Part shown: one piece after another, positions 1 to 64,000 of the stretch | Numbering within the stretch: the first letter of the stretch is position 1 | Layout of the letters: each line of letters opens with the position of its first letter | Source: Flagellimonas hymeniacidonis | GTDB lineage: Bacteria; Bacteroidota; Bacteroidia; Flavobacteriales; Flavobacteriaceae | NCBI RefSeq assembly: GCF_008040165.1 | Contig: NZ_VRUR01000001.1 | Span: 825,349-889,348 of the forward strand | Reading direction: 5' to 3' | DNA length: 64,000 bases | The notes under the pieces: model-generated | The model's input: only the letters and a program-made list of their open reading frames with translations | Database searches by the model: none | Told to the model about the DNA's origin: nothing | Made by a program: the position numbers and the translations under genes

Positions 1-116
1 GCCATCAATACATAAGCCAATGTTCCTTCAACTACATTAAAGTAGTACAACGCAACCACTATGGCAGCAATGAACAATCTTAATACACGGTCCAGGCCGC
101 TCATATTCTTTTTCAT
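1..116 (-). CDS. DUF2892 (YgaP-like transmembrane) protein, partial
   Basis: Reading the minus strand from an ATG at 114-116 gives 38 codons that stay open to the window edge. They begin MKKNMSGLDRVLRLFIAA and continue into a hydrophobic stretch with VVALYYFNVVEG. This is the typical N-terminus of the small DUF2892 inner-membrane proteins, which are about 65-130 residues long and often sit beside rhodaneses and persulfide-metabolism genes. That fits the sulfur cluster starting at 1.16 kb, although a plus-strand gene lies between. The 3' end is outside the window. It is divergent from the desaturase-like gene, whose start is 22 bp away. Family assignment is by recognition; the function of the family is not well established. 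Confidence 0.72.
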   Translation of the reverse strand, partial: MKKNMSGLDRVLRLFIAAIVVALYYFNVVEGTLAYVLM

Positions 117-138
117 ACTATTTTATTTAAAGTTTTTT

Positions 139-1140
139 ATGAAGAAAACCTATTCAAAACTACCACACATACGAAACCCACACAGTAACCTGGGTTACAT
201 TGGCGTATTCAATTTTATGCTACTTTTAATTTTAGGATATTTGTTATGGGTCAATAACGATTTTATGCAGGACTATTTTGAAGCTTTCACCAATGGTTTT
301 TTAGGAACTACCCAATGGACTTGGAAATCTATCTTGTTTGAAGTGCCCTGGTATACCAATTATTTTTGGGGGTTGATTGTTATCTCGCTCCTTGTTTGGG
401 GGTTGGAAATTCTCTTTCCATGGCGGAAAGAGCAAGCTATCTTTAGAAAAGATTTTTGGCTGGATGGTTTCTATATGTTTTTCAATTTCTTCATCTTCGC
501 CATTGTTATCAGTGGTGTTTATAAAGTATTGGAGCTTCTATTGGGCAATATTGGGGTCACTGCCAAAAGCCTTGCTATTATCGATTTTTCTAATTGGCCT
601 ACTTGGTCCCAGTTACTTGTCTTTTTCATCTTGTTGGACTTTGTACAATGGTTTACTCATGTATTGCTCCATAAATTTTCTGTTTTATGGCAATTTCATC
701 AAGTGCACCATAGTGTAAAAGAAATGGGCTTTGCCGCTCATTTGCGTTACCATTGGATGGAAAACATTTTTTACAAGCCCCTTAAAACTTTTGGAGTTAT
801 GATTTTGGGAGGGTTTGAGCCAGAACAAGCTTATATTGTCCATTTTGCTGCCATAGCCATAGGCCATTTAAACCATGCCAATATTAAACTTACGTATGGT
901 CCGTTAAAGTATATTTTTAACAACCCGGTAATGCATTTGTATCATCATTCTTATGTGCTTCCAAAAGGAAAATTTGGCGTTAATTTTGGAATTAGTCTAA
1001 GTCTTTGGGATTATATATTTGGCACCCATTACATTCCCGAAAGTGGAGGAAAAATCAAATTAGGGTATCCAGGTGATGAAGCTTTGCCCAAAAGCTTTTG
1101 GGGGCAATTAGTATATGGTTTTAAAAAACCAAAGCGGTGA
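139..1140 (+). CDS. sterol desaturase / fatty acid hydroxylase family protein
   Basis: A 333-residue integral membrane protein with four or more hydrophobic segments and the histidine clusters of the fatty acid hydroxylase superfamily: HVLLH near residue 174, HQVHH near 187 and HLYHH near 266. In this family they bind a di-iron centre that hydroxylates or desaturates a lipid substrate; the substrate here cannot be told. The frame could be opened at 61, but the 26 extra residues would run through the divergent DUF2892 start, and MKKTYSKL at 139 is a normal beginning, so I chose 139. Nothing in the surroundings defines a pathway. Confidence 0.85.
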   Translation: MKKTYSKLPHIRNPHSNLGYIGVFNFMLLLILGYLLWVNNDFMQDYFEAFTNGFLGTTQWTWKSILFEVPWYTNYFWGLIVISLLVWGLEILFPWRKEQAIFRKDFWLDGFYMFFNFFIFAIVISGVYKVLELLLGNIGVTAKSLAIIDFSNWPTWSQLLVFFILLDFVQWFTHVLLHKFSVLWQFHQVHHSVKEMGFAAHLRYHWMENIFYKPLKTFGVMILGGFEPEQAYIVHFAAIAIGHLNHANIKLTYGPLKYIFNNPVMHLYHHSYVLPKGKFGVNFGISLSLWDYIFGTHYIPESGGKIKLGYPGDEALPKSFWGQLVYGFKKPKR

Positions 1141-1162
1141 TCACTAACTTAAGAAAGTGCCC

Positions 1163-1435
1163 TTAATTACTTCTGAATCTCCCATTGGCACAACTCACAA
1201 ACGATTTTGCTTTTTGTAATATGCCGTTCTCATCTTCAGTGGCTGGATAGCCCAAGGCCTTTAATTTATCTTTGGCAACAGCAATATCATTACCGGTCAG
1301 ATGCTCAAAACTGACTGATGATGTTTCTTCCTCAATGGTTATGTCTTTAATCCCATTTAGCTCAGATAACTTATTTACAATTGTCTTAGCGCAGCCACCG
1401 CATTTTAGATTTTGAATTTGAATTGTTGTTCTCAT
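1163..1435 (-). CDS. heavy-metal-associated (HMA) domain protein
   Basis: A 90-residue protein with one HMA fold. It starts MRTTIQIQNLKCGGCAKTIV, and the CGGC segment (residues 12-15) supplies the two cysteines that bind Cu(I) or a similar soft metal in this family. A third cysteine sits in the C-terminal tail (SFVSCANG), beyond the usual length of about 68 residues. It is the last gene of the minus-strand sulfur cluster, 22 bp after the rhodanese gene at 1458. A copper-chaperone role, or binding of metal released under sulfur stress, is inference from the fold and neighbours. Confidence 0.85.
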   Translation of the reverse strand: MRTTIQIQNLKCGGCAKTIVNKLSELNGIKDITIEEETSSVSFEHLTGNDIAVAKDKLKALGYPATEDENGILQKAKSFVSCANGRFRSN

Positions 1436-1457
1436 TACAAATTATTTGTTGAATTCA

Positions 1458-1805
1458 CTACTTCCACATGTTATACCCTCCACGCAAATCATATATACAA
1501 TCAAATCCAAAGGCTATTAGTTTTCTTGCAGCTTTTTGACTTCTATTTCCAGATTGACAGTACAAGTACAAAGGTTTATCCTTGTCCATTTTGGAGCAGG
1601 CTGCTTTAAAGGTAGATTGCTGAAAATAGTCGATGTTTCGAGCGCCTTTTATATGCCCAGATTTGAACTCCCTTGAAGTTCTTACATCCACCAATTGCAC
1701 ATGGTTATTAGCGATGGCATTTTTAAAATCTTCTGTATTCAACACCTTTATGGCATCTGATTTTATAGGACCCTTGAATAAAAAATTTAAGATTGACATA
1801 TTCAT
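1458..1805 (-). CDS. single-domain rhodanese
   Basis: A 115-residue protein made of one rhodanese domain. It has the DVRTSREFKSGHIKGA substrate-side motif and the active-site loop YLYCQSGNRS, whose cysteine would carry the persulfide. There is no clear signal peptide, so it is probably cytoplasmic, though the N-terminus (MNMSILNFLFKG) is mildly hydrophobic. It lies between the rhodanese lipoprotein and the HMA gene, all on the minus strand. The family transfers sulfane sulfur between thiols, cyanide or sulfite; the acceptor here is unknown. A start at the second methionine (residue 3) is equally possible. Confidence 0.9.
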   Translation of the reverse strand: MNMSILNFLFKGPIKSDAIKVLNTEDFKNAIANNHVQLVDVRTSREFKSGHIKGARNIDYFQQSTFKAACSKMDKDKPLYLYCQSGNRSQKAARKLIAFGFDCIYDLRGGYNMWK

Positions 1806-1875
1806 GTTTTTAAGGCTCCTTAAAAGTAAACATCATGAATACGGTGGTCAGTAACGGGAGTTACATAACTATAAA

Positions 1876-2259
1876 CTATTCCGAAGCACTCCAGTCTTGA
1901 TATCCGCCCGTGTAATCATAAATCTTCTTGAATCCTCTGCTCTTTAGCAACAGTGCAGCATTGTTACTTCGTGTTCCTCTTCTACAATATAAATAGACCG
2001 ATTCTTCTTTATTAAGTGTGGAAATTTGATTTATGAATATAATACTATCCTTAAAATTGAAATTAACTGCATCATCAATATAACCTTCGCTATATTCTTT
2101 TGGCGTTCGCACATCAATAAGTTGCACATCCTTGCCCATTACCTCAGCAATAAGGGTTTCCTTATCAATTTTTTTGATAAAACTTTCTTGCTCTGGCTGA
2201 CATGAACTGAGCCACAGAAAACAAAAGCTTATTAGGGTAATACGCAATGGATTTTTCAT
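1876..2259 (-). CDS. rhodanese-like lipoprotein
   Basis: From the ATG at 2257-2259 this is a 127-residue protein with a lipoprotein signal (MKNPLRITLISFCFLWLSSC, lipobox LSSC), so it should sit on the membrane facing the periplasm. A single rhodanese domain follows, with DVRTPKEYSEGYIDDA and the active loop YLYCRRGTRS. The start lies 8 bp beyond the stop of the upstream dioxygenase gene; an earlier start at 2289 would add ten residues before the signal peptide and overlap that gene, so I reject it. Co-transcription with the persulfide dioxygenase suggests it handles sulfane sulfur outside the cytoplasm (inference). Confidence 0.88.
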   Translation of the reverse strand: MKNPLRITLISFCFLWLSSCQPEQESFIKKIDKETLIAEVMGKDVQLIDVRTPKEYSEGYIDDAVNFNFKDSIIFINQISTLNKEESVYLYCRRGTRSNNAALLLKSRGFKKIYDYTGGYQDWSASE

Positions 2260-2267
2260 GATATTGG

Positions 2268-3677
2268 TTATTTTAAAGTTGTTGGACAAACAAAATCTGT
2301 TACCGGAATACCAGCTTCTTTAATTGCCTTGAATCCTCCAGCAACATCAATTAAATTGTGAATGCCCCTGCTTTTTAGAATTGAGGCAGCAATCATACTG
2401 CGGTATCCTCCTGCACAATGTACATAAAATGTCTTGCTTTCTGGAAATTCCGCTAAATGGTCATTGAGGAAATCCAAAGGAGTCAAGATTGCGTCTTCAA
2501 TATGTTCTGAAGCAAACTCGGTTTCCTTACGCACATCAAAAACGGGGATTTTCTCGGCCAATCGCTGTTTAAGTACATCGGCATTAATACTAGTGACAGT
2601 ATCGACTTCTTTATCAGCTTCTTTCCATGCTTCAATTCCACCATCCAAATACCCTAGGGTACCATCAAATCCTACACGGGATAATCTGGTGATGGTCTCT
2701 TCTTCTTTTCCTTTGGGTGCTACCAAAAGTATGGGCTGTTTTACATCTGCAATTAATGCACCAACCCAAGGCGCAAAGCTTCCGCCCAACCCAATAAAAA
2801 TAGATCTAGGTACGTGACCTTTGGCAAAATCATCCTGGTGTCTCACATCCAATACCACAGCTCCTGTTTCATTGGCCGCAATTTCAAAAGCATCTGGTAT
2901 TAATGCTCTAGTACCTCTTTCCAAAACCGTATCAATATCCTCGTATCCTTCTTTATTCATTTTTACATTTAAAGGAAAATACAACGGAGGCGGTAGTAAG
3001 CCATCTGTTACTTCTTTTATGAATTCTTCCCTAGTCATATCGGCGCGGAGGGCGTAATTCATTTTTTTCTGATTGCCCAAGGTATCCACGGTCTCCTTCA
3101 TCATATTTTTTCCGCAAGCAGATCCTGCACCGTGCGCTGGATATACAATGATATCATCTGCCAAAGGCATAATTTTATTTCGAAGACTATCAAACAAAAT
3201 ACCCGCCAGTTCTTCTTGGGTCATATCGGCAGCTTTTTGCGCTAAATCCGGCCTTCCAACATCCCCTAAAAATAAGGTGTCCCCACTAAAAATAGCATGG
3301 TCTTTTCCTTTCTCATCCTGCAACAAATATGTGGTACTTTCCATGGTATGCCCTGGGGTATGCAAGACTTTAATGGTTAATTTCCCTAGCTTAAATTCCT
3401 CTCCATCTTTTGCGGTTATAGACTCAAAAGAAGGATTGGCATTTGGACCATATACAATTGGCGCTCCTGTTTCTTTGGACAATGTCACGTGACCACTAAC
3501 AAAATCCGCATGAAAATGCGTCTCAAAAATATATTTGATAACAGCACCATTTTCATTTGCTCTTTTTAAGTAAGGTTGCACCTCTCTCAATGGATCTATT
3601 ATGGCTACTTCACCTTCGCTCTCTATATAATAGGCCCCTTGTGCCAAACATCCTGTATAAATTTGTTCAATTGTCAT
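2268..3677 (-). CDS. CstB-like persulfide dioxygenase fused to two rhodanese domains
   Basis: A 469-residue fusion. Residues 1-250 are a metallo-beta-lactamase fold of the ETHE1/persulfide-dioxygenase type, with THFHADF, HTPGHT, SGDTLFLGD and YPAHG as metal ligands and the non-haem iron fold. Residues about 260-360 form a rhodanese domain without a catalytic cysteine (the loop reads VAPKGKEEE). Residues about 365-465 form a second rhodanese with an intact loop, YVHCAGGYRS. This order, including the inactive middle domain, matches CstB of Staphylococcus aureus, which oxidises low-molecular-weight persulfides and releases thiosulfate. Its own -7 element (3696-3703) means it can be expressed without the SulP gene upstream. 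Confidence 0.92.
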   Translation of the reverse strand: MTIEQIYTGCLAQGAYYIESEGEVAIIDPLREVQPYLKRANENGAVIKYIFETHFHADFVSGHVTLSKETGAPIVYGPNANPSFESITAKDGEEFKLGKLTIKVLHTPGHTMESTTYLLQDEKGKDHAIFSGDTLFLGDVGRPDLAQKAADMTQEELAGILFDSLRNKIMPLADDIIVYPAHGAGSACGKNMMKETVDTLGNQKKMNYALRADMTREEFIKEVTDGLLPPPLYFPLNVKMNKEGYEDIDTVLERGTRALIPDAFEIAANETGAVVLDVRHQDDFAKGHVPRSIFIGLGGSFAPWVGALIADVKQPILLVAPKGKEEETITRLSRVGFDGTLGYLDGGIEAWKEADKEVDTVTSINADVLKQRLAEKIPVFDVRKETEFASEHIEDAILTPLDFLNDHLAEFPESKTFYVHCAGGYRSMIAASILKSRGIHNLIDVAGGFKAIKEAGIPVTDFVCPTTLK

Positions 3678-3695
3678 TTGCTATAATTTTGCTAT

Positions 3696-3703
3696 CAAAG
3701 GTA
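3696..3703 (-). promoter_or_regulatory. -7 promoter element of the persulfide dioxygenase gene
   Basis: The minus strand reads TACCTTTG, a full match to TAnnTTTG, 18 bp before the ATG at 3677. No TTG is found at the usual distance upstream. The site is in the 58-bp gap after sulP, so the dioxygenase and downstream genes can form their own transcript. Confidence 0.5.
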
Positions 3704-3735
3704 AGATCGATATGTAATTGCTACAGTTACCAAAG

Positions 3736-5466
3736 TTACAAATGCTTTGTTTTAGATTGTAATGAAACTTTATCCTGAATTTTACTTTTCTCTTTTTGAT
3801 TTGTGCAATATTCAAAGGCTTCGTTTGTTCTAACAAAAAGATTTCCCTTGCCTATTTGTTCAATCAATCCACTAGAAAATAAAATATCTCGGGTAGGCCC
3901 AATGACACCCGCAATAAGCAATTCAATTTTTTTTCCTTTCAAATCCTTCACCACTTGATTTAGCATGTTCAAGGCACTGCTATCTATATAATTAATCGCT
4001 TCAGCATTTAGAATGACATATTTGAGCGCATTTCCCTTTTTTAGAACATTTTTATGCAATTCGCTTTTAAAATAATCCTTATTGGCAAAGTATAGCTGTC
4101 CATCAAACCGGAGCACTAAAATATTTTCTGCCAATTCAATATCATTGCTAAAACGATTTACATTTTTAAAATAATCTGTACCTCTAATACGTCCTAAAAT
4201 GGCAATATGTGGTTTAGATGTTCGATTGACCAACAACAATAATGAGAATAAGACCCCAAAAATTATTCCTTGGGAAATTCCAATCAACAAGGTTGTTAGA
4301 AAGGTAACCAATAATAAAAAGAACTCGTCTTTACGTTGTTTCCACAATTGCTTCGGATATTTTAAATCTATCAAACTGTACACTGCCACCAAGATGATAG
4401 CTCCTAGAACTGATTTTGGCAAGTAGTAAAAGAATGGGGTTAAAAATAGAAGGGTTAAACCTACGACCAATACGCTCACTAGGGAAGCTATTCCGGTTTT
4501 TGCCCCTTCATTTACATTTACCGCAGTTCTTGAAAGCCCTGCATTTGCCGGAAAAGATTGAAAAAGAGACCCAATGATATTGGAAATTCCCAAGGCTCTT
4601 AATTCTTGATTGGGTTCTGTGTGGTATTCATTGCTTTGATCTTCTACAGCTTTTGCAATCGTCATTGCTTCGGCAAATGCAATAAACGCCAATGCCATTG
4701 CCGTTGGGAAAGCTTTTACCATCATATCAACATCCAATTGTGGCATTTTAAAAGCGGGTAATCCTTTTGGTATCTCGCCAACAATGTGCACATCTGTCTC
4801 ATTTACCATGAAAAAAAAGATGCCGACGATAGATAAAATGACTACAACCATTGCCGCTGGTACTTTTCCACTCAGTTTTTTTAATCCCAAAATCACCAAA
4901 ACAGCACCTAAGCCAATACTTAAGTCGTAAAAATTTGTTTCTGATAGCTGTCCAAAAATAGCTTGAAGGGTCTTCAGCGTATTGTTGGTTGTTATTTCCA
5001 ATCCGAAAAAATGCTTAAGCTGACTTATGGCAATAACAAGAGCTGCTGCAGAAGTAAAACCACTGACCACTGGTCTTGAGAGAAAATTAGAAAGAAAGCC
5101 AAGGCGCATAAAACCCATTACCAATTGAATGCATCCTACAAAAAGCGCTAAAAAAATAGCCATACTGATGTAATCATCAATATTTGCCAATTTCATTGCC
5201 GCCAAACTTGAAGCAACAATTAAAGAGTCAAGGGCAACAGGGCCCACAGCCAATTTTCTACTTGACCCGGTAAATGCATAGATTAAGTTAGGCACCAAAG
5301 CCGCATACAACCCATAAACTGGGGGAAGGCCTGCGATTAATGCATATGCCATTCCCTGAGGGATAAGCATCACCCCCACGGTAATACCAGCGGTAAAATC
5401 TTTTAGGAGAAAAGAACGATTGTATTCGGTTATCCAAGATACAATTGGAAAATACCTTTTGAGCAT
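3736..5466 (-). CDS. SulP family anion transporter with STAS domain
   Basis: A 576-residue inner-membrane transporter of the SLC26/SulP family. The N-terminal 400 residues carry about ten or more hydrophobic helices, beginning with the family signature GVMLIPQGMAYALIAGLPPVYGLY cut short here as GMAYALIAGLPPVYG. Residues about 430-555 form a cytoplasmic STAS domain (LDGQLYFANKDYF, YIDSSALNML). SulP proteins move sulfate, bicarbonate or other anions; the neighbourhood of persulfide oxidation genes suggests sulfate, sulfite or thiosulfate, but no substrate residue proves this. It lies 63 bp downstream of the Crp-type regulator gene and 58 bp upstream of the dioxygenase gene. Confidence 0.92.
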   Translation of the reverse strand: MLKRYFPIVSWITEYNRSFLLKDFTAGITVGVMLIPQGMAYALIAGLPPVYGLYAALVPNLIYAFTGSSRKLAVGPVALDSLIVASSLAAMKLANIDDYISMAIFLALFVGCIQLVMGFMRLGFLSNFLSRPVVSGFTSAAALVIAISQLKHFFGLEITTNNTLKTLQAIFGQLSETNFYDLSIGLGAVLVILGLKKLSGKVPAAMVVVILSIVGIFFFMVNETDVHIVGEIPKGLPAFKMPQLDVDMMVKAFPTAMALAFIAFAEAMTIAKAVEDQSNEYHTEPNQELRALGISNIIGSLFQSFPANAGLSRTAVNVNEGAKTGIASLVSVLVVGLTLLFLTPFFYYLPKSVLGAIILVAVYSLIDLKYPKQLWKQRKDEFFLLLVTFLTTLLIGISQGIIFGVLFSLLLLVNRTSKPHIAILGRIRGTDYFKNVNRFSNDIELAENILVLRFDGQLYFANKDYFKSELHKNVLKKGNALKYVILNAEAINYIDSSALNMLNQVVKDLKGKKIELLIAGVIGPTRDILFSSGLIEQIGKGNLFVRTNEAFEYCTNQKEKSKIQDKVSLQSKTKHL

Positions 5467-5529
5467 TTAGCTGAACTTTGTGTAAAAATAAGGAGCAAAG
5501 AGATGATTCCCAGTAACAAAAGGCACAAA

Positions 5530-6162
5530 TTAAAGTTCAAGAATTTGAATGTGGTTTCTATGGAGCTCCAATTTTTTCAATTTTTCCAGTCTTTTTAATA
5601 GTCTAGACACCACTACCCTTGAAGTGTGTAGATCATATGCAATCTGTTGGTGGGTGTTTCGAATACAATTGTCTTTAGTGACCTCTGATTTCTTTTTGAG
5701 ATACTCTACCAAACGTTGGTCCATATTCTTAAAAGCAATGTTGTCTACTGTCAACAATAGTTCATTTAACCTATTGTGATAGCTTTCAAAAATATAATTA
5801 CGCCATCCTTTGTATTTAGCCATCCACTCTTCCATTTTTTGCACTGGAACCATAACGAGCAACACTTCTGTTTCTGTAATTGCCCTTATTTCACTTTTTG
5901 TCTGTCCCATACAACAAGTCATGGTAACTGAACACGTTTCTCCTTGCTCTAAATAATACAAGAGCAGTTCATCACCTTCGTCATCTTCCCGCAATACTTT
6001 AATGGCCCCTGAAAGCAATAATGGTATGGCCCTTACATAATTGCCAATATCCATTATGGTTTCACCTGCAGGTACTTCCGCAAGCTTGCCCACAGTACTG
6101 ATCTCTTCTATAAGAGGTGTTTCAAATTGAGCACCAAAAGTTTTTAAAAGTTCCTCTTTCAT
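5530..6162 (-). CDS. Crp/Fnr family transcriptional regulator
   Basis: A 210-residue protein with an N-terminal cyclic-nucleotide-binding-type beta roll (residues about 20-115, with PAGETIMDIG) and a C-terminal winged helix (HQQIAYDLHTSRVVVSRLLK, residues about 165-190). Cysteines lie in SVTMTCCMGQT near residue 90 in the beta roll. The frame is open upstream to 6231, but MKEELLKTFG at 6162 aligns better with family starts. As first gene of the minus-strand cluster it is the obvious candidate to control the sulfur genes behind it. Flavobacterial relatives often lack cNMP ligands; the signal here is unknown, and the paired cysteines could be redox or persulfide sensors (inference). Confidence 0.88.
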   Translation of the reverse strand: MKEELLKTFGAQFETPLIEEISTVGKLAEVPAGETIMDIGNYVRAIPLLLSGAIKVLREDDEGDELLLYYLEQGETCSVTMTCCMGQTKSEIRAITETEVLLVMVPVQKMEEWMAKYKGWRNYIFESYHNRLNELLLTVDNIAFKNMDQRLVEYLKKKSEVTKDNCIRNTHQQIAYDLHTSRVVVSRLLKRLEKLKKLELHRNHIQILEL

Positions 6163-6320
6163 TTTATACAAAATACTACCATAAAGGTACTCTTTTGCAA
6201 AAGGATTTTTTAAAGTCAAATGGTTAATCAATTTATAAATCCATCATAGTTCTTTTCAAATCAAACATGAAAAGTCAACACAATTAAAGATATTCCCAGC
6301 TTACCAATCAATGTTGATTT

Positions 6321-7454
6321 ATGAAATACAAAAAACTCTCTCTCCTGTCTATAGTTGCTGGATTGGCCCTCCTGTTTTTTAATTGTGCCGATGACAAGGA
6401 GGCTTGGACTTTTGAAAGCGAAGAAGTCAATTTTAAGCTAGAAAAAGTCGCGGATAGTATCCGAGTTCCCTTTGGTATGTCGTTTTTACCTGATGGAAAG
6501 ATGTTAGTCACTAATAGGTTTGCTGGAAAAATACTATTAGTTGATATTGGTACTGGAGAAAAAAAGGTGCTTAAAGGAGTTCCTGAATCGTATTGCAAGG
6601 GCGATGGGGGAGCGTTGGATATACTGCTTCACCCCAATTATAAACAAAATGGGTGGCTTTATTTTTCGCACTCCATAGGAGATAGTATCAGCAGTTCCAT
6701 GGCCATTGAGCGAGGAAAGCTCAAAGGAGATTCGTTAGTAAATGTAGAGCGCATTTTTACAGCCTACCCTTTCTATAAATCCCCAAGCCATTATGGTTCA
6801 AGGATGGTCATAAAGGACAACTACTTGTTTTTTACCATGGGTGATCGCTATGACCTTAAAGATTCAGCACAGACCTTGAACAATCATTTGGGAAAAGTAA
6901 TGCGCATTTTTGAAGATGGGAAAATACCAAACGACAACCCTTTTGTCGGTACAAAAAATGCAAAACCAGAAATATGGACCTTTGGGCACAGAAACCCTCA
7001 AGGGCTAACACTCCATCCCAAAACCAATGGCCTCTGGCTGCACGAGCATGGACCAAAAGGAGGAGATGAGCTAAACCGTATTGAACCAGGGCTTAACTAT
7101 GGATGGCCAATAATATGCCATTGTATAGACTACGATGATACTCCAATCGGGGAGGGAATTACACATAAAGAAGGAATGGAACAGCCCAATTATTATTATA
7201 CTCCGTCTATAGCGCCAAGTGGTATGGAATTTTATTCTGGAGATATCTTTAAAAAATGGAAAGGCAACTTATTTATTGGTGCAATGGCACTCACACATTT
7301 AAACAGATTGGTTCTAGAAAATGGTAAAGTAGTTGATGAAGAACGATTGTTAGAAGACTTTGGAAGAAGAATACGGGTGGTTAAACAGGGGCCAGATGGT
7401 CTTATTTATATTGGTGTTGACGGGGGAATGATTTTAAGATTAAGGCCTATTTAA
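6321..7454 (+). CDS. PQQ-dependent glucose/sorbosone dehydrogenase-like lipoprotein
   Basis: A 377-residue exported protein with a lipobox (LALLFFNC, Cys near residue 22) followed by a six-bladed propeller of the GSDH/soluble aldose sugar dehydrogenase family. Supporting segments are LPDGKMLVTNR, GDGGALDILLHPNY, GHRNPQGLTLHP, HEHGPKGGDELN and GPDGLIYIGVDGG. Members oxidise aldoses or related sugars in the periplasm using PQQ; no PQQ biosynthesis genes occur in this window, so the cofactor would come from elsewhere or the protein may not be an active dehydrogenase. Monocistronic, followed by a strong terminator at 7533. Confidence 0.87.
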   Translation: MKYKKLSLLSIVAGLALLFFNCADDKEAWTFESEEVNFKLEKVADSIRVPFGMSFLPDGKMLVTNRFAGKILLVDIGTGEKKVLKGVPESYCKGDGGALDILLHPNYKQNGWLYFSHSIGDSISSSMAIERGKLKGDSLVNVERIFTAYPFYKSPSHYGSRMVIKDNYLFFTMGDRYDLKDSAQTLNNHLGKVMRIFEDGKIPNDNPFVGTKNAKPEIWTFGHRNPQGLTLHPKTNGLWLHEHGPKGGDELNRIEPGLNYGWPIICHCIDYDDTPIGEGITHKEGMEQPNYYYTPSIAPSGMEFYSGDIFKKWKGNLFIGAMALTHLNRLVLENGKVVDEERLLEDFGRRIRVVKQGPDGLIYIGVDGGMILRLRPI

Positions 7455-7532
7455 GTTCTTTAGCAATACAGTTGCAAATTAGGCTGGTATGCAGAACTAT
7501 ATATTGTCTTTGTAATTAGGCAGTATTAAAAT

Positions 7533-7571
7533 AAAAAAAGAGCCGCACAGAAGTACGGCTCTTTTGTTTTT
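7533..7571. terminator. bidirectional intrinsic terminator
   Basis: AGAGCCG at 7539-7545 pairs with CGGCTCT at 7556-7562 across a 10-nt loop. An A-run on the left and a T-run on the right make it usable from both sides. It lies between the sugar dehydrogenase gene (plus) and tRNA-Asn (minus), so it can end both transcripts. Confidence 0.85.
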
Positions 7572-7572
7572 G

Positions 7573-7646
7573 CTCCCCCTCTTGGGCTCGAACCAAGGAC
7601 CCTCTGATTAACAGTCAGATGCTCTAACCAACTGAGCTAAGGAGGA
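7573..7646 (-). tRNA. tRNA-Asn (anticodon GTT)
   Basis: A 74-nt cloverleaf on the minus strand. The acceptor arm is TCCTCCT paired with AGGGGGA (one T-G pair), then discriminator G with no encoded CCA. The D arm is GCTC/GAGC, the anticodon arm TCTGA-CTGTTAA-TCAGA with GTT at positions 34-36, and the T arm CTTGG-TTCGAGC-CCAAG. All stems pair fully apart from the one wobble. Confidence 0.97.
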
Positions 7647-7667
7647 ATATTTTACCTTAAGCGGGTG

Positions 7668-7698
7668 CAAATATAGCAGTTTCTTTAAAACACTACAA
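7668..7698 (-). promoter_or_regulatory. promoter of tRNA-Asn
   Basis: On the minus strand TTG (7698-7696), a 20-bp spacer and TATATTTG (7675-7668) match the Bacteroidota -33/-7 consensus completely. Transcription would begin near 7662, about 16 nt before the mature tRNA. Confidence 0.75.
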
Positions 7699-7715
7699 GC
7701 AAAAAAAATGGTTTT

Positions 7716-9077
7716 CTATTTAAAAAGCCATTTATAAACATCGTTGCCATTTGCAAACAGTAATAATCCTATTAAAAGAAAGAATCCTACCATTTGTGCA
7801 TACTCCAAAAATTTATCACTAGGCTTTCTTCCCGTTACCATTTCATATAGCAAAAATGTTACATGGCCACCGTCTAAAGCGGGTATTGGCAAGATGTTCA
7901 TAAAAGCAAGAATAATAGATATTAATGCCGTAGTGGACCAAAATGCAGCCCAATCCCAAGTATCTGGAAACATACTGCCGATAGCTGCAAAACCACCAAC
8001 CCCTTTATATGCACCAGTTGAAGGGTTAAAAATCTTTTTAAGTTGCTTTACGTAACTGGATAGCGTTGTAACACCCTTGTCTATACCAGCAGGTATGGCT
8101 TCAAGAAAGGTGTATTTCTCGGTTTGAATTTTAAAGTAGCCCTTTTCCTCCAGATCCTTCATAGTAAAGCCTCCTATCTCTATTCCCAGCTTAGCATCAT
8201 CACTTACTTTGGCTATTAAATCTGCCTGTGTTCCGTCTTCTCTATTTACTTTTATGTTAATATCCTTTCCCTTATTTTCCTCCAAAAGTGCCATCACTTG
8301 ATCTCTATAAATGGCTTCTGAACCGTTTATGGACAAAAACTCATCCTTGGCTTTAAATCCTGTTTCTGTGTTGTGAGAACCTTTAGAGATTTTGTTTACT
8401 ACAAAGGGTGTTCGTAAACTTAAAAACCTAACTTTTTCCTCATCTTCCAACAGTGTAGAGATAAAATCAATTGGGATTTCCTTTTCAATCTGCTGTCCAT
8501 CCCTATCTATGGTTATCGTATTTCCGTTGATCAGTTCAATAAAAACACTGCTAAAGGTTTTTAGCTTTTCTCCATCAATAGCAATAATTTTATCACCAGT
8601 CTGTATACCGACCTTATCTCCTATTTCCTTTTCGGTCACCCATACGCCATCGCGCAAGCTTTCCATTGGAATGTATTGGTCGCCATAAGAGTATGCCATG
8701 CCAATGTAGATGATAACGGCAAGGATGAAATTAACGGTTACACCTCCAAGCATAATGATAAGACGCTGCCATGCCGGCTTACTGCGGAATTCCCATGGTT
8801 TTGGTTCTTCTTTCATTGCTTCGGTATCCATGCTCTCATCGATCATTCCTGCAATCTTCACATACCCTCCCAAGGGCAGCCAACCAATACCATAAACGGT
8901 TTCCCCAATCTTTTTCTTGAAAAGGGAATATTTGACATCAAAAAAGAGATAGAATTTCTCAACCCTTGTCTTAAAAATTTTCGCAGGGATAAAATGTCCA
9001 AGTTCGTGAAGAACAATAAGTAAGGACAAACTAAGAAAGAATTGTATGGTTTTTATTATAATGGGGCTCATCAGCAT
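7716..9077 (-). CDS. rseP: RIP metalloprotease RseP (site-2 protease, M50B)
   Basis: A 453-residue inner-membrane zinc protease. The first helix carries the HELGH zinc motif (VLHELGHFIPAK, near residue 25); the later LPIPALDGGH segment (near residue 405) supplies the third ligand. Between them are two PDZ-like regions (residues about 130-300, with VGIQTGDKIIAIDGE and FKAKDEFLSINGSE). RseP cuts anti-sigma factors and remnant signal peptides within the membrane. Two ECF-type sigma factor genes occur in this window, one with a membrane anti-sigma factor, but nothing links them directly. A start two codons later (9071) is possible. Confidence 0.95.
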   Translation of the reverse strand: MLMSPIIIKTIQFFLSLSLLIVLHELGHFIPAKIFKTRVEKFYLFFDVKYSLFKKKIGETVYGIGWLPLGGYVKIAGMIDESMDTEAMKEEPKPWEFRSKPAWQRLIIMLGGVTVNFILAVIIYIGMAYSYGDQYIPMESLRDGVWVTEKEIGDKVGIQTGDKIIAIDGEKLKTFSSVFIELINGNTITIDRDGQQIEKEIPIDFISTLLEDEEKVRFLSLRTPFVVNKISKGSHNTETGFKAKDEFLSINGSEAIYRDQVMALLEENKGKDINIKVNREDGTQADLIAKVSDDAKLGIEIGGFTMKDLEEKGYFKIQTEKYTFLEAIPAGIDKGVTTLSSYVKQLKKIFNPSTGAYKGVGGFAAIGSMFPDTWDWAAFWSTTALISIILAFMNILPIPALDGGHVTFLLYEMVTGRKPSDKFLEYAQMVGFFLLIGLLLFANGNDVYKWLFK

Positions 9078-9094
9078 TTATCTGTTAAAACGCA

Positions 9095-9102
9095 CAAAAG
9101 TA
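9095..9102 (-). promoter_or_regulatory. -7 promoter element of rseP
   Basis: The minus strand reads TACTTTTG, a complete TAnnTTTG, 17 bp before the ATG at 9077. No -33 TTG lies at the normal spacing. Confidence 0.5.
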
Positions 9103-9187
9103 AACTTTTAGCCAGTGATAAAAAAACGGCAAAACCAAGCACTACTTTGTTTTAAGAAAGTTTTAGCACCAAAACTTTGATTTTATC

Positions 9188-9218
9188 TTGAAGAATCCTT
9201 CGGTCAGCCGTAATTTTG
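9188..9218 (+). promoter_or_regulatory. promoter of the SCO family gene
   Basis: TTG (9188-9190), a 20-bp spacer and TAATTTTG (9211-9218) form a complete Bacteroidota promoter. The ATG at 9225 follows only 6 bp after the -7 element, so the mRNA would be leaderless or nearly so. This rules out the upstream in-frame TTG at 9216. Confidence 0.7.
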
Positions 9219-9224
9219 CAACCG

Positions 9225-9899
9225 ATGAGGTCTTTTTTTTCAAAATATAAATTCTTTGGCACGGTGCTTTTAGCACTTTCCATTGTGATTATTTATTTGT
9301 TTTACAATGCCTTACAGCCTAAAAAGACCCTCGCCATTTATCAACCTTCCATGGTAAGTCAAGAATTGGTGGACAGCACTTTACACTACAAAAAGAAGTA
9401 CCACACCATTGGAGACTTCGCATTGACCAACCAAAATGGGAAAAAGATTACCCAAGACGATTATATGGGTAAAATATATGTGGCGGATTTCTTTTTTACA
9501 ACCTGCCCAACCATTTGCCCCATTATGACCAAGAATATGGCACAGATTCAAGATGTTATAATGGATGAAAAAGATGTTCTGCTGCTCTCCCATTCTGTTA
9601 CTCCAGATATAGACTCTGTTCCGCAATTAAAAAAATACGCTTTGGAAAAAGGAGTTGTAGATGCCAAGTGGAATCTGGTTACCGGGGATAAAAAACAGAT
9701 TTATCAACTAGCGCGAAAATCATATTTAGCCGTTAAAACTGATGGAGATGGTGGCCCATATGACATGATTCATACTGAAAATTTTATTCTTGTAGATAAG
9801 GAACGAAGAATACGGGGCTTTTATGACGGAACCAATTCGGAAGAAATACAAAAACTGCTCGAAGACCTACAAATCTTAAAGAAGAGTTACGAGCATTAG
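9225..9899 (+). CDS. SCO family protein (copper/thioredoxin-like, cytochrome oxidase assembly)
   Basis: A 224-residue protein with one N-terminal membrane anchor (residues about 8-27) and a periplasmic thioredoxin fold. The copper-binding pair is in TTCPTICPIM and the third ligand His is in DMIHTENFILVDKE. SCO proteins deliver copper to, or reduce, the CuA site of cytochrome c oxidase. No oxidase genes are present here. The start at 9225 is set by the promoter just upstream. It stands alone, divergent from rseP. Confidence 0.93.
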   Translation: MRSFFSKYKFFGTVLLALSIVIIYLFYNALQPKKTLAIYQPSMVSQELVDSTLHYKKKYHTIGDFALTNQNGKKITQDDYMGKIYVADFFFTTCPTICPIMTKNMAQIQDVIMDEKDVLLLSHSVTPDIDSVPQLKKYALEKGVVDAKWNLVTGDKKQIYQLARKSYLAVKTDGDGGPYDMIHTENFILVDKERRIRGFYDGTNSEEIQKLLEDLQILKKSYEH

Positions 9900-9947
9900 T
9901 CGCAAAAGCTTTATCAAAATTTAAGGTTTTTATATTCTCTTTTTACT

Positions 9948-9955
9948 TATTTTTG
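9948..9955 (+). promoter_or_regulatory. -7 promoter element of feoAB
   Basis: TATTTTTG, a complete TAnnTTTG, 32 bp before the GTG start of feoA. No clear TTG at -33, which would suit an activated or weak basal promoter. No ferric-uptake palindrome was recognised around it. Confidence 0.45.
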
Positions 9956-9987
9956 CTCTTAATTAAAATCAATCTAAATAATAATTA

Positions 9988-10230
9988 GTGGCTACGGTAG
10001 CAGATTTGGAACATGGTCAAAAAGGAGTAATAAAAGAGTTTTCAGAGACCATTCTTCCCATAAAACTTCTTGAGTTAGGGTGCTTGCCGGGCAATACTGT
10101 GGAACTGGTTCAAATTGCCCCACTAAACGACCCCATTTACATTAATGTAAATGGCAGCCATATTGCAATCAGGCGTTCTTTGGCCAAACAGATTGGTTTA
10201 GATATTATAGAAGACCCCAGCGCCATATGA
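9988..10230 (+). CDS. feoA: FeoA family ferrous iron transport protein
   Basis: An 80-residue SH3-like FeoA protein (LLELGCLPGNTVELVQIAPLNDPI, given here in part as LLELGCLPGNTVELV). It starts at a GTG; no ATG lies near the expected N-terminus. FeoA binds FeoB and is needed for Fe(II) uptake. Its stop overlaps the feoB start by 4 nt, which implies translational coupling. Confidence 0.95.
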   Translation: MATVADLEHGQKGVIKEFSETILPIKLLELGCLPGNTVELVQIAPLNDPIYINVNGSHIAIRRSLAKQIGLDIIEDPSAI

Positions 10231-12464
10231 GCAAAAGCATCAACGTTGCACTAATTGGCAATCCTAATACCGGTAAAACTTCAGTCTTTAATCAGCTAAC
10301 AGGCTTAAAGCAAAAAGTAGGCAACTACCCCGGTATCACGGTAGAAAAAAAAGAAGGTGTCTGCAAATTGCCAAGAGGGGTTAAAGCCCATATTCTTGAT
10401 CTTCCAGGGACGTATAGCCTGAATACCACTTCTTTGGATGAAAGCGTTGTGGTAGAATTGCTATTGAATAAAAATGATAAGGATTATCCAGATGTCGCTG
10501 TTGTGATAAGCGATGTAGAAAACCTAAAGAGAAACCTACTTCTTTTCACCCAAATCAAAGATTTAAGAATCCCTACCATTTTGGTCATTAACATGGCAGA
10601 CCGAATGTCCCGAAAAGGGATTTCGCTAGATGTTGATGCTTTGGAAAAAAAACTAGATACTAAAATCGCGTTGGTTAGCACCCGAAAAGGCAATGGAATC
10701 AATCGAATTAAGGAGTTGATTGCAGATTTTAGAACATTGTCTACCGCTCCAAATATTGATACTTCTAGAATTTCACCTAAATATTTCAATCGCTTACAAG
10801 AAGCCTTTCCAAAAGAAGATCTATACAAATTGTGGTTGGTAATTACACAAGATGTAAACTTTATGCCCATTGAAAAAAAGCGGATTCAAGATGCCACTTC
10901 CTTTTCAACCAAGTCCAAAACAGAGCTCAAAAAATTACAGCATAAAGAAACCGTACTTCGTTATCAATTTATCAATAACACCCTAAAAGACACCTATAAA
11001 ATAGATTTCCAAGCGGCTAAGGGTCTGCGAGCCTCTTTTGATAAAGTACTGACCCATAAAATTTTTGGTTATGTAATTTTCTTGATTATCCTATTGACCA
11101 TTTTTCAGGCCATTTTTGATTGGAGCAGCTATCCCATGGATTTTATTGATGAGCAGTTTGCCATGGCTGGTGAATGGATTAAAAACACCTTGCCAGCCGG
11201 AGTATTTACAGATTTATTGGCCGAGGGAATACTAGCTGGTATTGGCGGTATCGTCATCTTTATTCCACAAATCGCTTTTTTGTTCTTGTTTATTTCGCTG
11301 TTGGAAGAAACAGGTTATATGAGTAGAGTTGTCTTTTTAATGGATAAACTTATGCGACCCTTTGGCCTAAGCGGTAAAAGTGTTGTCCCGCTTATTTCAG
11401 GCACTGCCTGCGCCATTCCTGCGGTTATGGCCACAAGAACCATTGAAAATTGGAAGGAACGTTTGATCACTATTTTGGTTACCCCCTTTACAACCTGTTC
11501 AGCACGATTGCCCGTTTATCTCATCCTTATTGCCCTTGTAATACCCAAAGGGCGATTCTTGGGATTGAGCTATCAGGCATTAACCTTAATGCTGCTTTAC
11601 TTAATCGGATTTGGAATGGCCATTTTTTCAGCAATGGTTTTGAACAAAATTTTGAAAATAAGAAGCAGTTCCCTTTTTATGGTAGAAATGCCCACCTATC
11701 GACTGCCTCTTTTTAAAAATGTGGCTTACACCGTATTGGAAAAAACCAAAAGTTTTGTCTTTGGAGCGGGAAAAATTATTTTGGCCATTTCCATAATCCT
11801 ATGGTTTTTGGGATCTAATGGCCATTCCGAAAAATTTAAAAATGCTGAGGAAATCGTAAACAGTAGAATTGAAACCGAAGGCCTTACGGCTTACAGCAAA
11901 AATTACATACAAAACAACATTGATATCTATAAGAAAAACACCAAGGTAAGTGTTGTTGAACAACAAAATGCAATAGGATTAAAGTCGCTTCAGGATTCTA
12001 TACAAATAATGACGGACATCCTAAAAGAAAAAGCGCGGGTGCAGGAAATCGCAAGTTATAAGTTGGAACATTCCTATATCGGTTATGCGGGAAAAAGTAT
12101 TGAACCTATGGTACAACCCTTGGGGTACGATTGGAAAATTGGGATTGCCGTACTCACCTCATTTGCTGCAAGGGAAGTGTTTGTAGGCACCTTGGCCACC
12201 ATTTACAGTGTTGGTAATGATGAGGAAGAAACCATTAAGAACAGAATGGCCGCAGAACTTCATCATTCTGGCAAAAAACCCCTGTTCAATCTGGCATCGG
12301 GCATCTCTTTAATGCTATTCTATGCCTTTGCGATGCAATGCATGAGTACTTTGGCCATTGTAAAAAGAGAGACCAATTCTTGGAAATGGCCATTACTTCA
12401 ATTAATTTTTATGAGTGCTTTTGCTTATCTTGTAGCATTGACCGCCTATCAAATTTTGAAATAA
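10227..12464 (+). CDS. feoB: ferrous iron transporter FeoB
   Basis: A 745-residue protein. The N-terminal GTPase domain has all G motifs: GNPNTGKTS (residue 11), NYPGITVEKK, DLPGTYSL and NMAD. A helical linker follows, then the membrane part with two Gate domains (FIPQIAFLFLFISLLEETGYMSR cut here to FIPQIAFLFLFISLLEE; ISGTACAIPAVMATR). Between the helices near residues 545-610 is a charged extracytoplasmic or linker region of about 70 residues. It imports Fe(II) across the inner membrane. Operon: feoA, feoB, then the Cys-rich small protein. Confidence 0.97.
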   Translation: MSKSINVALIGNPNTGKTSVFNQLTGLKQKVGNYPGITVEKKEGVCKLPRGVKAHILDLPGTYSLNTTSLDESVVVELLLNKNDKDYPDVAVVISDVENLKRNLLLFTQIKDLRIPTILVINMADRMSRKGISLDVDALEKKLDTKIALVSTRKGNGINRIKELIADFRTLSTAPNIDTSRISPKYFNRLQEAFPKEDLYKLWLVITQDVNFMPIEKKRIQDATSFSTKSKTELKKLQHKETVLRYQFINNTLKDTYKIDFQAAKGLRASFDKVLTHKIFGYVIFLIILLTIFQAIFDWSSYPMDFIDEQFAMAGEWIKNTLPAGVFTDLLAEGILAGIGGIVIFIPQIAFLFLFISLLEETGYMSRVVFLMDKLMRPFGLSGKSVVPLISGTACAIPAVMATRTIENWKERLITILVTPFTTCSARLPVYLILIALVIPKGRFLGLSYQALTLMLLYLIGFGMAIFSAMVLNKILKIRSSSLFMVEMPTYRLPLFKNVAYTVLEKTKSFVFGAGKIILAISIILWFLGSNGHSEKFKNAEEIVNSRIETEGLTAYSKNYIQNNIDIYKKNTKVSVVEQQNAIGLKSLQDSIQIMTDILKEKARVQEIASYKLEHSYIGYAGKSIEPMVQPLGYDWKIGIAVLTSFAAREVFVGTLATIYSVGNDEEETIKNRMAAELHHSGKKPLFNLASGISLMLFYAFAMQCMSTLAIVKRETNSWKWPLLQLIFMSAFAYLVALTAYQILK

Positions 12465-12614
12465 ATGGAAGTTGCTCAGCACATATTGGTGTATATAACC
12501 TTAACCATTGCTCTAGGATATTTGGTCTGGAAGTTTATTCTGCCCAAGTCACTTTTATCAGGCAAAAAGAAAACATCCAAAGCCTGCGGGCAAGATGGAT
12601 GTGGTTGTGATTAG
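12465..12614 (+). CDS. FeoB-associated Cys-rich membrane protein (49 aa)
   Basis: The ATG directly follows the feoB stop codon. The 49-residue product has one membrane helix (HILVYITLTIALGYLVWKFI), a lysine-rich patch (GKKKTSK) and the tail CGQDGCGCD with three cysteines. Small proteins of this design commonly follow feoB in Bacteroidota and are thought to take the place of FeoC; their exact function is not settled. The cysteines could bind Fe(II) or an iron-sulfur cluster at the cytoplasmic mouth of FeoB (inference). Confidence 0.9.
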   Translation: MEVAQHILVYITLTIALGYLVWKFILPKSLLSGKKKTSKACGQDGCGCD

Positions 12615-12742
12615 TCCCTTTTCAATTTAAAATTTCACCCCCCTTCTTCTAGAAAAGAGATTATTCTTGAATTTTTTTATTCTTGATGTAACCTTTTTTA
12701 ATTTCCTGACTATATAGAATAGCAAATCAACTAAAACAGCTT

Positions 12743-13267
12743 TTGGAACATCTTTCGGACGAAATAATAATGCAAAAAGTTGCAGAAGGGAATCTCGATT
12801 TGCTAAAGGTTCTTTTTGATAAACATCATGAGCACATCTACAATTTTTTATACAAAATGTCTGGCGACCAAATGCTAAGTGAGGATTTAACCCAAGATGT
12901 GTTTTATAAGTTGATCAAGTATAGGAGTTCCTATAAAAATGGATCATTTGTTTCATGGCTTTTTACCATAGCTAGAAATAATTTAAACACCCATTTTACC
13001 AGAAAACATAAGAACCATGATGATATTGATGTACTGGAATATAAGCAGATTGCAAATGATGAAAGCAAGCACGAAGATTACTCCCAGTTGCAAAACGCAT
13101 TAAATAGATTGAATGTGAAAGACAGGGAATTAATAATCCTGAACAGGTTTCAAGAAATCAAATATGAAGAATTGGCCGAAATAACCAACAGTACGCCAGG
13201 AGCTGTTAAAACTAGAGTTAGTAGAGCACTAAAAAAACTAAAAGACATTTATCTAGAAAATATATAA
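12743..13267 (+). CDS. ECF-type RNA polymerase sigma factor
   Basis: A 174-residue sigma factor with region 2 (residues about 20-85, EDLTQDVFYKLIKYR) and region 4 (about 118-165, IKYEELAEITNSTPGAVKTRVSRALKKL in part: YEELAEITNSTPGAVKTR). I accept the TTG at 12743 because MEHLSDEIIMQKVAEGN matches related sigma factors; the first ATG is nine codons later (12770). The 2-bp gap to the next gene, a zinc-finger anti-sigma factor, shows that the two form a sigma/anti-sigma pair. Confidence 0.93.
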   Translation: MEHLSDEIIMQKVAEGNLDLLKVLFDKHHEHIYNFLYKMSGDQMLSEDLTQDVFYKLIKYRSSYKNGSFVSWLFTIARNNLNTHFTRKHKNHDDIDVLEYKQIANDESKHEDYSQLQNALNRLNVKDRELIILNRFQEIKYEELAEITNSTPGAVKTRVSRALKKLKDIYLENI

Positions 13268-13269
13268 GC

Positions 13270-14061
13270 ATGGAAAAAAATCATGTTACACACTTACTCC
13301 CAGACTATTTAGACAATGTGCTAAATGAGAAGGATAAAGAACTGGTAAAACAGCATGTATCAAGCTGCATTCAGTGTAAATTGGAGTTGGACGAGTTAAA
13401 AATTCTGTTCAAAGCCATGGAGGACGAACCTGTTGCGGTGCCTTCAGATAGGCTTAGCGCTCAATTTGAAGCGGCCCTCGACAAAGAGAAGTTGGAAACT
13501 TCTAAAGTAGTTGCGCTACCCGTTGTTAAACAAAAGTCCAACTGGGCTTCCAATATGCTGAAGGTAGCTGCGAGTGTTGCACTCCTTATAGCCTCTTTTC
13601 AGATGGGGAGAGTCCTTCAGGTGCAAAAATCTGATAATGACATGGCTACTTTGCTAGACGAAAGTCTTAAGATAAAACAAACAGCAATGCTATCGCTAAT
13701 GGAAAACCAATCCGCGAGCAAACGTATTCAAGGGGTGAGTTATATTGAAGAATTCCCGAATCCAGATGAAGCTATTGTAAACGCTTTGGCCAACCGATTA
13801 TTAAATGATGAAAACGACAACGTACGTTTAAATGCTTTTGAGGCATTGGCCACATTTGCTACTTCTCCAACGGTTAAACAAGCTTTTATTAAAGCCCTTG
13901 AAATTGAAAAAAATCCGAGTATTCAAATTGCCATTATACAATCCCTGGTAAAAATTCAGGCAAAGAAGGCGGCAGTACCCATGAAAAAATTGTTGGAGCA
14001 AGAGGACACACAGCCTTTTGTGAAAAACGAAATTGAATTAGCATTACCTAAAATTATATAA
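13270..14061 (+). CDS. membrane anti-sigma factor with zinc finger and HEAT repeats
   Basis: A 263-residue protein. Residues 1-45 hold an anti-sigma zinc finger: His7 or a nearby His, then H30-x3-C-x2-C (VKQHVSSCIQCKLE). One membrane helix follows (residues about 94-111, MLKVAASVALLIASFQMG). The C-terminal part (about 150-263) is a HEAT-repeat-like array: ALANRLLNDENDNVRLNAFE, then IEKNPSIQIAIIQSLVKI. The extracytoplasmic HEAT part probably receives the signal, while the cytosolic zinc finger holds the sigma factor (inference). RseP at 7.7 kb is a general candidate for its release by proteolysis. Confidence 0.88.
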   Translation: MEKNHVTHLLPDYLDNVLNEKDKELVKQHVSSCIQCKLELDELKILFKAMEDEPVAVPSDRLSAQFEAALDKEKLETSKVVALPVVKQKSNWASNMLKVAASVALLIASFQMGRVLQVQKSDNDMATLLDESLKIKQTAMLSLMENQSASKRIQGVSYIEEFPNPDEAIVNALANRLLNDENDNVRLNAFEALATFATSPTVKQAFIKALEIEKNPSIQIAIIQSLVKIQAKKAAVPMKKLLEQEDTQPFVKNEIELALPKII

Positions 14062-14080
14062 CATCAAAAAACGAAAAATC

Positions 14081-14833
14081 ATGAAACACGTATCAATTCT
14101 TTTAGTTGCATTGGCTTTCGCCACAACAATCAATGCCCAAACAGGCTACACAAAATCATTAAGTGGTATCGAGTGGGTTAAAATAGAGTCAAAATCGGAT
14201 ATCACATTAAGAACATCCAGCGCCAATGAGTTGCGCATTAAAGGAAGTAGGAGTTCCAAAGTATCAGAAAAAGCTAAAGGGCTTAGACTTGTTGGGGAAG
14301 GCGGCAATGACAATACCGATGTTGGTTTCTATGTAGTACAGGACGGAAACACCCTAATTGTAAAAAACCTAAGAAAATCTGAAGGTGCGGAAATTTTTCT
14401 TCCCAAAAATCAAAATGTATCCGTTAAAAGTACATGGGCTGGAGATATTGAAATTGATGGCTTTTCTGGCGAGGTTGAAGCGGATGCCAAACTAAACGGT
14501 AGTATTGAAATCACCAATGTAAACGGTCCTGTTACCGCAAACGCACTTAATGGAGAAATTACTGTGGAATTTGGAACGGTAAAGCAGAATTCTCCCATTT
14601 CCATTTATACCACAAATGGAGCCGTAGATATTACAATGCCTTCAAATACTCCAGCAGATTTGGCATTGAGCACGACCAACGGGGATATCTATACCAATTT
14701 TGATATTAAAAGAGAAGAAAAAGATGGCTTAAAGTCTATTTCTGGAAGAAGAGTTAGGGCGTCCATCAATAATGGTGGGGTGAACATCTCCTTGAAATCT
14801 ACGAATGGAAATATTTACCTGAGAAAACAATAA
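14081..14833 (+). CDS. exported DUF4097-type beta-repeat protein A
   Basis: A 250-residue protein with a Sec signal peptide (MKHVSILLVALAFATTINAQ) and a repeated beta-strand domain of the DUF4097/putative auto-transporter-adhesin kind. Typical repeats are EITNVNGPVTANALNGEITV, LALSTTNGDIYTNF and ISLKSTNGNIYLRK. It begins 19 bp after the anti-sigma gene, in the same operon. Products of this family are usually linked to ECF loci in Bacteroidota, perhaps as envelope sensors or structural proteins; no activity is known. Confidence 0.87.
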   Translation: MKHVSILLVALAFATTINAQTGYTKSLSGIEWVKIESKSDITLRTSSANELRIKGSRSSKVSEKAKGLRLVGEGGNDNTDVGFYVVQDGNTLIVKNLRKSEGAEIFLPKNQNVSVKSTWAGDIEIDGFSGEVEADAKLNGSIEITNVNGPVTANALNGEITVEFGTVKQNSPISIYTTNGAVDITMPSNTPADLALSTTNGDIYTNFDIKREEKDGLKSISGRRVRASINNGGVNISLKSTNGNIYLRKQ

Positions 14834-14851
14834 TCAACAAAACGAACAGTC

Positions 14852-15565
14852 ATGAAAAATTTAGTAATCGTATTGACATTGGGCTTCATCAGTCTATCTG
14901 TACATGCCCAAAAAATCATTGAAAAAAACATTAATTACAACAATCAAGTAATAGATGTAGAGGTGAAGTTTGCTTCACATATAAAAGTAAAAACATGGGA
15001 TAAATCCAATGTGTATTTTAAGGCTGATATTTCAACGGAAGATGGAAAATATCTTGATTTATACAACCTTAAAGTAGAAGAGACCAATGGTTTTATCAGC
15101 ATCAGTTCTGAGACTGAAAAAATACTTGAAGCTTTTCAAGATGAATGGAATAAGAACCGCCCAAGAGATGGTCAAAGGCATTACTATACCAGTGATAGGT
15201 ATGAATTTAATTATGTCCTGTACGTTCCAAAAAATGCAAATTTTAGCGTGAGTAGCATCAATGGTGACCTTAGTGCGGAAGTTATTGAAGGTGATTTTAC
15301 CGCGGACTTGATCAATGGTAATATTGATATCAAAAAATACAATGGCAATTTGGACCTAAAAACCATAAATGGTGAGATAGATTTGGTCATGGCCAATTCT
15401 CGTCTTATTGCAGAAACCATTCACGGACAGATCTATGCTGATGAAAATTTGGATTTAAAGGTTACTGATCGCCATGTGGGGCAAAAGGTAGAAGGGAATT
15501 TTAATAACGCTTCAAACCGCCTTCGTTTAAATACCATTAATGGGAATATGTATCTCAGAAAGTGA
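14852..15565 (+). CDS. exported DUF4097-type beta-repeat protein B
   Basis: A 237-residue paralogue of the preceding protein with a signal peptide (MKNLVIVLTLGFISLSVHAQ). The repeats are NGDLSAEVIEGDFTADLING, NGNLDLKTINGEIDLVMANS and LNTINGNMYLRK, ending with the same NGN-YLRK closure as protein A. It follows 18 bp behind. The two have diverged strongly in their first 100 residues; here a YYTSDRYEFNYVLYVP segment precedes the repeats. Probably surface or periplasmic and co-regulated by the upstream sigma factor. Confidence 0.87.
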   Translation: MKNLVIVLTLGFISLSVHAQKIIEKNINYNNQVIDVEVKFASHIKVKTWDKSNVYFKADISTEDGKYLDLYNLKVEETNGFISISSETEKILEAFQDEWNKNRPRDGQRHYYTSDRYEFNYVLYVPKNANFSVSSINGDLSAEVIEGDFTADLINGNIDIKKYNGNLDLKTINGEIDLVMANSRLIAETIHGQIYADENLDLKVTDRHVGQKVEGNFNNASNRLRLNTINGNMYLRK

Positions 15566-15568
15566 ATA

Positions 15569-16093
15569 ATGAAGCAAGCTTGTCTGTATTTATTTTGCGG
15601 TTTCTTTCTATTCACTTCTTGTAAAAAGGAAAATCAATATAACCAAGCCGAAATGTCTTTCAAAGCAGATTCTCTAGCCTTGGTGACAATGATCAATACT
15701 CGGGAAAAGGCCATGATCGATAAAAATATTGATTTGGTCCTGCCGCAGTTTTCAGAAGATGCCACATGGATAAATTCTCAAGGGTATTTGTTCGAGGGAA
15801 AAAAGGAGTTGGAAAAGTTTCATCTAATGTTTTCTGAAAACGATTCTTTGGATTACTACTATGAGATTGGAAACCCAAAAATACGCCTCTTGGACCGCTA
15901 TAATGCCATTGCCTATTATTCTTGGAAAATGTTTTGGTTTAAAAAAGAAAATCCAGCAGATACCACCTTCAAGGAAATTGGTTTGATGACCTTAAATGCA
16001 CAAAAACAAAATGAAAAATGGAAATGGGTTGCTGTTACCAATCAACATACTCCGTGGTTTTACAAGAACATAGAGCCCGTCAACATTGAATAA
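15569..16093 (+). CDS. NTF2-like (SnoaL/DUF4440-type) lipoprotein
   Basis: A 174-residue lipoprotein (lipobox LFTSC, Cys near residue 19) with an NTF2-like cone fold. An alpha segment (INTREKAMIDKNIDLVLPQF) is followed by DATWINSQGYLFEGKKELEKF and a C-terminal WKWVAVTNQHTPW. It starts 3 bp after the DUF4097 gene, so it is the fifth gene of the sigma operon. The family is catalytically and functionally diverse and no substrate can be proposed. Confidence 0.8.
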   Translation: MKQACLYLFCGFFLFTSCKKENQYNQAEMSFKADSLALVTMINTREKAMIDKNIDLVLPQFSEDATWINSQGYLFEGKKELEKFHLMFSENDSLDYYYEIGNPKIRLLDRYNAIAYYSWKMFWFKKENPADTTFKEIGLMTLNAQKQNEKWKWVAVTNQHTPWFYKNIEPVNIE

Positions 16094-16097
16094 CTAT

Positions 16098-16490
16098 TTA
16101 AAACATGGGAGCTATAAACGAATACAATAGCAATGCCCATCCAACAACCAACAGCAAACCTCCTATTGGGGTCACCGGTCCAAGAAAACGGAGTTTCTTT
16201 CCATTGGCAGCGCTAAGGCATAAACCATAAATACTGAAAGAAAAAAGCAGGGTGCCAAAAACAAAAGAATTTATAATGTACTTATCCAAGGGTTGATCAA
16301 ACCCAAGATTATAACTAAGTACAACTAACAGTATAGCATGGTACATTTGGTATTTGACCCCAGTTTCAAAACTATGAAGTTGTTCCAAGGTCAATTTCTT
16401 TTTTAGCGCGTGAGCTCCAAATGCACCTAAAATGATAGCCAATAGACCATAAACGCCTCCCATTACTTGAGCAAGTAAAATAGTTTCCAT
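16098..16490 (-). CDS. DUF423 family membrane protein
   Basis: A 130-residue protein with four predicted membrane helices and the family marks LGAFGAHALKKKL (residues about 21-33), FETGVKYQMYHAI and a C-terminal VTPIGGLLLVVGWALL. It is related to E. coli YgdD and eukaryotic TMEM256; function is unknown. It converges with the sigma operon, leaving 4 bp between stop codons. Confidence 0.92.
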   Translation of the reverse strand: METILLAQVMGGVYGLLAIILGAFGAHALKKKLTLEQLHSFETGVKYQMYHAILLVVLSYNLGFDQPLDKYIINSFVFGTLLFSFSIYGLCLSAANGKKLRFLGPVTPIGGLLLVVGWALLLYSFIAPMF

Positions 16491-16514
16491 TAAGACTTTT
16501 GGAGTTTTTGTGGG

Positions 16515-16922
16515 TTACAGCTCAATGTTGATTTCATAGTCTGAATTTACACTAAAAACACATTCCTTGTATTTGGGAGGGCCAAAGGTTTTCATTTTGC
16601 CTTTGGAAAATGCCACTTTCTCTGTGGGAATGCCCAACCAATTCGTATCGAGCTCATTGTTAGCATTTTCATCGTGAAAGACAGCTAGCGCATACTCACC
16701 AGCAGGCATGTTTTCAATTTTCAAAGCGACTACGCCCTCATGTGCTTCTACAGAGCCGGTCTTTACAACTTTATCAAATTTTAAAAAGGATTCATCTGAA
16801 TCGTAAACGGCTACATTAATATTTCCATCTTGTGACGGAACGTTATGTACTTTGACAGAAATTGTGTTTTGGGAAAATACCCATACCGGGATTATAAAAA
16901 TGGAAAAAGTAAGTATTCTCAT
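16515..16922 (-). CDS. exported DUF2141 domain protein
   Basis: A 135-residue protein with a signal peptide (MRILTFSIFIIPVWVFSQ). The DUF2141 beta-sandwich has NINVAVYDSDESFLKF, MPAGEYALAVFHDENANNEL and LGIPTEKVAFS. Small DUF2141 proteins are frequent in Bacteroidota envelopes, with no established function. It has its own promoter and is followed 24 bp later by the DUF423 gene. Confidence 0.88.
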   Translation of the reverse strand: MRILTFSIFIIPVWVFSQNTISVKVHNVPSQDGNINVAVYDSDESFLKFDKVVKTGSVEAHEGVVALKIENMPAGEYALAVFHDENANNELDTNWLGIPTEKVAFSKGKMKTFGPPKYKECVFSVNSDYEINIEL

Positions 16923-16935
16923 AGTTAATTTGGGA

Positions 16936-16943
16936 CAAAATTA
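16936..16943 (-). promoter_or_regulatory. -7 promoter element of the DUF2141 gene
   Basis: The minus strand reads TAATTTTG, a complete TAnnTTTG, 13 bp before the ATG at 16922. A TTTG lies 23 bp further up (16970-16967), slightly beyond the usual spacing. Confidence 0.5.
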
Positions 16944-16971
16944 TCTTTATTAAGCATATACGATATCAAAA

Positions 16972-17406
16972 TCAATTTGGCTGTTTAAGGTTTGCCAGTA
17001 GTTCTTCGTTTAACCTATGATACACTTTTTGTGTTTGCAGGCTATCATTAAAATTGAGGAATATCTTAAGGGAATCCCCGTGGACGAGCCGTATTTTTTG
17101 TTGCCTTAAATCATCAACAAAAACATAGACCTTCGTTTGTGTCAACGAATCTTTAAAGACGCCTTTTTCCTTGGCCATCCACGAAAACCCGTTGGAACGC
17201 TCCATTTCTGGTAGTTTATCCACTAGTTTAATACTATCAATTTCGGAAATGGGAATTGCTTGATAATAAATTCCTGAAAGGATTTTCAGCTTTCCATCTT
17301 CTATTTTGTGCCAGTTTTTAGAGTGTTCTACAAAGGCAAGAATACAAACAATTAGCGTGAGTACGATTAATACATTCCACAACCAGTGTCGTTTCTTTTT
17401 ATTCAT
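16972..17406 (-). CDS. membrane-anchored protein of unknown function
   Basis: From the ATG at 17404-17406 this is a 144-residue protein: a lysine-rich start (MNKKKRHWLW), one membrane helix (NVLIVLTLIVCILAFVE) and a hydrophilic domain with short beta segments (GIYYQAIPISEIDSIKLVDK, KVYVFVDDLRQQKIRLVHGD). I do not recognise the family; it resembles PH-like bacterial domains only vaguely. The start overlaps the end of the S9 peptidase gene by 8 bp, so the pair is translationally coupled. Confidence 0.72.
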   Translation of the reverse strand: MNKKKRHWLWNVLIVLTLIVCILAFVEHSKNWHKIEDGKLKILSGIYYQAIPISEIDSIKLVDKLPEMERSNGFSWMAKEKGVFKDSLTQTKVYVFVDDLRQQKIRLVHGDSLKIFLNFNDSLQTQKVYHRLNEELLANLKQPN

Positions 17407-19438
17407 TTTTCTTGTCCGTTCTATACTTATCGAACCACGCAACGGTATGGGCAATTTTGGTAATTAAATTACTCGGCTTGCTGGCTATTCCGTGGCTTGC
17501 ACCCGGAATTTCAACCAATACCGTTTCAATCTTTCGTAGTTTAAGGGCATGGTAAAGTTGTTTGGCTTCACTGGGTGGGGTTCGCAAATCGTTCATGCCA
17601 ACCATTACCATTGTTGGGGTCTCTATATTACCAACGAGTGAAATGGGAGAAAATTTCCAATAGCCCTCAAAATTTTCCCAAGGTTGTCCAGGATATCGAT
17701 GCTCTGCGTAGTAAAAATAATTATCCGCCACTAAAGTCTTGCTAATCCAATTCATTACCGGTTTGGCCACTACAGCAGCTTCAAAACGGTTGTTTTTGCC
17801 AATCATCCATGCAGACATGATACCGCCTGCGCTACCACCGGTCACAAACAATTGGTCCTCATGGGCAATTCCTTTTTTAATGCAATGATCTACCCCATCC
17901 ATGACATCATTGTAATCTTCTCCTGGATAATTGTTGTACAATAGGTTTCCAAATTCTTCACCATAACTGGTACTTCCTCTTGGATTTGGATAGAAAACAA
18001 CATACCCCGCTGAAGCATACAGCTGCATTTCAATGGAAAAACGATCTCCATAATTGAGTATTGGCCCTCCATGATTTTCTACCATAAACGGATATTTTTT
18101 TGAGGCATCATAGTTGGGAGGATAAACGACCCAACCTTGAATGTCTCTACCGTCAACCGAGGACTTATACCATACTTCCTCTACCTTGCCCAAATCTCTG
18201 TAATTGAGTAATGCCTTGTTCAAGGCTGTGATTTTTACAGGGTTCTTGCTTTTTGGTTTTAGTACCGCCAATTCTGCCGGATAATTAGGCGTAGATTGTG
18301 TAAATGCTATGGCACCATTTTTAGAAATACTATATGAGCCACTTCCATAAGGTCTTCCCAATGAAGTGCCGCCAACATTGTCCGCAATTTTAGAAACCGT
18401 TCCTGAAAGAGAAATGTGTCCTATTTTACCGTTTCCTTTGTCGTCGTAGGAAATAAACAATCCATCACTTTTTGCATTCCACTGAATGTTGGAAATAGTT
18501 CTGTCCAACCCTTCAGAAATGACACGCTTATCAGTGCCATCTAGCTTCATTACATGTAATTTGCGTGTTTGGTATGCTTGCACCTTATCTTCAAAACCTA
18601 GATAAGCAATATGCTTTCCATCGGGAGATACTTTTGGACTATAGTCAGGCCCATTTCTATCTGTCAATGCTTTTATTTCTCCATTTTGAACCTCAACAGC
18701 ATAGATTTCACTATTTCGAAAACGGTATTCCCAATCGTCTACCCTATTTGCCGAAAAATAGACTTTACTGCCATCCTTGGCCCATGAAAGTGTACCACGG
18801 TGATGCCAATCCCCTGAGGTAATCTGCCGTGTAGCACCTCCATCAGCAGGAACGATAAAAATATGATTGAAACCAGGTTTGATATATCCTCTTCCATCAG
18901 CTTCATGGTAGACGCGATCCGTAATTCTTGGTGTGTCTGCCCATTTGGCACCTTTAGGTTTCTTTGGCATTTTGGCAATGACAGGAGCAGCTTTGGGCAC
19001 ATTCATGGAAAAAGCAAGTTGCCTTCCATTGGGCGACCACGTTAGAGAACTTGGGCTAAATGGCAATTGGGTCAATTTTGCAATTTTGCCAGAAGCTACC
19101 CAATACATATAAATTTCAGAGCCTTGGTCTGTACTACTCGAAAAAACGATTCTGTCCCCGTTTGGAGACCATCTTGGACTACTTTCGCTTACTTCTCTTG
19201 AAGTCAATTTTTGGTGCTGACTTCCATCAGATTTTAATAACCAAAGATTTCCCACCGAGCGATCTTTAATAATATCATAACCCATGCGACGGTATACCAC
19301 CCAATCGCCATTTGGCGATATTTGAGGGTCTGAAACATATTGTAAATCAAAAATGTCCAGATAGGAAAAAGGTTGTTTTTGTGCTGTTGAAAGTTGTATG
19401 GCACTGGCAGCAAGAAATAAAAGAAGAAGTCTCCGCAT
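17399..19438 (-). CDS. exported S9 family prolyl oligopeptidase-type peptidase
   Basis: A 679-residue protein with a signal peptide (MRRLLLLFLAASAIQLSTAQ). The N-terminal half is a TolB/WD40-like propeller with repeats such as SPNGDWVVYRRM, SPRWSPNGDRIVFSSS and SPDGKHIAYLGF. The C-terminal half is a peptidase domain with nucleophile loop GGSAGG (near residue 535), Asp in MNDLRTPP (near 616) and His in GASHGI (near 648). It probably cleaves peptides in the periplasm. The frame is open far upstream to 19891, but that part overlaps the divergent AraC gene and precedes both promoter and signal peptide. Confidence 0.93.
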   Translation of the reverse strand: MRRLLLLFLAASAIQLSTAQKQPFSYLDIFDLQYVSDPQISPNGDWVVYRRMGYDIIKDRSVGNLWLLKSDGSQHQKLTSREVSESSPRWSPNGDRIVFSSSTDQGSEIYMYWVASGKIAKLTQLPFSPSSLTWSPNGRQLAFSMNVPKAAPVIAKMPKKPKGAKWADTPRITDRVYHEADGRGYIKPGFNHIFIVPADGGATRQITSGDWHHRGTLSWAKDGSKVYFSANRVDDWEYRFRNSEIYAVEVQNGEIKALTDRNGPDYSPKVSPDGKHIAYLGFEDKVQAYQTRKLHVMKLDGTDKRVISEGLDRTISNIQWNAKSDGLFISYDDKGNGKIGHISLSGTVSKIADNVGGTSLGRPYGSGSYSISKNGAIAFTQSTPNYPAELAVLKPKSKNPVKITALNKALLNYRDLGKVEEVWYKSSVDGRDIQGWVVYPPNYDASKKYPFMVENHGGPILNYGDRFSIEMQLYASAGYVVFYPNPRGSTSYGEEFGNLLYNNYPGEDYNDVMDGVDHCIKKGIAHEDQLFVTGGSAGGIMSAWMIGKNNRFEAAVVAKPVMNWISKTLVADNYFYYAEHRYPGQPWENFEGYWKFSPISLVGNIETPTMVMVGMNDLRTPPSEAKQLYHALKLRKIETVLVEIPGASHGIASKPSNLITKIAHTVAWFDKYRTDKKNE

Positions 19439-19458
19439 AGTTTTGAAATTTGTAGTTT

Positions 19459-19488
19459 TAAAGGTAGCGGAAAACAAAGACGCTTCAA
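19459..19488 (-). promoter_or_regulatory. promoter of the S9 peptidase gene
   Basis: On the minus strand TTG (19488-19486), a 19-bp spacer and TACCTTTA (19466-19459, one mismatch to TAnnTTTG). The ATG at 19438 lies 20 bp further on. It fixes the start of the peptidase gene. Confidence 0.6.
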
Positions 19489-19501
19489 AAAGAAATTGCG
19501 A

Positions 19502-20608
19502 ATGCAACTCAATATTTCCATTGTTCAGCTTATTACTATTTGTGCCGTTGCGAATGGTTTTGTGTTTGGGTTTCTGTTGTTGGAAAAAAAGGAAAATCGG
19601 TTTGCAAACCGATTTCTTTCCCTCACCCTGATCTGCATGTGTCTTACTTTTACACCATATATGTTGGATCCATCTTTTTGGAACACCTTTAGGTGGTTGG
19701 CATGGATGCCTTTTTCGTTTACCTATTGGATAGGCCCTTCTTTTTACTTTTATGTTCTCACGCTGACCAATACAGATTTTCGATTTACCAAAAGACATCT
19801 TTGGCACTTTTCTCCTCTCGCTCTTAATTATGTCCACAGTATCTACCACGCAATTTTTCCTGGAAATCGCACCCCTTGGCATTGGTTTCATTTTTTTGCC
19901 GAACTGTTGGAATCTGCAGCCATTATTTCCATTTTAATTTATATGGTTTTGTCTTTCAAACGGATAAAAAAATACCAACAACAACTGCTTAACAACGTCT
20001 CTACCATCACCGAAATTGACCTTCAATGGGTTAAAAAAATGATTGGAATCATCGTTGTTTCTTTTGTATTGATTTTAATTTTTCTATGTATTAGCAGTGG
20101 GGTAAGTGGCAAAGAACTCTTCCATCAATGGGATGAGTATCGTTCTGCAGTTTTATTGCTTTATTCATCTACGTTGTATTGGCTTAGTATTCGAGGATAT
20201 CAACAGGCACAAATCATAAAAATCAGCAAGCCCATAGATTGCAATGTTGATCTGTTAGATGAAGAATCAACCAAAATTATAGCTCAGCTTGATAATGTTA
20301 TGGTCAAGGAAATGCTTTTTAGAAATCCCGAATTGAGCCTTACAGGTCTTAGCAAATCCGTTTCCATTTCCGAAAGGACCATTTCCGAAGTTTTAAATGG
20401 CAACCTCAACAAGAACTTTTATCAATTTGTAAATGAGTATCGTGTTAAGGATGTTCAAGAAAAATTGAAAAATCCCAAAAATGCCCATTTAAAAATTCTA
20501 AGTCTGGCGTTTGATGCTGGGTTTAATTCCAAAGCCACATTCAATAGGTTATTTAAGGGATTTACCGGTCAGACACCAAAGGAATTCAAATCCCAAAACT
20601 TACGTTAA
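19502..20608 (+). CDS. AraC family regulator with N-terminal membrane domain
   Basis: A 368-residue protein. Residues about 5-230 have six or seven hydrophobic helices (LITICAVANGFVFGFLLLE, FSFTYWIGPSFYFYVLTL, IIVVSFVLILIFLCISSG). Residues about 265-368 are an AraC-type double helix-turn-helix (LSLTGLSKSVSISERTISEV; ILSLAFDAGFNSKATFNRLF). Membrane-bound AraC regulators of this form are common in Flavobacteriia; the ligand is unknown. It is divergent from the S9 peptidase gene and followed by TTGAGAC repeats that may be its sites. I use the ATG at 19502; one lies two codons earlier. Confidence 0.9.
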   Translation: MQLNISIVQLITICAVANGFVFGFLLLEKKENRFANRFLSLTLICMCLTFTPYMLDPSFWNTFRWLAWMPFSFTYWIGPSFYFYVLTLTNTDFRFTKRHLWHFSPLALNYVHSIYHAIFPGNRTPWHWFHFFAELLESAAIISILIYMVLSFKRIKKYQQQLLNNVSTITEIDLQWVKKMIGIIVVSFVLILIFLCISSGVSGKELFHQWDEYRSAVLLLYSSTLYWLSIRGYQQAQIIKISKPIDCNVDLLDEESTKIIAQLDNVMVKEMLFRNPELSLTGLSKSVSISERTISEVLNGNLNKNFYQFVNEYRVKDVQEKLKNPKNAHLKILSLAFDAGFNSKATFNRLFKGFTGQTPKEFKSQNLR

Positions 20609-20618
20609 AAAACGCTTT

Positions 20619-20677
20619 TTGAGACTTCTAATCGGGTGTTGAGACTTTTTTGAAAGGCTTCCTGACTAGATTGAGAC
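20619..20677 (+). repeat. three direct TTGAGAC repeats
   Basis: TTGAGAC occurs at 20619-20625, 20639-20645 and 20671-20677, all in the 83-bp gap between the AraC gene and the next gene. The first two are 20 bp apart, about two helical turns, the arrangement AraC proteins usually bind. The third ends 14 bp before the next ATG. A possible operator of the upstream regulator. Confidence 0.5.
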
Positions 20678-20691
20678 AAAATTTATATCTC

Positions 20692-21210
20692 ATGCAAAAG
20701 TCATTTTTAATCCTTTCATTTATTTTAATTTCTCAAGCCTCATTTTCTCAATCTATAAAAGATTTGGATTTTTTAATTGGTAGTTGGGAAATTGAAGAAA
20801 CCATTTACCCAGGCACCGAAAAAGAGTATCAAGAGAAAGGAACCCGGACATGTGAATATTACCTCAACGGAAGTTTCATAAAATGTGAATCTGAAACCGT
20901 GGTCCAAAAGAATGGGCACAAACGATACTATTCCTATGTTATCAATTATGATAAAAAAGAAAAATGTTTTAGAGCTACCAACTTTGCCCATGACTTTCCA
21001 TTGCATGGTCAATTTAAATGGCTTTTAGATAAAGAAAATAAGGTAATAAATGCCATCTCGCCCAAAAATGTAATCGAGGACCGTTTCTTTAGGGCAACAA
21101 TTTCATATTCCGATGAAAATCAACTAATATGGAGCGGGTGGGCAAGTGTATTTCTTAAGGATAAAGAATGGAAGCACATCTTTACTGATGTAGCTACAAG
21201 AATTAATTGA
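20692..21210 (+). CDS. exported lipocalin-like (DUF1579-type) protein
   Basis: A 172-residue protein with a signal peptide (MQKSFLILSFILISQASFSQ). Next comes IKDLDFLIGSWEIEETIYPG, the N-terminal mark of DUF1579/lipocalin-like beta-barrels, and later CEYYLNGSFIKCESETVV and YSYVINYDKKEKCFRATNF. The frame can be opened at 20650, but the extra residues precede the signal peptide. The ligand and role are unknown. It lies 83 bp after the AraC gene and 8 bp before the hydrolase-like lipoprotein gene. Confidence 0.75.
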   Translation: MQKSFLILSFILISQASFSQSIKDLDFLIGSWEIEETIYPGTEKEYQEKGTRTCEYYLNGSFIKCESETVVQKNGHKRYYSYVINYDKKEKCFRATNFAHDFPLHGQFKWLLDKENKVINAISPKNVIEDRFFRATISYSDENQLIWSGWASVFLKDKEWKHIFTDVATRIN

Positions 21211-21218
21211 AGCCAACC

Positions 21219-22790
21219 ATGAAAGCAATCATTCTTTGTTTAAGTCTATTATTTCTTATTAGTTGTCAAAATTCGAAGGATGAGACTCCAGAAGTCCCCT
21301 TTTCCAACTTTATGGAATATGGAGAATATGCCGTTGGTTTTAAAACGCTTTTTACCACTGATGATTCCAGAGAAAATATTCCCTATTCCGATTGGAGTGG
21401 AAGGCTCTATCCTAAAAGTGAAACATCAGAAGGAAGAAATTTGCCCATTCACATTTGGTACCCCGCTTCGGAAAAGTCCACATTACTTCCTTATGACCAC
21501 TATGTGAATTTAATGACCAAACAAACGGATGAAGCATTCAAAAAAGAGTCTGATGCCTTTGCAAAGAAAATTTTTGCTTACCAGGTTGATCAATTAAAAG
21601 GGGAAGATGGATTTACTATAGCTCAACTGGATACTCTTTTGGCATTAAAGACAAACGCTTCGCTCAACACACATCCCATGCAACAAAAATTTCCATTGGT
21701 CATTTTTCCCAATGGGGCCAGTCCCGCTTATCAAAGTGTACTCTGCGAATATTTGGCAAGTCATGGGTTTGTGGTTGCCGCAGTAGCGCTTAAAGGTGAA
21801 TTTTCGCATGTAATGGGTACTTCTGTAAAAGGATTGGAGACAGCTGTGAGCGATTTACAATTTGCATTGGGGGAATTACTCAAATTGCCCAACGTTGAAA
21901 AAGGCCAAGTTGCTTTGATTGGAAATGCCATGGCTTCTTCCGTTTGTACCAGTCTTGCTTCACGCAACAAAAAAATAAAAGCACTTGTTAGTTTGGAAGG
22001 TGGTTTGCTGAGTCGATTTGAACAAGATATTCTGAATAAAACCAACTTTTATGAACCGCAGCGAATCACGCTCCCCATTTTGGCCATCTATGCACCGCAC
22101 CCAAGCATTTCACCAGAACATATTTACCATTTAAATTATAGTGAGCGGTACTTTGCACACTTCCCAGAAATGAGTGAGTTTCATTTTTTGAACTTTGGGT
22201 TGTTTGAAGCATATGTGCCGGATATCATTGGTGAACCTAAAGGGGATGTCCAAACAGGTTTTGTTGTGGGGTCTGAGCTCGTGCTTTCTTTTTTAAATGC
22301 CAAGCTAAAAGGGCAGTCAAACATCCTTGATCAATTTTATTCTGAAGAGATTCCAAGAAAATATGAAAAAACCATAGATACTATCTTCAAAATGGAACGT
22401 CTTGCACCACCTCCAAACATGGCAATCCTAAAAAATCTCTTTATTTCTGATGGTATAGCTGCCATAGAAAGCATATATCAATCAGGGGTTGCCGAGGGCA
22501 ACCCAACACCCTTTTCTATGTCCTTTTATACCGATTTTAAAAACTGGTTGGCCTGGAAAAAAGACCCAAAGTATACAAACAGGTTACAACTATATAAAAT
22601 GGCAGTGGAAAGCTATCCAAATTCAGCATTGAATCATTACCGCTTGGCATACTACCTAGAGAAAAATGACTCCTTACAAAAATCCCAAATACATTATCGG
22701 CAGGCAAACATATTGCTAGATCATGATAGTACATTAGATCATTCTGAAAAAGCCTATTTAAAAAAAGTGCTGTTGGAGGTTCTGCAATAG
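21219..22790 (+). CDS. alpha/beta-hydrolase-like lipoprotein, probably without its nucleophile
   Basis: A 523-residue lipoprotein (MKAIILCLSLLFLISC). The central part resembles dienelactone hydrolase/PAF-acetylhydrolase folds: LPIHIWYPAS, FPLVIFPNGASPAYQSVLCE, LASHGFVVAAVALKG. The nucleophile elbow, normally GxSxG, reads IGNAMASSV, so alanine stands where serine should be. The C-terminal 130 residues are helical and TPR-like (YPNSALNHYRLAYYLEKNDS). The related protein at 35084 keeps its serine. It may be a non-catalytic binding protein, or use the neighbouring Ser-Ser pair (inference). Confidence 0.78.
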   Translation: MKAIILCLSLLFLISCQNSKDETPEVPFSNFMEYGEYAVGFKTLFTTDDSRENIPYSDWSGRLYPKSETSEGRNLPIHIWYPASEKSTLLPYDHYVNLMTKQTDEAFKKESDAFAKKIFAYQVDQLKGEDGFTIAQLDTLLALKTNASLNTHPMQQKFPLVIFPNGASPAYQSVLCEYLASHGFVVAAVALKGEFSHVMGTSVKGLETAVSDLQFALGELLKLPNVEKGQVALIGNAMASSVCTSLASRNKKIKALVSLEGGLLSRFEQDILNKTNFYEPQRITLPILAIYAPHPSISPEHIYHLNYSERYFAHFPEMSEFHFLNFGLFEAYVPDIIGEPKGDVQTGFVVGSELVLSFLNAKLKGQSNILDQFYSEEIPRKYEKTIDTIFKMERLAPPPNMAILKNLFISDGIAAIESIYQSGVAEGNPTPFSMSFYTDFKNWLAWKKDPKYTNRLQLYKMAVESYPNSALNHYRLAYYLEKNDSLQKSQIHYRQANILLDHDSTLDHSEKAYLKKVLLEVLQ

Positions 22791-22955
22791 CGTCATTCCC
22801 AAATTTATCGTCAAAGTCTTCCAATACCTTATAACTTTCTATATTTATGGGAAATAGCCAACTGTGTTAACCCACTCCTCAATGCAAGATATTCATCAAG
22901 GCATTGAAACCATCTTTGAATTAAACAAGGCTATTTCTTAAATAAGAATCGAAAT

Positions 22956-24476
22956 ATGAGAAATAAGATCTATGCACTGTTATTCTTCTTAACCATAACA
23001 CTAAATCAACCTTTAAGCGCTCAACAAAAAGCAAACAACAAGAAATTGGATGCCATGATTGTCAAGGGCTTAGAGGATTGGAAAATTCCGGGGCTGGCTG
23101 CAATAGTTGTTAAAGATGGTGAAGTTGTTTTTCAAAAAACTTATGGGGTAAAAAATTTGGACACCAAAGAAAAGGTAGATGAAAATACGCTTTTCAATAT
23201 GGCATCTACTACCAAGGCAGTTGTGGCGATTGCCATGGGCATGTTGGTCGATGAGGGCAAACTAAATTGGGATGATAAGGTTATTGACCATTTACCATAC
23301 TTTAAATTGTCCGATCCGTATAGTACTGCAGATGCTCGTATAAAAGATTTATTTACCCATAATTTGGGTATTGGTAATGCAGATGCTTTATGGATCATTG
23401 ACAGCACTTCTACCCGCGAAACAATACGAAAGTTTCAATTTGCAAAAAAAACCTATCCCCTCCGTGGAGGTTTCACCTACCAGAATATTATGTATGCGGT
23501 GGCTGGAGAAGTTATTGCGGCGGTAAGTGGAAAGCCCTGGAACGAATTCGTAAAAGAACGGATATTCAATCCTTTGGGTATGACCAGAACACAAGCTATA
23601 GCAAAGGATGTTTTTAGTGTTGGAAATTATGTAACCCCATATTTAGATGACCCTGAAGATGGCTTGGTAGAAGTTGATTATGGGTTCTCGGATCAAATAG
23701 GTCCTGCAGGAATGATCTGCTCTACTCCGCATGATATTTCCAATTACTTGACATTTTTAGTGAATGATGGGATTTATAAATCGGATACGTTGGTAAAACC
23801 AAAAACATTCAAGTATTTGTTTGAGCCCCATTCTTTTTTAGGTTCAAATGGAACCTATCCTACAAATGCTCTAACCAAACCAAACTGGAACACCTATGGT
23901 TTAGGTTGGTTTCAGCAAGATTATAAAGGCCATAAATTAGATTTTCATACCGGAAGCCTATTTGGTCTGGTCGCCATTGCTGGGGTAATGCATAGTAAGA
24001 ATTTGGCAGTTTATGTATTTGCAAACTTAGATCACGCAGAACTGCGACATGCCATTATGTACAAGGCAATGGATCTTTATGGTTTTAACGATAACAGCCG
24101 TGATTGGCATAGCGAAGTTTTTAAACTATACGAGGGCTTTAAAAAAGAGAATTTAGAAATATTGAACAAAAGGGTTAAAGAGCGTGCGGAAAATACAAAA
24201 CCTAGTTTGCCTTTGGAGGCTTATGAAGGGTCTTATAATAGTGAAATGTTGGGTACCGTAATAGTCACGGTCCAAGACAATGTGTTGCAAACCAATTTTA
24301 ATGATTTTATTACGTATAAAGCCGAGCATTGGCATTATGATACTTTTATTACGAACAAGGATTCCAGGTTTCGTGAAAAGCTATTAATCCGTTTTGAGCT
24401 CAATACCGAAGGAAAAATCAATCAGCTTGATTTCCTGGACGAAGTGTTTACTAAAACTGAAGAAGAGGATGATTAA
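22956..24476 (+). CDS. exported serine hydrolase, class C beta-lactamase family
   Basis: A 506-residue protein with a signal peptide (MRNKIYALLFFLTITLNQPLSAQ cut here to FFLTITLNQPLSAQ). It has the penicillin-binding-protein/class C motifs: STTK (NMASTTKAVV, near residue 83), YQN (FTYQNIMYAVAGE) and HTG (DFHTGSLFG). The C-terminal 110 residues are a DUF3471-like beta domain (YEGSYNSEMLGTVIVTVQDN). Such proteins are usually esterases or D-amino peptidases, not resistance enzymes; nothing suggests beta-lactam degradation. It overlaps the DUF6090 gene by 8 bp. Confidence 0.92.
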   Translation: MRNKIYALLFFLTITLNQPLSAQQKANNKKLDAMIVKGLEDWKIPGLAAIVVKDGEVVFQKTYGVKNLDTKEKVDENTLFNMASTTKAVVAIAMGMLVDEGKLNWDDKVIDHLPYFKLSDPYSTADARIKDLFTHNLGIGNADALWIIDSTSTRETIRKFQFAKKTYPLRGGFTYQNIMYAVAGEVIAAVSGKPWNEFVKERIFNPLGMTRTQAIAKDVFSVGNYVTPYLDDPEDGLVEVDYGFSDQIGPAGMICSTPHDISNYLTFLVNDGIYKSDTLVKPKTFKYLFEPHSFLGSNGTYPTNALTKPNWNTYGLGWFQQDYKGHKLDFHTGSLFGLVAIAGVMHSKNLAVYVFANLDHAELRHAIMYKAMDLYGFNDNSRDWHSEVFKLYEGFKKENLEILNKRVKERAENTKPSLPLEAYEGSYNSEMLGTVIVTVQDNVLQTNFNDFITYKAEHWHYDTFITNKDSRFREKLLIRFELNTEGKINQLDFLDEVFTKTEEEDD

Positions 24477-25230
24477 GTTTTTTAGAAAAATTCGCCAAAA
24501 ATCGCTTTCTGAAAACAAAATCAGTAAATATCTGCTCTATGCCATTGGCGAAATTGTTTTGGTAGTCATTGGTATTTTAATTGCATTGAGCATTAATAAT
24601 TATAGTGAACACAAAAAAGAACGAAACAAAGAGCTAGTGCTTCTTACAAACCTTTCAAATGAAATTAAATTGGATATTCTTCAGATAGAAAACAATACCA
24701 AATTATCTAAGGAAAGACTGAACAGACTTGATAGCTTAATACACCTATTAAAAAATACAGATAGCATTGATAAATTCAGTTTTATTCGACAGTCCTTTGA
24801 GTTTGTGATTGACCAATACTTTAAGAGCAATAGCGGCATTTTTGATGAAGCTATTTCTTCGGGTAAAATGAGTTATGTACAAAACGAAACTTTAAGACAA
24901 AACATTTTTAACTATTACCGTAATGCCAAAGAAACTTATACAGATGGCACCACAAGACAGATTACGGACGAGTTTATTACACCCCTATTGATTGATAACG
25001 TTTATCTTAACCTTGAAGGGTTTGCTATGTTGGGGGTGAATATCGAAGGCGTTTCCAATCTAGAAAATCTTGATTTGGACAAACTTTTAAAAAATAGAGA
25101 CTATTGGAAAATGGCATTATTGAAATTCGGAAGCAACAGGGAGCAAATATTACGTTGGGAGGGGATTAAACATAGAGCCCAAGAACTAAAACAACAAATT
25201 GACCAAGAGCTTGAAAAGTTGAACCAATGA
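24469..25230 (+). CDS. DUF6090 family membrane protein
   Basis: A 253-residue protein that begins MIKFFRKIRQKSLSENKISK followed by YLLYAIGEIVLVVIGILIAL, the strongly conserved N-terminus of DUF6090. One membrane helix leads to a helical, charged outer domain. The ATG lies inside the last codons of the serine hydrolase gene (8-bp overlap), indicating coupling. The family is very common in Flavobacteriia and of unknown function. A start 75 bp upstream is possible but would precede the conserved N-terminus. Confidence 0.9.
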   Translation: MIKFFRKIRQKSLSENKISKYLLYAIGEIVLVVIGILIALSINNYSEHKKERNKELVLLTNLSNEIKLDILQIENNTKLSKERLNRLDSLIHLLKNTDSIDKFSFIRQSFEFVIDQYFKSNSGIFDEAISSGKMSYVQNETLRQNIFNYYRNAKETYTDGTTRQITDEFITPLLIDNVYLNLEGFAMLGVNIEGVSNLENLDLDKLLKNRDYWKMALLKFGSNREQILRWEGIKHRAQELKQQIDQELEKLNQ

Positions 25231-25255
25231 TAAAATCCATTAAAAAGATTTCTCC

Positions 25256-26014
25256 ATGAATTTCCAGAATAAAAAGATTCTTATCACTGGAGCCTCTCGA
25301 GGTATTGGCAAGGCAACTGCCATCGCTTTCGCAGAAAAAGGCGCCAAAGTGGGCGTAAATTTCAGAAGTAATCAAGAAGAGGCTGAAAAAACCTTAACAG
25401 CGTTGCCAGGTGAAGGCCATCAATTATTTCAACAAGATATTTCAGAAAAAAATGGTCCAGAATCCTTGATTCAACGTTTTGTTGACCACTATGGACAATT
25501 GGATGTTTTGGTGAACAATGCGGGAATTTCCATTTTTCATAAAATTGATGAGGTAGATTTTGAGCATTGGACCAATGCCTGGGAAGGTACTTTTAAGACC
25601 AATCTCTTTGCCGTGTCCAATCTCTGTTATTGGGGAGCAAAAGCCATGATGAAAACTGGAGGAGGCCGTATTGTTAATGTATCTTCTAGAGGAGCGTTTA
25701 GGGGGGAGCCTACAAAGCCAGCCTATGGTGCCAGCAAAGCTGCCTTGAATTCCATGAGTCAATCTTTGGCAAAGGCATTGGCCCAACATAAAATTTATAT
25801 TGGCGTAGTGGCCCCAGGGTTTACCGAAACCGAAATGGCGGCAATCACACTAACACCTGCAGAAAGAGAAAATCTACTTCGTGAATCTCCTTTTCAACGA
25901 ATGGCCCAACCCAAAGAAGTGGCCCATGCCATTCTTTTTTTAGCTTCCGATGGTGCGGAATATTCTTCAGGCACTATTATCGATGTCAATGGTGCTTCTT
26001 ATTTAAGGAGTTAA
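25256..26014 (+). CDS. SDR family NAD(P)-dependent oxidoreductase
   Basis: A 252-residue classical short-chain dehydrogenase: nucleotide-binding TGASRGIGKATA (residue 11), LVNNAGIS, catalytic Ser in IVNVSSRGAF and YGASK (Tyr and Lys near residues 155-159), then PGFTETEMA. The FRSNQEEAEK segment after strand 2 suggests an NADP preference (an arginine rather than an acidic residue). It resembles FabG-like reductases but stands outside a fatty acid operon; the substrate is unknown. It starts 25 bp after the DUF6090 gene. Confidence 0.92.
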   Translation: MNFQNKKILITGASRGIGKATAIAFAEKGAKVGVNFRSNQEEAEKTLTALPGEGHQLFQQDISEKNGPESLIQRFVDHYGQLDVLVNNAGISIFHKIDEVDFEHWTNAWEGTFKTNLFAVSNLCYWGAKAMMKTGGGRIVNVSSRGAFRGEPTKPAYGASKAALNSMSQSLAKALAQHKIYIGVVAPGFTETEMAAITLTPAERENLLRESPFQRMAQPKEVAHAILFLASDGAEYSSGTIIDVNGASYLRS

Positions 26015-26023
26015 CTTTGTTGT

Positions 26024-26497
26024 ATGAAAGCAGCCTCTGTAGTCCAAATAAAAAAAGAATTGCAACATTGTTCTCCAGAAGAGTTATTGCAATTGTGCCT
26101 TCGGCTATCAAAATTTAAAAAGGAAAACAAAGAACTACTCACCTATCTGCTTTTTGAAGCTGGTAACGAAGCCGGCTATATTGAAAGTGTAATGGCTGAA
26201 GTTGATGAGCTATTTTTAGACATCAATACCAACAGTTACTTCTATATTAAAAAGAGTGTCCGAAAGATTTTGCGCAATCTTAAAAAATACATCCGCTACT
26301 CCGGAAATAAAGAGACAGAGGTTGAGCTTTTGCTTTATTTCTGTCAAAAATTAAAGGAGTTTAGACCCTCTATAAACAACAACACTACCCTTCGCAATTT
26401 GTATGATAGGCAATTGGCCTTTATTGCTAAAAAGATAGATGCCCTTCACGAAGATCTACAATATGATTATGGTTTGGTTTTGGAAGAATTAAAATAG
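26024..26497 (+). CDS. conserved helical protein of unknown function
   Basis: A 157-residue soluble protein, almost wholly helical and rich in Leu, Lys and Glu (KKELQHCSPEELLQLCLRLS; VRKILRNLKKYIRYSGNKE). No signal peptide or membrane segment. Similar proteins are seen in other Flavobacteriia but I know no named domain. It begins 9 bp after the SDR gene and is probably in the same transcript. Confidence 0.65.
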   Translation: MKAASVVQIKKELQHCSPEELLQLCLRLSKFKKENKELLTYLLFEAGNEAGYIESVMAEVDELFLDINTNSYFYIKKSVRKILRNLKKYIRYSGNKETEVELLLYFCQKLKEFRPSINNNTTLRNLYDRQLAFIAKKIDALHEDLQYDYGLVLEELK

Positions 26498-26563
26498 TTT
26501 AGGGCAACCTTTTCTAAAAAAGAAACGTCTTTCTTTATACAAACCATATCAATCACAAAACAA

Positions 26564-27277
26564 ATGGGTCCAAACAAAAAAACAGCGCACCTCGCTGGCT
26601 TACTCTATTTCTTAGTAGTAATAACCGGTATTTTCAGTCTTCTATATGTTCCATCACAGCTTATTGTTTGGAGCGATCCTGCCGCAACAGTTGCAAATAT
26701 TAAATCTTCGGAATCCTTATTCCGGTTGGAAATTTTAAGCGGTCTTCTGTGTTACATTTTCTTTTTATTGTTGCCTTGGGTATTGTATCAATTGTTCAAA
26801 GGGATAAATAAAAAACACGCAGTTCTGATGGTTGTCTTGGCTGTTGTTAGTGTTCCCATTTCATTTGTCAATCTAACACACAAGCTGGACATTCTTTCAT
26901 TACTCAGCGAAGCTGAATACCTCAGCGTATATTCTGTGGAACAGATCCAGGCTCAGGTAATGCTTGCTTTGGAATCTTATCATCATGGAAATTTAGTTGC
27001 TCAAGCCTTTTGGGGATTATGGCTTTTTCCTTTTGGGTATTTGGTTTTCAAATCAGGATTTTTGCCTAAGTTTTTAGGTTTCTTTTTAATGGTGGGCAGT
27101 TGTGGCTATTTCTTAGATTTTATTGGGCGTATTGTATGCTCAAATTATGGCGAACTGTGGATTTCAGATTATATCACCATTCCTGCCAGTATTGGTGAAA
27201 TTGGTACATGTCTATGGTTATTGATTATGGGGATAAAGATCATCACCCCTAAAGCAGAAGATAAGGCTTCCGCTTAA
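26564..27277 (+). CDS. DUF4386 family membrane protein
   Basis: A 237-residue protein with six predicted membrane helices. It opens with KKTAHLAGLLYFLVVITGIF and has FWGLWLFPFGYLVFKSGFLP and FLGFFLMVGSCGYFLDF, the typical DUF4386 pattern. No function is established. It converges with the NTF2-like gene at 27311. Confidence 0.88.
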   Translation: MGPNKKTAHLAGLLYFLVVITGIFSLLYVPSQLIVWSDPAATVANIKSSESLFRLEILSGLLCYIFFLLLPWVLYQLFKGINKKHAVLMVVLAVVSVPISFVNLTHKLDILSLLSEAEYLSVYSVEQIQAQVMLALESYHHGNLVAQAFWGLWLFPFGYLVFKSGFLPKFLGFFLMVGSCGYFLDFIGRIVCSNYGELWISDYITIPASIGEIGTCLWLLIMGIKIITPKAEDKASA

Positions 27278-27310
27278 AGTGCTTTACCTCAACAATTGTA
27301 TTGCCAGAGG

Positions 27311-27820
27311 TTAAAACTTTACAACACTTTTTTCCGCAAAGTCTGAAGACGTAATGGGGTTTCCATTAATAGTGGCAGTATCCCAATCTTGGGTTATTTT
27401 CCATTGCCCTTCAATCTTTTTTAACACTATATGAAACTGCCCATAGCTGTAATTGGTCTTTCCATCTTTATCGGTAAATCCGATGCTGTAAAACCCTACT
27501 TCGTATGATGTAGTTGCATTGGTGTGGCGGCTATCGAACCAAAAGTCCAAAGAAATTGACACACCATCTGCCTTATTCTTTTCAAAGCGTTTAAGGTTTC
27601 CTGCTTTAAAAGCATTCTCCGTATCAATTCCCTGGGGAGTTACCCTAAGTACTTCATCAGCATAGGTTGCATTAAGTGCTTCGCCATCCAAGGTTTCAAA
27701 TGCTTTTTGGAAAGGTTTCCAAACAGTCTTGTCAATTTCATTCTGAATTTGTTCAAAATCCACTTGCGCATAACCAAAATAGGAAAAGCACAAAATAAAT
27801 AACAGCACTAATTTTCTCAT
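27311..27820 (-). CDS. exported NTF2-like protein
   Basis: A 169-residue protein with a signal peptide (MRKLVLLFILCFSYFGYAQ) and an NTF2/SnoaL-like fold (WKPFQKAFETLDGEALNATY, HIVLKKIEGQWKITQDWD). Exported, function unknown. It follows the ZIP transporter gene by 27 bp on the same strand and may be the third gene of the dtxR-zip operon; if so it would respond to metal (inference). Confidence 0.78.
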   Translation of the reverse strand: MRKLVLLFILCFSYFGYAQVDFEQIQNEIDKTVWKPFQKAFETLDGEALNATYADEVLRVTPQGIDTENAFKAGNLKRFEKNKADGVSISLDFWFDSRHTNATTSYEVGFYSIGFTDKDGKTNYSYGQFHIVLKKIEGQWKITQDWDTATINGNPITSSDFAEKSVVKF

Positions 27821-27847
27821 AATTTGTTCTTTAATTTTTTCTGCTGA

Positions 27848-28669
27848 TTATCCTAACCCAACATCCAAGGTCATCATAATAATAAATCCACCTATAAAGC
27901 CCATCGTGGCCACATCGGTGTATTTGTCCCGTTGGGTCTCCGGAATCACTTCTTCCACCACTACAAAGATCATGGCGCCTGCTGCAAAAGACAGTGCATA
28001 TGGCAAAATGGGTTCAAAAGTAAGTACCGCCCAAGCTCCTAAAACAGCAGCAATAGGTTCAACTATGGCAGAGGCTTGGCCATACATAAAACTTTTCATC
28101 CGGCTTAAACCTTGCCTGCGCAATGGCATGGCCACCGCGAACCCTTCAGGAAAGTTTTGAAGTCCAATTCCTAACGCCAAAGCTACTGCCCCACCTATGG
28201 TGGCACCATCAAAACCAGCCGCAACACCTCCAAAAAGCACCCCCACGGCTAAACCTTCAGGAATGTTGTGCAACGTAATGGCCAAAGTTAAAAGTGTTGT
28301 TCGGTGCCAAGGCGTTTTCATTCCTTCTGCTTCACTTTCTTTAAAGTTGATGTGCAAATGCGGTAGAATTTTATCCAAGCCGAAAATAAAAGCGGCTCCC
28401 ATTAAAAACCCTACAGCTGCTGGAATCACTTTTACAAAACCTTCTCCCGGACTCATTTCAATTCCGGGAGCCAACAAGCTCCAAAAACTGGCCGCGACCA
28501 TTACTCCTCCCGTAAAACCTAACATGCCGTCCAAAAGAGCTCTATTCATTCCTTTAAACAAAAAGACCAAGGCTGCTCCTGCAGCTGTTAATCCCCATGT
28601 AAAAAGCGTGGCGTAAAAAGCTGCCAATATAGGGTTTATGCTTTCAAAATAATGAATTACCTGTTCCAT
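27848..28669 (-). CDS. ZIP family metal transporter
   Basis: A 273-residue transporter with eight predicted helices. Helices 4 and 5 hold the metal site: LAITLHNIPEGLAVGVLFGG (HNxPEG) and LGIGLQNFPEGFAVAMPL (here QNFPEG). A later VVVEEVIPE segment adds acidic ligands. ZIP proteins import Zn, Fe or Mn. Its start codon shares one base with the stop of the DtxR-type regulator gene, a tight link that points to Mn or Fe rather than Zn (inference). Confidence 0.93.
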   Translation of the reverse strand: MEQVIHYFESINPILAAFYATLFTWGLTAAGAALVFLFKGMNRALLDGMLGFTGGVMVAASFWSLLAPGIEMSPGEGFVKVIPAAVGFLMGAAFIFGLDKILPHLHINFKESEAEGMKTPWHRTTLLTLAITLHNIPEGLAVGVLFGGVAAGFDGATIGGAVALALGIGLQNFPEGFAVAMPLRRQGLSRMKSFMYGQASAIVEPIAAVLGAWAVLTFEPILPYALSFAAGAMIFVVVEEVIPETQRDKYTDVATMGFIGGFIIMMTLDVGLG

Positions 28670-29325
28670 TAGTCATTCTTTTTAATATAAAGGTTTGATG
28701 CTATTTGATGTGAAATATGCAACTCCTTACCTTCCATTTGTATATGGAGCGACAGATCAAAATCCTCTTTCTCCAATACCTTAATGGTATTGCCCAATGC
28801 TATGCTATTCTTATCCAAAAACTTGAGAAACGCGGCAGATGTATCCTTCACTCCAACGCAAACCCCTTCGGACTTTAGGGTCATTTCGCTAAGCAATTGT
28901 TTGTCTCGCTCCATAAATTTTCCATCCTTGCTTGGAATGGGGTCACCATGTGGGTCGTATTTTGGATTGCCCAATAGCTCATCAATCTTGTCAATTAATT
29001 TCTCACTTTTAATATGCTCCAATTGCTCTGCCACCTCATGAACCTCATCCCAGGAAAAATCCAACTTTTCCACTAAAAATACTTCCCATAACCGATGTTT
29101 TCTAATGATGGAAAGTGCAGTTTTAATTCCAAAATCAGTTAAGGAAACCCCTTGATATCTCTTGTAGTTGACAAAACCTTTCTCTGCCAATTTCTTTGCC
29201 ATATCGGTTACCGAAGATGGTTTGGTCTCCATCTGTTCGGCAATGGCATTAGTGGCAATAAGTGAAGAAGAATTCCCACCTAAATGAAAAATGGTTTTGA
29301 TATAATTTTCCTCGGATCGAGTCAC
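28669..29325 (-). CDS. DtxR/MntR family metal-dependent repressor
   Basis: A 218-residue regulator with an N-terminal winged helix (TRSEENYIKTIFHLG; IAEQMETKPSSVTDMAKKLA), a dimerisation/metal domain (ELIAEQLEHIKSEKLIDKID-like, here VAEQLEHIKSEKLIDKIDE) and a C-terminal FeoA/SH3-like domain. I start it at the GTG at 29323-29325. The longer frame would use a TTG at 29341-29343 that lies inside the -7 promoter element. It represses with Fe(II) or Mn(II) in known relatives. Likely targets are its own operon with the ZIP gene and the divergent TonB receptor gene. Confidence 0.9.
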   Translation of the reverse strand: MTRSEENYIKTIFHLGGNSSSLIATNAIAEQMETKPSSVTDMAKKLAEKGFVNYKRYQGVSLTDFGIKTALSIIRKHRLWEVFLVEKLDFSWDEVHEVAEQLEHIKSEKLIDKIDELLGNPKYDPHGDPIPSKDGKFMERDKQLLSEMTLKSEGVCVGVKDTSAAFLKFLDKNSIALGNTIKVLEKEDFDLSLHIQMEGKELHISHQIASNLYIKKND

Positions 29326-29340
29326 AAAAAATAATTTTTT

Positions 29341-29370
29341 CAAAAATACATTTTTATTTATAAAAACAAA
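29341..29370 (-). promoter_or_regulatory. promoter of the DtxR-type regulator gene, with palindrome in its spacer
   Basis: On the minus strand TTTG (29370-29367), an 18-bp spacer and TATTTTTG (29348-29341): a complete Bacteroidota promoter. A perfect 16-bp palindrome, TTTTTATTTATAAAAA, lies at 29351-29366 within the spacer. A protein bound there would block RNA polymerase, which fits autoregulation. The palindrome is all A and T, so chance is a real alternative. Confidence 0.6.
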
Positions 29371-29372
29371 TT

Positions 29373-29388
29373 TTTAGATTTGTCTAAA
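29373..29388 (+). promoter_or_regulatory. candidate DtxR/MntR operator over the TonB receptor promoter
   Basis: TTTAGATTTGTCTAAA is a perfect 6-4-6 inverted repeat, the layout of known DtxR/MntR boxes. It contains TAGATTTG (29375-29382), a complete -7 element for the TonB receptor gene, so binding would shut that promoter. It lies only 2 bp from the -33 element of the divergent regulator gene and could serve both directions. Confidence 0.65.
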
Positions 29389-29410
29389 TTTTAATTTAAA
29401 CAACTAAAAA

Positions 29411-31669
29411 TTGAAGCAGTTCTTATTTACATTAATGTTGTTAAGCTTTCTTACGGGATGGTCTCAAAGTGGCATTATCCAAGGAACTGTTTCTGAAAAT
29501 GGGAAAACCCTACCTTTTATCAACATCTATTTAAAAGGGAGTAAAAGTGGTACCGCTACGGATAGAGATGGAAATTATTCCATTACAAATCTATCTCCCG
29601 GCAACTATGTTTTGATTGCTTCTGCTATTGGATATGAACCTTTTAGAAAAGCCATTTTAATTGGAAAAGATGAAATAATAACATTGAATATTCAATTAAA
29701 CCAATCTGCCGAAGCTTTGGATGAAATGGTAGTTACTGGCACATTAAAAGCGGTAAGCAGACTAGAAAGCGCAGTACCCGTAGAGGTATATAAACCAAGC
29801 TTTCTAAAGAAAAATCCAACTCCAAGTATTTTTGAAGCCCTCCAGAATGTAAATGGAGTTCGTCCACAAATCAATTGCAATGTTTGTAATACTGGCGATA
29901 TCCATATCAATGGCTTGGAAGGTCCATATACATTGGTGTTGATAGATGGCATGCCCATTGTAAGCGGTTTGGGCACTGTTTATGGTCTATCTGGAATACC
30001 AAATTCATTGATAGAACAAATTGAAATCGTAAAAGGTCCGGCCTCCACGCTATACGGAAGCGAAGCTGTTGGCGGCTTAATCAATATCATTACAAAACAT
30101 GCTCCCAATGCTCCTGAGTTTTTTGCGGATGCGTATTTGACCGGTTGGGGAGAGTACAACTTAGATGTGGGAACAAAAATTGAAGTAGGAAAGAAAACCG
30201 ATTTATTGCTTGGTGTCAATTACTTTAACTATGACGAAATTATTGACAATAACGGTGACAATTTTACGGATTTAACCTTACAGGACCGTATTTCTGTTTT
30301 TCAAAAATGGAACTTTAAACGTGAAGATGCTAAAGTGTTTTCCCTTGCCGGACGCTTCTTTTATGAAGACCGATGGGGCGGTGAATTGCAATGGACTCCA
30401 GAATTTAGAGGTGGAGATGAGATTTATGGGGAAAGCATTTATACCCGCAGATGGGAAGTTTTAGGTAAATACCAATTACCCATTGATGAAAAAGTAATGC
30501 TTTCCATGTCCTACAACGACCACAATCAAAACTCGGTGTACGGGGATGTGCTGTATTTGGCAGACCAGCGCATTGGTTTTGGCCAAATGACATGGGATAA
30601 GTCCGTTGGCAACCATGATTTGCTCTTTGGGAGTGCCATTCGCTATAACTATTATGATGACAACACACCCGCCACTCAAAGTGCGGATGAAGTTTGGATT
30701 CCAAGTCTTTTTGTTCAAGATGAGCTGAAACTGGCCAAAAAACATTCCATTTTAGGAGGAATACGATACGATTATGACCAAAGACATGGTAATATATTTA
30801 CCCCCAGGGCGGCATACAAATGGAAAATTTCGGACAATGATATTTTTAGAATCAATGCCGGAACTGGCTTTAGAGTGGTGAATCTATTTACGGAAGATCA
30901 TGCCGCCTTAACAGGCTCTCGCGACGTAATCATCGCTGAGGAGTTGAAGCCTGAGCGCTCCATAAACGTTAACCTCAATTATCTGAAAAAAATATATGCA
31001 GACAACGGTACGTTTGTAGGTGTTGATGCCTCTGCATTTTACACCCATTTTTCCAATATCATTTTACCAGATTACGATACCAATCCCAACCAAATTATCT
31101 ATGATAACCTAGATGGTAAATCAGTTTCAAAGGGGCTAAGTGCTAATATTGATTTAGTACTTCCCAACGGTCTCAAATTTTTGGTAGGTGCTACATGGCA
31201 AGATGTGAGCAATACAGAAAACGGAATTACCTCACGTCAAATACTAACCGAAAGCATTACCGGCACATGGAATGTCTCCTATACCTTTAGAAGTTTAGAT
31301 CTAACAGTGGACTACACCGGCAATCTATACGGCCCAATGCGATTACCCACACTTGGAGAGCTAGATCCACGGCAAGATTTTTCGCCCACTTGGAGTATCC
31401 AAAACATACAATTTACTTATAAAGGTTTGGATAAGTTCGAGTTCTATGGCGGCATAAAAAACCTGTTGGACTGGACTCCTAACCGAGGCAATCCTTTTAT
31501 TATTGCTCGGGCGGATGACCCCTTTGATCAAAACGTTCAGTTTGATCCACAAGGCAATGTTGTGGCCACGACAGATAACCCTTTTGCCCTCACTTTTGAC
31601 CCCAGCTATGTATATGGCCCTAACCAAGGCATACGTGGTTTCTTTGGATTGCGGTATACGGTTTTTTAA
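29411..31669 (+). CDS. TonB-dependent outer-membrane receptor
   Basis: A 752-residue receptor that starts at a TTG (giving MKQFLFTLMLLSFLTGWSQ, a normal signal peptide); the next ATG, eight codons on, would remove the charged start. A carboxypeptidase-regulatory-like domain (residues about 22-100, IIQGTVSENGKTLPFINIYL) precedes the plug, which has INCNVCNTGDIHINGLEGPY and the block KGPASTLYGSEAVGGLINII. The 22-strand barrel ends in FFGLRYTVF. Its promoter lies under a DtxR-type palindrome, so the substrate is probably a Fe or Mn chelate (inference). The CNVC pair in the plug could bind metal. Confidence 0.93.
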   Translation: MKQFLFTLMLLSFLTGWSQSGIIQGTVSENGKTLPFINIYLKGSKSGTATDRDGNYSITNLSPGNYVLIASAIGYEPFRKAILIGKDEIITLNIQLNQSAEALDEMVVTGTLKAVSRLESAVPVEVYKPSFLKKNPTPSIFEALQNVNGVRPQINCNVCNTGDIHINGLEGPYTLVLIDGMPIVSGLGTVYGLSGIPNSLIEQIEIVKGPASTLYGSEAVGGLINIITKHAPNAPEFFADAYLTGWGEYNLDVGTKIEVGKKTDLLLGVNYFNYDEIIDNNGDNFTDLTLQDRISVFQKWNFKREDAKVFSLAGRFFYEDRWGGELQWTPEFRGGDEIYGESIYTRRWEVLGKYQLPIDEKVMLSMSYNDHNQNSVYGDVLYLADQRIGFGQMTWDKSVGNHDLLFGSAIRYNYYDDNTPATQSADEVWIPSLFVQDELKLAKKHSILGGIRYDYDQRHGNIFTPRAAYKWKISDNDIFRINAGTGFRVVNLFTEDHAALTGSRDVIIAEELKPERSINVNLNYLKKIYADNGTFVGVDASAFYTHFSNIILPDYDTNPNQIIYDNLDGKSVSKGLSANIDLVLPNGLKFLVGATWQDVSNTENGITSRQILTESITGTWNVSYTFRSLDLTVDYTGNLYGPMRLPTLGELDPRQDFSPTWSIQNIQFTYKGLDKFEFYGGIKNLLDWTPNRGNPFIIARADDPFDQNVQFDPQGNVVATTDNPFALTFDPSYVYGPNQGIRGFFGLRYTVF

Positions 31670-31701
31670 GACCTCTCTTCTTTTATTATCTTAGGCTTAT
31701 A

Positions 31702-32100
31702 ATGGAGATAATTATAGGAGTTTTAGGATTAGTCATTGCTTGGCTTACATTTAAATATACTTTCTTTTCAAAACCTACAGAAGAATTAAACCACTTGAAA
31801 TTACAGTTTAGATCTAATCAAAAATTATCTCAGGAAGTTCAAAAAGCATTAGAAAGCTATATAATCGATGCCAATGCCGCAGATGATTACATTTTTCCAA
31901 ACATTACTTTTCTAAATTACCTGACGGAAATGAAGGAATCTTATGATAATAACTTGTCAGATAAATTGTATGATGAACTTACTAAACTTAATTTGCCCAA
32001 AAGCACTATTCTTTCAATGACAAAAAGTTTAGAAACTCAATTTTCAGCATTACTTGAAACCCAGACCGCACTTCGATTGTTAAATCAAAATAAAACATGA
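31702..32100 (+). CDS. small membrane-anchored protein of unknown function
   Basis: A 132-residue protein with one N-terminal hydrophobic helix (MEIIIGVLGLVIAWLTFKYT) and a helical cytoplasmic part (LSQEVQKALESYIIDANAAD; LSMTKSLETQFSALLETQTA). I recognise no domain. It overlaps the DinB gene by 4 bp (ATGA), so the two are coupled. Confidence 0.62.
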   Translation: MEIIIGVLGLVIAWLTFKYTFFSKPTEELNHLKLQFRSNQKLSQEVQKALESYIIDANAADDYIFPNITFLNYLTEMKESYDNNLSDKLYDELTKLNLPKSTILSMTKSLETQFSALLETQTALRLLNQNKT

Positions 32101-32588
32101 AATACACACCCAAAGATGGATTCCCGTATTATTTTGCCCTGGTAAAGGATATGGATTGTCCATCTCTCTTTTCTGATTCATCCACTCGTACATTTTTAAA
32201 CGCTATTAGTGAGAAAAAAGCTGTTTACAGATATGCATCTGATAAATGGAGCATTAAACAAGTAGTTGGACATATTACCGATCACGAAAGAATAAAGATG
32301 TTTCGAGCATTTTTATTAAGTAGGAACCAATCAATTGAGTTATGGGGCTATGACCAAAACGCATTGGTAGACAACGGTCGTTTTGATGAGCTATCATTTA
32401 AACAATTAATAGCTGATTTTGTAAATGTCAGGAATGCATCGATAAGTTTTGTTGATACATTGTCTGAAAAACAATTAAAGCTAAAAGGTATGGCTCGCCA
32501 ATATGAAATTACCCTTGAAGATTTTCTCAAATCTATCATTGGTCATGAAAGACACCATATAAACCTTATCAAAGAAAGGTACATTTAA
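32097..32588 (+). CDS. DinB family protein
   Basis: A 163-residue four-helix protein of the DinB/YfiT type. The likely metal ligands are the His in VVGHITDHERIKMF and the pair in IGHERHHINLIKERY, matching the family's triad of histidines. DinB-fold proteins include bacillithiol transferases and other thiol-dependent enzymes; the substrate here is unknown. Coupled to the preceding gene, and 15 bp before the metallohydrolase gene. Confidence 0.87.
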   Translation: MKYTPKDGFPYYFALVKDMDCPSLFSDSSTRTFLNAISEKKAVYRYASDKWSIKQVVGHITDHERIKMFRAFLLSRNQSIELWGYDQNALVDNGRFDELSFKQLIADFVNVRNASISFVDTLSEKQLKLKGMARQYEITLEDFLKSIIGHERHHINLIKERYI

Positions 32589-32603
32589 CAAATTTGACCG
32601 CCT

Positions 32604-35030
32604 ATGAAAAACGTTACTTCTTTATTCTGCTTTCTTCTAGCTGCAACTTTTATTGCCAATGCACAATGGAAAAATCGATATCCCAAGGTTGATGGTTATC
32701 GGCATCATGTCTATTTAGAAGGGTACGATTTACCCGTTTTAAATTCAGGGCCCATGGATCCAGCTCCCTCTCCCCTAAATAATAAAGTGGTGTTTTCAGC
32801 CAAAGGGTGGTTATGGCTCATGGACATAGAAACTTTGGAGGCCGTACGCATTACTTCTTCTGCCGGAATTGATTCAAGGCCCAATTGGTCCCCCAATGGA
32901 AAGCAACTCGTTTTTGTTAGGGACAATAGCGTGGATACCCAAATAGTCTTGTTAGACCTTGATTCCAAAAAAGAGACCGTTCTGGTAGACAGCAAAGCTT
33001 TGGATTTAGACCCTATTTTTTCAAAAGATGGAGAATTAGTTTATTATTCATCAGCAAAAAACGGTTCGTTTGATCTTTGGCAAATACATCTTAATTCGCT
33101 GGAGCATAAAATCATCACCCAAGACAGAAGTTTAGAACGTCTTCCCGTTCCAACGCATCAGAACAATCAGATTGTTTATCTTAAAAAATATGGCTTTTCA
33201 TACGATTCTATTGAACTGTGGGATATTGAAGAAGGCACTTCTACCCCTTTAGCCGAAGAGAATTTTACCTCGCAAACTGCCTTTTCGCTTTCACCAGATA
33301 ATCAAACCCTGGCTTATACCTGGCCCAATGGAGATGATTACGAGCTTCGTGTATTGAATATTTCCATTCCAAAAAGCAATATGCTGCTTACCAAAAGTGA
33401 GGGGCTTCCTTTGGCACCCAAATTTAGTGGTGATGGTCAATGGATCTATTTTACCGAGTATAATAAAAGTGAGGTTGCAGAACTCAAAAGAATAGCTATA
33501 AATGGAGGCCCAACACAAACACTTCAAGTAAAAAAATGGGATTGGAGAGCAACTACTGGCAAACTAAAAATTATAAGCAAGGTTGATGGAAAATTGGATG
33601 CGGTTAGAATAAATATCACTGATGCTAATCGTCATCCCATTATTCCAGATAGTGGTAGTGTTCGTTCTGATGGACAACATGGCATGGTATTTTTCTACTC
33701 TCCAGGTGAAATTGAAATTGAAGCGCCGCTAGGCTCCGTAACGATAACCTCAGTGCATGGCTTTTCCACACCAAAACACATCCAGACAGTTGAAATACAA
33801 AAAGGGGGCTCAACAACAGAAATCAATCTTGATAAGATCTGGGATGCTGCCGCTAATGGATGGTATTCAGGGGACAATCATTTTCATCTAAACTATGGCG
33901 GAACAAATCGATTAGATCCAGAGGACATTCTGCTCGATCTTAAGGCGGAAGATTTGGATATTGGTTTTCCCTTGGTTGCCAATTTGGGAAATCGGTTTCT
34001 TCAGCAGGATCTTTGGGGCTGGAAAAATGAGGGAACACCGATAATTCGAATCGGACAGGAAGTGCGTTCTCATTTTTTAGGGCATTTGGGTTTAATAGGA
34101 ATAACCGAATTGTATTGGCCATGGGTTTGGGGTCCGCTCTATGATATTTATGGAAAAGATGATAGACTTAACGCAGAACCATTGCGTTTTGCTCGCAAAA
34201 AAGAAGGGTTAGGAGGTTATGTTCACCCCGTAGCGGTAAAAGATCCTTTCAATGGCCAAAGAAATATGCCTATTGCATTAATTGCGGATGCCGTTCTCGA
34301 CGAAGTCGATGTTTTAGAATTGGGGTGTCTTTGGACAGATGAAATCGGAACCTCAGAAGTTTGGCACCAATTTCTTAATCTAGGCATTCCCATAGGGCAA
34401 TCTGCCGGTAGTGATGTAATGAACGACCTCTACAGAACCATGGCCATTGGTGCAACCAGAATGTATGTAAAGCCCGATGGCGTTTTAACGGATGAAAGCT
34501 ATATAAAAGCATTAAAAGCGGGGAAAAGTTTTATAAGTAATGGTCCTCAGATTGTTTTTGAAGTTGATGGAAAAGAAGTAGGGGATATTATAAAAACAAC
34601 AGGCAAAAAAGTCAAATGGTCGTTAAACGTGTATTCCCCTATTGCCTACGACACTGTAGAGATTTTTGTAAATGGAGAAGTTGTTTGGACCAAGAAGGGT
34701 AAGAACAGAAGTAGTGAAACCTACAAGGGGTCTATTGAAATTCCAGAAGGTGGATGGGTAACGGCAAGGGTTTCTGGAGGTAAATCAGAATGGCCCATGA
34801 TGGACAGTTATCCATTTGCCGAAAGTGCACCAATATGGTTTGGAGAAGTAGGAAGTACTTCCTCAATCGCAAAAACAGGTGCTGCCCATAAATTACTCAA
34901 AGCCTTAAATGTTTCCGAAGAAAGTATGAAACAAGGTTACGGAAAAAGTCCAATTCCCAATCTTTTGGAACATTTTGAGAAAGCAAGACAAAAACTATTG
35001 AACATTATTGAAGAAAAAGAAGGAAAATAG
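32604..35030 (+). CDS. exported beta-propeller / CehA-McbA type PHP metallohydrolase
   Basis: An 808-residue protein with a signal peptide (FLLAATFIANAQ). Residues about 40-310 are TolB/WD40-like repeats (RPNWSPNGKQLVFVRD; DPIFSKDGELVYYSS; LSPDNQTLAYTW). Residues about 415-660 are a PHP domain of the CehA/McbA kind: GDNHFHLNYGG (near residue 424), GQEVRSHFLGHLGLIGI, GYVHPV and QSAGSDV supply metal ligands. CehA and McbA hydrolyse carbaryl esters, but most relatives have unknown natural substrates. The propeller suggests a large or polymeric substrate (inference). Confidence 0.87.
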   Translation: MKNVTSLFCFLLAATFIANAQWKNRYPKVDGYRHHVYLEGYDLPVLNSGPMDPAPSPLNNKVVFSAKGWLWLMDIETLEAVRITSSAGIDSRPNWSPNGKQLVFVRDNSVDTQIVLLDLDSKKETVLVDSKALDLDPIFSKDGELVYYSSAKNGSFDLWQIHLNSLEHKIITQDRSLERLPVPTHQNNQIVYLKKYGFSYDSIELWDIEEGTSTPLAEENFTSQTAFSLSPDNQTLAYTWPNGDDYELRVLNISIPKSNMLLTKSEGLPLAPKFSGDGQWIYFTEYNKSEVAELKRIAINGGPTQTLQVKKWDWRATTGKLKIISKVDGKLDAVRINITDANRHPIIPDSGSVRSDGQHGMVFFYSPGEIEIEAPLGSVTITSVHGFSTPKHIQTVEIQKGGSTTEINLDKIWDAAANGWYSGDNHFHLNYGGTNRLDPEDILLDLKAEDLDIGFPLVANLGNRFLQQDLWGWKNEGTPIIRIGQEVRSHFLGHLGLIGITELYWPWVWGPLYDIYGKDDRLNAEPLRFARKKEGLGGYVHPVAVKDPFNGQRNMPIALIADAVLDEVDVLELGCLWTDEIGTSEVWHQFLNLGIPIGQSAGSDVMNDLYRTMAIGATRMYVKPDGVLTDESYIKALKAGKSFISNGPQIVFEVDGKEVGDIIKTTGKKVKWSLNVYSPIAYDTVEIFVNGEVVWTKKGKNRSSETYKGSIEIPEGGWVTARVSGGKSEWPMMDSYPFAESAPIWFGEVGSTSSIAKTGAAHKLLKALNVSEESMKQGYGKSPIPNLLEHFEKARQKLLNIIEEKEGK

Positions 35031-35083
35031 AAAATAATCATTAGAATGGCTTTGATTATCTTTCAAACAAACAGTTGAATACC

Positions 35084-36223
35084 ATGAAATATATCTCACT
35101 ATTTGTTTTAGTAGTAATAGGCAATGTGTTTGCCCTATCCGCGCAAGAAGAGTTGAATATATACGGCAATCTCAGCTTTGGACCTCATAGGGTCGGGTTT
35201 GAACAACTCACCCACAGCTATCAGACAAATGAAAGCATTAGGGTTCTTGACATTAGCATGTGGTATCCTGCGGAGAAAGATGGTAAGAAATTAAAGTTTT
35301 CAGATTATTTAAATTACAAAAACGAGCTTAGTGATTTAGAACTATTGGAAACCATTTCTATTGGTATATCAGGAAAAGCCAACACGTTTCCAAAAGATAG
35401 TCTGGAGTTATTGCTTCATTCCCAAATGAAGGCATCTCAAAGTGCTGAGCCAAAAAAGGACAAGTATCCATTGCTAGTATGGAGTAGTAGATATGGAACC
35501 GTGGAATACCAAAATATACTATCAGAATATTTAACAAGCCATGGCTATGTAGTTGCTTTTGTAGAAGATAAACCTAATGCACCATTTCCATGGCAAATTC
35601 AATCAACTGAGCAAAAAGAAATAGCACTAAATCGTCAAGTTGCAGATTTGACGAATACTATTTCATTTTTAAAACAAAAAAACAACATAGACAAAACCAA
35701 AATAGGCTTATTGTCCTGGAGTTATGCTGGGGAGTCTGTGGTGTTAGCTCAAATGAGCGATTCAAATATCGATGTGGTTATAGGATTAAGTTCAATCGGA
35801 TTTTCCTGGGGTGTATTTCTTGGAGCAGGCATTTCGGAAAAAGTAAGCCCAGAAAAGCTAAATGTTCCTTATCTGATACTATCTGAACGGATTGGAACAA
35901 ATGGAAAAACTAAGACGCCTCCGGACATTTTTAATGAAATGCATCCCAAATCCCGTTATGTTTCTTTTGAGGGGCTTTCCCATGGAAGTTTTAATGCCCT
36001 AGAAGGAATGATTCCCGGTATACTGAAAACAAACAAAGTTCAACCTTGGTCCAAAGGAGGTGAGATTGCACAGATTGGGTATGAAGTGATATGCAAAATA
36101 ACCCAAAACTTTTTAGATGCTATTTTCTACAAATCAAATTTGGTAGTTTTTGATGAAGACATAGAAAAATTGGAAGAAACCCTATTCCCTAATACTATTT
36201 CAGTGTCCATTCCCAAAAAATAA
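35084..36223 (+). CDS. exported alpha/beta hydrolase (dienelactone/PAF-AH-like)
   Basis: A 379-residue protein with a signal peptide (MKYISLFVLVVIGNVFALSAQ cut to LFVLVVIGNVFALSAQ). The order of motifs matches the lipoprotein at 21219: GPHRVGFEQL, LDISMWYPAEKDGK, YPLLVWSSRYGTVEYQNILS, LTSHGYVVAFVED. Here the nucleophile elbow, IGLLSWSYAGESVV, keeps a serine, and a late SFEGLSHGSFNAL could give the catalytic His. Substrate unknown, probably an ester or lactone. I chose the ATG at 35084 over a TTG three codons upstream. It follows the metallohydrolase gene by 53 bp. Confidence 0.83.
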   Translation: MKYISLFVLVVIGNVFALSAQEELNIYGNLSFGPHRVGFEQLTHSYQTNESIRVLDISMWYPAEKDGKKLKFSDYLNYKNELSDLELLETISIGISGKANTFPKDSLELLLHSQMKASQSAEPKKDKYPLLVWSSRYGTVEYQNILSEYLTSHGYVVAFVEDKPNAPFPWQIQSTEQKEIALNRQVADLTNTISFLKQKNNIDKTKIGLLSWSYAGESVVLAQMSDSNIDVVIGLSSIGFSWGVFLGAGISEKVSPEKLNVPYLILSERIGTNGKTKTPPDIFNEMHPKSRYVSFEGLSHGSFNALEGMIPGILKTNKVQPWSKGGEIAQIGYEVICKITQNFLDAIFYKSNLVVFDEDIEKLEETLFPNTISVSIPKK

Positions 36224-36271
36224 AAGGCAATATTGTAATTTGACCATATCTTTCTTAATGTTTTCATTCCG

Positions 36272-36279
36272 TACTTTTG
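36272..36279 (+). promoter_or_regulatory. -7 promoter element of the lycopene cyclase gene
   Basis: TACTTTTG, a complete TAnnTTTG, ends only 4 bp before the ATG at 36284. The transcript would be leaderless or nearly so. No -33 TTG at the usual distance. Confidence 0.5.
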
Positions 36280-36283
36280 ATTT

Positions 36284-37426
36284 ATGTCTAACTACGACTA
36301 TGTTATTATTGGAGCGGGAGCTGCAGGTCTTTTGCTAGCCGATGCTCTTATCAATGATTCCTTTTTTACATCAAGATCCATTCTTATCATAGATAAGGAT
36401 GATAAAAAGAAAAATGATCGTACATGGTGCTTTTGGGAAAAAGAACAAGGTAAATTTGATGCCATACTACACAAAAGTTGGCCTAGCATCTTTTTTGCAG
36501 GGAAAGACTTGAGGCTATCTTCTACAATTGCTCCTTATAGCTACAAAATGCTAAGAGGAATTGATTTCTACCAACATTATACAAACAAAATCAAGAGCTA
36601 TAGAAATATTACATGGCTACAAGATGATGTAACTAAGATCCAAGAAAAAGAAACTTCAGTTGTTGTCTCAACTCAAACAGAACAATTTTCCGGGCAAATT
36701 GTGTTTAATAGCATTTTTGATTATGGCCCCCTCAAGAATCAAAAACAATATCCAGTGCTCCAGCAACATTTCCTAGGATGGTTCGTAAAAACTGAAAAGG
36801 CAGTTTTTAATAAAGATGAGGCCACTTTTATGGATTTTTCTATCCCCCAAAAAGGAAATACACGTTTTATGTATGTACTCCCTTTTTCTGATACCGAAGC
36901 ACTTGTGGAATACACTTTATTCTCGGAGACCCTATTAAAAAAAGAAGAATATGAGCAGGCTATCGTGGACTATCTACAAAACGATTTAGGCATTGCTAAT
37001 TATGAAATCCTTGAAAAAGAAGTAGGCAATATTCCGATGACCTCGTATAAATTCCACAAGCATAATTCAAATAGGGTAATGAACATTGGAATAGCAGGTG
37101 GATGGGCCAAAGCGAGCACTGGTTTCACGTTCTATAGTACACACAAACAAGTAAACACTTTGGTTGGATTCCTTAAAAAGGAAAAGCCGCTGTCCCTTTT
37201 CTACAAAAGAAATAAATTCTGGTTTTATGATGTATTGCTATTGGACATCCTATCTAAAAAAAACCATTTAGGGCAATCCATTTTTGAATCATTATTCAAA
37301 AACCGAAAGCCGCAATTGATTCTTAAATTTTTGGATGAGGACACCTCTTTCTGGGAAGACCTACAAATTATAAGTGCTTGTCCCAAATGGCCTTTTTTAA
37401 AAGCGCTATGGAATAGGATTTTCTAA
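36284..37426 (+). CDS. crtY: lycopene beta-cyclase
   Basis: A 380-residue flavoprotein of the CrtY/lycopene cyclase family. The dinucleotide fold is YVIIGAGAAGLLLADAL at the N-terminus; DKDDKKKNDRTWCFWEKEQG is the typical second motif (DRTWCFW), followed by FMYVLPFSDTEALVEYTLF and GIAGGWAKASTGFTFYS. It closes the rings of lycopene to make beta-carotene, a step toward flavobacterial zeaxanthin or related pigments. It converges with the polyprenyl synthase gene and overlaps it by 4 bp. No other carotenoid gene is in the window. Confidence 0.94.
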   Translation: MSNYDYVIIGAGAAGLLLADALINDSFFTSRSILIIDKDDKKKNDRTWCFWEKEQGKFDAILHKSWPSIFFAGKDLRLSSTIAPYSYKMLRGIDFYQHYTNKIKSYRNITWLQDDVTKIQEKETSVVVSTQTEQFSGQIVFNSIFDYGPLKNQKQYPVLQQHFLGWFVKTEKAVFNKDEATFMDFSIPQKGNTRFMYVLPFSDTEALVEYTLFSETLLKKEEYEQAIVDYLQNDLGIANYEILEKEVGNIPMTSYKFHKHNSNRVMNIGIAGGWAKASTGFTFYSTHKQVNTLVGFLKKEKPLSLFYKRNKFWFYDVLLLDILSKKNHLGQSIFESLFKNRKPQLILKFLDEDTSFWEDLQIISACPKWPFLKALWNRIF

Positions 37427-38406
37427 ACAGTCCGTTTCATTAAGTTTTCACCAAACTCCTTTAGAATATGTTTATTTTTTTCAGGAATATTGATGTCACA
37501 TAGGGCATTGAACGCTTTTTGCGTGTATTGGTTAATTTCCTTTTTAGCTTCTTCTACCGCTCCACTCTCTATAAAAATCGATTTCACCGTTTCTACTTTT
37601 GTTTTGGAATCCCCAGGTTTTAAGGAGTATAGATGCAAAAGGCCTTCTCGTTGTTCTTTTTCGGCGTATTCCAAGGATTTTAGAAAAAGAAATGTTTTTT
37701 TGTTTTCAATGATATCCCCACCTACCTGTTTCCCGAAAGTTTCTGGGTCTCCAAAAGCATCTAGATAATCATCCTGCAATTGAAAAGCTATTCCCAGATT
37801 TTTTCCAAATTCATAAATAGCACTGGTCTCTTCTTCTGGAGCATCGGCGATAATTGCACCCATTTTCATAGCCGCTGCCACCAAAACCGCTGTCTTGTAC
37901 TCAATCATTTTTAAATACTCCGGGATGGTAACATCGTCCCTCGACTCAAAATCCACATCGTACTGCTGACCTTCGCACACTTCAATTGCTGTTTTGCTAA
38001 AAAGTGAAGTAAGTTTCTTAAAAACTTCTGGGGAATAGCTTTCGAAAAACTGATACGAATTGATCAACATGGCATCCCCTGATAAAATGCCTGTGTTAAC
38101 ATCCCATTTCTCGTGTACGGTCTCTTTACCCCTTCGCAAGGGAGCGTCATCCATTATATCATCATGCACCAGCGAAAAATTATGGAAAACCTCTATGGCC
38201 ATGGCAGCATCCTGTGCATCTTTAAAGTTTCCTCCAAACAAATCAGCGGTCATAAGTGTGAGAATGGGTCTTAATCTTTTGCCTCCTAGCCCTAGAATGT
38301 AATTTATAGGTTCATAAAGATTCTTTGGTTCTTTTGCTTTGATTTTGCTCTCTAAATGAGAAATAAATGCAGCCCCATACTGCTCAATGGTATTCGAATT
38401 CGTCAT
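37423..38406 (-). CDS. polyprenyl diphosphate synthase (trans-isoprenyl)
   Basis: A 327-residue enzyme with both Asp-rich motifs: LVHDDIMDDAPLRRG (DDxxD, near residue 83) and LQDDYLDAFGD (near residue 217), plus GKRLRP and the KT of EYKTAVLVAAAM. It elongates allylic diphosphates with isopentenyl diphosphate. The residues before the first motif (IEVFHNFSLV) suggest a short-chain product (C15-C20), which would suit supply to carotenoids, but the product length is not certain. A -7 element (TATTTTTG on the minus strand, 38418-38411) lies 4 bp before the ATG. Confidence 0.93.
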   Translation of the reverse strand: MTNSNTIEQYGAAFISHLESKIKAKEPKNLYEPINYILGLGGKRLRPILTLMTADLFGGNFKDAQDAAMAIEVFHNFSLVHDDIMDDAPLRRGKETVHEKWDVNTGILSGDAMLINSYQFFESYSPEVFKKLTSLFSKTAIEVCEGQQYDVDFESRDDVTIPEYLKMIEYKTAVLVAAAMKMGAIIADAPEEETSAIYEFGKNLGIAFQLQDDYLDAFGDPETFGKQVGGDIIENKKTFLFLKSLEYAEKEQREGLLHLYSLKPGDSKTKVETVKSIFIESGAVEEAKKEINQYTQKAFNALCDINIPEKNKHILKEFGENLMKRTV

Positions 38407-38410
38407 AAAT

Positions 38411-38418
38411 CAAAAATA
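38411..38418 (-). promoter_or_regulatory. -7 promoter element of the polyprenyl synthase gene
   Basis: The minus strand reads TATTTTTG, a complete TAnnTTTG, 4 bp from the ATG at 38406, so again a leaderless message is expected. Confidence 0.45.
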
Positions 38419-38581
38419 CTGTCTAGAATTTAAATTGTTCAGTAATTCTTAAAGAGTTTCCCTCCTCTTATTAGGTTTAAAAAGCAAGATTAGCAAGATT
38501 CCGAAAAAGTTTATGTAAAAAACGCAATAGATTTGAAAAGCTTCGTCTTTATAGTTGAAGACAGCAAACAGCCTTTTTTGA

Positions 38582-39130
38582 ATGGTTTCCGATAAAGAGA
38601 ATTATAAAAACCTTACTACTTTTTTTAATGATGAGTATCATTCTCTAAAGGTATATGTGCGCTCAAGAGTCGATGACACAACTGAACGGGACGCGGAAGA
38701 TATCATTCAAGATGTGGCCTTGCGCATATTTTCAAGGTCGGATGATTCTTCTCCAATAAACAATGTTGCAGGCTTTGTATACAACTCCATCAAGAACAGG
38801 ATTATTGATGTGATGAGAACCAAAAAAGAAAAGGTACACGAGTCTGAAGATATTGATAAGCAATGGGCCGATTTTGCAGAGCTCTTTTATGGCACCGCGG
38901 ACAATTCATACCCAGAGGATGCAATGCAAACACTCAAAAAGGCCATAACACAACTAAAACCTTCTTACCAAGATATCATTATAGCTATTGATTTTGAAGG
39001 TTATACATATAGAGAGATTGCAGAACAAACGGGTATCTCACTTGGAACTTTAATGTCTAGAAGGCATCGGGCTTTGTCCCTTTTATCAAAAAATTTAGAA
39101 ATCGAAAAAATAAGAAAAATCAAAAATTAA
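38582..39130 (+). CDS. sigma-70 family (ECF-like) RNA polymerase sigma factor
   Basis: A 182-residue sigma factor with region 2 (residues about 15-80, RDAEDIIQDVALRIFSR) and region 4 (about 118-170, YQDIIIAIDFEGYTYREIAE; GISLGTLMSRRHRALSLL). The ATG start is well supported. It is followed 5 bp later by a small membrane protein gene that may be its regulator. There is no zinc-finger anti-sigma gene next to it. Confidence 0.9.
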   Translation: MVSDKENYKNLTTFFNDEYHSLKVYVRSRVDDTTERDAEDIIQDVALRIFSRSDDSSPINNVAGFVYNSIKNRIIDVMRTKKEKVHESEDIDKQWADFAELFYGTADNSYPEDAMQTLKKAITQLKPSYQDIIIAIDFEGYTYREIAEQTGISLGTLMSRRHRALSLLSKNLEIEKIRKIKN

Positions 39131-39135
39131 AAAAT

Positions 39136-39549
39136 ATGGAACATACGGATAGATACGAAAGAAAAATGGAGCGCTATGTGACCAAGGCGTTCAAAGTCAT
39201 ATTCATGATTATTTTCGGAATTATCATGATCTTCTTAATGGGCTTTGTGTTCATGTGGTTATGGAATTGGTTAATGCCAGACATTTTTGGCTTAACAACG
39301 CTTACCTACTGGCAATCTTTTGGCCTTTTGGCCTTGGCCAAAATAATTTTTGGGTTCGGTAGTCATTCCTCAAAAGGAGGTGGTCATAAAAAATCGAGAA
39401 AACACGATAGGCTAAAAAATTATTGTAAAAACAAAAATGGTAATTCTGACTGGCGACACTATGATCAATTTTGGAAAGAAGAAGGAGAAGAAGCTTTCAA
39501 TGCCTATATAAGGAGAATTAAAAAAGATGATGAAGATGGAGGAGCATAA
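39136..39549 (+). CDS. small two-helix membrane protein next to a sigma factor gene
   Basis: A 137-residue protein. Two hydrophobic helices (FKVIFMIIFGIIMIFLMGFV; TYWQSFGLLALAKIIFGFG) lie between a short charged N-terminus and a very basic C-terminal segment (SSKGGGHKKSRKHDRLKNYC), then an acidic tail (KEEGEEAFNAYIRRIKKDDE). It begins 5 bp after the sigma gene. Similar sigma-linked membrane proteins occur in other Flavobacteriia; a function as a non-classical anti-sigma factor is inference from position only. It has no zinc-finger motif. Confidence 0.68.
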   Translation: MEHTDRYERKMERYVTKAFKVIFMIIFGIIMIFLMGFVFMWLWNWLMPDIFGLTTLTYWQSFGLLALAKIIFGFGSHSSKGGGHKKSRKHDRLKNYCKNKNGNSDWRHYDQFWKEEGEEAFNAYIRRIKKDDEDGGA

Positions 39550-39722
39550 GAAAAACACACCAATGCAGCGAAGAAAGGAATATCGGTACAGGGCTTTTTT
39601 TTGGAGCTCAAATTCCAAATCAACAGTTCAGTCCAATAAAAGCAACTTCTTTCGTCTATTTATAGGTAATTGATCTTTTATTTCCAAAGATTTAAGCATT
39701 CGTTAAAAAAATGTAAAACTTT

Positions 39723-39750
39723 GGAAACTTTTTATGTTTTTAAAGTTTCC
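39723..39750 (+). promoter_or_regulatory. TetR operator candidate
   Basis: GGAAACTTT (39723-39731) and AAAGTTTCC (39742-39750) form a perfect 9-bp inverted repeat with a 10-bp spacer, 22 bp before the TetR ATG. The size (28 bp) and symmetry are right for a TetR-family dimer pair, and the site precedes the regulator and its efflux operon. Confidence 0.72.
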
Positions 39751-39772
39751 ATGTATATTTTTGCTGCCGATT

Positions 39773-40378
39773 ATGCGAGAAAAGATTTTACATAAGGCAA
39801 CGGAGTTATTCTTAAATCTAGGATTTAAGAGTGTAACAATGGACGATTTGGCCAATGAAATGGGGATTTCAAAAAAAACCATTTACTCCCATTTTGAGAA
39901 TAAAACCAAGTTGGTAGAAGAAAGTACATTGGATTTGTTTTGGTTTATCTCCAACGGTATCGATGAAATTATAGCCCTAAAGAAAAATCCAATCAAAGAA
40001 CTTTATGAAATAAAGAAGTTTGCAATGCTTCACCTAAAGGATGAAAAGTCATCACCCCAATACCAGCTGCAGAAATATTATCCCAAAATACATGAAACCT
40101 TAAAACAGAAACAATACGAAGTAATGCAGGAATGTGTTTTTGATAATGTAGAAAGAGGCGTGGATATGGGAATTTACCGAGATAATCTTAATGTGAATTT
40201 TGTAGGACGGATTTATTTTTCAGGTGTAATGAGCATAAAAGACAATGACCTTTTTCCCAAACACATTTTCTCCACTCCACAATTAATGGACTACTATTTA
40301 GAATATCACCTGAGGGGCATTGTGACTCCAAAGGGACGAAAAATATTAAACTCAATCATCAATTCAAACCAAGAATAA
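39773..40378 (+). CDS. TetR/AcrR family transcriptional regulator
   Basis: A 201-residue protein with an N-terminal TetR helix-turn-helix: ILHKATELFLNLGFKSVTMD, then LANEMGISKKTIYSHFENKT. The C-terminal 140 residues are helical and would bind a ligand. I begin it at the ATG at 39773; a start at 39734 would place thirteen extra residues over the operator. Its stop codon touches the ATG of the TolC gene, so it is the first gene of the efflux operon and probably its repressor. Confidence 0.92.
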   Translation: MREKILHKATELFLNLGFKSVTMDDLANEMGISKKTIYSHFENKTKLVEESTLDLFWFISNGIDEIIALKKNPIKELYEIKKFAMLHLKDEKSSPQYQLQKYYPKIHETLKQKQYEVMQECVFDNVERGVDMGIYRDNLNVNFVGRIYFSGVMSIKDNDLFPKHIFSTPQLMDYYLEYHLRGIVTPKGRKILNSIINSNQE

Positions 40379-41710
40379 ATGCGAACAACCTTAATTAGTT
40401 TACTGTTAATAATACCATTGTTTTCCCAAGCACAGGAAGACAAAAGTAGCTTTAGCCTGGATGAAGCAATAGCCTTTGCATTGCAGCACAACTATTCTGT
40501 TATTAATGCAGATAGGGATATTGTGGACGCACAAAAGCAAAAATGGGAAACCATCGCCGGCGGGCTTCCACAAATCGACGGAGCTATAAGCTACCAAAAT
40601 CAGCTTAAACAGCCAGTGTCCCAAATCCCAGCCGAGTTTTTTGGCGGTGAGCCAGGAACTTTTCAAGAGGTAGTTTTTGGACAGCCCCAATCTGCAACCG
40701 CAACTGCAACACTAAAGCAACAAATTTTTGATGGATCGTATATAGTTGGTGTTCAAGCCACAAAAGCTTTCTTAAGCTATAGCCAGAACAACAAAGAAAA
40801 AACAGATTTAGATGTTAGAAAAGCGGTTGTAGAGGCCTATGGAAATGTATTGTTGGCGCAAGAAAGCGTGCTGATTTCAGAAAACAACAAAGCCACATTG
40901 GAGAAGAACCTATATGAAACCAAGCGAATTTATGAAAATGGACTTGGGGATGAGGAAAGCGTAGATCAACTGCAAATAACCCTATCATCCATAGAAAGTC
41001 AACTTAAAAATGCGAGGCGATTGGAGAAAATAACACTTCAAATGCTCAACTTGATGATGGGTTTACCTATTACATCCCCCACAGAACTTACGGAGAATCT
41101 TGATGATTTAGCTCAAAAGCAAATTGATTTGGGCTTATTGGATTCTGAATTCAATATAGAGAACAACGTAGACTATAAGTTGGCACTCAACTTAAATGAA
41201 CAACGTTATTATGAGCATAAGTTAGAAAAAAGTAGGGCCCTTCCTTCTTTAAATGCTTTTGTTAATTATGGAGGCAATTCTTTTAGTGATAGCTTTAATT
41301 TTTTAAGTAGTGGTCAAAAATGGTTTGGCCAATCTATTTTAGGGTTTGACCTTAGTATCCCTATTTTCAGCTCTTTAAAAAGAAGTGCGAGTACACAACG
41401 TGCCAAAATAGCTTTGGAAAAAGCAAAAACACAATTCACTGAAGCTCAAGAACAAATCAGACTTCAGTTGGAAAGTGCTAAGAGTGATTACATTCTTTCA
41501 ATTGAGGAATACGATACCTCAAAACAGAATTTAAAACTTGCAGAGCGTATCGAAAATAAAAATCAAATTAAATATTCTGAAGGATTGGCAACCAGTTTTG
41601 AACTTAGGCAAGCACAAACACAGCTATATTCCACCCAACAAGAATATTTACAATCTATGGTTGATGTGATCAACCGAAAAACCGAATTGGAAATCATATT
41701 AAATCAATAG
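40379..41710 (+). CDS. TolC family outer-membrane efflux protein
   Basis: A 443-residue protein with a signal peptide (TLISLLLIIPLFSQAQ) and two repeated helical-hairpin/strand halves: FSLDEAIAFALQHNYSVINA begins the first, and YKLALNLNEQRYYEHKLEKS starts the second. It forms the outer-membrane channel of the RND pump encoded next. The ATG directly follows the tetR stop; the adaptor gene begins 23 bp later. Confidence 0.94.
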   Translation: MRTTLISLLLIIPLFSQAQEDKSSFSLDEAIAFALQHNYSVINADRDIVDAQKQKWETIAGGLPQIDGAISYQNQLKQPVSQIPAEFFGGEPGTFQEVVFGQPQSATATATLKQQIFDGSYIVGVQATKAFLSYSQNNKEKTDLDVRKAVVEAYGNVLLAQESVLISENNKATLEKNLYETKRIYENGLGDEESVDQLQITLSSIESQLKNARRLEKITLQMLNLMMGLPITSPTELTENLDDLAQKQIDLGLLDSEFNIENNVDYKLALNLNEQRYYEHKLEKSRALPSLNAFVNYGGNSFSDSFNFLSSGQKWFGQSILGFDLSIPIFSSLKRSASTQRAKIALEKAKTQFTEAQEQIRLQLESAKSDYILSIEEYDTSKQNLKLAERIENKNQIKYSEGLATSFELRQAQTQLYSTQQEYLQSMVDVINRKTELEIILNQ

Positions 41711-41733
41711 TCAAAAAAGAAAACCATATCAAC

Positions 41734-42909
41734 ATGAAAAATCTAATATATCTAGTACTCATAGCAGTTGTTTTATCTTCTTGTGGAGGAGGAAACAATG
41801 GTTCGGTAGAAAGTATTATTGCAGGAAATGACCTAGAGGCCATTCGTGCAAAACGAGCCGAAATTTCAAATCAGCAAAAAGCACTCGATAAAGAGATTCA
41901 ATCTTTAGATTCAGTTATAGCGGCTTTGGATGATAACGCCAAATTGCCTTTGGTGACCACTATAGAGGCAAAAACAGAAAAATTTGACCACTACTTGGAG
42001 CTACAAGGCGATGTTATGACCAAACAAAATGTGCTTATTTATCCTGAAATAGCGGGTACTCTTAACCGTGTTTATGTTAAAGAAGGGCAAAAAGTGAAAA
42101 AAGGACAATTGTTAGCTTCTATTGATGATGGAGGATTGTCTAGTCAGCTAGCGCAAATGAAGACACAAGCTGCGTTGGAGAAAACCACCTTTGAGCGTCA
42201 AAAAAGACTTTGGGAACAAAATATTGGTTCAGAAATTCAGTATTTACAGGCTAAAACAGCTTATGAAGCTCAAGAAAGTGCGGTTAAGCAAATGCAAAGC
42301 CAAGTTGCTAAATCCACTATTAGGGCTCCCTTCTCAGGAATCATTGATGATGTGATCAAAGATCAAGGTACCGTGGTTGGGCCAGGCCAAGGTTCTGAAG
42401 TTTTTAGAATTGTAAACCTATCCAATATGTACATTGAAGTAGAGGTTCCAGAGAGTCACTTACCCAATGTTGTTCCTGGAAAAAATGTGCATGTTTATTT
42501 CCCTGTATTGGGAGATAGCGTTACAACCAAAGTAAGACAAACAGGTAATTTCATCAATCCTAGCAATAGATCTTTTACAGTGGAAATTCCTGTACCTAGT
42601 AATAATGGTAAGGTAAAACCAAATCTTACAGCAAAAGTGATGATCAATGATTACACCAACGAGAATGCTATTTTAATTCCTCAAAGTATTGTTTCTGAAA
42701 ATGCTGCTGGGGAACAATATGTGTATTTGGTAAATGCGGATTCAACCTCCACAGATGCAGTTGCACAAAAATCAGTGATCACAACAGGAAAAACGCAGGG
42801 TGATTATGTTGAAGTGCTTTCCGGGGTCAACAGTGGCGATGGCATTATAGATGAAGGTGCCAGAAGCGTAAAAGAAGGGCAGAAAGTAAAAATCAAAGTC
42901 AGTAATTAG
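41734..42909 (+). CDS. RND efflux periplasmic adaptor lipoprotein
   Basis: A 391-residue membrane fusion protein anchored as a lipoprotein (lipobox VLSSC, Cys17). Domain order: an N-terminal coiled-coil piece (AIRAKRAEISNQQKALDKEI), the lipoyl half (GDVMTKQNVLIYPEIAGTLN; VKEGQKVKKGQLLASID), a helical hairpin, SKSTIRAPFSGIIDDVIKD-like (here STIRAPFSGIIDDVI), then beta-barrel and membrane-proximal domains. The extra coiled coil before the lipoyl domain is common in Bacteroidota adaptors. It links TolC and the RND permease. Confidence 0.94.
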   Translation: MKNLIYLVLIAVVLSSCGGGNNGSVESIIAGNDLEAIRAKRAEISNQQKALDKEIQSLDSVIAALDDNAKLPLVTTIEAKTEKFDHYLELQGDVMTKQNVLIYPEIAGTLNRVYVKEGQKVKKGQLLASIDDGGLSSQLAQMKTQAALEKTTFERQKRLWEQNIGSEIQYLQAKTAYEAQESAVKQMQSQVAKSTIRAPFSGIIDDVIKDQGTVVGPGQGSEVFRIVNLSNMYIEVEVPESHLPNVVPGKNVHVYFPVLGDSVTTKVRQTGNFINPSNRSFTVEIPVPSNNGKVKPNLTAKVMINDYTNENAILIPQSIVSENAAGEQYVYLVNADSTSTDAVAQKSVITTGKTQGDYVEVLSGVNSGDGIIDEGARSVKEGQKVKIKVSN

Positions 42910-42926
42910 CCAAAACGAAATATATT

Positions 42927-45900
42927 ATGAGCAAGCAAAAGAAAAAAGTAGATAAAGAATTTGGGCTGGCTTCATGGGCTATTGACAATAAAACAACCAT
43001 GTATGTTTTAATTGCCGTAATTCTTTTTCTCGGTGCATCCGCATACTTTAGTATGCCCCGTGAAAACTTTCCAGAAATAAAAGAAACCAAAATATACATT
43101 AGTTCTGTTTATCCTGGAAATACAGCAGAGGATATTGAAAAGTTGATTACCGATCCACTTGAGGATGAACTTAAAACCGTCAGCAATGTTGTTGAAATCA
43201 CTTCAACATCTCAAGAAGATTATTCCATAATTATTGTGGAATTTGATGAAAACCTATCTGTTGAAGCTGCTAAACAAAAGGTTAAGGATGAAGTTGACTC
43301 CCAAACTTCTGGAGAAGATTGGCCTACGTTTAATGGTGCAAAAGTTGAGCCCAATGTGTTTGACTTAAGCATGTCGGAAGAGATTCCTATTCTAAACATT
43401 AATATTTCTGGGGATTATCCTGTTGATAAACTCAAAGAATATGGTGAGTATTTAGAAGATGAAATTGAAAGTCTTCAAGAAATAAAACAAGTAGATATTC
43501 GTGGCGCCCAAGAAAAGGAAGTAGAAGTTGCCGTTGATATTTACAAGATGATGGCCGCCCAGGTGAGTTTTGATGATATCATCAATACAATAAACAATGG
43601 GAACACAACCATTTCTGCTGGCAACTTAATTACGAGCGGACAAAGAAGAACCATAAGAATTGTTGGTGAAATAGACGAGCCAAATGAGTTGGAAAACTTT
43701 GTGGTAAAGTCTGAAAACAACAATCCTATTTATTTAAAGGATATTGCCGTAGTAAGTTTTAAGGAAGAGGACAAAACAACCTATGCCAGAGAATTTGGAC
43801 ACCCAGTGGTTATGTTGGACGTTAAAAAACGTGCCGGTAAAAACATGGTTGCCGCTGCAGAACAGATTCAGGTAATCGTGGAAGATGCGGTAAAAAATGT
43901 ATTCCCTCAAGATTTAGAAGTAAGTGTAGCCAATGATCAATCTTCAAAAACCATTGGGCAAGTAGATGATTTGGTGAATAACATCATTTTCGGAATTATT
44001 CTGGTTGTCACTGTTTTGATGTTTTTCTTAGGATTCAAAAATGCACTTTTCGTAGGTTTTGCAATCCCAATGTCCATGTTCATGTCGTTAATGATTCTAA
44101 GTCTTCTTGGATACACCATGAACACTATGATCCTGTTTGGATTGATCATGGGACTTGGTATGCTGGTGGACAATGGTATTGTGGTCGTCGAAAATGTGTA
44201 TCGCCTAATGGACCAAGAAGGCATGTCCAGAATAGAGGCTGCCAAAAAAGGAATTGGAGAGATTGCATTCCCTATTATCATTTCCACATTGACCACCGTT
44301 GCAGCCTTTGTGCCGCTGGGATTATGGCCTGGGGTTATGGGGCAATTTATGATCTATTTCCCAGTTACCCTGTCTGTTGTGCTTGGGTCATCCCTATTTG
44401 TAGCAATATTCTTTAACTCTGTGTTGGTTTCTAGATATATGACCACAGAAGACAAGGATATGCCGCTAAAACAAATTATACAGATTACTGCTATTGTTGC
44501 CGGAATTGGATTACTCATCTTGATCTTCGGTGGAAGCTATCGCGCTTTGGGAACTTTAATGATAGTGACTTCTATTTTGCTTTGGGTATATAGACTTTTC
44601 TTAAGAGGTTGGGCAAATGGATTTCAAAACAAGGTATTGCCAAGATGGGAGCGCTTCTATGAAAAAATGCTTCGTGGAGCATTGACAGGAAGAAAGCCGA
44701 TTCTTATAGCCATTGGTACTTTTGTGCTTCTTTTTCTTGCCTTTATGGGCTTTGGAGCATCAGTGGGAAGTCAAAGAACGAAGGTGGAATTCTTTCCAGA
44801 CAATACGCCTAACCAGATTATTGTTTATATCGAATATCCTGAGGGCACTGACATTAAAAAGACCAATGAAATTACAAATGATGTTGAGCAACGTGTCTAT
44901 GATATTATTAATGAAGATGCCTATTTGCACGGAGATTATAATTTCTTAACCGAGAGTGCGGTTTCGCAGGTGGGTGAAGGAGCGGGTAATCCGCAGACCG
45001 ATGGTGGTTCCGCTGCCGAAATGCCACATCGTGGAAAAATTACCGCTACCATGCGTGAATATAAATTCCGCGAAGGTGCCAACAGTAATGAGCTGCTGAA
45101 AAAAGTACAGGAAGCCCTAAAAGATGTGTATCCTGGGGTTGCCATTTCTGTGGAAAAAGATGCTGTAGGTCCTCCTGCTGGTTATCCAATCAACATTGAA
45201 TTGGAAGGAAATGACTATTCAGAATTGATTACCGCTGCAGAAAAAATGCGTAATTACATCAATGCAAAAAACATTCCCGGTATTGATGAGCTTAAGATAG
45301 ATGTCAATAAATCAAAACCAGCAATGTTGGTGGCTGTGGATAGAAAAAAAGCTGGCGAACTTGGTGTTGCCACTGGACAGGTTGGGCAACAGCTCAGGAA
45401 TTCAATTTTTGGAGCCAAGGCAGGTATCTATAAAGAAGATGGCGAGGATTATGATATTTATGTTCGCTTTAATGAAGAAAACAGATACAATACCAGTGCC
45501 ATTTTTAATCAGAAAATCACATTTAGAGATCAGTCTTCCGGTCAAATAAAAGAGGTTCCTGTTTCGGCGGTGGCAAAACAAGTGAACAGTTCAGGTTTTA
45601 GTGCCATTAAACATAGAGATGTAAAACGAGTGGTAACCGTATATTCAGCTTTGGCTCCCGGCTTCACGGATGCGGGTGCCATTGTGAGCAAAGTTCAAGA
45701 TGAAATGGAGAGTTTCACCGAGCTTCCTCCAGATATTAACGTTGATTATACTGGTCAGATCGAGGAGCAGAATAAGCAAATGGCCTTTTTAATGGGTGCC
45801 TTCTTTACAGGTCTTGGTTTGATTTTCTTTATTTTGATTTTCCAGTTCAATTCCATTTCTAAACCAGGGATTATCATGCTTGCTATTTTCCTAAGTTTAA

Positions 45901-46436
45901 TAGGAGTGTTTGGTGGAATTGTAGCCACAGGAAGCGCATTTGTTATCATGATGACCATGATGGGTATTATTTCATTGGCTGGTATTGTGGTAAACAACGG
46001 TGTGGTACTGCTCGATTACACACAACTCCTTATCGATAGGAAAAAAGTAGAGTTGGAATTGGAAGAAGGTGACCTATTGGAATCCAAAGACTTTATGGAA
46101 GCCGTTGTTAAAGGAGGGAAAGCAAGATTGCGTCCTGTATTATTGACTGCAATCACCACTATTTTAGGCTTGATTCCACTAGCAACCGGGTTTAACATTA
46201 ACTTCTTTACGCTGTTTAGTGAGTTCAATCCAAATATCTATTTTGGTGGGGACAACGTGATTTTCTGGGGACCTTTGGCCTGGACCGTTATATACGGCTT
46301 GCTAGTGGCTACCTTCTTAACATTGATTGTGGTACCTATTCTTTTCAGCTTAGTGTACCGTGTTAAAGTAAGAGTCCACAAAAGAAGGGTTAAAAAAGAG
46401 GAGGACAAAAAAGAAGTGTTGGACATAGCCGCTTAG
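42927..46436 (+). CDS. RND efflux permease (HAE1 family)
   Basis: A 1169-residue inner-membrane pump with twelve helices and two large periplasmic loops. TM4 carries LGMLVDNGIVVVENVYRLMD; the second of the proton-relay aspartates of AcrB is Asn here, as in many HAE1 relatives. TM7-12 include GIISLAGIVVNNGVVLLDYT. It is about 120 residues longer than AcrB, mostly in a loop between TM6 and TM7 (DMPLKQIIQITAIVAGIGLL) that appears to carry two extra hydrophobic stretches. Substrates are not predictable. Last gene of the tetR operon, closed by a strong terminator. Confidence 0.95.
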   Translation: MSKQKKKVDKEFGLASWAIDNKTTMYVLIAVILFLGASAYFSMPRENFPEIKETKIYISSVYPGNTAEDIEKLITDPLEDELKTVSNVVEITSTSQEDYSIIIVEFDENLSVEAAKQKVKDEVDSQTSGEDWPTFNGAKVEPNVFDLSMSEEIPILNINISGDYPVDKLKEYGEYLEDEIESLQEIKQVDIRGAQEKEVEVAVDIYKMMAAQVSFDDIINTINNGNTTISAGNLITSGQRRTIRIVGEIDEPNELENFVVKSENNNPIYLKDIAVVSFKEEDKTTYAREFGHPVVMLDVKKRAGKNMVAAAEQIQVIVEDAVKNVFPQDLEVSVANDQSSKTIGQVDDLVNNIIFGIILVVTVLMFFLGFKNALFVGFAIPMSMFMSLMILSLLGYTMNTMILFGLIMGLGMLVDNGIVVVENVYRLMDQEGMSRIEAAKKGIGEIAFPIIISTLTTVAAFVPLGLWPGVMGQFMIYFPVTLSVVLGSSLFVAIFFNSVLVSRYMTTEDKDMPLKQIIQITAIVAGIGLLILIFGGSYRALGTLMIVTSILLWVYRLFLRGWANGFQNKVLPRWERFYEKMLRGALTGRKPILIAIGTFVLLFLAFMGFGASVGSQRTKVEFFPDNTPNQIIVYIEYPEGTDIKKTNEITNDVEQRVYDIINEDAYLHGDYNFLTESAVSQVGEGAGNPQTDGGSAAEMPHRGKITATMREYKFREGANSNELLKKVQEALKDVYPGVAISVEKDAVGPPAGYPINIELEGNDYSELITAAEKMRNYINAKNIPGIDELKIDVNKSKPAMLVAVDRKKAGELGVATGQVGQQLRNSIFGAKAGIYKEDGEDYDIYVRFNEENRYNTSAIFNQKITFRDQSSGQIKEVPVSAVAKQVNSSGFSAIKHRDVKRVVTVYSALAPGFTDAGAIVSKVQDEMESFTELPPDINVDYTGQIEEQNKQMAFLMGAFFTGLGLIFFILIFQFNSISKPGIIMLAIFLSLIGVFGGIVATGSAFVIMMTMMGIISLAGIVVNNGVVLLDYTQLLIDRKKVELELEEGDLLESKDFMEAVVKGGKARLRPVLLTAITTILGLIPLATGFNINFFTLFSEFNPNIYFGGDNVIFWGPLAWTVIYGLLVATFLTLIVVPILFSLVYRVKVRVHKRRVKKEEDKKEVLDIAA

Positions 46437-46450
46437 TAAGCGACTATCAT

Positions 46451-46492
46451 AAATAAAAAAGCCCCGACCATTTAGTCGGGGCTTTTTTATTT
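46451..46492. terminator. bidirectional intrinsic terminator after the efflux operon
   Basis: GCCCCGAC (46461-46468) and GTCGGGGC (46475-46482) close a 6-nt loop. The A-tract before and T-tract after extend the pairing to 18 bp. It stands between the converging RND and YwqK-like genes and can stop both. Confidence 0.92.
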
Positions 46493-46503
46493 ATACTTTT
46501 CTA

Positions 46504-46854
46504 TCACTTGTTGGTTGTGGCAACTTCTGTTTGGTTCCAATTTTTTACATCAACAATACGGTTATCCGCATAATCGACTTCCTTCAAAATCTCACCTTCC
46601 CAAAAAAACCATTTACCAGATTTGATACCATTGATATATTTCCCAGAAGCAATTTTATTGCCTTCTGTGTTATACATAAACCATTGTCCATGTAACTTAC
46701 CATCTAAATAATGCCCAACTTGAGCTATTTCACCATTTTCATGAAAATATGTAGCCTTAACCATTTCCCCTACTTTTTCTAATGTAGGTTCAGTACTTTG
46801 TGAATACATACCAACTGAAAATACGACTGCTATCAAAAATATTGCTTTCTTCAT
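46504..46854 (-). CDS. exported YwqK-family MORN-repeat protein
   Basis: A 116-residue protein with a signal peptide (MKKAIFLIAVVFSVGMYSQ) and three MORN-type repeats: ATYFHENGEIAQVGHYLDGK, LHGQWFMYNTEGNKIASGKY and KSGKWFFWEGEILKEVDY. YwqK is annotated as an antitoxin partner in Bacillus, but exported flavobacterial proteins of this type are not known to act so, and no toxin gene is adjacent. The 241-bp region upstream holds phased ACATTAA repeats, on the strand of aspS. Confidence 0.85.
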   Translation of the reverse strand: MKKAIFLIAVVFSVGMYSQSTEPTLEKVGEMVKATYFHENGEIAQVGHYLDGKLHGQWFMYNTEGNKIASGKYINGIKSGKWFFWEGEILKEVDYADNRIVDVKNWNQTEVATTNK

Positions 46855-46906
46855 ATGATATGGGTTTTGTAGAATTACTTAACGATATAAATGTACTTAT
46901 TATTTT

Positions 46907-46946
46907 ACATTAAATACATATTCAGATAACATTAAATTTACATTAA
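46907..46946 (+). repeat. 11-bp phased ACATTAA repeats upstream of aspS / YwqK gene
   Basis: ACATTAA lies at 46907-46913, 46929-46935 and 46940-46946. A degenerate copy, ATATTCA (46918-46924), fills the missing place, so four units follow each other every 11 bp. Seven-base direct repeats at 11-bp spacing are the design of Pho-box type sites for OmpR/PhoB-family response regulators. TATTTG follows at 46956. The same array type precedes the phosphate porin gene at 56256. The rest of the 241-bp gap has only the aspS -7 element. Confidence 0.6.
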
Positions 46947-47068
46947 ACCTGTAAATATTTGTTATTCAGTTATTTATCCAATGTTAAGTTTTTCCTTTAT
47001 AGCTTTTGTCGAAGAATAACTACCGAAAATCCATCCGCATATCTAGCAATAAATATTGGTATTCCTCT

Positions 47069-47076
47069 TAAATTTG
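47069..47076 (+). promoter_or_regulatory. -7 promoter element of aspS
   Basis: TAAATTTG, a complete TAnnTTTG, 19 bp before the ATG at 47096. No TTG at normal -33 distance. Confidence 0.55.
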
Positions 47077-47095
47077 CCTCTTCATAGAGAATATC

Positions 47096-48844
47096 ATGTA
47101 TAGAAACAATACTTGCGGAGCCTTAAGAGCATCGCAAATCAATTCAGAAGTTACTTTAAGCGGATGGGTGCACAAGATCAGGGACAAAGGCTTTATGGTT
47201 TGGGTGGATCTTAGAGATCGCTATGGTATAACCCAATTGGTCTTTGATCAAGATCGTACCTCTGCACAACTTTTGGAAGAAGCCAAAGCACTTGGACGGG
47301 AGACCGTCATCCAAATTAAAGGGCAAGTGATTGAAAGAGCTTCTAAAAACCCCAATATTCCAACCGGTGATATTGAGGTACTTGTTCAAGAACTCAAAAT
47401 ACTCAACGAATCTATATTACCCCCCTTTACTATTGAAGACGAAACAGATGGTGGTGAAGACATCCGCATGAAGTATCGGTACCTTGATATTAGAAGAAAT
47501 CCAGTAAAGAATAACCTTATGTTTAGGCATAAGGTGACTATGGAAGTTCGAAAATACCTTTCTAATCAAGAATTCATCGAAGTGGAAACCCCGTATTTAA
47601 TTAAATCCACCCCAGAAGGAGCTAGGGATTTTTTAGTGCCAAGTCGTATGAATGAGGGGCAGTTTTATGCGCTGCCACAATCTCCACAAACCTTTAAGCA
47701 ATTGCTTATGGTAGGTGGAATGGATAAGTACTTTCAAATTGTAAAGTGTTTTAGAGATGAGGATTTACGTGCGGACAGACAGCCAGAATTCACTCAAATA
47801 GATTGTGAAATGGCTTTTGTTGGGCAAGAAGATATCTTAAATGAGTTTGAAGGCTTAACCAAGCATTTGCTCAAAGAAGTTCACGGAATAGATTCAGATG
47901 ATTTCCCAAGAATGACTTACGATGACGCTATGCGTTTATATGGAAATGATAAACCGGATATCCGTTTTGATATGCAATTTGGTGAGCTGAACCCAGTTGC
48001 GCAACACAAAGATTTCAATGTGTTTAATTCTGCTGAGCTGGTAGTGGGTATCTCCGTTCCCGGTGGAGCTTCCTACACCCGAAAAGAAATTGATAAGCTT
48101 GTTGATTGGGTAAAACGCCCTCAAGTTGGAGCTAAAGGGATGGTTTATGTAAAATGCAATGAAGATGGTACTTATAAATCTTCCGTTGATAAATTTTATG
48201 ATCAGGATGATTTGGCCAAATGGGCAGAAGTGACAAATGCCAAAGCAGGAGATCTAATTTGTGTGCTTTCAGGAAACACAAATGAAACAAGAACTCAATT
48301 GAGTGCTTTGCGCATGGAACTTGCAGAACGGTTGGGCCTTAGAAAATCAGATGAGTTTGCACCTTTATGGGTTATAGATTTTCCACTGCTGGAATTGGAT
48401 GAAGAAACGGGCACCTATCATGCCATGCATCATCCGTTCACATCTCCCAAACCAGGTCAATTGGAGCTTTTGGAAACAAACCCAGGCGATGTAAAAGCCA
48501 ATGCTTACGATTTGGTCTTGAATGGGAATGAAATAGGAGGAGGGTCCATTCGTATTCACGATAAGGAGATTCAAGCTACCATGTTCAAGCATTTAGGTTT
48601 CACCCCGGAAGAAGCAAAAGAACAATTTGGATTCTTGATGGATGCCTTTCAATATGGAGCACCGCCACATGGTGGAATTGCCTTTGGATTGGATAGGCTT
48701 GTTGCCATTTTGGGCGGACAAGAAACCATTAGAGATTTTATAGCCTTCCCTAAAAACAATAGTGGACGTGATGTAATGATTGATGCTCCGGCCTCCATTG
48801 ATAACGAACAACTCAAAGAACTTCATCTCAAGTTAGATCTATAG
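47096..48844 (+). CDS. aspS: aspartate--tRNA ligase
   Basis: A 582-residue class II synthetase: N-terminal OB-fold anticodon domain ([20 protein letters not shown]), class II motif 2 ([19 protein letters not shown]), the bacterial GAD insertion (residues about 290-410) and motif 3 ([13 protein letters not shown]). The length is normal for the bacterial type. Whether it charges tRNA-Asn as well as tRNA-Asp cannot be decided from motifs alone. A terminator follows at once. Confidence 0.98.
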
Positions 48845-48852
48845 TACATTTT

Positions 48853-48878
48853 AAATCCCGCCACTGAGCGGGATTTTT
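48853..48878 (+). terminator. intrinsic terminator of aspS
   Basis: ATCCCGC (48855-48861) pairs with GCGGGAT (48868-48874) around a 6-nt loop, then a T-run. It lies 9 bp after the aspS stop. Confidence 0.88.
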
Positions 48879-48905
48879 AATACTTTTAAGTGAATCATTA
48901 ACCTC

Positions 48906-50687
48906 ATGCCGAAAAAAAAGAGTTTGCTCACGCGTTTCCTTAAATGGCGGTATCGACATATCTCCAATAGGACCTTTGTTCATATCATGAGCTTGGTAGT
49001 TGGCTTTTTGGCAGGATTGGTTGCGGTTACTTTAAAAAACACAACCTATTTTATTCAATCACTGCTGGAAACTGGCATCGTATTTTCTCAAAACCAATTG
49101 TATTTCATTCTACCGATAGTTGGTTTGGCCCTAGTTTTCCTCTATGTGAAGTTCGTGCACAAAAAGCCCATACAGCACGCCGTATCTTCCATCATTTATT
49201 CCCTTTCCAAAAAGGGTGGGTTATTGTCTGTAAAAGATATCTATACTCCCTTAATCGCAGCACCATTAACTGTTGGTTTTGGAGGATCGGTTGGGTTGCT
49301 TGGCCCGGCGGTTAAATCTGGGTCGGCACTCGGCTCCAATTTAAGTAGACTGTTTCACATCGATGCTAAAACACGTTCCTTATTAGTGGCTTGTGCATCT
49401 GCAGGGGCGATTTCATCCATATTTCAATCCCCTATTGCCGCTATAATTTTTGCTGTGGAAGTTTTTACTTTGGATTTGACCATGCTCTCCATGTTACCCC
49501 TACTCCTAGCTTCAATTTCTGGCGTTCTTACCTCCTATTTCTTTTTAGGAAATGAAGTGCTTTTCAGTTTCTCTTTATCCGAAGGCTTTCAGCTTAAAGA
49601 CACCTTTTTTTATGTTTTACTTGGTGTGGGCACTGCTTTTGCCTCTATATACTTCACCAAAATGTATTTTAGCATTCTTGGTTTTTTCAAACGTTTTAAA
49701 AGTCCAAAATATAAACTTCTGGTCGGTGGGATTGCTATTGGTATTATGCTGTATGCCATTCCTCCACTATATGGAGAAGGGTTTGGTTTTATAAACAATT
49801 TGTTGGATGGAGATCATCTTAAAGCTTTGGGCAAAACCCCTTTTGATGCACATACCCATAACATCTGGGTCGTGATAGCATTATTGTTTGGCATAACGAT
49901 TTTCAAGGCTATTGCCATGACAACCACTTTTGCCGCTGGAGGAGCTGGAGGAATTTTTATTCCAACAATGGTCATGGGCAGTGCTTTAGGAAATGTATTG
50001 GCCAAAGTGATCAATAACCTTGGATTAGGGTTTGCAGTTTCCGAAAGTAATTTCACACTAATAGGTATGGCAGGATTAATCGCCGGGGTAATTCACGCAC
50101 CATTAACCGCTATTTTTTTAATTGCTGAAATAACAGGAGGCTACCAGCTCTTTGTTCCTCTTATGATTACCGCTTCCATCTCTTATTTAATGACCAAAAA
50201 TGCACTCGACTATACCATTTATACCAAAGAACTGGCCAAAATAGGTGCCGTACTCACCCATAACAAAGACCAAATGGTTTTAGGCCTTATGGAAATAGAT
50301 GATGTGATAGAAAAAAACTTTAAAGCTGTTCATCCCGAAATGTCGCTGGGTCAAATGTTGCATGAGTCCGTATCAAAATCCAAAAGGAACCTTTTCCCTG
50401 TTCTAAATGAAGAAGAAAAATTAATGGGCATTATAGTGTTGGATGATATTAGAGAATTCATGTTCGACACTGAACTTTACGACACCGTATATGTAAAAAA
50501 CTTAATGCATGCCCCTCCAGAACATATTTTTTGCGATTCGGATAGTATGAAAGAGGTGATGCAAAAATTCCAGGATAGCGGCGCATGGAATCTTCCAGTA
50601 ATAAAAGAAGGAAAATATGTGGGTTTCATTTCAAAATCGAAATTACTGACCGCCTATCGAAGAAAATTAATTAATCACACCCGATGA
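48906..50687 (+). CDS. ClC-type chloride channel/transporter with CBS domains, gating Glu absent
   Basis: A 593-residue ClC protein: a membrane part (residues about 20-430) and two CBS domains (about 450-580). Filter segments are present: GFGGSVGLLGPAVKSGSALG, GGAGGIFIPTMVMGSALG and AEITGGYQLFVPL. In the first, the position of the gating glutamate (E148 of E. coli ClC-ec1) is Leu. In IFAVEVFTLDL the internal proton glutamate (E203) is Val. Both are needed for Cl-/H+ exchange in known transporters, so this one may be an uncoupled channel (inference). Overlaps the next gene by 4 bp. Confidence 0.93.
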   Translation: MPKKKSLLTRFLKWRYRHISNRTFVHIMSLVVGFLAGLVAVTLKNTTYFIQSLLETGIVFSQNQLYFILPIVGLALVFLYVKFVHKKPIQHAVSSIIYSLSKKGGLLSVKDIYTPLIAAPLTVGFGGSVGLLGPAVKSGSALGSNLSRLFHIDAKTRSLLVACASAGAISSIFQSPIAAIIFAVEVFTLDLTMLSMLPLLLASISGVLTSYFFLGNEVLFSFSLSEGFQLKDTFFYVLLGVGTAFASIYFTKMYFSILGFFKRFKSPKYKLLVGGIAIGIMLYAIPPLYGEGFGFINNLLDGDHLKALGKTPFDAHTHNIWVVIALLFGITIFKAIAMTTTFAAGGAGGIFIPTMVMGSALGNVLAKVINNLGLGFAVSESNFTLIGMAGLIAGVIHAPLTAIFLIAEITGGYQLFVPLMITASISYLMTKNALDYTIYTKELAKIGAVLTHNKDQMVLGLMEIDDVIEKNFKAVHPEMSLGQMLHESVSKSKRNLFPVLNEEEKLMGIIVLDDIREFMFDTELYDTVYVKNLMHAPPEHIFCDSDSMKEVMQKFQDSGAWNLPVIKEGKYVGFISKSKLLTAYRRKLINHTR

Positions 50688-50947
50688 AATCGAAACTGAA
50701 ATATATTATAGTGCTAATTGTGCTACTTTCTTTTGGACTAATTATTTATGGGTTCAACATCAAACCAGACAATCCCCTTACCGCAAATAAATATATTGGA
50801 GCTGGAACTGTAGGGCTTTTCTTGGTCGCTATGCCGCTTTTCTTAATAAAAGAAAGCAAGGGAAAAGACATGAAAGATTATATGTTAACCAAGGAAAATA
50901 TTAAAAAGATGCAAAGTAAAGAAGGGGAAAAAGCTGAAAATCAATAA
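50684..50947 (+). CDS. small two-helix membrane protein
   Basis: An 87-residue protein with two hydrophobic helices (YIIVLIVLLSFGLIIYGF; YIGAGTVGLFLVAMPLFLI) and a charged C-terminal tail (ENIKKMQSKEGEKAENQ). Unknown family. The ATGA overlap with the ClC gene indicates coupled translation, so it may be an accessory subunit of the ClC protein (inference). Confidence 0.72.
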   Translation: MKSKLKYIIVLIVLLSFGLIIYGFNIKPDNPLTANKYIGAGTVGLFLVAMPLFLIKESKGKDMKDYMLTKENIKKMQSKEGEKAENQ

Positions 50948-50976
50948 TTTTCCCAAGATTTAAAGCTTATTTCACC

Positions 50977-51004
50977 TTGATAAATTTAAAATACCCTACT
51001 TTAG
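50977..51004 (+). promoter_or_regulatory. promoter of the cold shock gene
   Basis: TTG (50977-50979), a 17-bp spacer and TACTTTAG (50997-51004, one mismatch to TAnnTTTG). The 5' leader would be about 20 nt, much shorter than the thermosensing leader of E. coli cspA. Confidence 0.55.
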
Positions 51005-51027
51005 TATTTTAACAATTATTTATTTTA

Positions 51028-51219
51028 ATGACTGGCACAGTAAAATTTTTTAATGGATCCAAAGGTTATGGGTTCATTACCAACGACGAAACAGGAAAGG
51101 ACATTTTTGTTCATGTTACTGCATTGAACGGAGTGGAACTAAACGAAGGTGACAAAGTAGAATACCAAGAAGAAGAAGGAAGAAAAGGAGTGGTTGCTGC
51201 ACAAGTGCAAGTAATCTAA
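51028..51219 (+). CDS. cold shock domain protein
   Basis: A 63-residue CspA-like OB-fold protein with both RNA-binding motifs: RNP1-like GSKGYGFITND (KGYGFI) and RNP2-like DIFVHVTAL. It begins MTGTVKFFNG. Binds single-stranded RNA or DNA and acts as an RNA chaperone. Monocistronic, flanked by its own promoter and terminator. Confidence 0.96.
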   Translation: MTGTVKFFNGSKGYGFITNDETGKDIFVHVTALNGVELNEGDKVEYQEEEGRKGVVAAQVQVI

Positions 51220-51247
51220 CAACAATATTTTATTTTGATTAGAGACG

Positions 51248-51275
51248 AACCCTGATGAAATCATCAGGGTTTTTT
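51248..51275 (+). terminator. intrinsic terminator of the cold shock gene
   Basis: AACCCTGATGA (51248-51258) and TCATCAGGGTT (51261-51271) are perfect inverted repeats separated by 2 nt (the real loop must be somewhat larger), followed by a T-run. It also borders the converging tadA gene. Confidence 0.88.
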
Positions 51276-51276
51276 A

Positions 51277-51726
51277 TTAGTTCAAATTCCTTTTTTGAAT
51301 AAAAAAGCGTTTCAATAACTCCGAGGCTTCGTTTTCAAGAATCCCTCCCACTATTTCAGTTTTAGGGTGCAGTTGTCCGCCAATCACGTTAAACCCTCGC
51401 TCCAAATCAGACGCACCATATACTATTTTAGAAATTTGACTCCAGTAAAGTGCCCCGGCACACATCTGGCAAGGTTCTAAGGTTACATACAAAGTACAGC
51501 CATGTAAATATTTACCTCCTAAAAAATTAGATGCAGCCGTTATAGCTTGCATTTCCGCATGGGCCGTTACATCGTTTAACCGTTCCGTTAGATTATGGGC
51601 CCTTCCAATAATTCTATTGTTAACCGTTACAATTGCGCCAACAGGAACCTCGCCATTTGCAAAAGCAAATTCAGCCTCCTGCAAGGCTTTTTTCATGAAA
51701 TAAGTATCATCAAAAGGATTTTCCAC
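51277..51726 (-). CDS. tadA: tRNA adenosine deaminase TadA-like nucleoside deaminase
   Basis: A 149-residue zinc deaminase with HAEMQAI (His and catalytic Glu, near residue 58) and PCQMCAGA (two Cys ligands, near residue 90). N-terminal YFMKKALQEAEFAFANGEVP and the GAIVTVNN segment fit TadA, which converts A34 to inosine in tRNA-Arg. Guanine deaminases look similar, but their motif usually differs, so TadA is preferred. It is divergent from dxs. Confidence 0.9.
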   Translation of the reverse strand: MENPFDDTYFMKKALQEAEFAFANGEVPVGAIVTVNNRIIGRAHNLTERLNDVTAHAEMQAITAASNFLGGKYLHGCTLYVTLEPCQMCAGALYWSQISKIVYGASDLERGFNVIGGQLHPKTEIVGGILENEASELLKRFFIQKRNLN

Positions 51727-51789
51727 GATGTATTGGAATGATTTATAAAAAGGCTAAGCTAAGCATAAAATCATTTTGCCGATTATGGG

Positions 51790-51797
51790 TATTTTTG
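51790..51797 (+). promoter_or_regulatory. -7 promoter element of dxs
   Basis: TATTTTTG, a complete TAnnTTTG. It ends 12 bp before the TTG at 51810 that I take as the dxs start. It lies inside the longer reading frame from 51738, which argues against that ATG. Confidence 0.55.
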
Positions 51798-51809
51798 TTT
51801 TTTATTTCC

Positions 51810-53588
51810 TTGGAAAAACTTTTAGCACATATCAACGACCCAAAAGACCTCAAAAACTTATCCATGGATAAGCTGCCTCAGCTTGCCCAAGAGTTAAGGG
51901 AGTTCATCATCAACATTGTTGCCGCCAAAGAAGGGCATTTAGGTGCAAGCCTAGGGGTAGTAGAGCTCACTATTGCCCTACATTATGTTTTTAATACCCC
52001 GGATGATAAATTGATTTGGGATGTTGGCCACCAAGCATATGGTCATAAAATATTAACTGGCAGAAAAGAAATTTTTGAAACCAACAGGCAATTAGGAGGC
52101 ATTAGCGGGTTTCCAAAAAGAAGTGAAAGTAAACATGATGCCTTTGGTACCGGCCATAGTTCCACTGCAATTTCAGCAATTCTTGGAATGGCAATGGCCT
52201 CTAAATTACAGGGAGAGGATTCAAAACAAAATATAGCGGTGGTGGGTGATGCATCCATTGCCAGTGGAATGGCTTTTGAAGGATTAAATCATCTTGGGGT
52301 AACCGATGTAAATGCACTTATTATTCTCAATGATAATGCTATTGGCATTGACCCCAGCGTTGGAGCGCTAAAAAAATACTTGACCAATGTTAAGGCAGGT
52401 ATAGCTAAGGATGAAAATATTTTTGAGTGTTTAAATCTTAATTACTCTGGTCCTATTGATGGTCACGATGTTTCGAAATTAGTACAGGAATTGGAACGGC
52501 TTAAAACAGTATCCGGTCCCAAACTTTTGCATATTATAACGACCAAAGGTAAAGGATTAAAGAAGGCCGAGGAAAATCAGGTTGTATATCATGCTCCAGG
52601 CAAATTTGATGCTGCAACCGGTGAGCAATTAAAAAAATCTGAAGCGTCACAACCTCCAAAATATCAAGATGTATTTGGGCATACACTGGTTGAATTGGCA
52701 AAGCAAAACGAAAAGATTGTGGGTATTACTCCCGCCATGCCAACAGGAAGTTCCCTAAAATACATGATGGATGAAATACCTAATAGAGCTTTTGATGTGG
52801 GTATTGCAGAACAACATGCCGTTACCCTTGCCGCTGGAATGGCAACCCAAGGGTTGATTCCTTTTTGTAACATTTATTCCACTTTTTTACAGCGGGCATA
52901 TGATCAAGTTATTCATGATGTTGCATTGCAAAACCTTCCTGTAATTTTTTGTTTGGACAGGGCAGGACTTGTTGGGCAGGATGGCGCAACCCATCATGGC
53001 GTATTTGATCTGGCATACCTAAGATGTATTCCCAACCTTACCCTTTTTTCACCCATGAATGAAATGGAACTGCGCAATATCATGTACACTTGCCAAAAGA
53101 AGTTGACAAGTCCAATTGCAATCCGTTATCCTCGGGGAAGAGGGGTGAATTTAAATTGGAAAAATGAATTTGAAACGATTGAGATTGGTACTGGCCGTTG
53201 TCTAAAAGAAGGATCAAAAATTGCAGTATTGACCATCGGTCATATTGGAAACCAGGTTTCAAAAGTGATTGAGGCTGCAGAGCAACCTGAACTCATTGGT
53301 CATTACGATATGCGCTTCGTTAAACCATTGGACAAGAAAATGCTGAGGACAATTTTTAAACAGTACGATCATATCATCACTGTTGAAGATGCATCTGCCA
53401 CAGGAGGCTTTGGTTCCACAGTTTTAGAATTTGCAAATGAAGAAAATTTTACAAAACCCGTTAAAATTTTTGGGGTTCCAGATAAGTTTGTTGAGCATGG
53501 AACAATTCAAGAAACCCACGCCATAGCTGGTATAGATTTTGATGCAATACGTTCTTATATTAAATCAACCTTGACTACATGCGATTAA
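51810..53588 (+). CDS. dxs: 1-deoxy-D-xylulose-5-phosphate synthase
   Basis: From a TTG at 51810 the product has 592 residues, the usual length, and starts MEKLLAHINDPKDLKNLS. The upstream ATG (51738) would add a hydrophobic piece unlike any DXS. Motifs: GHLGASLGVVELTIALH, WDVGHQAYGHKILTGR, GDASIASGMAFEGLNH with NDN of LILNDNAIGI (thiamine diphosphate site), and DRAGLVGQDGATHHG. It condenses pyruvate and glyceraldehyde 3-phosphate in the non-mevalonate isoprenoid pathway, which feeds the carotenoid and polyprenyl enzymes seen at 36-38 kb. It overlaps the next gene by 10 bp. Confidence 0.95.
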   Translation: MEKLLAHINDPKDLKNLSMDKLPQLAQELREFIINIVAAKEGHLGASLGVVELTIALHYVFNTPDDKLIWDVGHQAYGHKILTGRKEIFETNRQLGGISGFPKRSESKHDAFGTGHSSTAISAILGMAMASKLQGEDSKQNIAVVGDASIASGMAFEGLNHLGVTDVNALIILNDNAIGIDPSVGALKKYLTNVKAGIAKDENIFECLNLNYSGPIDGHDVSKLVQELERLKTVSGPKLLHIITTKGKGLKKAEENQVVYHAPGKFDAATGEQLKKSEASQPPKYQDVFGHTLVELAKQNEKIVGITPAMPTGSSLKYMMDEIPNRAFDVGIAEQHAVTLAAGMATQGLIPFCNIYSTFLQRAYDQVIHDVALQNLPVIFCLDRAGLVGQDGATHHGVFDLAYLRCIPNLTLFSPMNEMELRNIMYTCQKKLTSPIAIRYPRGRGVNLNWKNEFETIEIGTGRCLKEGSKIAVLTIGHIGNQVSKVIEAAEQPELIGHYDMRFVKPLDKKMLRTIFKQYDHIITVEDASATGGFGSTVLEFANEENFTKPVKIFGVPDKFVEHGTIQETHAIAGIDFDAIRSYIKSTLTTCD

Positions 53589-54637
53589 TTTGTTTTTTAA
53601 TCATTTTCTTTTCCGTTTTTGTTTCATTAAACGCACAGATAAATCCTTTAAGAGTATTTGAAAAAGATAGCACAGAAACAGGCTTTCAAGTGGTGCGGAT
53701 TAAAGATGTTAAATTAAAATATCTAACAAGGAGTGCAAAACTGACCGATCCCAGAACTCCTTTGAATCGGGTAAAACCGTTACTAAAAAAGTTCAAGCGC
53801 TTTGTTCCCCAATCTTTTTGGGACAAACAAAATGAGTTTGGGCTTAATATTAACGAAGTTGCTTTTGTAAACTGGAATGCAGGTGGTGATAATTCTATAT
53901 CTGCATTGGCAAACATGCGTTTTGTTAGAAACTATAAATTTAGATATCTAAATTGGGATAGTGAATTGCGGTTACGGTACGGACTCAATGCCCAAGAAGG
54001 CAGACAATTGAGGAAGACCGATGACCAAATTAGGCTATCCTCTACCGTCGGCTTTAGAAAAGACACCATCACTAATTGGTACTATTCGGTTAAAGCGACT
54101 TTCAACACGCAATTTTCCAACGGTTTTAAATACCCAAACAGAACTACTCCAATTTCAAGGTTTATGGCTCCAGGATATCTTTTCTTAGGAGCTGGTACAT
54201 CTTATATCCCCGAAGGGGGGAAATTCAATTTATATATATCTCCCATCACCCAAAAAGCAACCTTTGTTTTAGATGAAAATTTATCCAATCAGGGGGCATT
54301 TGGTGTGGATGAAGGAGAACACATATTTATGGAGATTGGTTTTCTTATCACCAATACTTGGGAGAAAGAAGTGCTAAAAAATGTGTTTATGAACCATCGT
54401 CTGAGCTTGTATACAGATTACCTTATCAGTTTCGGTAATATTGATGTGGATTGGGAAGTAACGTTCAATTTAAAGGTAAATGACCATATCAATGCAAATA
54501 TAGGAACGCACTTTATTTATGATAATGATATTAAGTTTGATGAAGTGGTTGCGGACGATGGGACTGTCATTGATCCAGGAATTGCCAGGATACAGTTTAA
54601 GCAATCATTGGGAGTAGGGCTTACGTATGCTTTCTAA
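53579..54637 (+). CDS. exported DUF3078 protein
   Basis: A 352-residue protein with a signal peptide (FLIIFFSVFVSLNAQ). The conserved start of DUF3078 is seen as FWDKQNEFGLNINEVAFVNW and NAGGDNSISALANMRFVRNY, and a series of alternating beta segments follows that looks like an outer-membrane barrel, ending SLGVGLTYAF. The family has no known function. It is coupled to dxs through a 10-bp overlap and converges with dgt, overlapping by 4 bp. Confidence 0.9.
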   Translation: MRLICFLIIFFSVFVSLNAQINPLRVFEKDSTETGFQVVRIKDVKLKYLTRSAKLTDPRTPLNRVKPLLKKFKRFVPQSFWDKQNEFGLNINEVAFVNWNAGGDNSISALANMRFVRNYKFRYLNWDSELRLRYGLNAQEGRQLRKTDDQIRLSSTVGFRKDTITNWYYSVKATFNTQFSNGFKYPNRTTPISRFMAPGYLFLGAGTSYIPEGGKFNLYISPITQKATFVLDENLSNQGAFGVDEGEHIFMEIGFLITNTWEKEVLKNVFMNHRLSLYTDYLISFGNIDVDWEVTFNLKVNDHINANIGTHFIYDNDIKFDEVVADDGTVIDPGIARIQFKQSLGVGLTYAF

Positions 54638-55992
54638 AACTGTTTCCCCATTATCTTATTATGAATATGCACCGCTGCACTATCAGACAAACTAGCAACA
54701 AAACAACAAGTATCCAGCAAAATCTTATAGACTGAGCCATCTGTATTGCTATAGTTTTCTGGTAAACTTTCTATTAAAAGCTTATCGTAACTAGTAGCCT
54801 TTCCTTCTTTTTTATTGATTAATGCTGTGGTGTATACTTCTAAGATATCGGAAATGAGCTTATACCCACCCAACTCTTTATCGACTACTTCCGTTGATTT
54901 ATAAATTTTCTCCACACTCAATTTAATAATATCATCTACTTGGGCCTTATACTTTCCTTTGTCTAGCAAGGCAACATCAAAGGTGCCATTCAAAATTTGT
55001 GCTTCATGCTGTTCAAAAACAGCAACAGCATCCATAATTAAAGTATTTATCGCCAAAGCCCTTAAATAACTCAACCTATCACTGGAATGCATCATGGCAT
55101 TGTATTTTTTGGTGTTGATGCTGTCCTTCACCAAATTAATAAGATATTCCAGTGCATATTCTTCAGGAATCAAGCCTAAATTAATTCCATCCTCAAAATC
55201 AATAATCGTGTAACAAATATCATCTGCTGCTTCAACCAAGTATGTCAAAGGATGTCTGTAAAAACCAATTTTTGGGTTTTTAGGATTGGCAACCAACCCA
55301 ATTTCATCCACTACCTCCATAAAAAAGTCTTTCTCTGACTGAAAAAACCCAAACTTTTTATCAGCAATATGCTTTGAAGGTTTTTTGGGCAGCGATGCTT
55401 TGGGGTATTTCATAAAAGCACCTAGGGTGGCATAACTTAATCGAAGTCCTCCAGGAACCCCTTCTTTCGACTCCGTAAGCAATTTAAATCCGTTGGCATT
55501 ACCTTCAAAGTCTATTAAATCTTGGTACTCCTCATTTGTAAGAAGCGCTTTATATTTTTCTCCGTTCCCGCATTCAAAATAACTTCCTATCGATTTCTCT
55601 CCACTGTGTCCAAAAGGTGGGTTGCCTATATCATGCGCCAAGGCAGCGGCTGCCACAATAGCACCAAAATCATTAAAATGATACCCATGAACTTCACTTA
55701 AATAAGGATGTTTAGATAAAATCTTCTGTCCTGTTGTTCTGCCTAAACTTCTGCCCACTACAGAAACTTCCAAACTATGGGTAAGTCGGGTATGCACAAA
55801 ATCTTTTTTGGAGCCTACACTTATGGGCATGGGAATAACCTGTGTTTTATCTTGAAGACTTCTAAAGGCCGAAGAGAAAATAATCCGGTCATAATCTACC
55901 TCAAAACCCAAACGGGTTTCATCCTGCTCTTTTCGGAGTCTTTTGGTAGTGTCGCCTTGGCGTTTTAGCGATAAAAGGGTTTCCCATTTCAT
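54634..55992 (-). CDS. dgt: deoxyguanosinetriphosphate triphosphohydrolase
   Basis: A 452-residue HD-domain enzyme. Metal ligands: His in RLTHSLEVSVVGRSLG (near residue 70), the HD pair in AAALAHDIGNPPFGHSGE (near residue 118) and a later Asp in VEAADDICYTIIDFEDG. The N-terminal FSSAFRSLQDKTQVIP is also typical. It removes triphosphate from dGTP and other dNTPs and so affects dNTP pools and phage resistance in other bacteria. Monocistronic; no clear -7 element near its ATG. Confidence 0.95.
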   Translation of the reverse strand: MKWETLLSLKRQGDTTKRLRKEQDETRLGFEVDYDRIIFSSAFRSLQDKTQVIPMPISVGSKKDFVHTRLTHSLEVSVVGRSLGRTTGQKILSKHPYLSEVHGYHFNDFGAIVAAAALAHDIGNPPFGHSGEKSIGSYFECGNGEKYKALLTNEEYQDLIDFEGNANGFKLLTESKEGVPGGLRLSYATLGAFMKYPKASLPKKPSKHIADKKFGFFQSEKDFFMEVVDEIGLVANPKNPKIGFYRHPLTYLVEAADDICYTIIDFEDGINLGLIPEEYALEYLINLVKDSINTKKYNAMMHSSDRLSYLRALAINTLIMDAVAVFEQHEAQILNGTFDVALLDKGKYKAQVDDIIKLSVEKIYKSTEVVDKELGGYKLISDILEVYTTALINKKEGKATSYDKLLIESLPENYSNTDGSVYKILLDTCCFVASLSDSAAVHIHNKIMGKQF

Positions 55993-56085
55993 AATTTATG
56001 CAGATTAAGGCGCAATATACATTTATGTATGCTTTCTATAATACCGGACAATATCGAATTGAAAAAAAGTCATGTACAAAACAAC

Positions 56086-56099
56086 TAAGTTTAAACTTA
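56086..56099. repeat. 14-bp perfect palindrome upstream of dgt
   Basis: TAAGTTTAAACTTA reads the same on both strands, 94 bp from the dgt start and 223 bp before the porin ATG. A possible operator for either gene. It is AT-rich and could be chance. Confidence 0.4.
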
Positions 56100-56218
56100 A
56101 GTTAATATTTAGATTACAATAAATTGGCTTTCCTATTGCAATTTTGTTAATGCCTTAAGGCAACCCAGGTTTTCAAGATATATTAGTTTTTGTCGACTAT
56201 TTTTTTGAAATCCAAGAT

Positions 56219-56244
56219 ATGGCCATCTCGAACGAGATGGCCAT
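56219..56244 (+). repeat. 12-bp hairpin between the inverted repeats
   Basis: ATGGCCATCTCG (56219-56230) and CGAGATGGCCAT (56233-56244) pair perfectly with only AA between them. No T-run follows, so it is not an intrinsic terminator. It is the most GC-rich part of the gap. Confidence 0.8.
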
Positions 56245-56255
56245 TATCAAACATA

Positions 56256-56284
56256 ACATAAACCAAACATTAAATTAACATTGA
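56256..56284 (+). promoter_or_regulatory. Pho-box-like phased repeats upstream of the phosphate porin gene
   Basis: ACATAAA (56256-56262), ACATTAA (56267-56273) and ACATTGA (56278-56284) repeat every 11 bp with 4-bp gaps. This is the geometry of PhoB boxes. TATTTG (56292-56297) follows where a weak -7 element would be expected, 25 bp before the ATG. Together they look like a promoter activated by a PhoB-type regulator; the phosphate-uptake genes behind it support that. Confidence 0.6.
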
Positions 56285-56321
56285 TATTAGTTATTTGCAC
56301 TCGACAAAAACTAATATTGAA

Positions 56322-57521
56322 ATGAAATTAAAATTCTTGACCATTGGTCTGGTCATCTTCTTTTGTTTTTCTTCCCATTCTCAAGTAGTAGCCCCAAAAT
56401 TTGGCAAAGGCCTCCTAAATGTTGTTGGTAAAGACAGTACTTGGACCATGAAATTTGCAATGCGAATGCAATTTTTGGGTATAGCAACATGGGACAAAGG
56501 AACAGATAATGGTTTTGAAAATCCTGAGCAGAACTTTTTGGTGCGTAGGGCACGATTAAAATTTGATGGTTTTGCGTATTCCCCAAAGCTTCGGTACAAA
56601 TTTGAGTTGGGACTTTCTAACCGTGACATCTCTGGTGCAAACCAATTTACAAGTAATGCGCCGCGGTATATTTTAGATGCAGTGGTAATGTGGAATTTCC
56701 ATGAAAACTTTGAGCTTTGGATAGGTCAAACCAAACTTCCTGGTAATATAGAACGAGTCATTTCTTCTGGAAACTTGCAACAAGTTGATCGTTCACTCGT
56801 GAATAGTAGATTTAATATTGACCGGGATATGGGTGTGCAATTAAGGCATCATTTCAACTTAACAGATACGTTTTTGGTTCGTGAGAAGTTGGCACTTTCA
56901 CAAGGAGAGGGTAGAAATGTGACCTCTGGAAACCTTGGCGGTCACCAATACACGGCAAGAATTGAACTGCTCCCTTTTGGTAAATTCAAAAGCAAAGGGG
57001 ATTATAGTGGTTCGGATCTAAAACGTGAAGAATCCTCAAAACTAATGTTGGCGGTAACTTATGATTCCAATCAGAATGCTGTAAGGACAAGAAGTAATTT
57101 AGGTTCTTATATGGCAAATGATGTAGGCTTTTATGAAACCAACATCAATACAATTTTCGTGGATGTTATGTATAAATACAATGGTTTTTCACTAATGGGA
57201 GAATATGCCCATAGAGATGCCAAAGCGCCCATAGCCAGAAATTCTGATGGTACCGAGACAGGAGATATTGTTCTTTTGGGCGATGGATTAAATCTTCAAA
57301 CTGGTTATTTATTCAAAAGCAATTGGGAAGTGTCTGGAAGATATACCAATATTAATTTTGACGATATCACAGCTCGGGCGAATGAAACGCAATATACCCT
57401 TGGATTATCAAAATATCTTTTAGGCCATAAACTTAAAGTACAAACAGATTTAAGTTATCTTTCGGTTGACGGTGGTACAGACGAATTGATGTATCGATTG
57501 CAAATGGATGTTCATTTTTAA
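56322..57521 (+). CDS. phosphate-selective porin (OprO/OprP family)
   Basis: A 399-residue outer-membrane porin with a signal peptide (MKLKFLTIGLVIFFCFSSHS). It shows the OprP-like pattern: WTMKFAMRMQFLGIATWDKG, FLVRRARLKFDGFAYSPKLR, YILDAVVMWNFHENFELWIG and QTKLPGNIERVISSGNLQQV, and a final aromatic strand (ELMYRLQMDVHF). The ATG at 56322 follows the right repeat arm closely; a start nine codons upstream would lie in the repeat and precede the signal peptide. With the PiT transporter behind it this forms an outer/inner membrane phosphate-uptake unit. Confidence 0.92.
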   Translation: MKLKFLTIGLVIFFCFSSHSQVVAPKFGKGLLNVVGKDSTWTMKFAMRMQFLGIATWDKGTDNGFENPEQNFLVRRARLKFDGFAYSPKLRYKFELGLSNRDISGANQFTSNAPRYILDAVVMWNFHENFELWIGQTKLPGNIERVISSGNLQQVDRSLVNSRFNIDRDMGVQLRHHFNLTDTFLVREKLALSQGEGRNVTSGNLGGHQYTARIELLPFGKFKSKGDYSGSDLKREESSKLMLAVTYDSNQNAVRTRSNLGSYMANDVGFYETNINTIFVDVMYKYNGFSLMGEYAHRDAKAPIARNSDGTETGDIVLLGDGLNLQTGYLFKSNWEVSGRYTNINFDDITARANETQYTLGLSKYLLGHKLKVQTDLSYLSVDGGTDELMYRLQMDVHF

Positions 57522-57596
57522 AGGAAAACATAACTTTTAAATAACATTGAAAATCAGCAAAGTATAGACATTTGAAAATTATTTTTTAACACTATT

Positions 57597-59894
57597 ATGG
57601 ACAATATTTACCTTCTAATGATTATAGCCCTAGCCGCTTTGGCAATTGCCGATTTGGTCGTGGGAGTCAGTAATGATGCGGTTAATTTTTTAAATTCGGC
57701 TATTGGTTCTAAGGCAATTTCATTTAAAACTATAATGATTATTGCCAGTATAGGCATTGCTTGTGGCGCCATTTTTTCAAGTGGGCTTATGGAGGTTGCC
57801 CGTAAAGGAATATTTAATCCGGGGGAGTTCTTTTTCCAAGAAATCATGTTCATATTTATGGCCGTAATGATTACGGACATATTGCTGCTGGATTTCTTCA
57901 ATACGCTAGGAATGCCAACGTCCACTACAGTATCTATTGTTTTTGAGTTATTGGGTGCTGCCGTTGCTATGTCGCTCCTAAAAATTGGAGCCGCAAACGG
58001 TGATTTTTCAGATGTTGTCAACTATATAAATACCTCAAAGGCAATACAGATTATTTCTGGTATTTTACTTTCTGTTTTTGTTGCTTTTACCATTGGTGCA
58101 ATTGTTCAATGGATATCAAGATTACTGTTGTCCTATAACTTTGAGAAAAAAGCCAAATGGGTGGGTGCCTTATTTGGAGGAATTGCATTGTCCTCTATCG
58201 TTTATTTTATCTTGATGAAGGGAATAAAAGGAACACCCTATGCCGGTGAAACTTTTGACATTCTCGGGGGTATGAAAATCAAAGATTTTCTTGAAGCGGA
58301 AGTCGTTTCAATTGTGATTGTGAATTTTATATTATGGTCACTCATTTCTTATATACTCATATATTTTACTAAAGTAAATATCTATAAAGTCATTATTGGA
58401 GTTGGCACATTTGCCCTCGCCCTTGCTTTTGCAGGAAATGATTTGGTGAACTTCATTGGAGTACCAATTGCTGCTTGGCAGAGTTATGAAGCGTGGGTAG
58501 CATCAGGCATTCCAGCTGCTGAATTCAGTATGGAGGTGCTTTCAAAGAAAGTGCCTACCCCGACACTACTTCTTTTTATTTCGGGTATTGTTATGGTTAC
58601 TACATTGTGGCTTTCCAAAAAGGCTCGTTATGTAGCGGATACTGAGATTAATTTGTCCAGAGAAGGAGAAGCAAAAGAAAGATTTCAACCTAACTTTATC
58701 TCCAGAGGTTTGGTTAGAATGTCATCAAACATGTCGCAATACTTTAATAGTCTTTTACCCAAAAAAGTGAAGGCACAAATGGATAGACGATTTGACAAAC
58801 CAGTAATCGCACTATCTCAAGACAAAACACTTAAACTTCCAGCTTTTGATATGGTAAGAGCTGCCGTTAACCTTATGGTAGCTGGAATTTTGATTTCTAT
58901 AGCCACTTCTTATAAACTTCCACTATCTACAACATATGTAACATTTATGGTTGCAATGGGTACTTCTTTAGCAGATAGAGCATGGGGAGCTGAAAGCGCA
59001 GTCTACAGGGTTGCTGGTGTTCTTAATGTTATAGGCGGATGGTTTGGTACGGCAATAATAGCGTTTGTAGCTGCTGGTACTGTTCTTACGTTAATAAATT
59101 TTGGGAAAGGAGCTGCAATTGCCATCTTGTTGTTTACCGCCATACTACTGTTGGTAAGAAACTACAGTGCATATAAGAAAAAGGCAAAAGAGTTAAAAGC
59201 TGAAGACAGTCTTAATAGAGCAGAAAGTAGCTCTATTCAAGGTGTAATAGAAGAAAGCGCCAATAATATTGCCAACGTTATCAAAAGGACCAATAAAATT
59301 TATACCAATTCCATAAACGGATTGTCAAAACAGGATTTGGAACTTTTAAAAAAGAACAAAAAACAAGGTGCCAAGCTTTCTTCAGAGATTGAAGATCTTA
59401 GAAACCATCTGTTCTATTTTATCAAGAATCTCGATGAGGCAAATGTGGGAGCCAGTAATTTCTATATTACAACACTAGCCCACCTAACTGATGTAGCTCA
59501 ATCTCTTGAGTATATTGGAAAAGTGAGCCATACGCATGTACATAACAATCATAAAAAATTAAAGTACAACCAGATAAAAGAGCTTAAAGAGCTAGACATT
59601 AGACTCGAAAAATTATTTTCCGATACGCAACAAATCTTTGAAAGCAGATCATTTGAAGATATTGGAAGTAAACTGGAAGGTAAAAATGATTTGTTCAAAC
59701 TGATGTCAGATAAAATTGAGCGTCAGATTGCAAGGACAAGAACAGAAGAATCAAGTCCAAAAAATACTACGCTATACTTTTCTATCTTAACGGAGAGTAA
59801 AGATTTGGTTGAGGTTGTTTTTGAACTCTTAGAGCTTTATTACTCCGGTCATGATAGCACTATTGAGCCAGCAAGGATAGAAAAACCAGAGTAA
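57597..59894 (+). CDS. PiT family inorganic phosphate transporter with PhoU-like C-terminus
   Basis: A 765-residue inner-membrane protein. The two PiT signatures are VGVSNDAVNFLNSAIGSK (residue about 23) and FAGNDLVNFIGVPIAAW (about 280), in two inverted membrane halves; ATSYKLPLSTTYVTFMVAMG is the third typical block (about 440). Residues about 535-765 are a soluble helical domain (EESANNIANVIKRTNKIYTN) resembling PhoU. The fusion is usual in Bacteroidota. It imports phosphate, coupled to Na+ or H+. It lies 75 bp after the porin gene. Confidence 0.94.
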   Translation: MDNIYLLMIIALAALAIADLVVGVSNDAVNFLNSAIGSKAISFKTIMIIASIGIACGAIFSSGLMEVARKGIFNPGEFFFQEIMFIFMAVMITDILLLDFFNTLGMPTSTTVSIVFELLGAAVAMSLLKIGAANGDFSDVVNYINTSKAIQIISGILLSVFVAFTIGAIVQWISRLLLSYNFEKKAKWVGALFGGIALSSIVYFILMKGIKGTPYAGETFDILGGMKIKDFLEAEVVSIVIVNFILWSLISYILIYFTKVNIYKVIIGVGTFALALAFAGNDLVNFIGVPIAAWQSYEAWVASGIPAAEFSMEVLSKKVPTPTLLLFISGIVMVTTLWLSKKARYVADTEINLSREGEAKERFQPNFISRGLVRMSSNMSQYFNSLLPKKVKAQMDRRFDKPVIALSQDKTLKLPAFDMVRAAVNLMVAGILISIATSYKLPLSTTYVTFMVAMGTSLADRAWGAESAVYRVAGVLNVIGGWFGTAIIAFVAAGTVLTLINFGKGAAIAILLFTAILLLVRNYSAYKKKAKELKAEDSLNRAESSSIQGVIEESANNIANVIKRTNKIYTNSINGLSKQDLELLKKNKKQGAKLSSEIEDLRNHLFYFIKNLDEANVGASNFYITTLAHLTDVAQSLEYIGKVSHTHVHNNHKKLKYNQIKELKELDIRLEKLFSDTQQIFESRSFEDIGSKLEGKNDLFKLMSDKIERQIARTRTEESSPKNTTLYFSILTESKDLVEVVFELLELYYSGHDSTIEPARIEKPE

Positions 59895-59911
59895 TTTATT
59901 TAACTTGCTGC

Positions 59912-60628
59912 ATGCGATATATCATTCTGATTTCTGTTTTTTTTATAAGTAATGTATTCCATGGGCAAAAAATTACCGCCGAAGAGCTTTTAGATAAGGC
60001 CATTCAATTTCATGACCCCAATAATCAATGGAAAACATTGGATGGTGCATTTAATGTGCTCATGAAGACACCCAAATCAAGTGACCGATTAAGCACTATT
60101 CAGATTAACATCCCAAAGCAATATTTTAGTTTAGAGGTGAAGAAGGATGATGCTTCCTATACCTATACTTTTAACAAAGAAGTATGCACGACCAGCTTAA
60201 ATGGCTCTTCTGAAGTTAGTGATAAAGACAGGGAAACCTATAGACTGACTTGTGAACGAGGGGGCATGATGAAAAATTACTATACCTATTTGTATGGTCT
60301 CCCCATGAAAATTAAAGATCCTGGTACCATTTTACATGATGAGGTTCGAACCAAAACATTTAAAGGAAAAGAATATTTGGTCCTCAAGGTAAATTATGAG
60401 GAACGTGTGGGCAAAGATGTTTGGTATTTTTACTTTGACCCCAATACCTATGCTATGGAAGTGTATCAATTTTACCATGATGAAAGTAAAAATGATGGGG
60501 AATATATTCTTCTAGAAGGTTTAGAGGAGGTTGAGGGCATTAAAATGCCAAAAACTAGAGCATGGTACTATAACAAAGACGATAAATATTTAGGAACAGA
60601 TATTCTTAGTCAAGCAGGCGCGGAGTAA
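59912..60628 (+). CDS. exported DUF6503 family protein
   Basis: A 238-residue protein with a signal peptide (MRYIILISVFFISNVFHGQ), then ITAEELLDKAIQFHDPNNQW, the opening of DUF6503, and a beta-rich domain resembling the LolA/lipoprotein-sorting fold (LVLKVNYEERVGKDVWYFYF). Unknown function. It starts 17 bp after the PiT gene and so may share its control, although the family is not known to act in phosphate uptake. Converges with nadD. Confidence 0.8.
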   Translation: MRYIILISVFFISNVFHGQKITAEELLDKAIQFHDPNNQWKTLDGAFNVLMKTPKSSDRLSTIQINIPKQYFSLEVKKDDASYTYTFNKEVCTTSLNGSSEVSDKDRETYRLTCERGGMMKNYYTYLYGLPMKIKDPGTILHDEVRTKTFKGKEYLVLKVNYEERVGKDVWYFYFDPNTYAMEVYQFYHDESKNDGEYILLEGLEEVEGIKMPKTRAWYYNKDDKYLGTDILSQAGAE

Positions 60629-60632
60629 TTCC

Positions 60633-61217
60633 CTATCTATAAAAATTCATTTCATCCATATATTTCCAAACGGGAGCTGGAAGCAGTGGTTTAATATTCT
60701 TCCCTTCTTTATGTGCATTCCGAATAAAGGTGGATGAAATTTCCATAATAGGAGCATCTACTTTTATAATTTTCGGATGACCCACAAACTGATGCTCCAT
60801 TTTTCCTTTAGAAATTCTGGGGTATACGTATATGGCATGGTGTTCCAAAATGGACTCATAGTTTTTCCATTTATGAAAGCTTTTTAAATTGTCTTCTCCC
60901 ATGATAAGCGAAAAATCATGTTCCTTACCATATTGCTCTTCGAGTAGAAGTAGTGTATTGATAGTATAATTAGGCTGTGGTAAATCAAATTCTATTGTAC
61001 TGGGCTTAAGATTGGGATAATCCTGAACAGCTTCAAAAACCATCTGATACCGGTGATGGTTATCTAATAAAGAATGTTTTTTTTTAAAAGGACTTTGTGG
61101 GGTAATGATGAACCAAACCTCATCCAATGTAGAAAACTCCACCATATGGTTGGCTATTGCCAGATGACCAATATGGATAGGGTTAAACGTACCAAAGTAT
61201 AGCCCTACTTTTTTCAC
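60633..61217 (-). CDS. nadD: nicotinate-nucleotide adenylyltransferase
   Basis: A 194-residue enzyme from the GTG at 61215-61217, which gives MKKVGLYFGTFNPIHIGHLA. The nucleotidyl-transferase motifs are GTFNPIHIGH and ISSTFIRNAHKEGKN. An upstream ATG (61259) would add 14 residues, overlap gmk by 38 bp and does not resemble NadD, so I reject it. It adenylates nicotinate mononucleotide in NAD synthesis. It follows gmk by 4 bp in a yicC-gmk-nadD operon, a common order in Bacteroidota. Confidence 0.94.
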   Translation of the reverse strand: MKKVGLYFGTFNPIHIGHLAIANHMVEFSTLDEVWFIITPQSPFKKKHSLLDNHHRYQMVFEAVQDYPNLKPSTIEFDLPQPNYTINTLLLLEEQYGKEHDFSLIMGEDNLKSFHKWKNYESILEHHAIYVYPRISKGKMEHQFVGHPKIIKVDAPIMEISSTFIRNAHKEGKNIKPLLPAPVWKYMDEMNFYR

Positions 61218-61221
61218 CTTT

Positions 61222-61821
61222 CTATTCTTCTTCTGATTTGGGCATTTTTGCACCCACAAAATCAGCCACCAATTTATGGGACTCTTTTAGTGCCATGTCC
61301 AAATCATAGTTTTTGATAATTTCATCAAATTGAGGAGCGGTAGCAAGCTCTACAGAAGCTTTTGCAACCCTCATATTGATTTTATCATCACTTTCTGTAC
61401 TTCGCTTTTTAAGCCTGATTTTTAGCTCATCTACGCTAGGTGGCTTCACAAAAACGGCCAAGGTTTCCTTTGGAAATTTCTTTTTAATCCGAAGCCCGCC
61501 GACTACATCAATATCAAAAATTACATTTTTTCCTTCTGCCCATAAGCGTTCCACTTCACTTTTTAAAGTACCATAGAAATTATCCCTATATACCTCTTCC
61601 CACTCTAAAAAATCTTCAGCTTTAATGTGTTTTTTAAATTCAGAAATGGACATGAAGTAGTAATTGATCCCTTCTTTTTCTTTTCCTCTTCTAGGTCTGG
61701 AGGTTGCAGAAACCGAAAAAGCCAAATTAAGCTCAGGCTGTTCCAACAAATACCTTACAATTGTAGTCTTACCACTACCGGAAGGTGCCGAAAAGATAAT
61801 GAGCTTTCCTCCTTCCTTCAT
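61222..61821 (-). CDS. gmk: guanylate kinase
   Basis: A 199-residue kinase with P-loop SAPSGSGKTTIVRYL (residue about 10), GMP-binding SATSRPRRGKEKEGINYYFM (from about residue 38) and EVYRDNFYGTLKSEVE. It phosphorylates GMP to GDP. It overlaps yicC by 4 bp (ATGA). Confidence 0.97.
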   Translation of the reverse strand: MKEGGKLIIFSAPSGSGKTTIVRYLLEQPELNLAFSVSATSRPRRGKEKEGINYYFMSISEFKKHIKAEDFLEWEEVYRDNFYGTLKSEVERLWAEGKNVIFDIDVVGGLRIKKKFPKETLAVFVKPPSVDELKIRLKKRSTESDDKINMRVAKASVELATAPQFDEIIKNYDLDMALKESHKLVADFVGAKMPKSEEE

Positions 61822-62675
61822 AATACATTAAGCATTTGCTCCTTTATTTTTTCCAGCTCATCTTTCATTTGCACTACCAATTGTTGCATGGGTGCATAAT
61901 TTGCCTTGGAACCAATGGTATTGATCTCTCTACCAATTTCTTGAGCAATGAACCCAAGCTTTTTACCGTTGGAATCTTTGGATTTTAATGTTGTTTCAAA
62001 ATAGCTCAAATGATTGGCCAAACGAACTTTTTCTTCCGTGATATCGTATTTCTCTAAATAGTAGATCAATTCCTGTTCAAACCTATTGGCATCTACCTCT
62101 GTTTTTAAATCAGCTACCGCTTTTTCCAAACGTTCCCTAACGGTATCCAAACGTTCTGGATCGATTGCCTTTACCTCATCCAATAGTGTATTTAGATTCT
62201 TAAGCCGAGCTACAAAGTCTTTTTCCAAAACTTGACCTTCCTCATCTCGGAACTTGACAATTTCAGAAAGAGCCTGCTTCATAGCCCCTTTTATAGCTTG
62301 GTATTCCTCTTCATCTATATCTCCTCTCTCGGTTTTCATGGTATCTGGCATACGCAGTGCCATTTCAAGCAATTTAAGCTCATCACCTTCTGTAATATTG
62401 GCCAATTGTTGCATATACTTTCTAACCACTCCTTGGTTTACCTCGGCTGTTGTTTCCTCACCAGTGATTTCAAGGTATAGTCCAAAATCTACCTTTCCAC
62501 GAATCAACACATCGGCAATCATTTTTCGCAATTCCAACTCCTTCTCTCTATAGGATTGTGGAATTCTAGCATTGATATCAAGGTTTTTGCTGTTGAGCGA
62601 TTTAAGCTCTATGGATATTTTCTTGGAAGGAAGTTGCACTACATGCTTTCCAAATCCGGTCATGGATTGAATCAT
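61818..62675 (-). CDS. YicC family endoribonuclease-like protein
   Basis: A 285-residue protein with both halves of the YicC family: N-terminal MIQSMTGFGKHVVQLPSKKI and LNSKNLDINARIP, C-terminal (DUF1732) LIYYLEKYDITEEKVRLANH, KKLGFIAQEIGREINTIGSK and QLVVQMKDELEKIKEQ. E. coli YicC is reported to be an endoribonuclease (and an adaptor for degradation of a small RNA). First gene of the operon with gmk and nadD. Confidence 0.95.
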   Translation of the reverse strand: MIQSMTGFGKHVVQLPSKKISIELKSLNSKNLDINARIPQSYREKELELRKMIADVLIRGKVDFGLYLEITGEETTAEVNQGVVRKYMQQLANITEGDELKLLEMALRMPDTMKTERGDIDEEEYQAIKGAMKQALSEIVKFRDEEGQVLEKDFVARLKNLNTLLDEVKAIDPERLDTVRERLEKAVADLKTEVDANRFEQELIYYLEKYDITEEKVRLANHLSYFETTLKSKDSNGKKLGFIAQEIGREINTIGSKANYAPMQQLVVQMKDELEKIKEQMLNVL

Positions 62676-62695
62676 ACAAAATGATTAAATTTTGG

Positions 62696-62703
62696 CAAAG
62701 GTA
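62696..62703 (-). promoter_or_regulatory. -7 promoter element of the yicC-gmk-nadD operon
   Basis: The minus strand reads TACCTTTG, a complete TAnnTTTG, 20 bp before the ATG at 62675. No -33 TTG at normal distance. Confidence 0.5.
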
Positions 62704-62767
62704 ACCAAAATAGTTGCTAGACTACGTACACAAAGACCTTACAAGTTAGCAAGCTTTTAAAACGAAC

Positions 62768-63520
62768 TTAGTTTAGTTCCCTTACCCAAATATTACGGTA
62801 ACTCACCCTACTATTATCTCTATGATCTTGTAATACAATTGGGGCTTTTCCGTGTGCTTCGTACTTTGGCCAACCAATGTATTTAATGGTCCCTTCTATA
62901 ATGGTGTGGTCTTGAATCAACACACCGTTATGCAAAACTGTAACCGTTGCCGGTTGTACAATATTGCCTCCCCTACTAAATTCTGGAGCGTGAAAGATAA
63001 TATCGTAGGTATTCCATTCCCCAGTAGGGACAGATGCCATAGCTAAAGGAACAGTTTGCTTATAAACTGAGCCTACCTGACCATTGGTATAGGTTGGGTT
63101 ATCGTTATTGTCCAGCACCTGAATCTCATAGCGCTGCTGAATAAAAACGCCGCTATTAGCCCTGTTCTGACCTTCTCGTTGCACCTCAGCAGGCGATTTC
63201 CATTCTATATGAAGTTGCATGCTTCCAAAGTTCTTTTTGGTCTGAATGTTTCCGGTCTTATCCTTAACTGTCATACTTCCATCTTCGTTTAAGTGCCACT
63301 TTACATCTGTACTATCCGCACTACTTACCCAATGGTTAAAATCCTTGCCATTAAATAATACAAGGGCATCGCTAGGAGGGGCTCCATTCTTTCCCGGAAT
63401 AACCTTTGGAGGAACAGGTTCGTAAAACTCAGTAGCTTCTGGGGTGGTTGGCTCCTTCTCTTGTGAAAGTGCAAAAGTGGGTATCAAAACAATTGCTGCT
63501 AATAGAATATTGACTTTCAT
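62768..63520 (-). CDS. exported DUF1080 (3-keto-disaccharide hydrolase-type) protein
   Basis: A 250-residue protein with a signal peptide (MKVNILLAAIVLIPTFALSQ) and a concanavalin-like DUF1080 domain: LVLFNGKDFNHWVSS, GSMQLHIEWKSPAEVQREGQ, NSGVFIQQRYEIQVLDNNDN and IVLQDHRDNSRVSYRNIWVR. Proteins of this type bind or cleave sugars, including 3-keto-disaccharides. An ATG two codons earlier (63526) is possible. It begins within 8 bp of the end of the upstream DUF1080 gene, so the two are one transcript. Confidence 0.92.
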   Translation of the reverse strand: MKVNILLAAIVLIPTFALSQEKEPTTPEATEFYEPVPPKVIPGKNGAPPSDALVLFNGKDFNHWVSSADSTDVKWHLNEDGSMTVKDKTGNIQTKKNFGSMQLHIEWKSPAEVQREGQNRANSGVFIQQRYEIQVLDNNDNPTYTNGQVGSVYKQTVPLAMASVPTGEWNTYDIIFHAPEFSRGGNIVQPATVTVLHNGVLIQDHTIIEGTIKYIGWPKYEAHGKAPIVLQDHRDNSRVSYRNIWVRELN

Positions 63521-63527
63521 ATGCATC

Positions 63528-64000
63528 CTAAAGTTCTTTGATTTTAATATTTCTATACCCAATCACTATGGGTTCACCATGGTCTTGGAATGCAATTTTC
63601 CCTGTTTTAAACTTCCCGAAGGCTTCCCAAGTAGCAAATTTAGAATTGGCCACCATAGCGTCCCAAGCTTCTCCATTTACAGGAAATTCTACAATCTTAA
63701 CTCCGTTTAAAACCACGCTGCCTTCATTAGTTTCATGGTTAATCGATATTAAATAATGATTCCACTCTCCAACAGGTTTAACCACATTCTGAGACGGTGA
63801 TACCATATCATAAAGCGCTCCAGCTTGGTGACTTGTGCCGTTCTTTGCATCTGGATGATCTATATTGTCCAGCACTTGAATCTCGGGCCCTGTAGTATAA
63901 GGTTCTGGGTATTTGTCATCTTCAACCACTCCCCACATAATACCACTATTGGCTCCACTGGATACCATCCATTCCACTGAAAGCACAAAATTTGTGTATT
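63528..64000 (-). CDS. DUF1080 domain protein, 5' end beyond the window
   Basis: The frame remains open to the window edge, so at least 156 residues and a stop codon are visible and the start is missing. The segment holds the later half of a DUF1080 domain: NSGIMWGVVEDDKYP, GPEIQVLDNIDHPDAKNG, HQAGALYDMVSPSQ and KIAFQDHGEPIVIGYRNIKI. It is a diverged tandem relative of the gene behind it; the two may act on different linkages of the same saccharide (inference). Confidence 0.92.
   Translation of the reverse strand, partial: YTNFVLSVEWMVSSGANSGIMWGVVEDDKYPEPYTTGPEIQVLDNIDHPDAKNGTSHQAGALYDMVSPSQNVVKPVGEWNHYLISINHETNEGSVVLNGVKIVEFPVNGEAWDAMVANSKFATWEAFGKFKTGKIAFQDHGEPIVIGYRNIKIKEL

Follow-up and report, generated by a model that had tools for sequence, protein, structure and literature searches.

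A predicted small RNA gene in tandem with a phosphate porin gene in Flavobacteriaceae

Flavobacteriaceae are a major group of aquatic bacteria, and to our knowledge few regulatory RNAs have been described for them. In the stretch of Flagellimonas hymeniacidonis DNA analysed here, 64,000 nucleotides long and referred to as the window, long inverted repeats lie directly before a gene for a phosphate-selective porin, and the question is what these repeats do. An earlier note on this DNA had described a pair of 17-bp arms, a 12-bp hairpin between them and a 9-bp near arm, and had proposed one transcript switching between two folds. The repeats were compared with the rest of the window, with the remainder of the genome and with the corresponding loci of related bacteria.

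The inverted repeats and the layout of the block

All three elements were found in the window. The far arm (56180-56196) and the right arm (56301-56317) were complementary at 17/17 positions, the arms of the central hairpin (56219-56230 and 56233-56244) paired at 12/12 and the 9-bp alternative arm was present at 56284-56292. The right arm ends shortly before the ATG at 56322, so that, as the earlier note had it, an arm overlies the stretch immediately preceding the porin start codon. The 17-bp arms are above chance: when 55993-56321 was dinucleotide-shuffled 1000 times, perfect inverted repeats (spacer ≤160) reached at most 15, and 17 was reached in 0/1000. The only other perfect inverted repeat of at least 17 in the window at a spacer ≤160 was a short-loop hairpin at 46449-46494. 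This hairpin, a perfect inverted repeat of ~20 bp, is probably a transcription terminator.

A search of the same genome for copies of the arms returned, beyond the locus itself, short or weak matches only. One other place carried 17/18 arm letters (G000:C1:320448) and was judged a chance match, since it lies inside a coding sequence, which we take to be NupC-like. A MITE or other dispersed repeat was rejected, as this search turned up no further copies.

The porin search covered 59 relatives and the genome of the window itself and yielded 14 loci of the same genus (window included), in all of which both arms and the intervening hairpin were present. The earlier note had named two findings that would speak against it, a start downstream of the far arm together with unconserved repeats, or identical copies marking a MITE; the repeats were conserved and no copies were found. 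An 18-mer, TATTAGTTTTTGTCGACT, was present in 14/14 of these loci, flanked by largely complementary segments of the GATTTC/GAAATC type. The order of elements in the loci was 18-mer, hairpin, second promoter, loop complement and start codon; the letters of the hairpin varied with its pairing kept, and a T-rich tail followed it in 10/14. The 9-bp alternative arm was kept in 4/14, the remaining loci retaining only the promoter letters GTTnTTTG.

The features of the block are located in Table 1. An HD-domain gene on the minus strand, presumably dGTPase-like, bounds the block on the other side from the Porin_O_P and PHO4 genes.

Table 1. Observed and predicted features of the block, in window coordinates
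Feature	Position	Strand	Basis or remark
sRNA promoter box	56091..56118	+	11-bp-spaced direct repeats TTAAACTTAAG-TTAATATTTAG-ATTACA; consensus TTAAtaATTanTTAAtaTTannnTTACA (185 loci; partly circular, see text)
sRNA -7 box CAATTTTG	56139..56146	+	flavobacterial consensus TAnnTTTG, -12 to -5; implies +1 at ~56151
Predicted small RNA, ~97 nt, both ends inferred	56151..56247	+	covariance model R1 and fold z-score
5' palindrome/hairpin UGCC-UUAA-GGCA	56151..56162	+	palindrome TGCCTTAAGGCA
Stem H1 (56168-56178 with 56203-56213), presenting the antisense loop	56168..56213	+	fold, helix 1 of covariation test, alignment-free test
Loop ATATTAGTTTTTGTCGACTA, antisense to porin leader; contains far arm 56180-56196	56180..56199	+	complementarity
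Terminator-type hairpin (central hairpin 56219-56244); window copy without T-rich tail	56216..56248	+	helix 2 of covariation test
Porin promoter box AACATTAAATTAACATT, 11-bp direct repeat	56266..56282	+	box comparison over loci
Porin -7 box GTTATTTG, predicted +1 at ~56302	56290..56297	+	position rule (PMC9723704)
Predicted sRNA target site = predicted 5' end of porin mRNA leader (right arm)	56301..56317	+	complementarity to loop
Porin_O_P (phosphate-selective porin O/P) gene	56322..57521	+	PF07396, E 2.8e-13
PiT-type phosphate transporter gene (PHO4)	57597..59894	+	PF01384, E 1.3e-29

Conservation, promoters and ends of the upstream RNA

A pattern scan of genome contigs returned 53 loci, including Flagellimonas/Allomuricauda/Muricauda, Maribacter, Arenibacter, Zobellia, Eudoraea, Zhouia, Mangrovimonas and Bizionia, which are by themselves no proof of loop conservation because the pattern fixed the loop and GAAATC. 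A covariance model, R1, was built from 47 pattern-scan sequences, one of them the window copy, on the RNA alone and without porin information, and was searched at a threshold of E≤0.01 against a sample of the family. Matches were obtained in 158/395 sampled family genomes, representing 105/219 genera, and were nearly always single copy; the window match (G000:C1:881509-881600) scored 62.1 bits. An order-level search with R1 matched 10/296 genomes, all 10 in the same family, the share of the 296 outside the family being unstated.

The gene downstream was assessed in 148 loci (window included; G196 and G507 left out) among the 150 matches listed, by an iterated profile search from the window porin. 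A Porin_O_P-type ORF started within 900 nt downstream in 139/148 of these, and the same test on all pooled, overlapping locus sets gave 205/216. Among 36 genomes of the same genus (that of the window included), the exact 18-mer was found in 14/14 with the porin and in 0/22 without it (Fisher p 2.6e-10). The comparison supports a predicted sRNA that is tied to phosphate porins and occurs in roughly one sampled genus in two.

The earlier note had proposed a covariation check in related genomes, and this yielded a conserved structured RNA with covarying stems. In the window, the fold z-score of 56148-56250 was -6.4. The covariation alignment consisted of 106 model-fitted matches, that is, 100 expected places and six weak opposite-strand matches that were kept in the count. 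Fitted alignments are biased towards the model; on this one, pairing cells amounted to 78.3% versus 62.2% when shuffled, cells with two-sided change to 327 versus 105, and the covariation score was 0.494 versus 0.236 when shuffled (0/500) and 0.09-0.15 when slid. Two-sided change was present in 16/16 pairs, a count that is weak evidence because the shuffles average 13.2. In an alignment-free test, the stem enclosing a loop held unpaired had at least 6 pairs in 146/148 loci, with a mean of 13.5 versus 5.3 when the 5' arm was shuffled. RNAalifold on the unfitted alignment A1 predicted the terminator stem, with two-sided changes in 8/15 predicted pairs, and, within the loop, a small inner stem; H1 was not predicted on A1, some rows of which have the 5' arm of H1 misplaced. 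A1 was superseded by alignment A2/R1, and six divergent rows were excluded from A2.

Perfect palindromes of at least 10 nt were found in 102/186 loci, in 87 of which the distance from the box to the centre was 37-38 nt. Their letters vary between loci and their symmetry is retained (GTCTTAAGAC, GTGTTTAAACAC, TGCCTTAAGGCA), as expected of a 5' hairpin. The GTCTTAAGAC-like palindrome, which in approximately half of the loci keeps a constant spacing from the promoter box, may form a 5' hairpin or serve as a start-site operator. On this sequence comparison, it is highly probable that the upstream part of the block is a real RNA gene.

The sRNA box was located in 185 loci by its best fit to a pattern taken from loci aligned before, and the consensus TTAAtaATTanTTAAtaTTannnTTACA is partly circular for this reason. 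A non-circular measure is the TTTG that follows the box at constant spacing, which was found in 140/179 loci versus 1-8/179 in five control windows. In F. psychrophilum a TAnnTTTG box is reported at -12 to -5 (PMC9723704), and the predicted start of the sRNA is therefore at ~56151, exactly at the palindrome 56151-56162. The same -7 rule puts the start of the porin transcript at ~56302, in keeping with the start near 56303 suggested in the earlier note, and the near 17-bp arm would therefore be the 5' end of the mRNA, with a leader of ~20 nt; the median leader reported for F. psychrophilum is 24 nt (PMC9723704). Direct repeats of 11 bp precede both the sRNA gene and the porin gene, the porin box being AACATTaAnTTAACATT, and both boxes may bind a PhoB-type regulator. 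A usable flavobacterial Pho box was not found in the open-access literature. The porin-type box occurred in the window's genome at this locus only, with a pattern that is too strict to probe for a regulon.

A terminator-type hairpin was found in 185/188 loci, and a T-rich tail followed in 181 of those 185, versus a control-stretch mean of 54. The tail was absent only in L009 (the window), L011, L012 and L104, which make up the window's own clade, and a terminator scan of the window region was negative. Termination may therefore be poorer in the window and its nearest relatives, despite the strong hairpin.

Pairing of the loop with the porin leader

Pairing between the loop and the leader was assessed in 188 of 189 deduplicated loci; L189 was left out, though the site is visible there. 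Standard pairs were formed by 2523/2632 loop/leader cells versus 2498 with leaders shuffled among loci (0/2000), and 17 double changes were counted versus 4.7 (0/2000). Over the 52 distinct combinations there were 661/728 standard pairs versus 649 (5/2000) and 14 double changes versus 7.8 (9/2000); all of these shuffle statistics ignore the relatedness of the loci. Compensations in the core were seen in L142 (A-U to G-C), L193, L256 and L272 (each U-A to A-U) and L230 (U-A to C-G). The loop hardly varies, so most pairing cells carried no covariation signal and the overall signal was modest.

The window's duplex of loop and leader reached -21.2 kcal/mol (accessibility ignored) and ranked first among 57 ORF starts, ahead of a second value of -15.9. 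The duplex is 16-17 bp long in the window and mostly 12-15 bp elsewhere. The paired stretch ended 3-12 nt 5' of the AUG in 179/186 loci, in a first-pass placement in which several start codons were misplaced. These data suggest that the loop very probably pairs with the porin leader.

The sRNA (~56151-56247) would start at its own promoter; it would comprise a 5' hairpin, a terminator-type hairpin and, between the two, a stem that displays UAUUAGUUUUUGUCGACU as its loop. The porin gene would have its own promoter just downstream, and its mRNA would begin at ~56302 with the loop complement CGACAAAAACUAAUAU (predicted mRNA start, CGACAAAAAC), with the AUG ~20 nt into the message. The loop would pair with most of this short leader, so it most likely blocks 30S binding, and porin synthesis would fall. 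We consider it likely that the block is such a small RNA gene followed by its same-strand target, with the loop pairing with the porin leader and most likely blocking 30S binding; by analogy with FopS (PMC11697453), the effect on the porin is probably repression. The conserved structured RNA, the conserved promoter, the tie to phosphate porins and the complementary change in loop and leader are the parts supported by comparison.

Nine of the 148 loci were without a standard downstream porin. In three of them (L164, L188 and L243, in G200, G107 and G214, respectively) the sRNA was kept, the PiT gene came next and no porin was adjacent, and the leaders of the distant porins in these genomes carried no good target site. 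Keeping of the sRNA in these loci suggests further targets or recent porin loss, and a single-target model leaves the three genomes unexplained. In L205 (G364) the target site was kept before an ORF without a Pfam match, a putative outer-membrane protein, which is followed by a PstS-like gene (PF12849). The RNA may track phosphate genes and not one porin lineage. In G171 (L236/L325, the latter being G171:C1:1244500-1250300) the sRNA and the porin were ~3 kb apart and the target site was retained; between them lie two opposite-strand ORFs, which from their translations we take to be carbonic-anhydrase-like and SulP-like. Since this match persists across ~3 kb, the RNA probably acts in trans.

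An orphan sRNA copy (L214/L316) was found in a genome that also holds a complete unit. The porin reading frame was broken or displaced in L136 and L279, with the site intact, and in L145, with the site damaged. On G234:C1, L153 and L279 lie ~117 kb apart and represent two very similar sRNA copies; behind the second is a short ORF resembling the first part of a porin gene. In none of 10 genomes did 12-nt complements of the loop outnumber the reversed pattern (11 versus 13 in the window's own), and no convincing second target leader was seen among the candidate places taken from that genome and from those lacking a neighbouring porin.

The same RNA and the same pairing might protect or activate the porin mRNA by covering its 5' end against decay. 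The duplex would begin where the mRNA itself is predicted to begin and could protect that end, and the similar repeat boxes on both genes would permit joint induction. However, a paired stretch so close before the AUG would also hinder initiation, and the measured precedent in the phylum, FopS, is repressive (PMC11697453). The present comparison would fit either sign, repression or stabilisation, and protection appears unlikely on balance. It is improbable that the sRNA acts mainly on other mRNAs in trans and that the porin leader is a titrating sponge. The sRNAs without an adjacent porin in G200, G107 and G214, and the orphan second copy in G215, would fit such a role, but the 12-nt loop complements are not above the reversed pattern and the sRNA accompanies the porin in 14/14 genomes of the genus, as against 0/22 without it.

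The earlier proposal of a single transcript, as a leader with an attenuator or a two-state switch, draws on the lack of a T-rich tail in the window, where read-through could give a long RNA with its arms pairing in cis. Several findings count against it: there are two conserved promoters in the block, one of them between the hairpin and the porin and hence, by sequence, between the arms, and the terminator-type hairpin carries a T-rich tail in 181/185 loci. The competing 9-bp arm is present in only 4/14 leaders of the genus, the arms are unlinked in G171, at a distance of ~3 kb, and three genomes have the upstream RNA without a porin. The pairing is thus most likely between two separate RNAs, and one two-state transcript is very unlikely. 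What stands of the earlier reading is that the repeats matter at the RNA level and that no named motif fits them. A DNA element (a protein-binding inverted repeat, an invertible promoter or a MITE) is highly improbable, although an invertible segment could well have 17-bp arms flanking a promoter and the near arm is at the predicted start site. The genome contains no further copies, the stem enclosing the far arm shows covariation of the kind expected of RNA, and the pairing of loop and leader survives through G.U as well as Watson-Crick changes. A single orientation was found in 14/14 porin-selected loci of the genus, to which the evidence on orientation is limited, since the remaining loci were selected by the model and flipped ones would be missed.

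In the reading of two separate RNAs, what we infer is that the block is transcribed in F. hymeniacidonis, where precisely the ends lie, that the regulation is repressive and that a PhoB-type regulator controls both promoters. A broader picture can be offered tentatively, as a possibility to which we give rather less than even weight: a phosphate-responsive sRNA family of Flavobacteriaceae, in same-strand tandem and in about half of the sampled genera, in which one regulator would drive both the porin and the RNA restraining it (an incoherent feed-forward loop), with further trans targets sustaining the RNA after porin loss. An RNA with one clear target would give Flavobacteriaceae a model of sRNA control without Shine-Dalgarno sequences, and would connect outer-membrane phosphate uptake with control by RNA. 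With promoter, loop and target site all conserved, the prediction lends itself to a direct test.

Comparison with known regulatory RNAs

A search of the window against Rfam 15 at gathering thresholds returned only a tRNA. At E≤1, seven loci gave three matches of 22-33 bits (E 0.1-0.28), far below the gathering scores of 50-90; these overlap the place of the sRNA in L084 and L106, name three unrelated families and were judged to be chance. The Flavo-1 RNA motif (RF01705), which is structured and widespread in Flavobacteriaceae (PMC9723704, PMC9029176), had no match in the window at the gathering threshold and none in the seven loci at E≤1. A description of such an RNA was not found in the open-access literature, a scope that leaves aside subscription papers and supplements.

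Porin sRNAs of the MicF/MicC type in Proteobacteria block the translation of outer-membrane protein mRNAs, and the ErsA sRNA is encoded beside its target algC and shares its regulator. These differ from the predicted RNA in belonging to another phylum, in being Hfq-dependent and in being encoded elsewhere or divergently, whereas the sRNA of the window lies on the same strand as its predicted target and just upstream of it. Within Bacteroidota, the FopS sRNAs of Bacteroides block SusC translation beside the start codon (PMC11697453). What the predicted RNA shares with FopS/GibS of Bacteroides thetaiotaomicron is the pattern of a Bacteroidota sRNA that has a terminator hairpin and pairs next to the initiation codon of an mRNA for an outer-membrane transporter (PMC11697453). 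FopS is described as having 14 paralogues, a seed in the unstructured 5' end and many SusC targets, in a carbohydrate or bile context (PMC11697453); unlike FopS, the sRNA described here is usually single copy, has its seed in a loop presented by a stem, lies directly upstream of its target and belongs to a phosphate context. Structured intergenic sRNAs, Rfp18 among them, are also described from another member of Flavobacteriaceae, Flavobacterium psychrophilum (PMC9723704). Rfp18 is reported to act on metalloprotease mRNAs via its third stem-loop, and is set apart here by this description only; the word porin is absent from the main text of that paper (PMC9723704). The best reading, with Rfp18 compared by description, is a new family of base-pairing sRNA acting on an outer-membrane protein mRNA, the distinctive point of which is the same-strand tandem layout of the RNA and its target.
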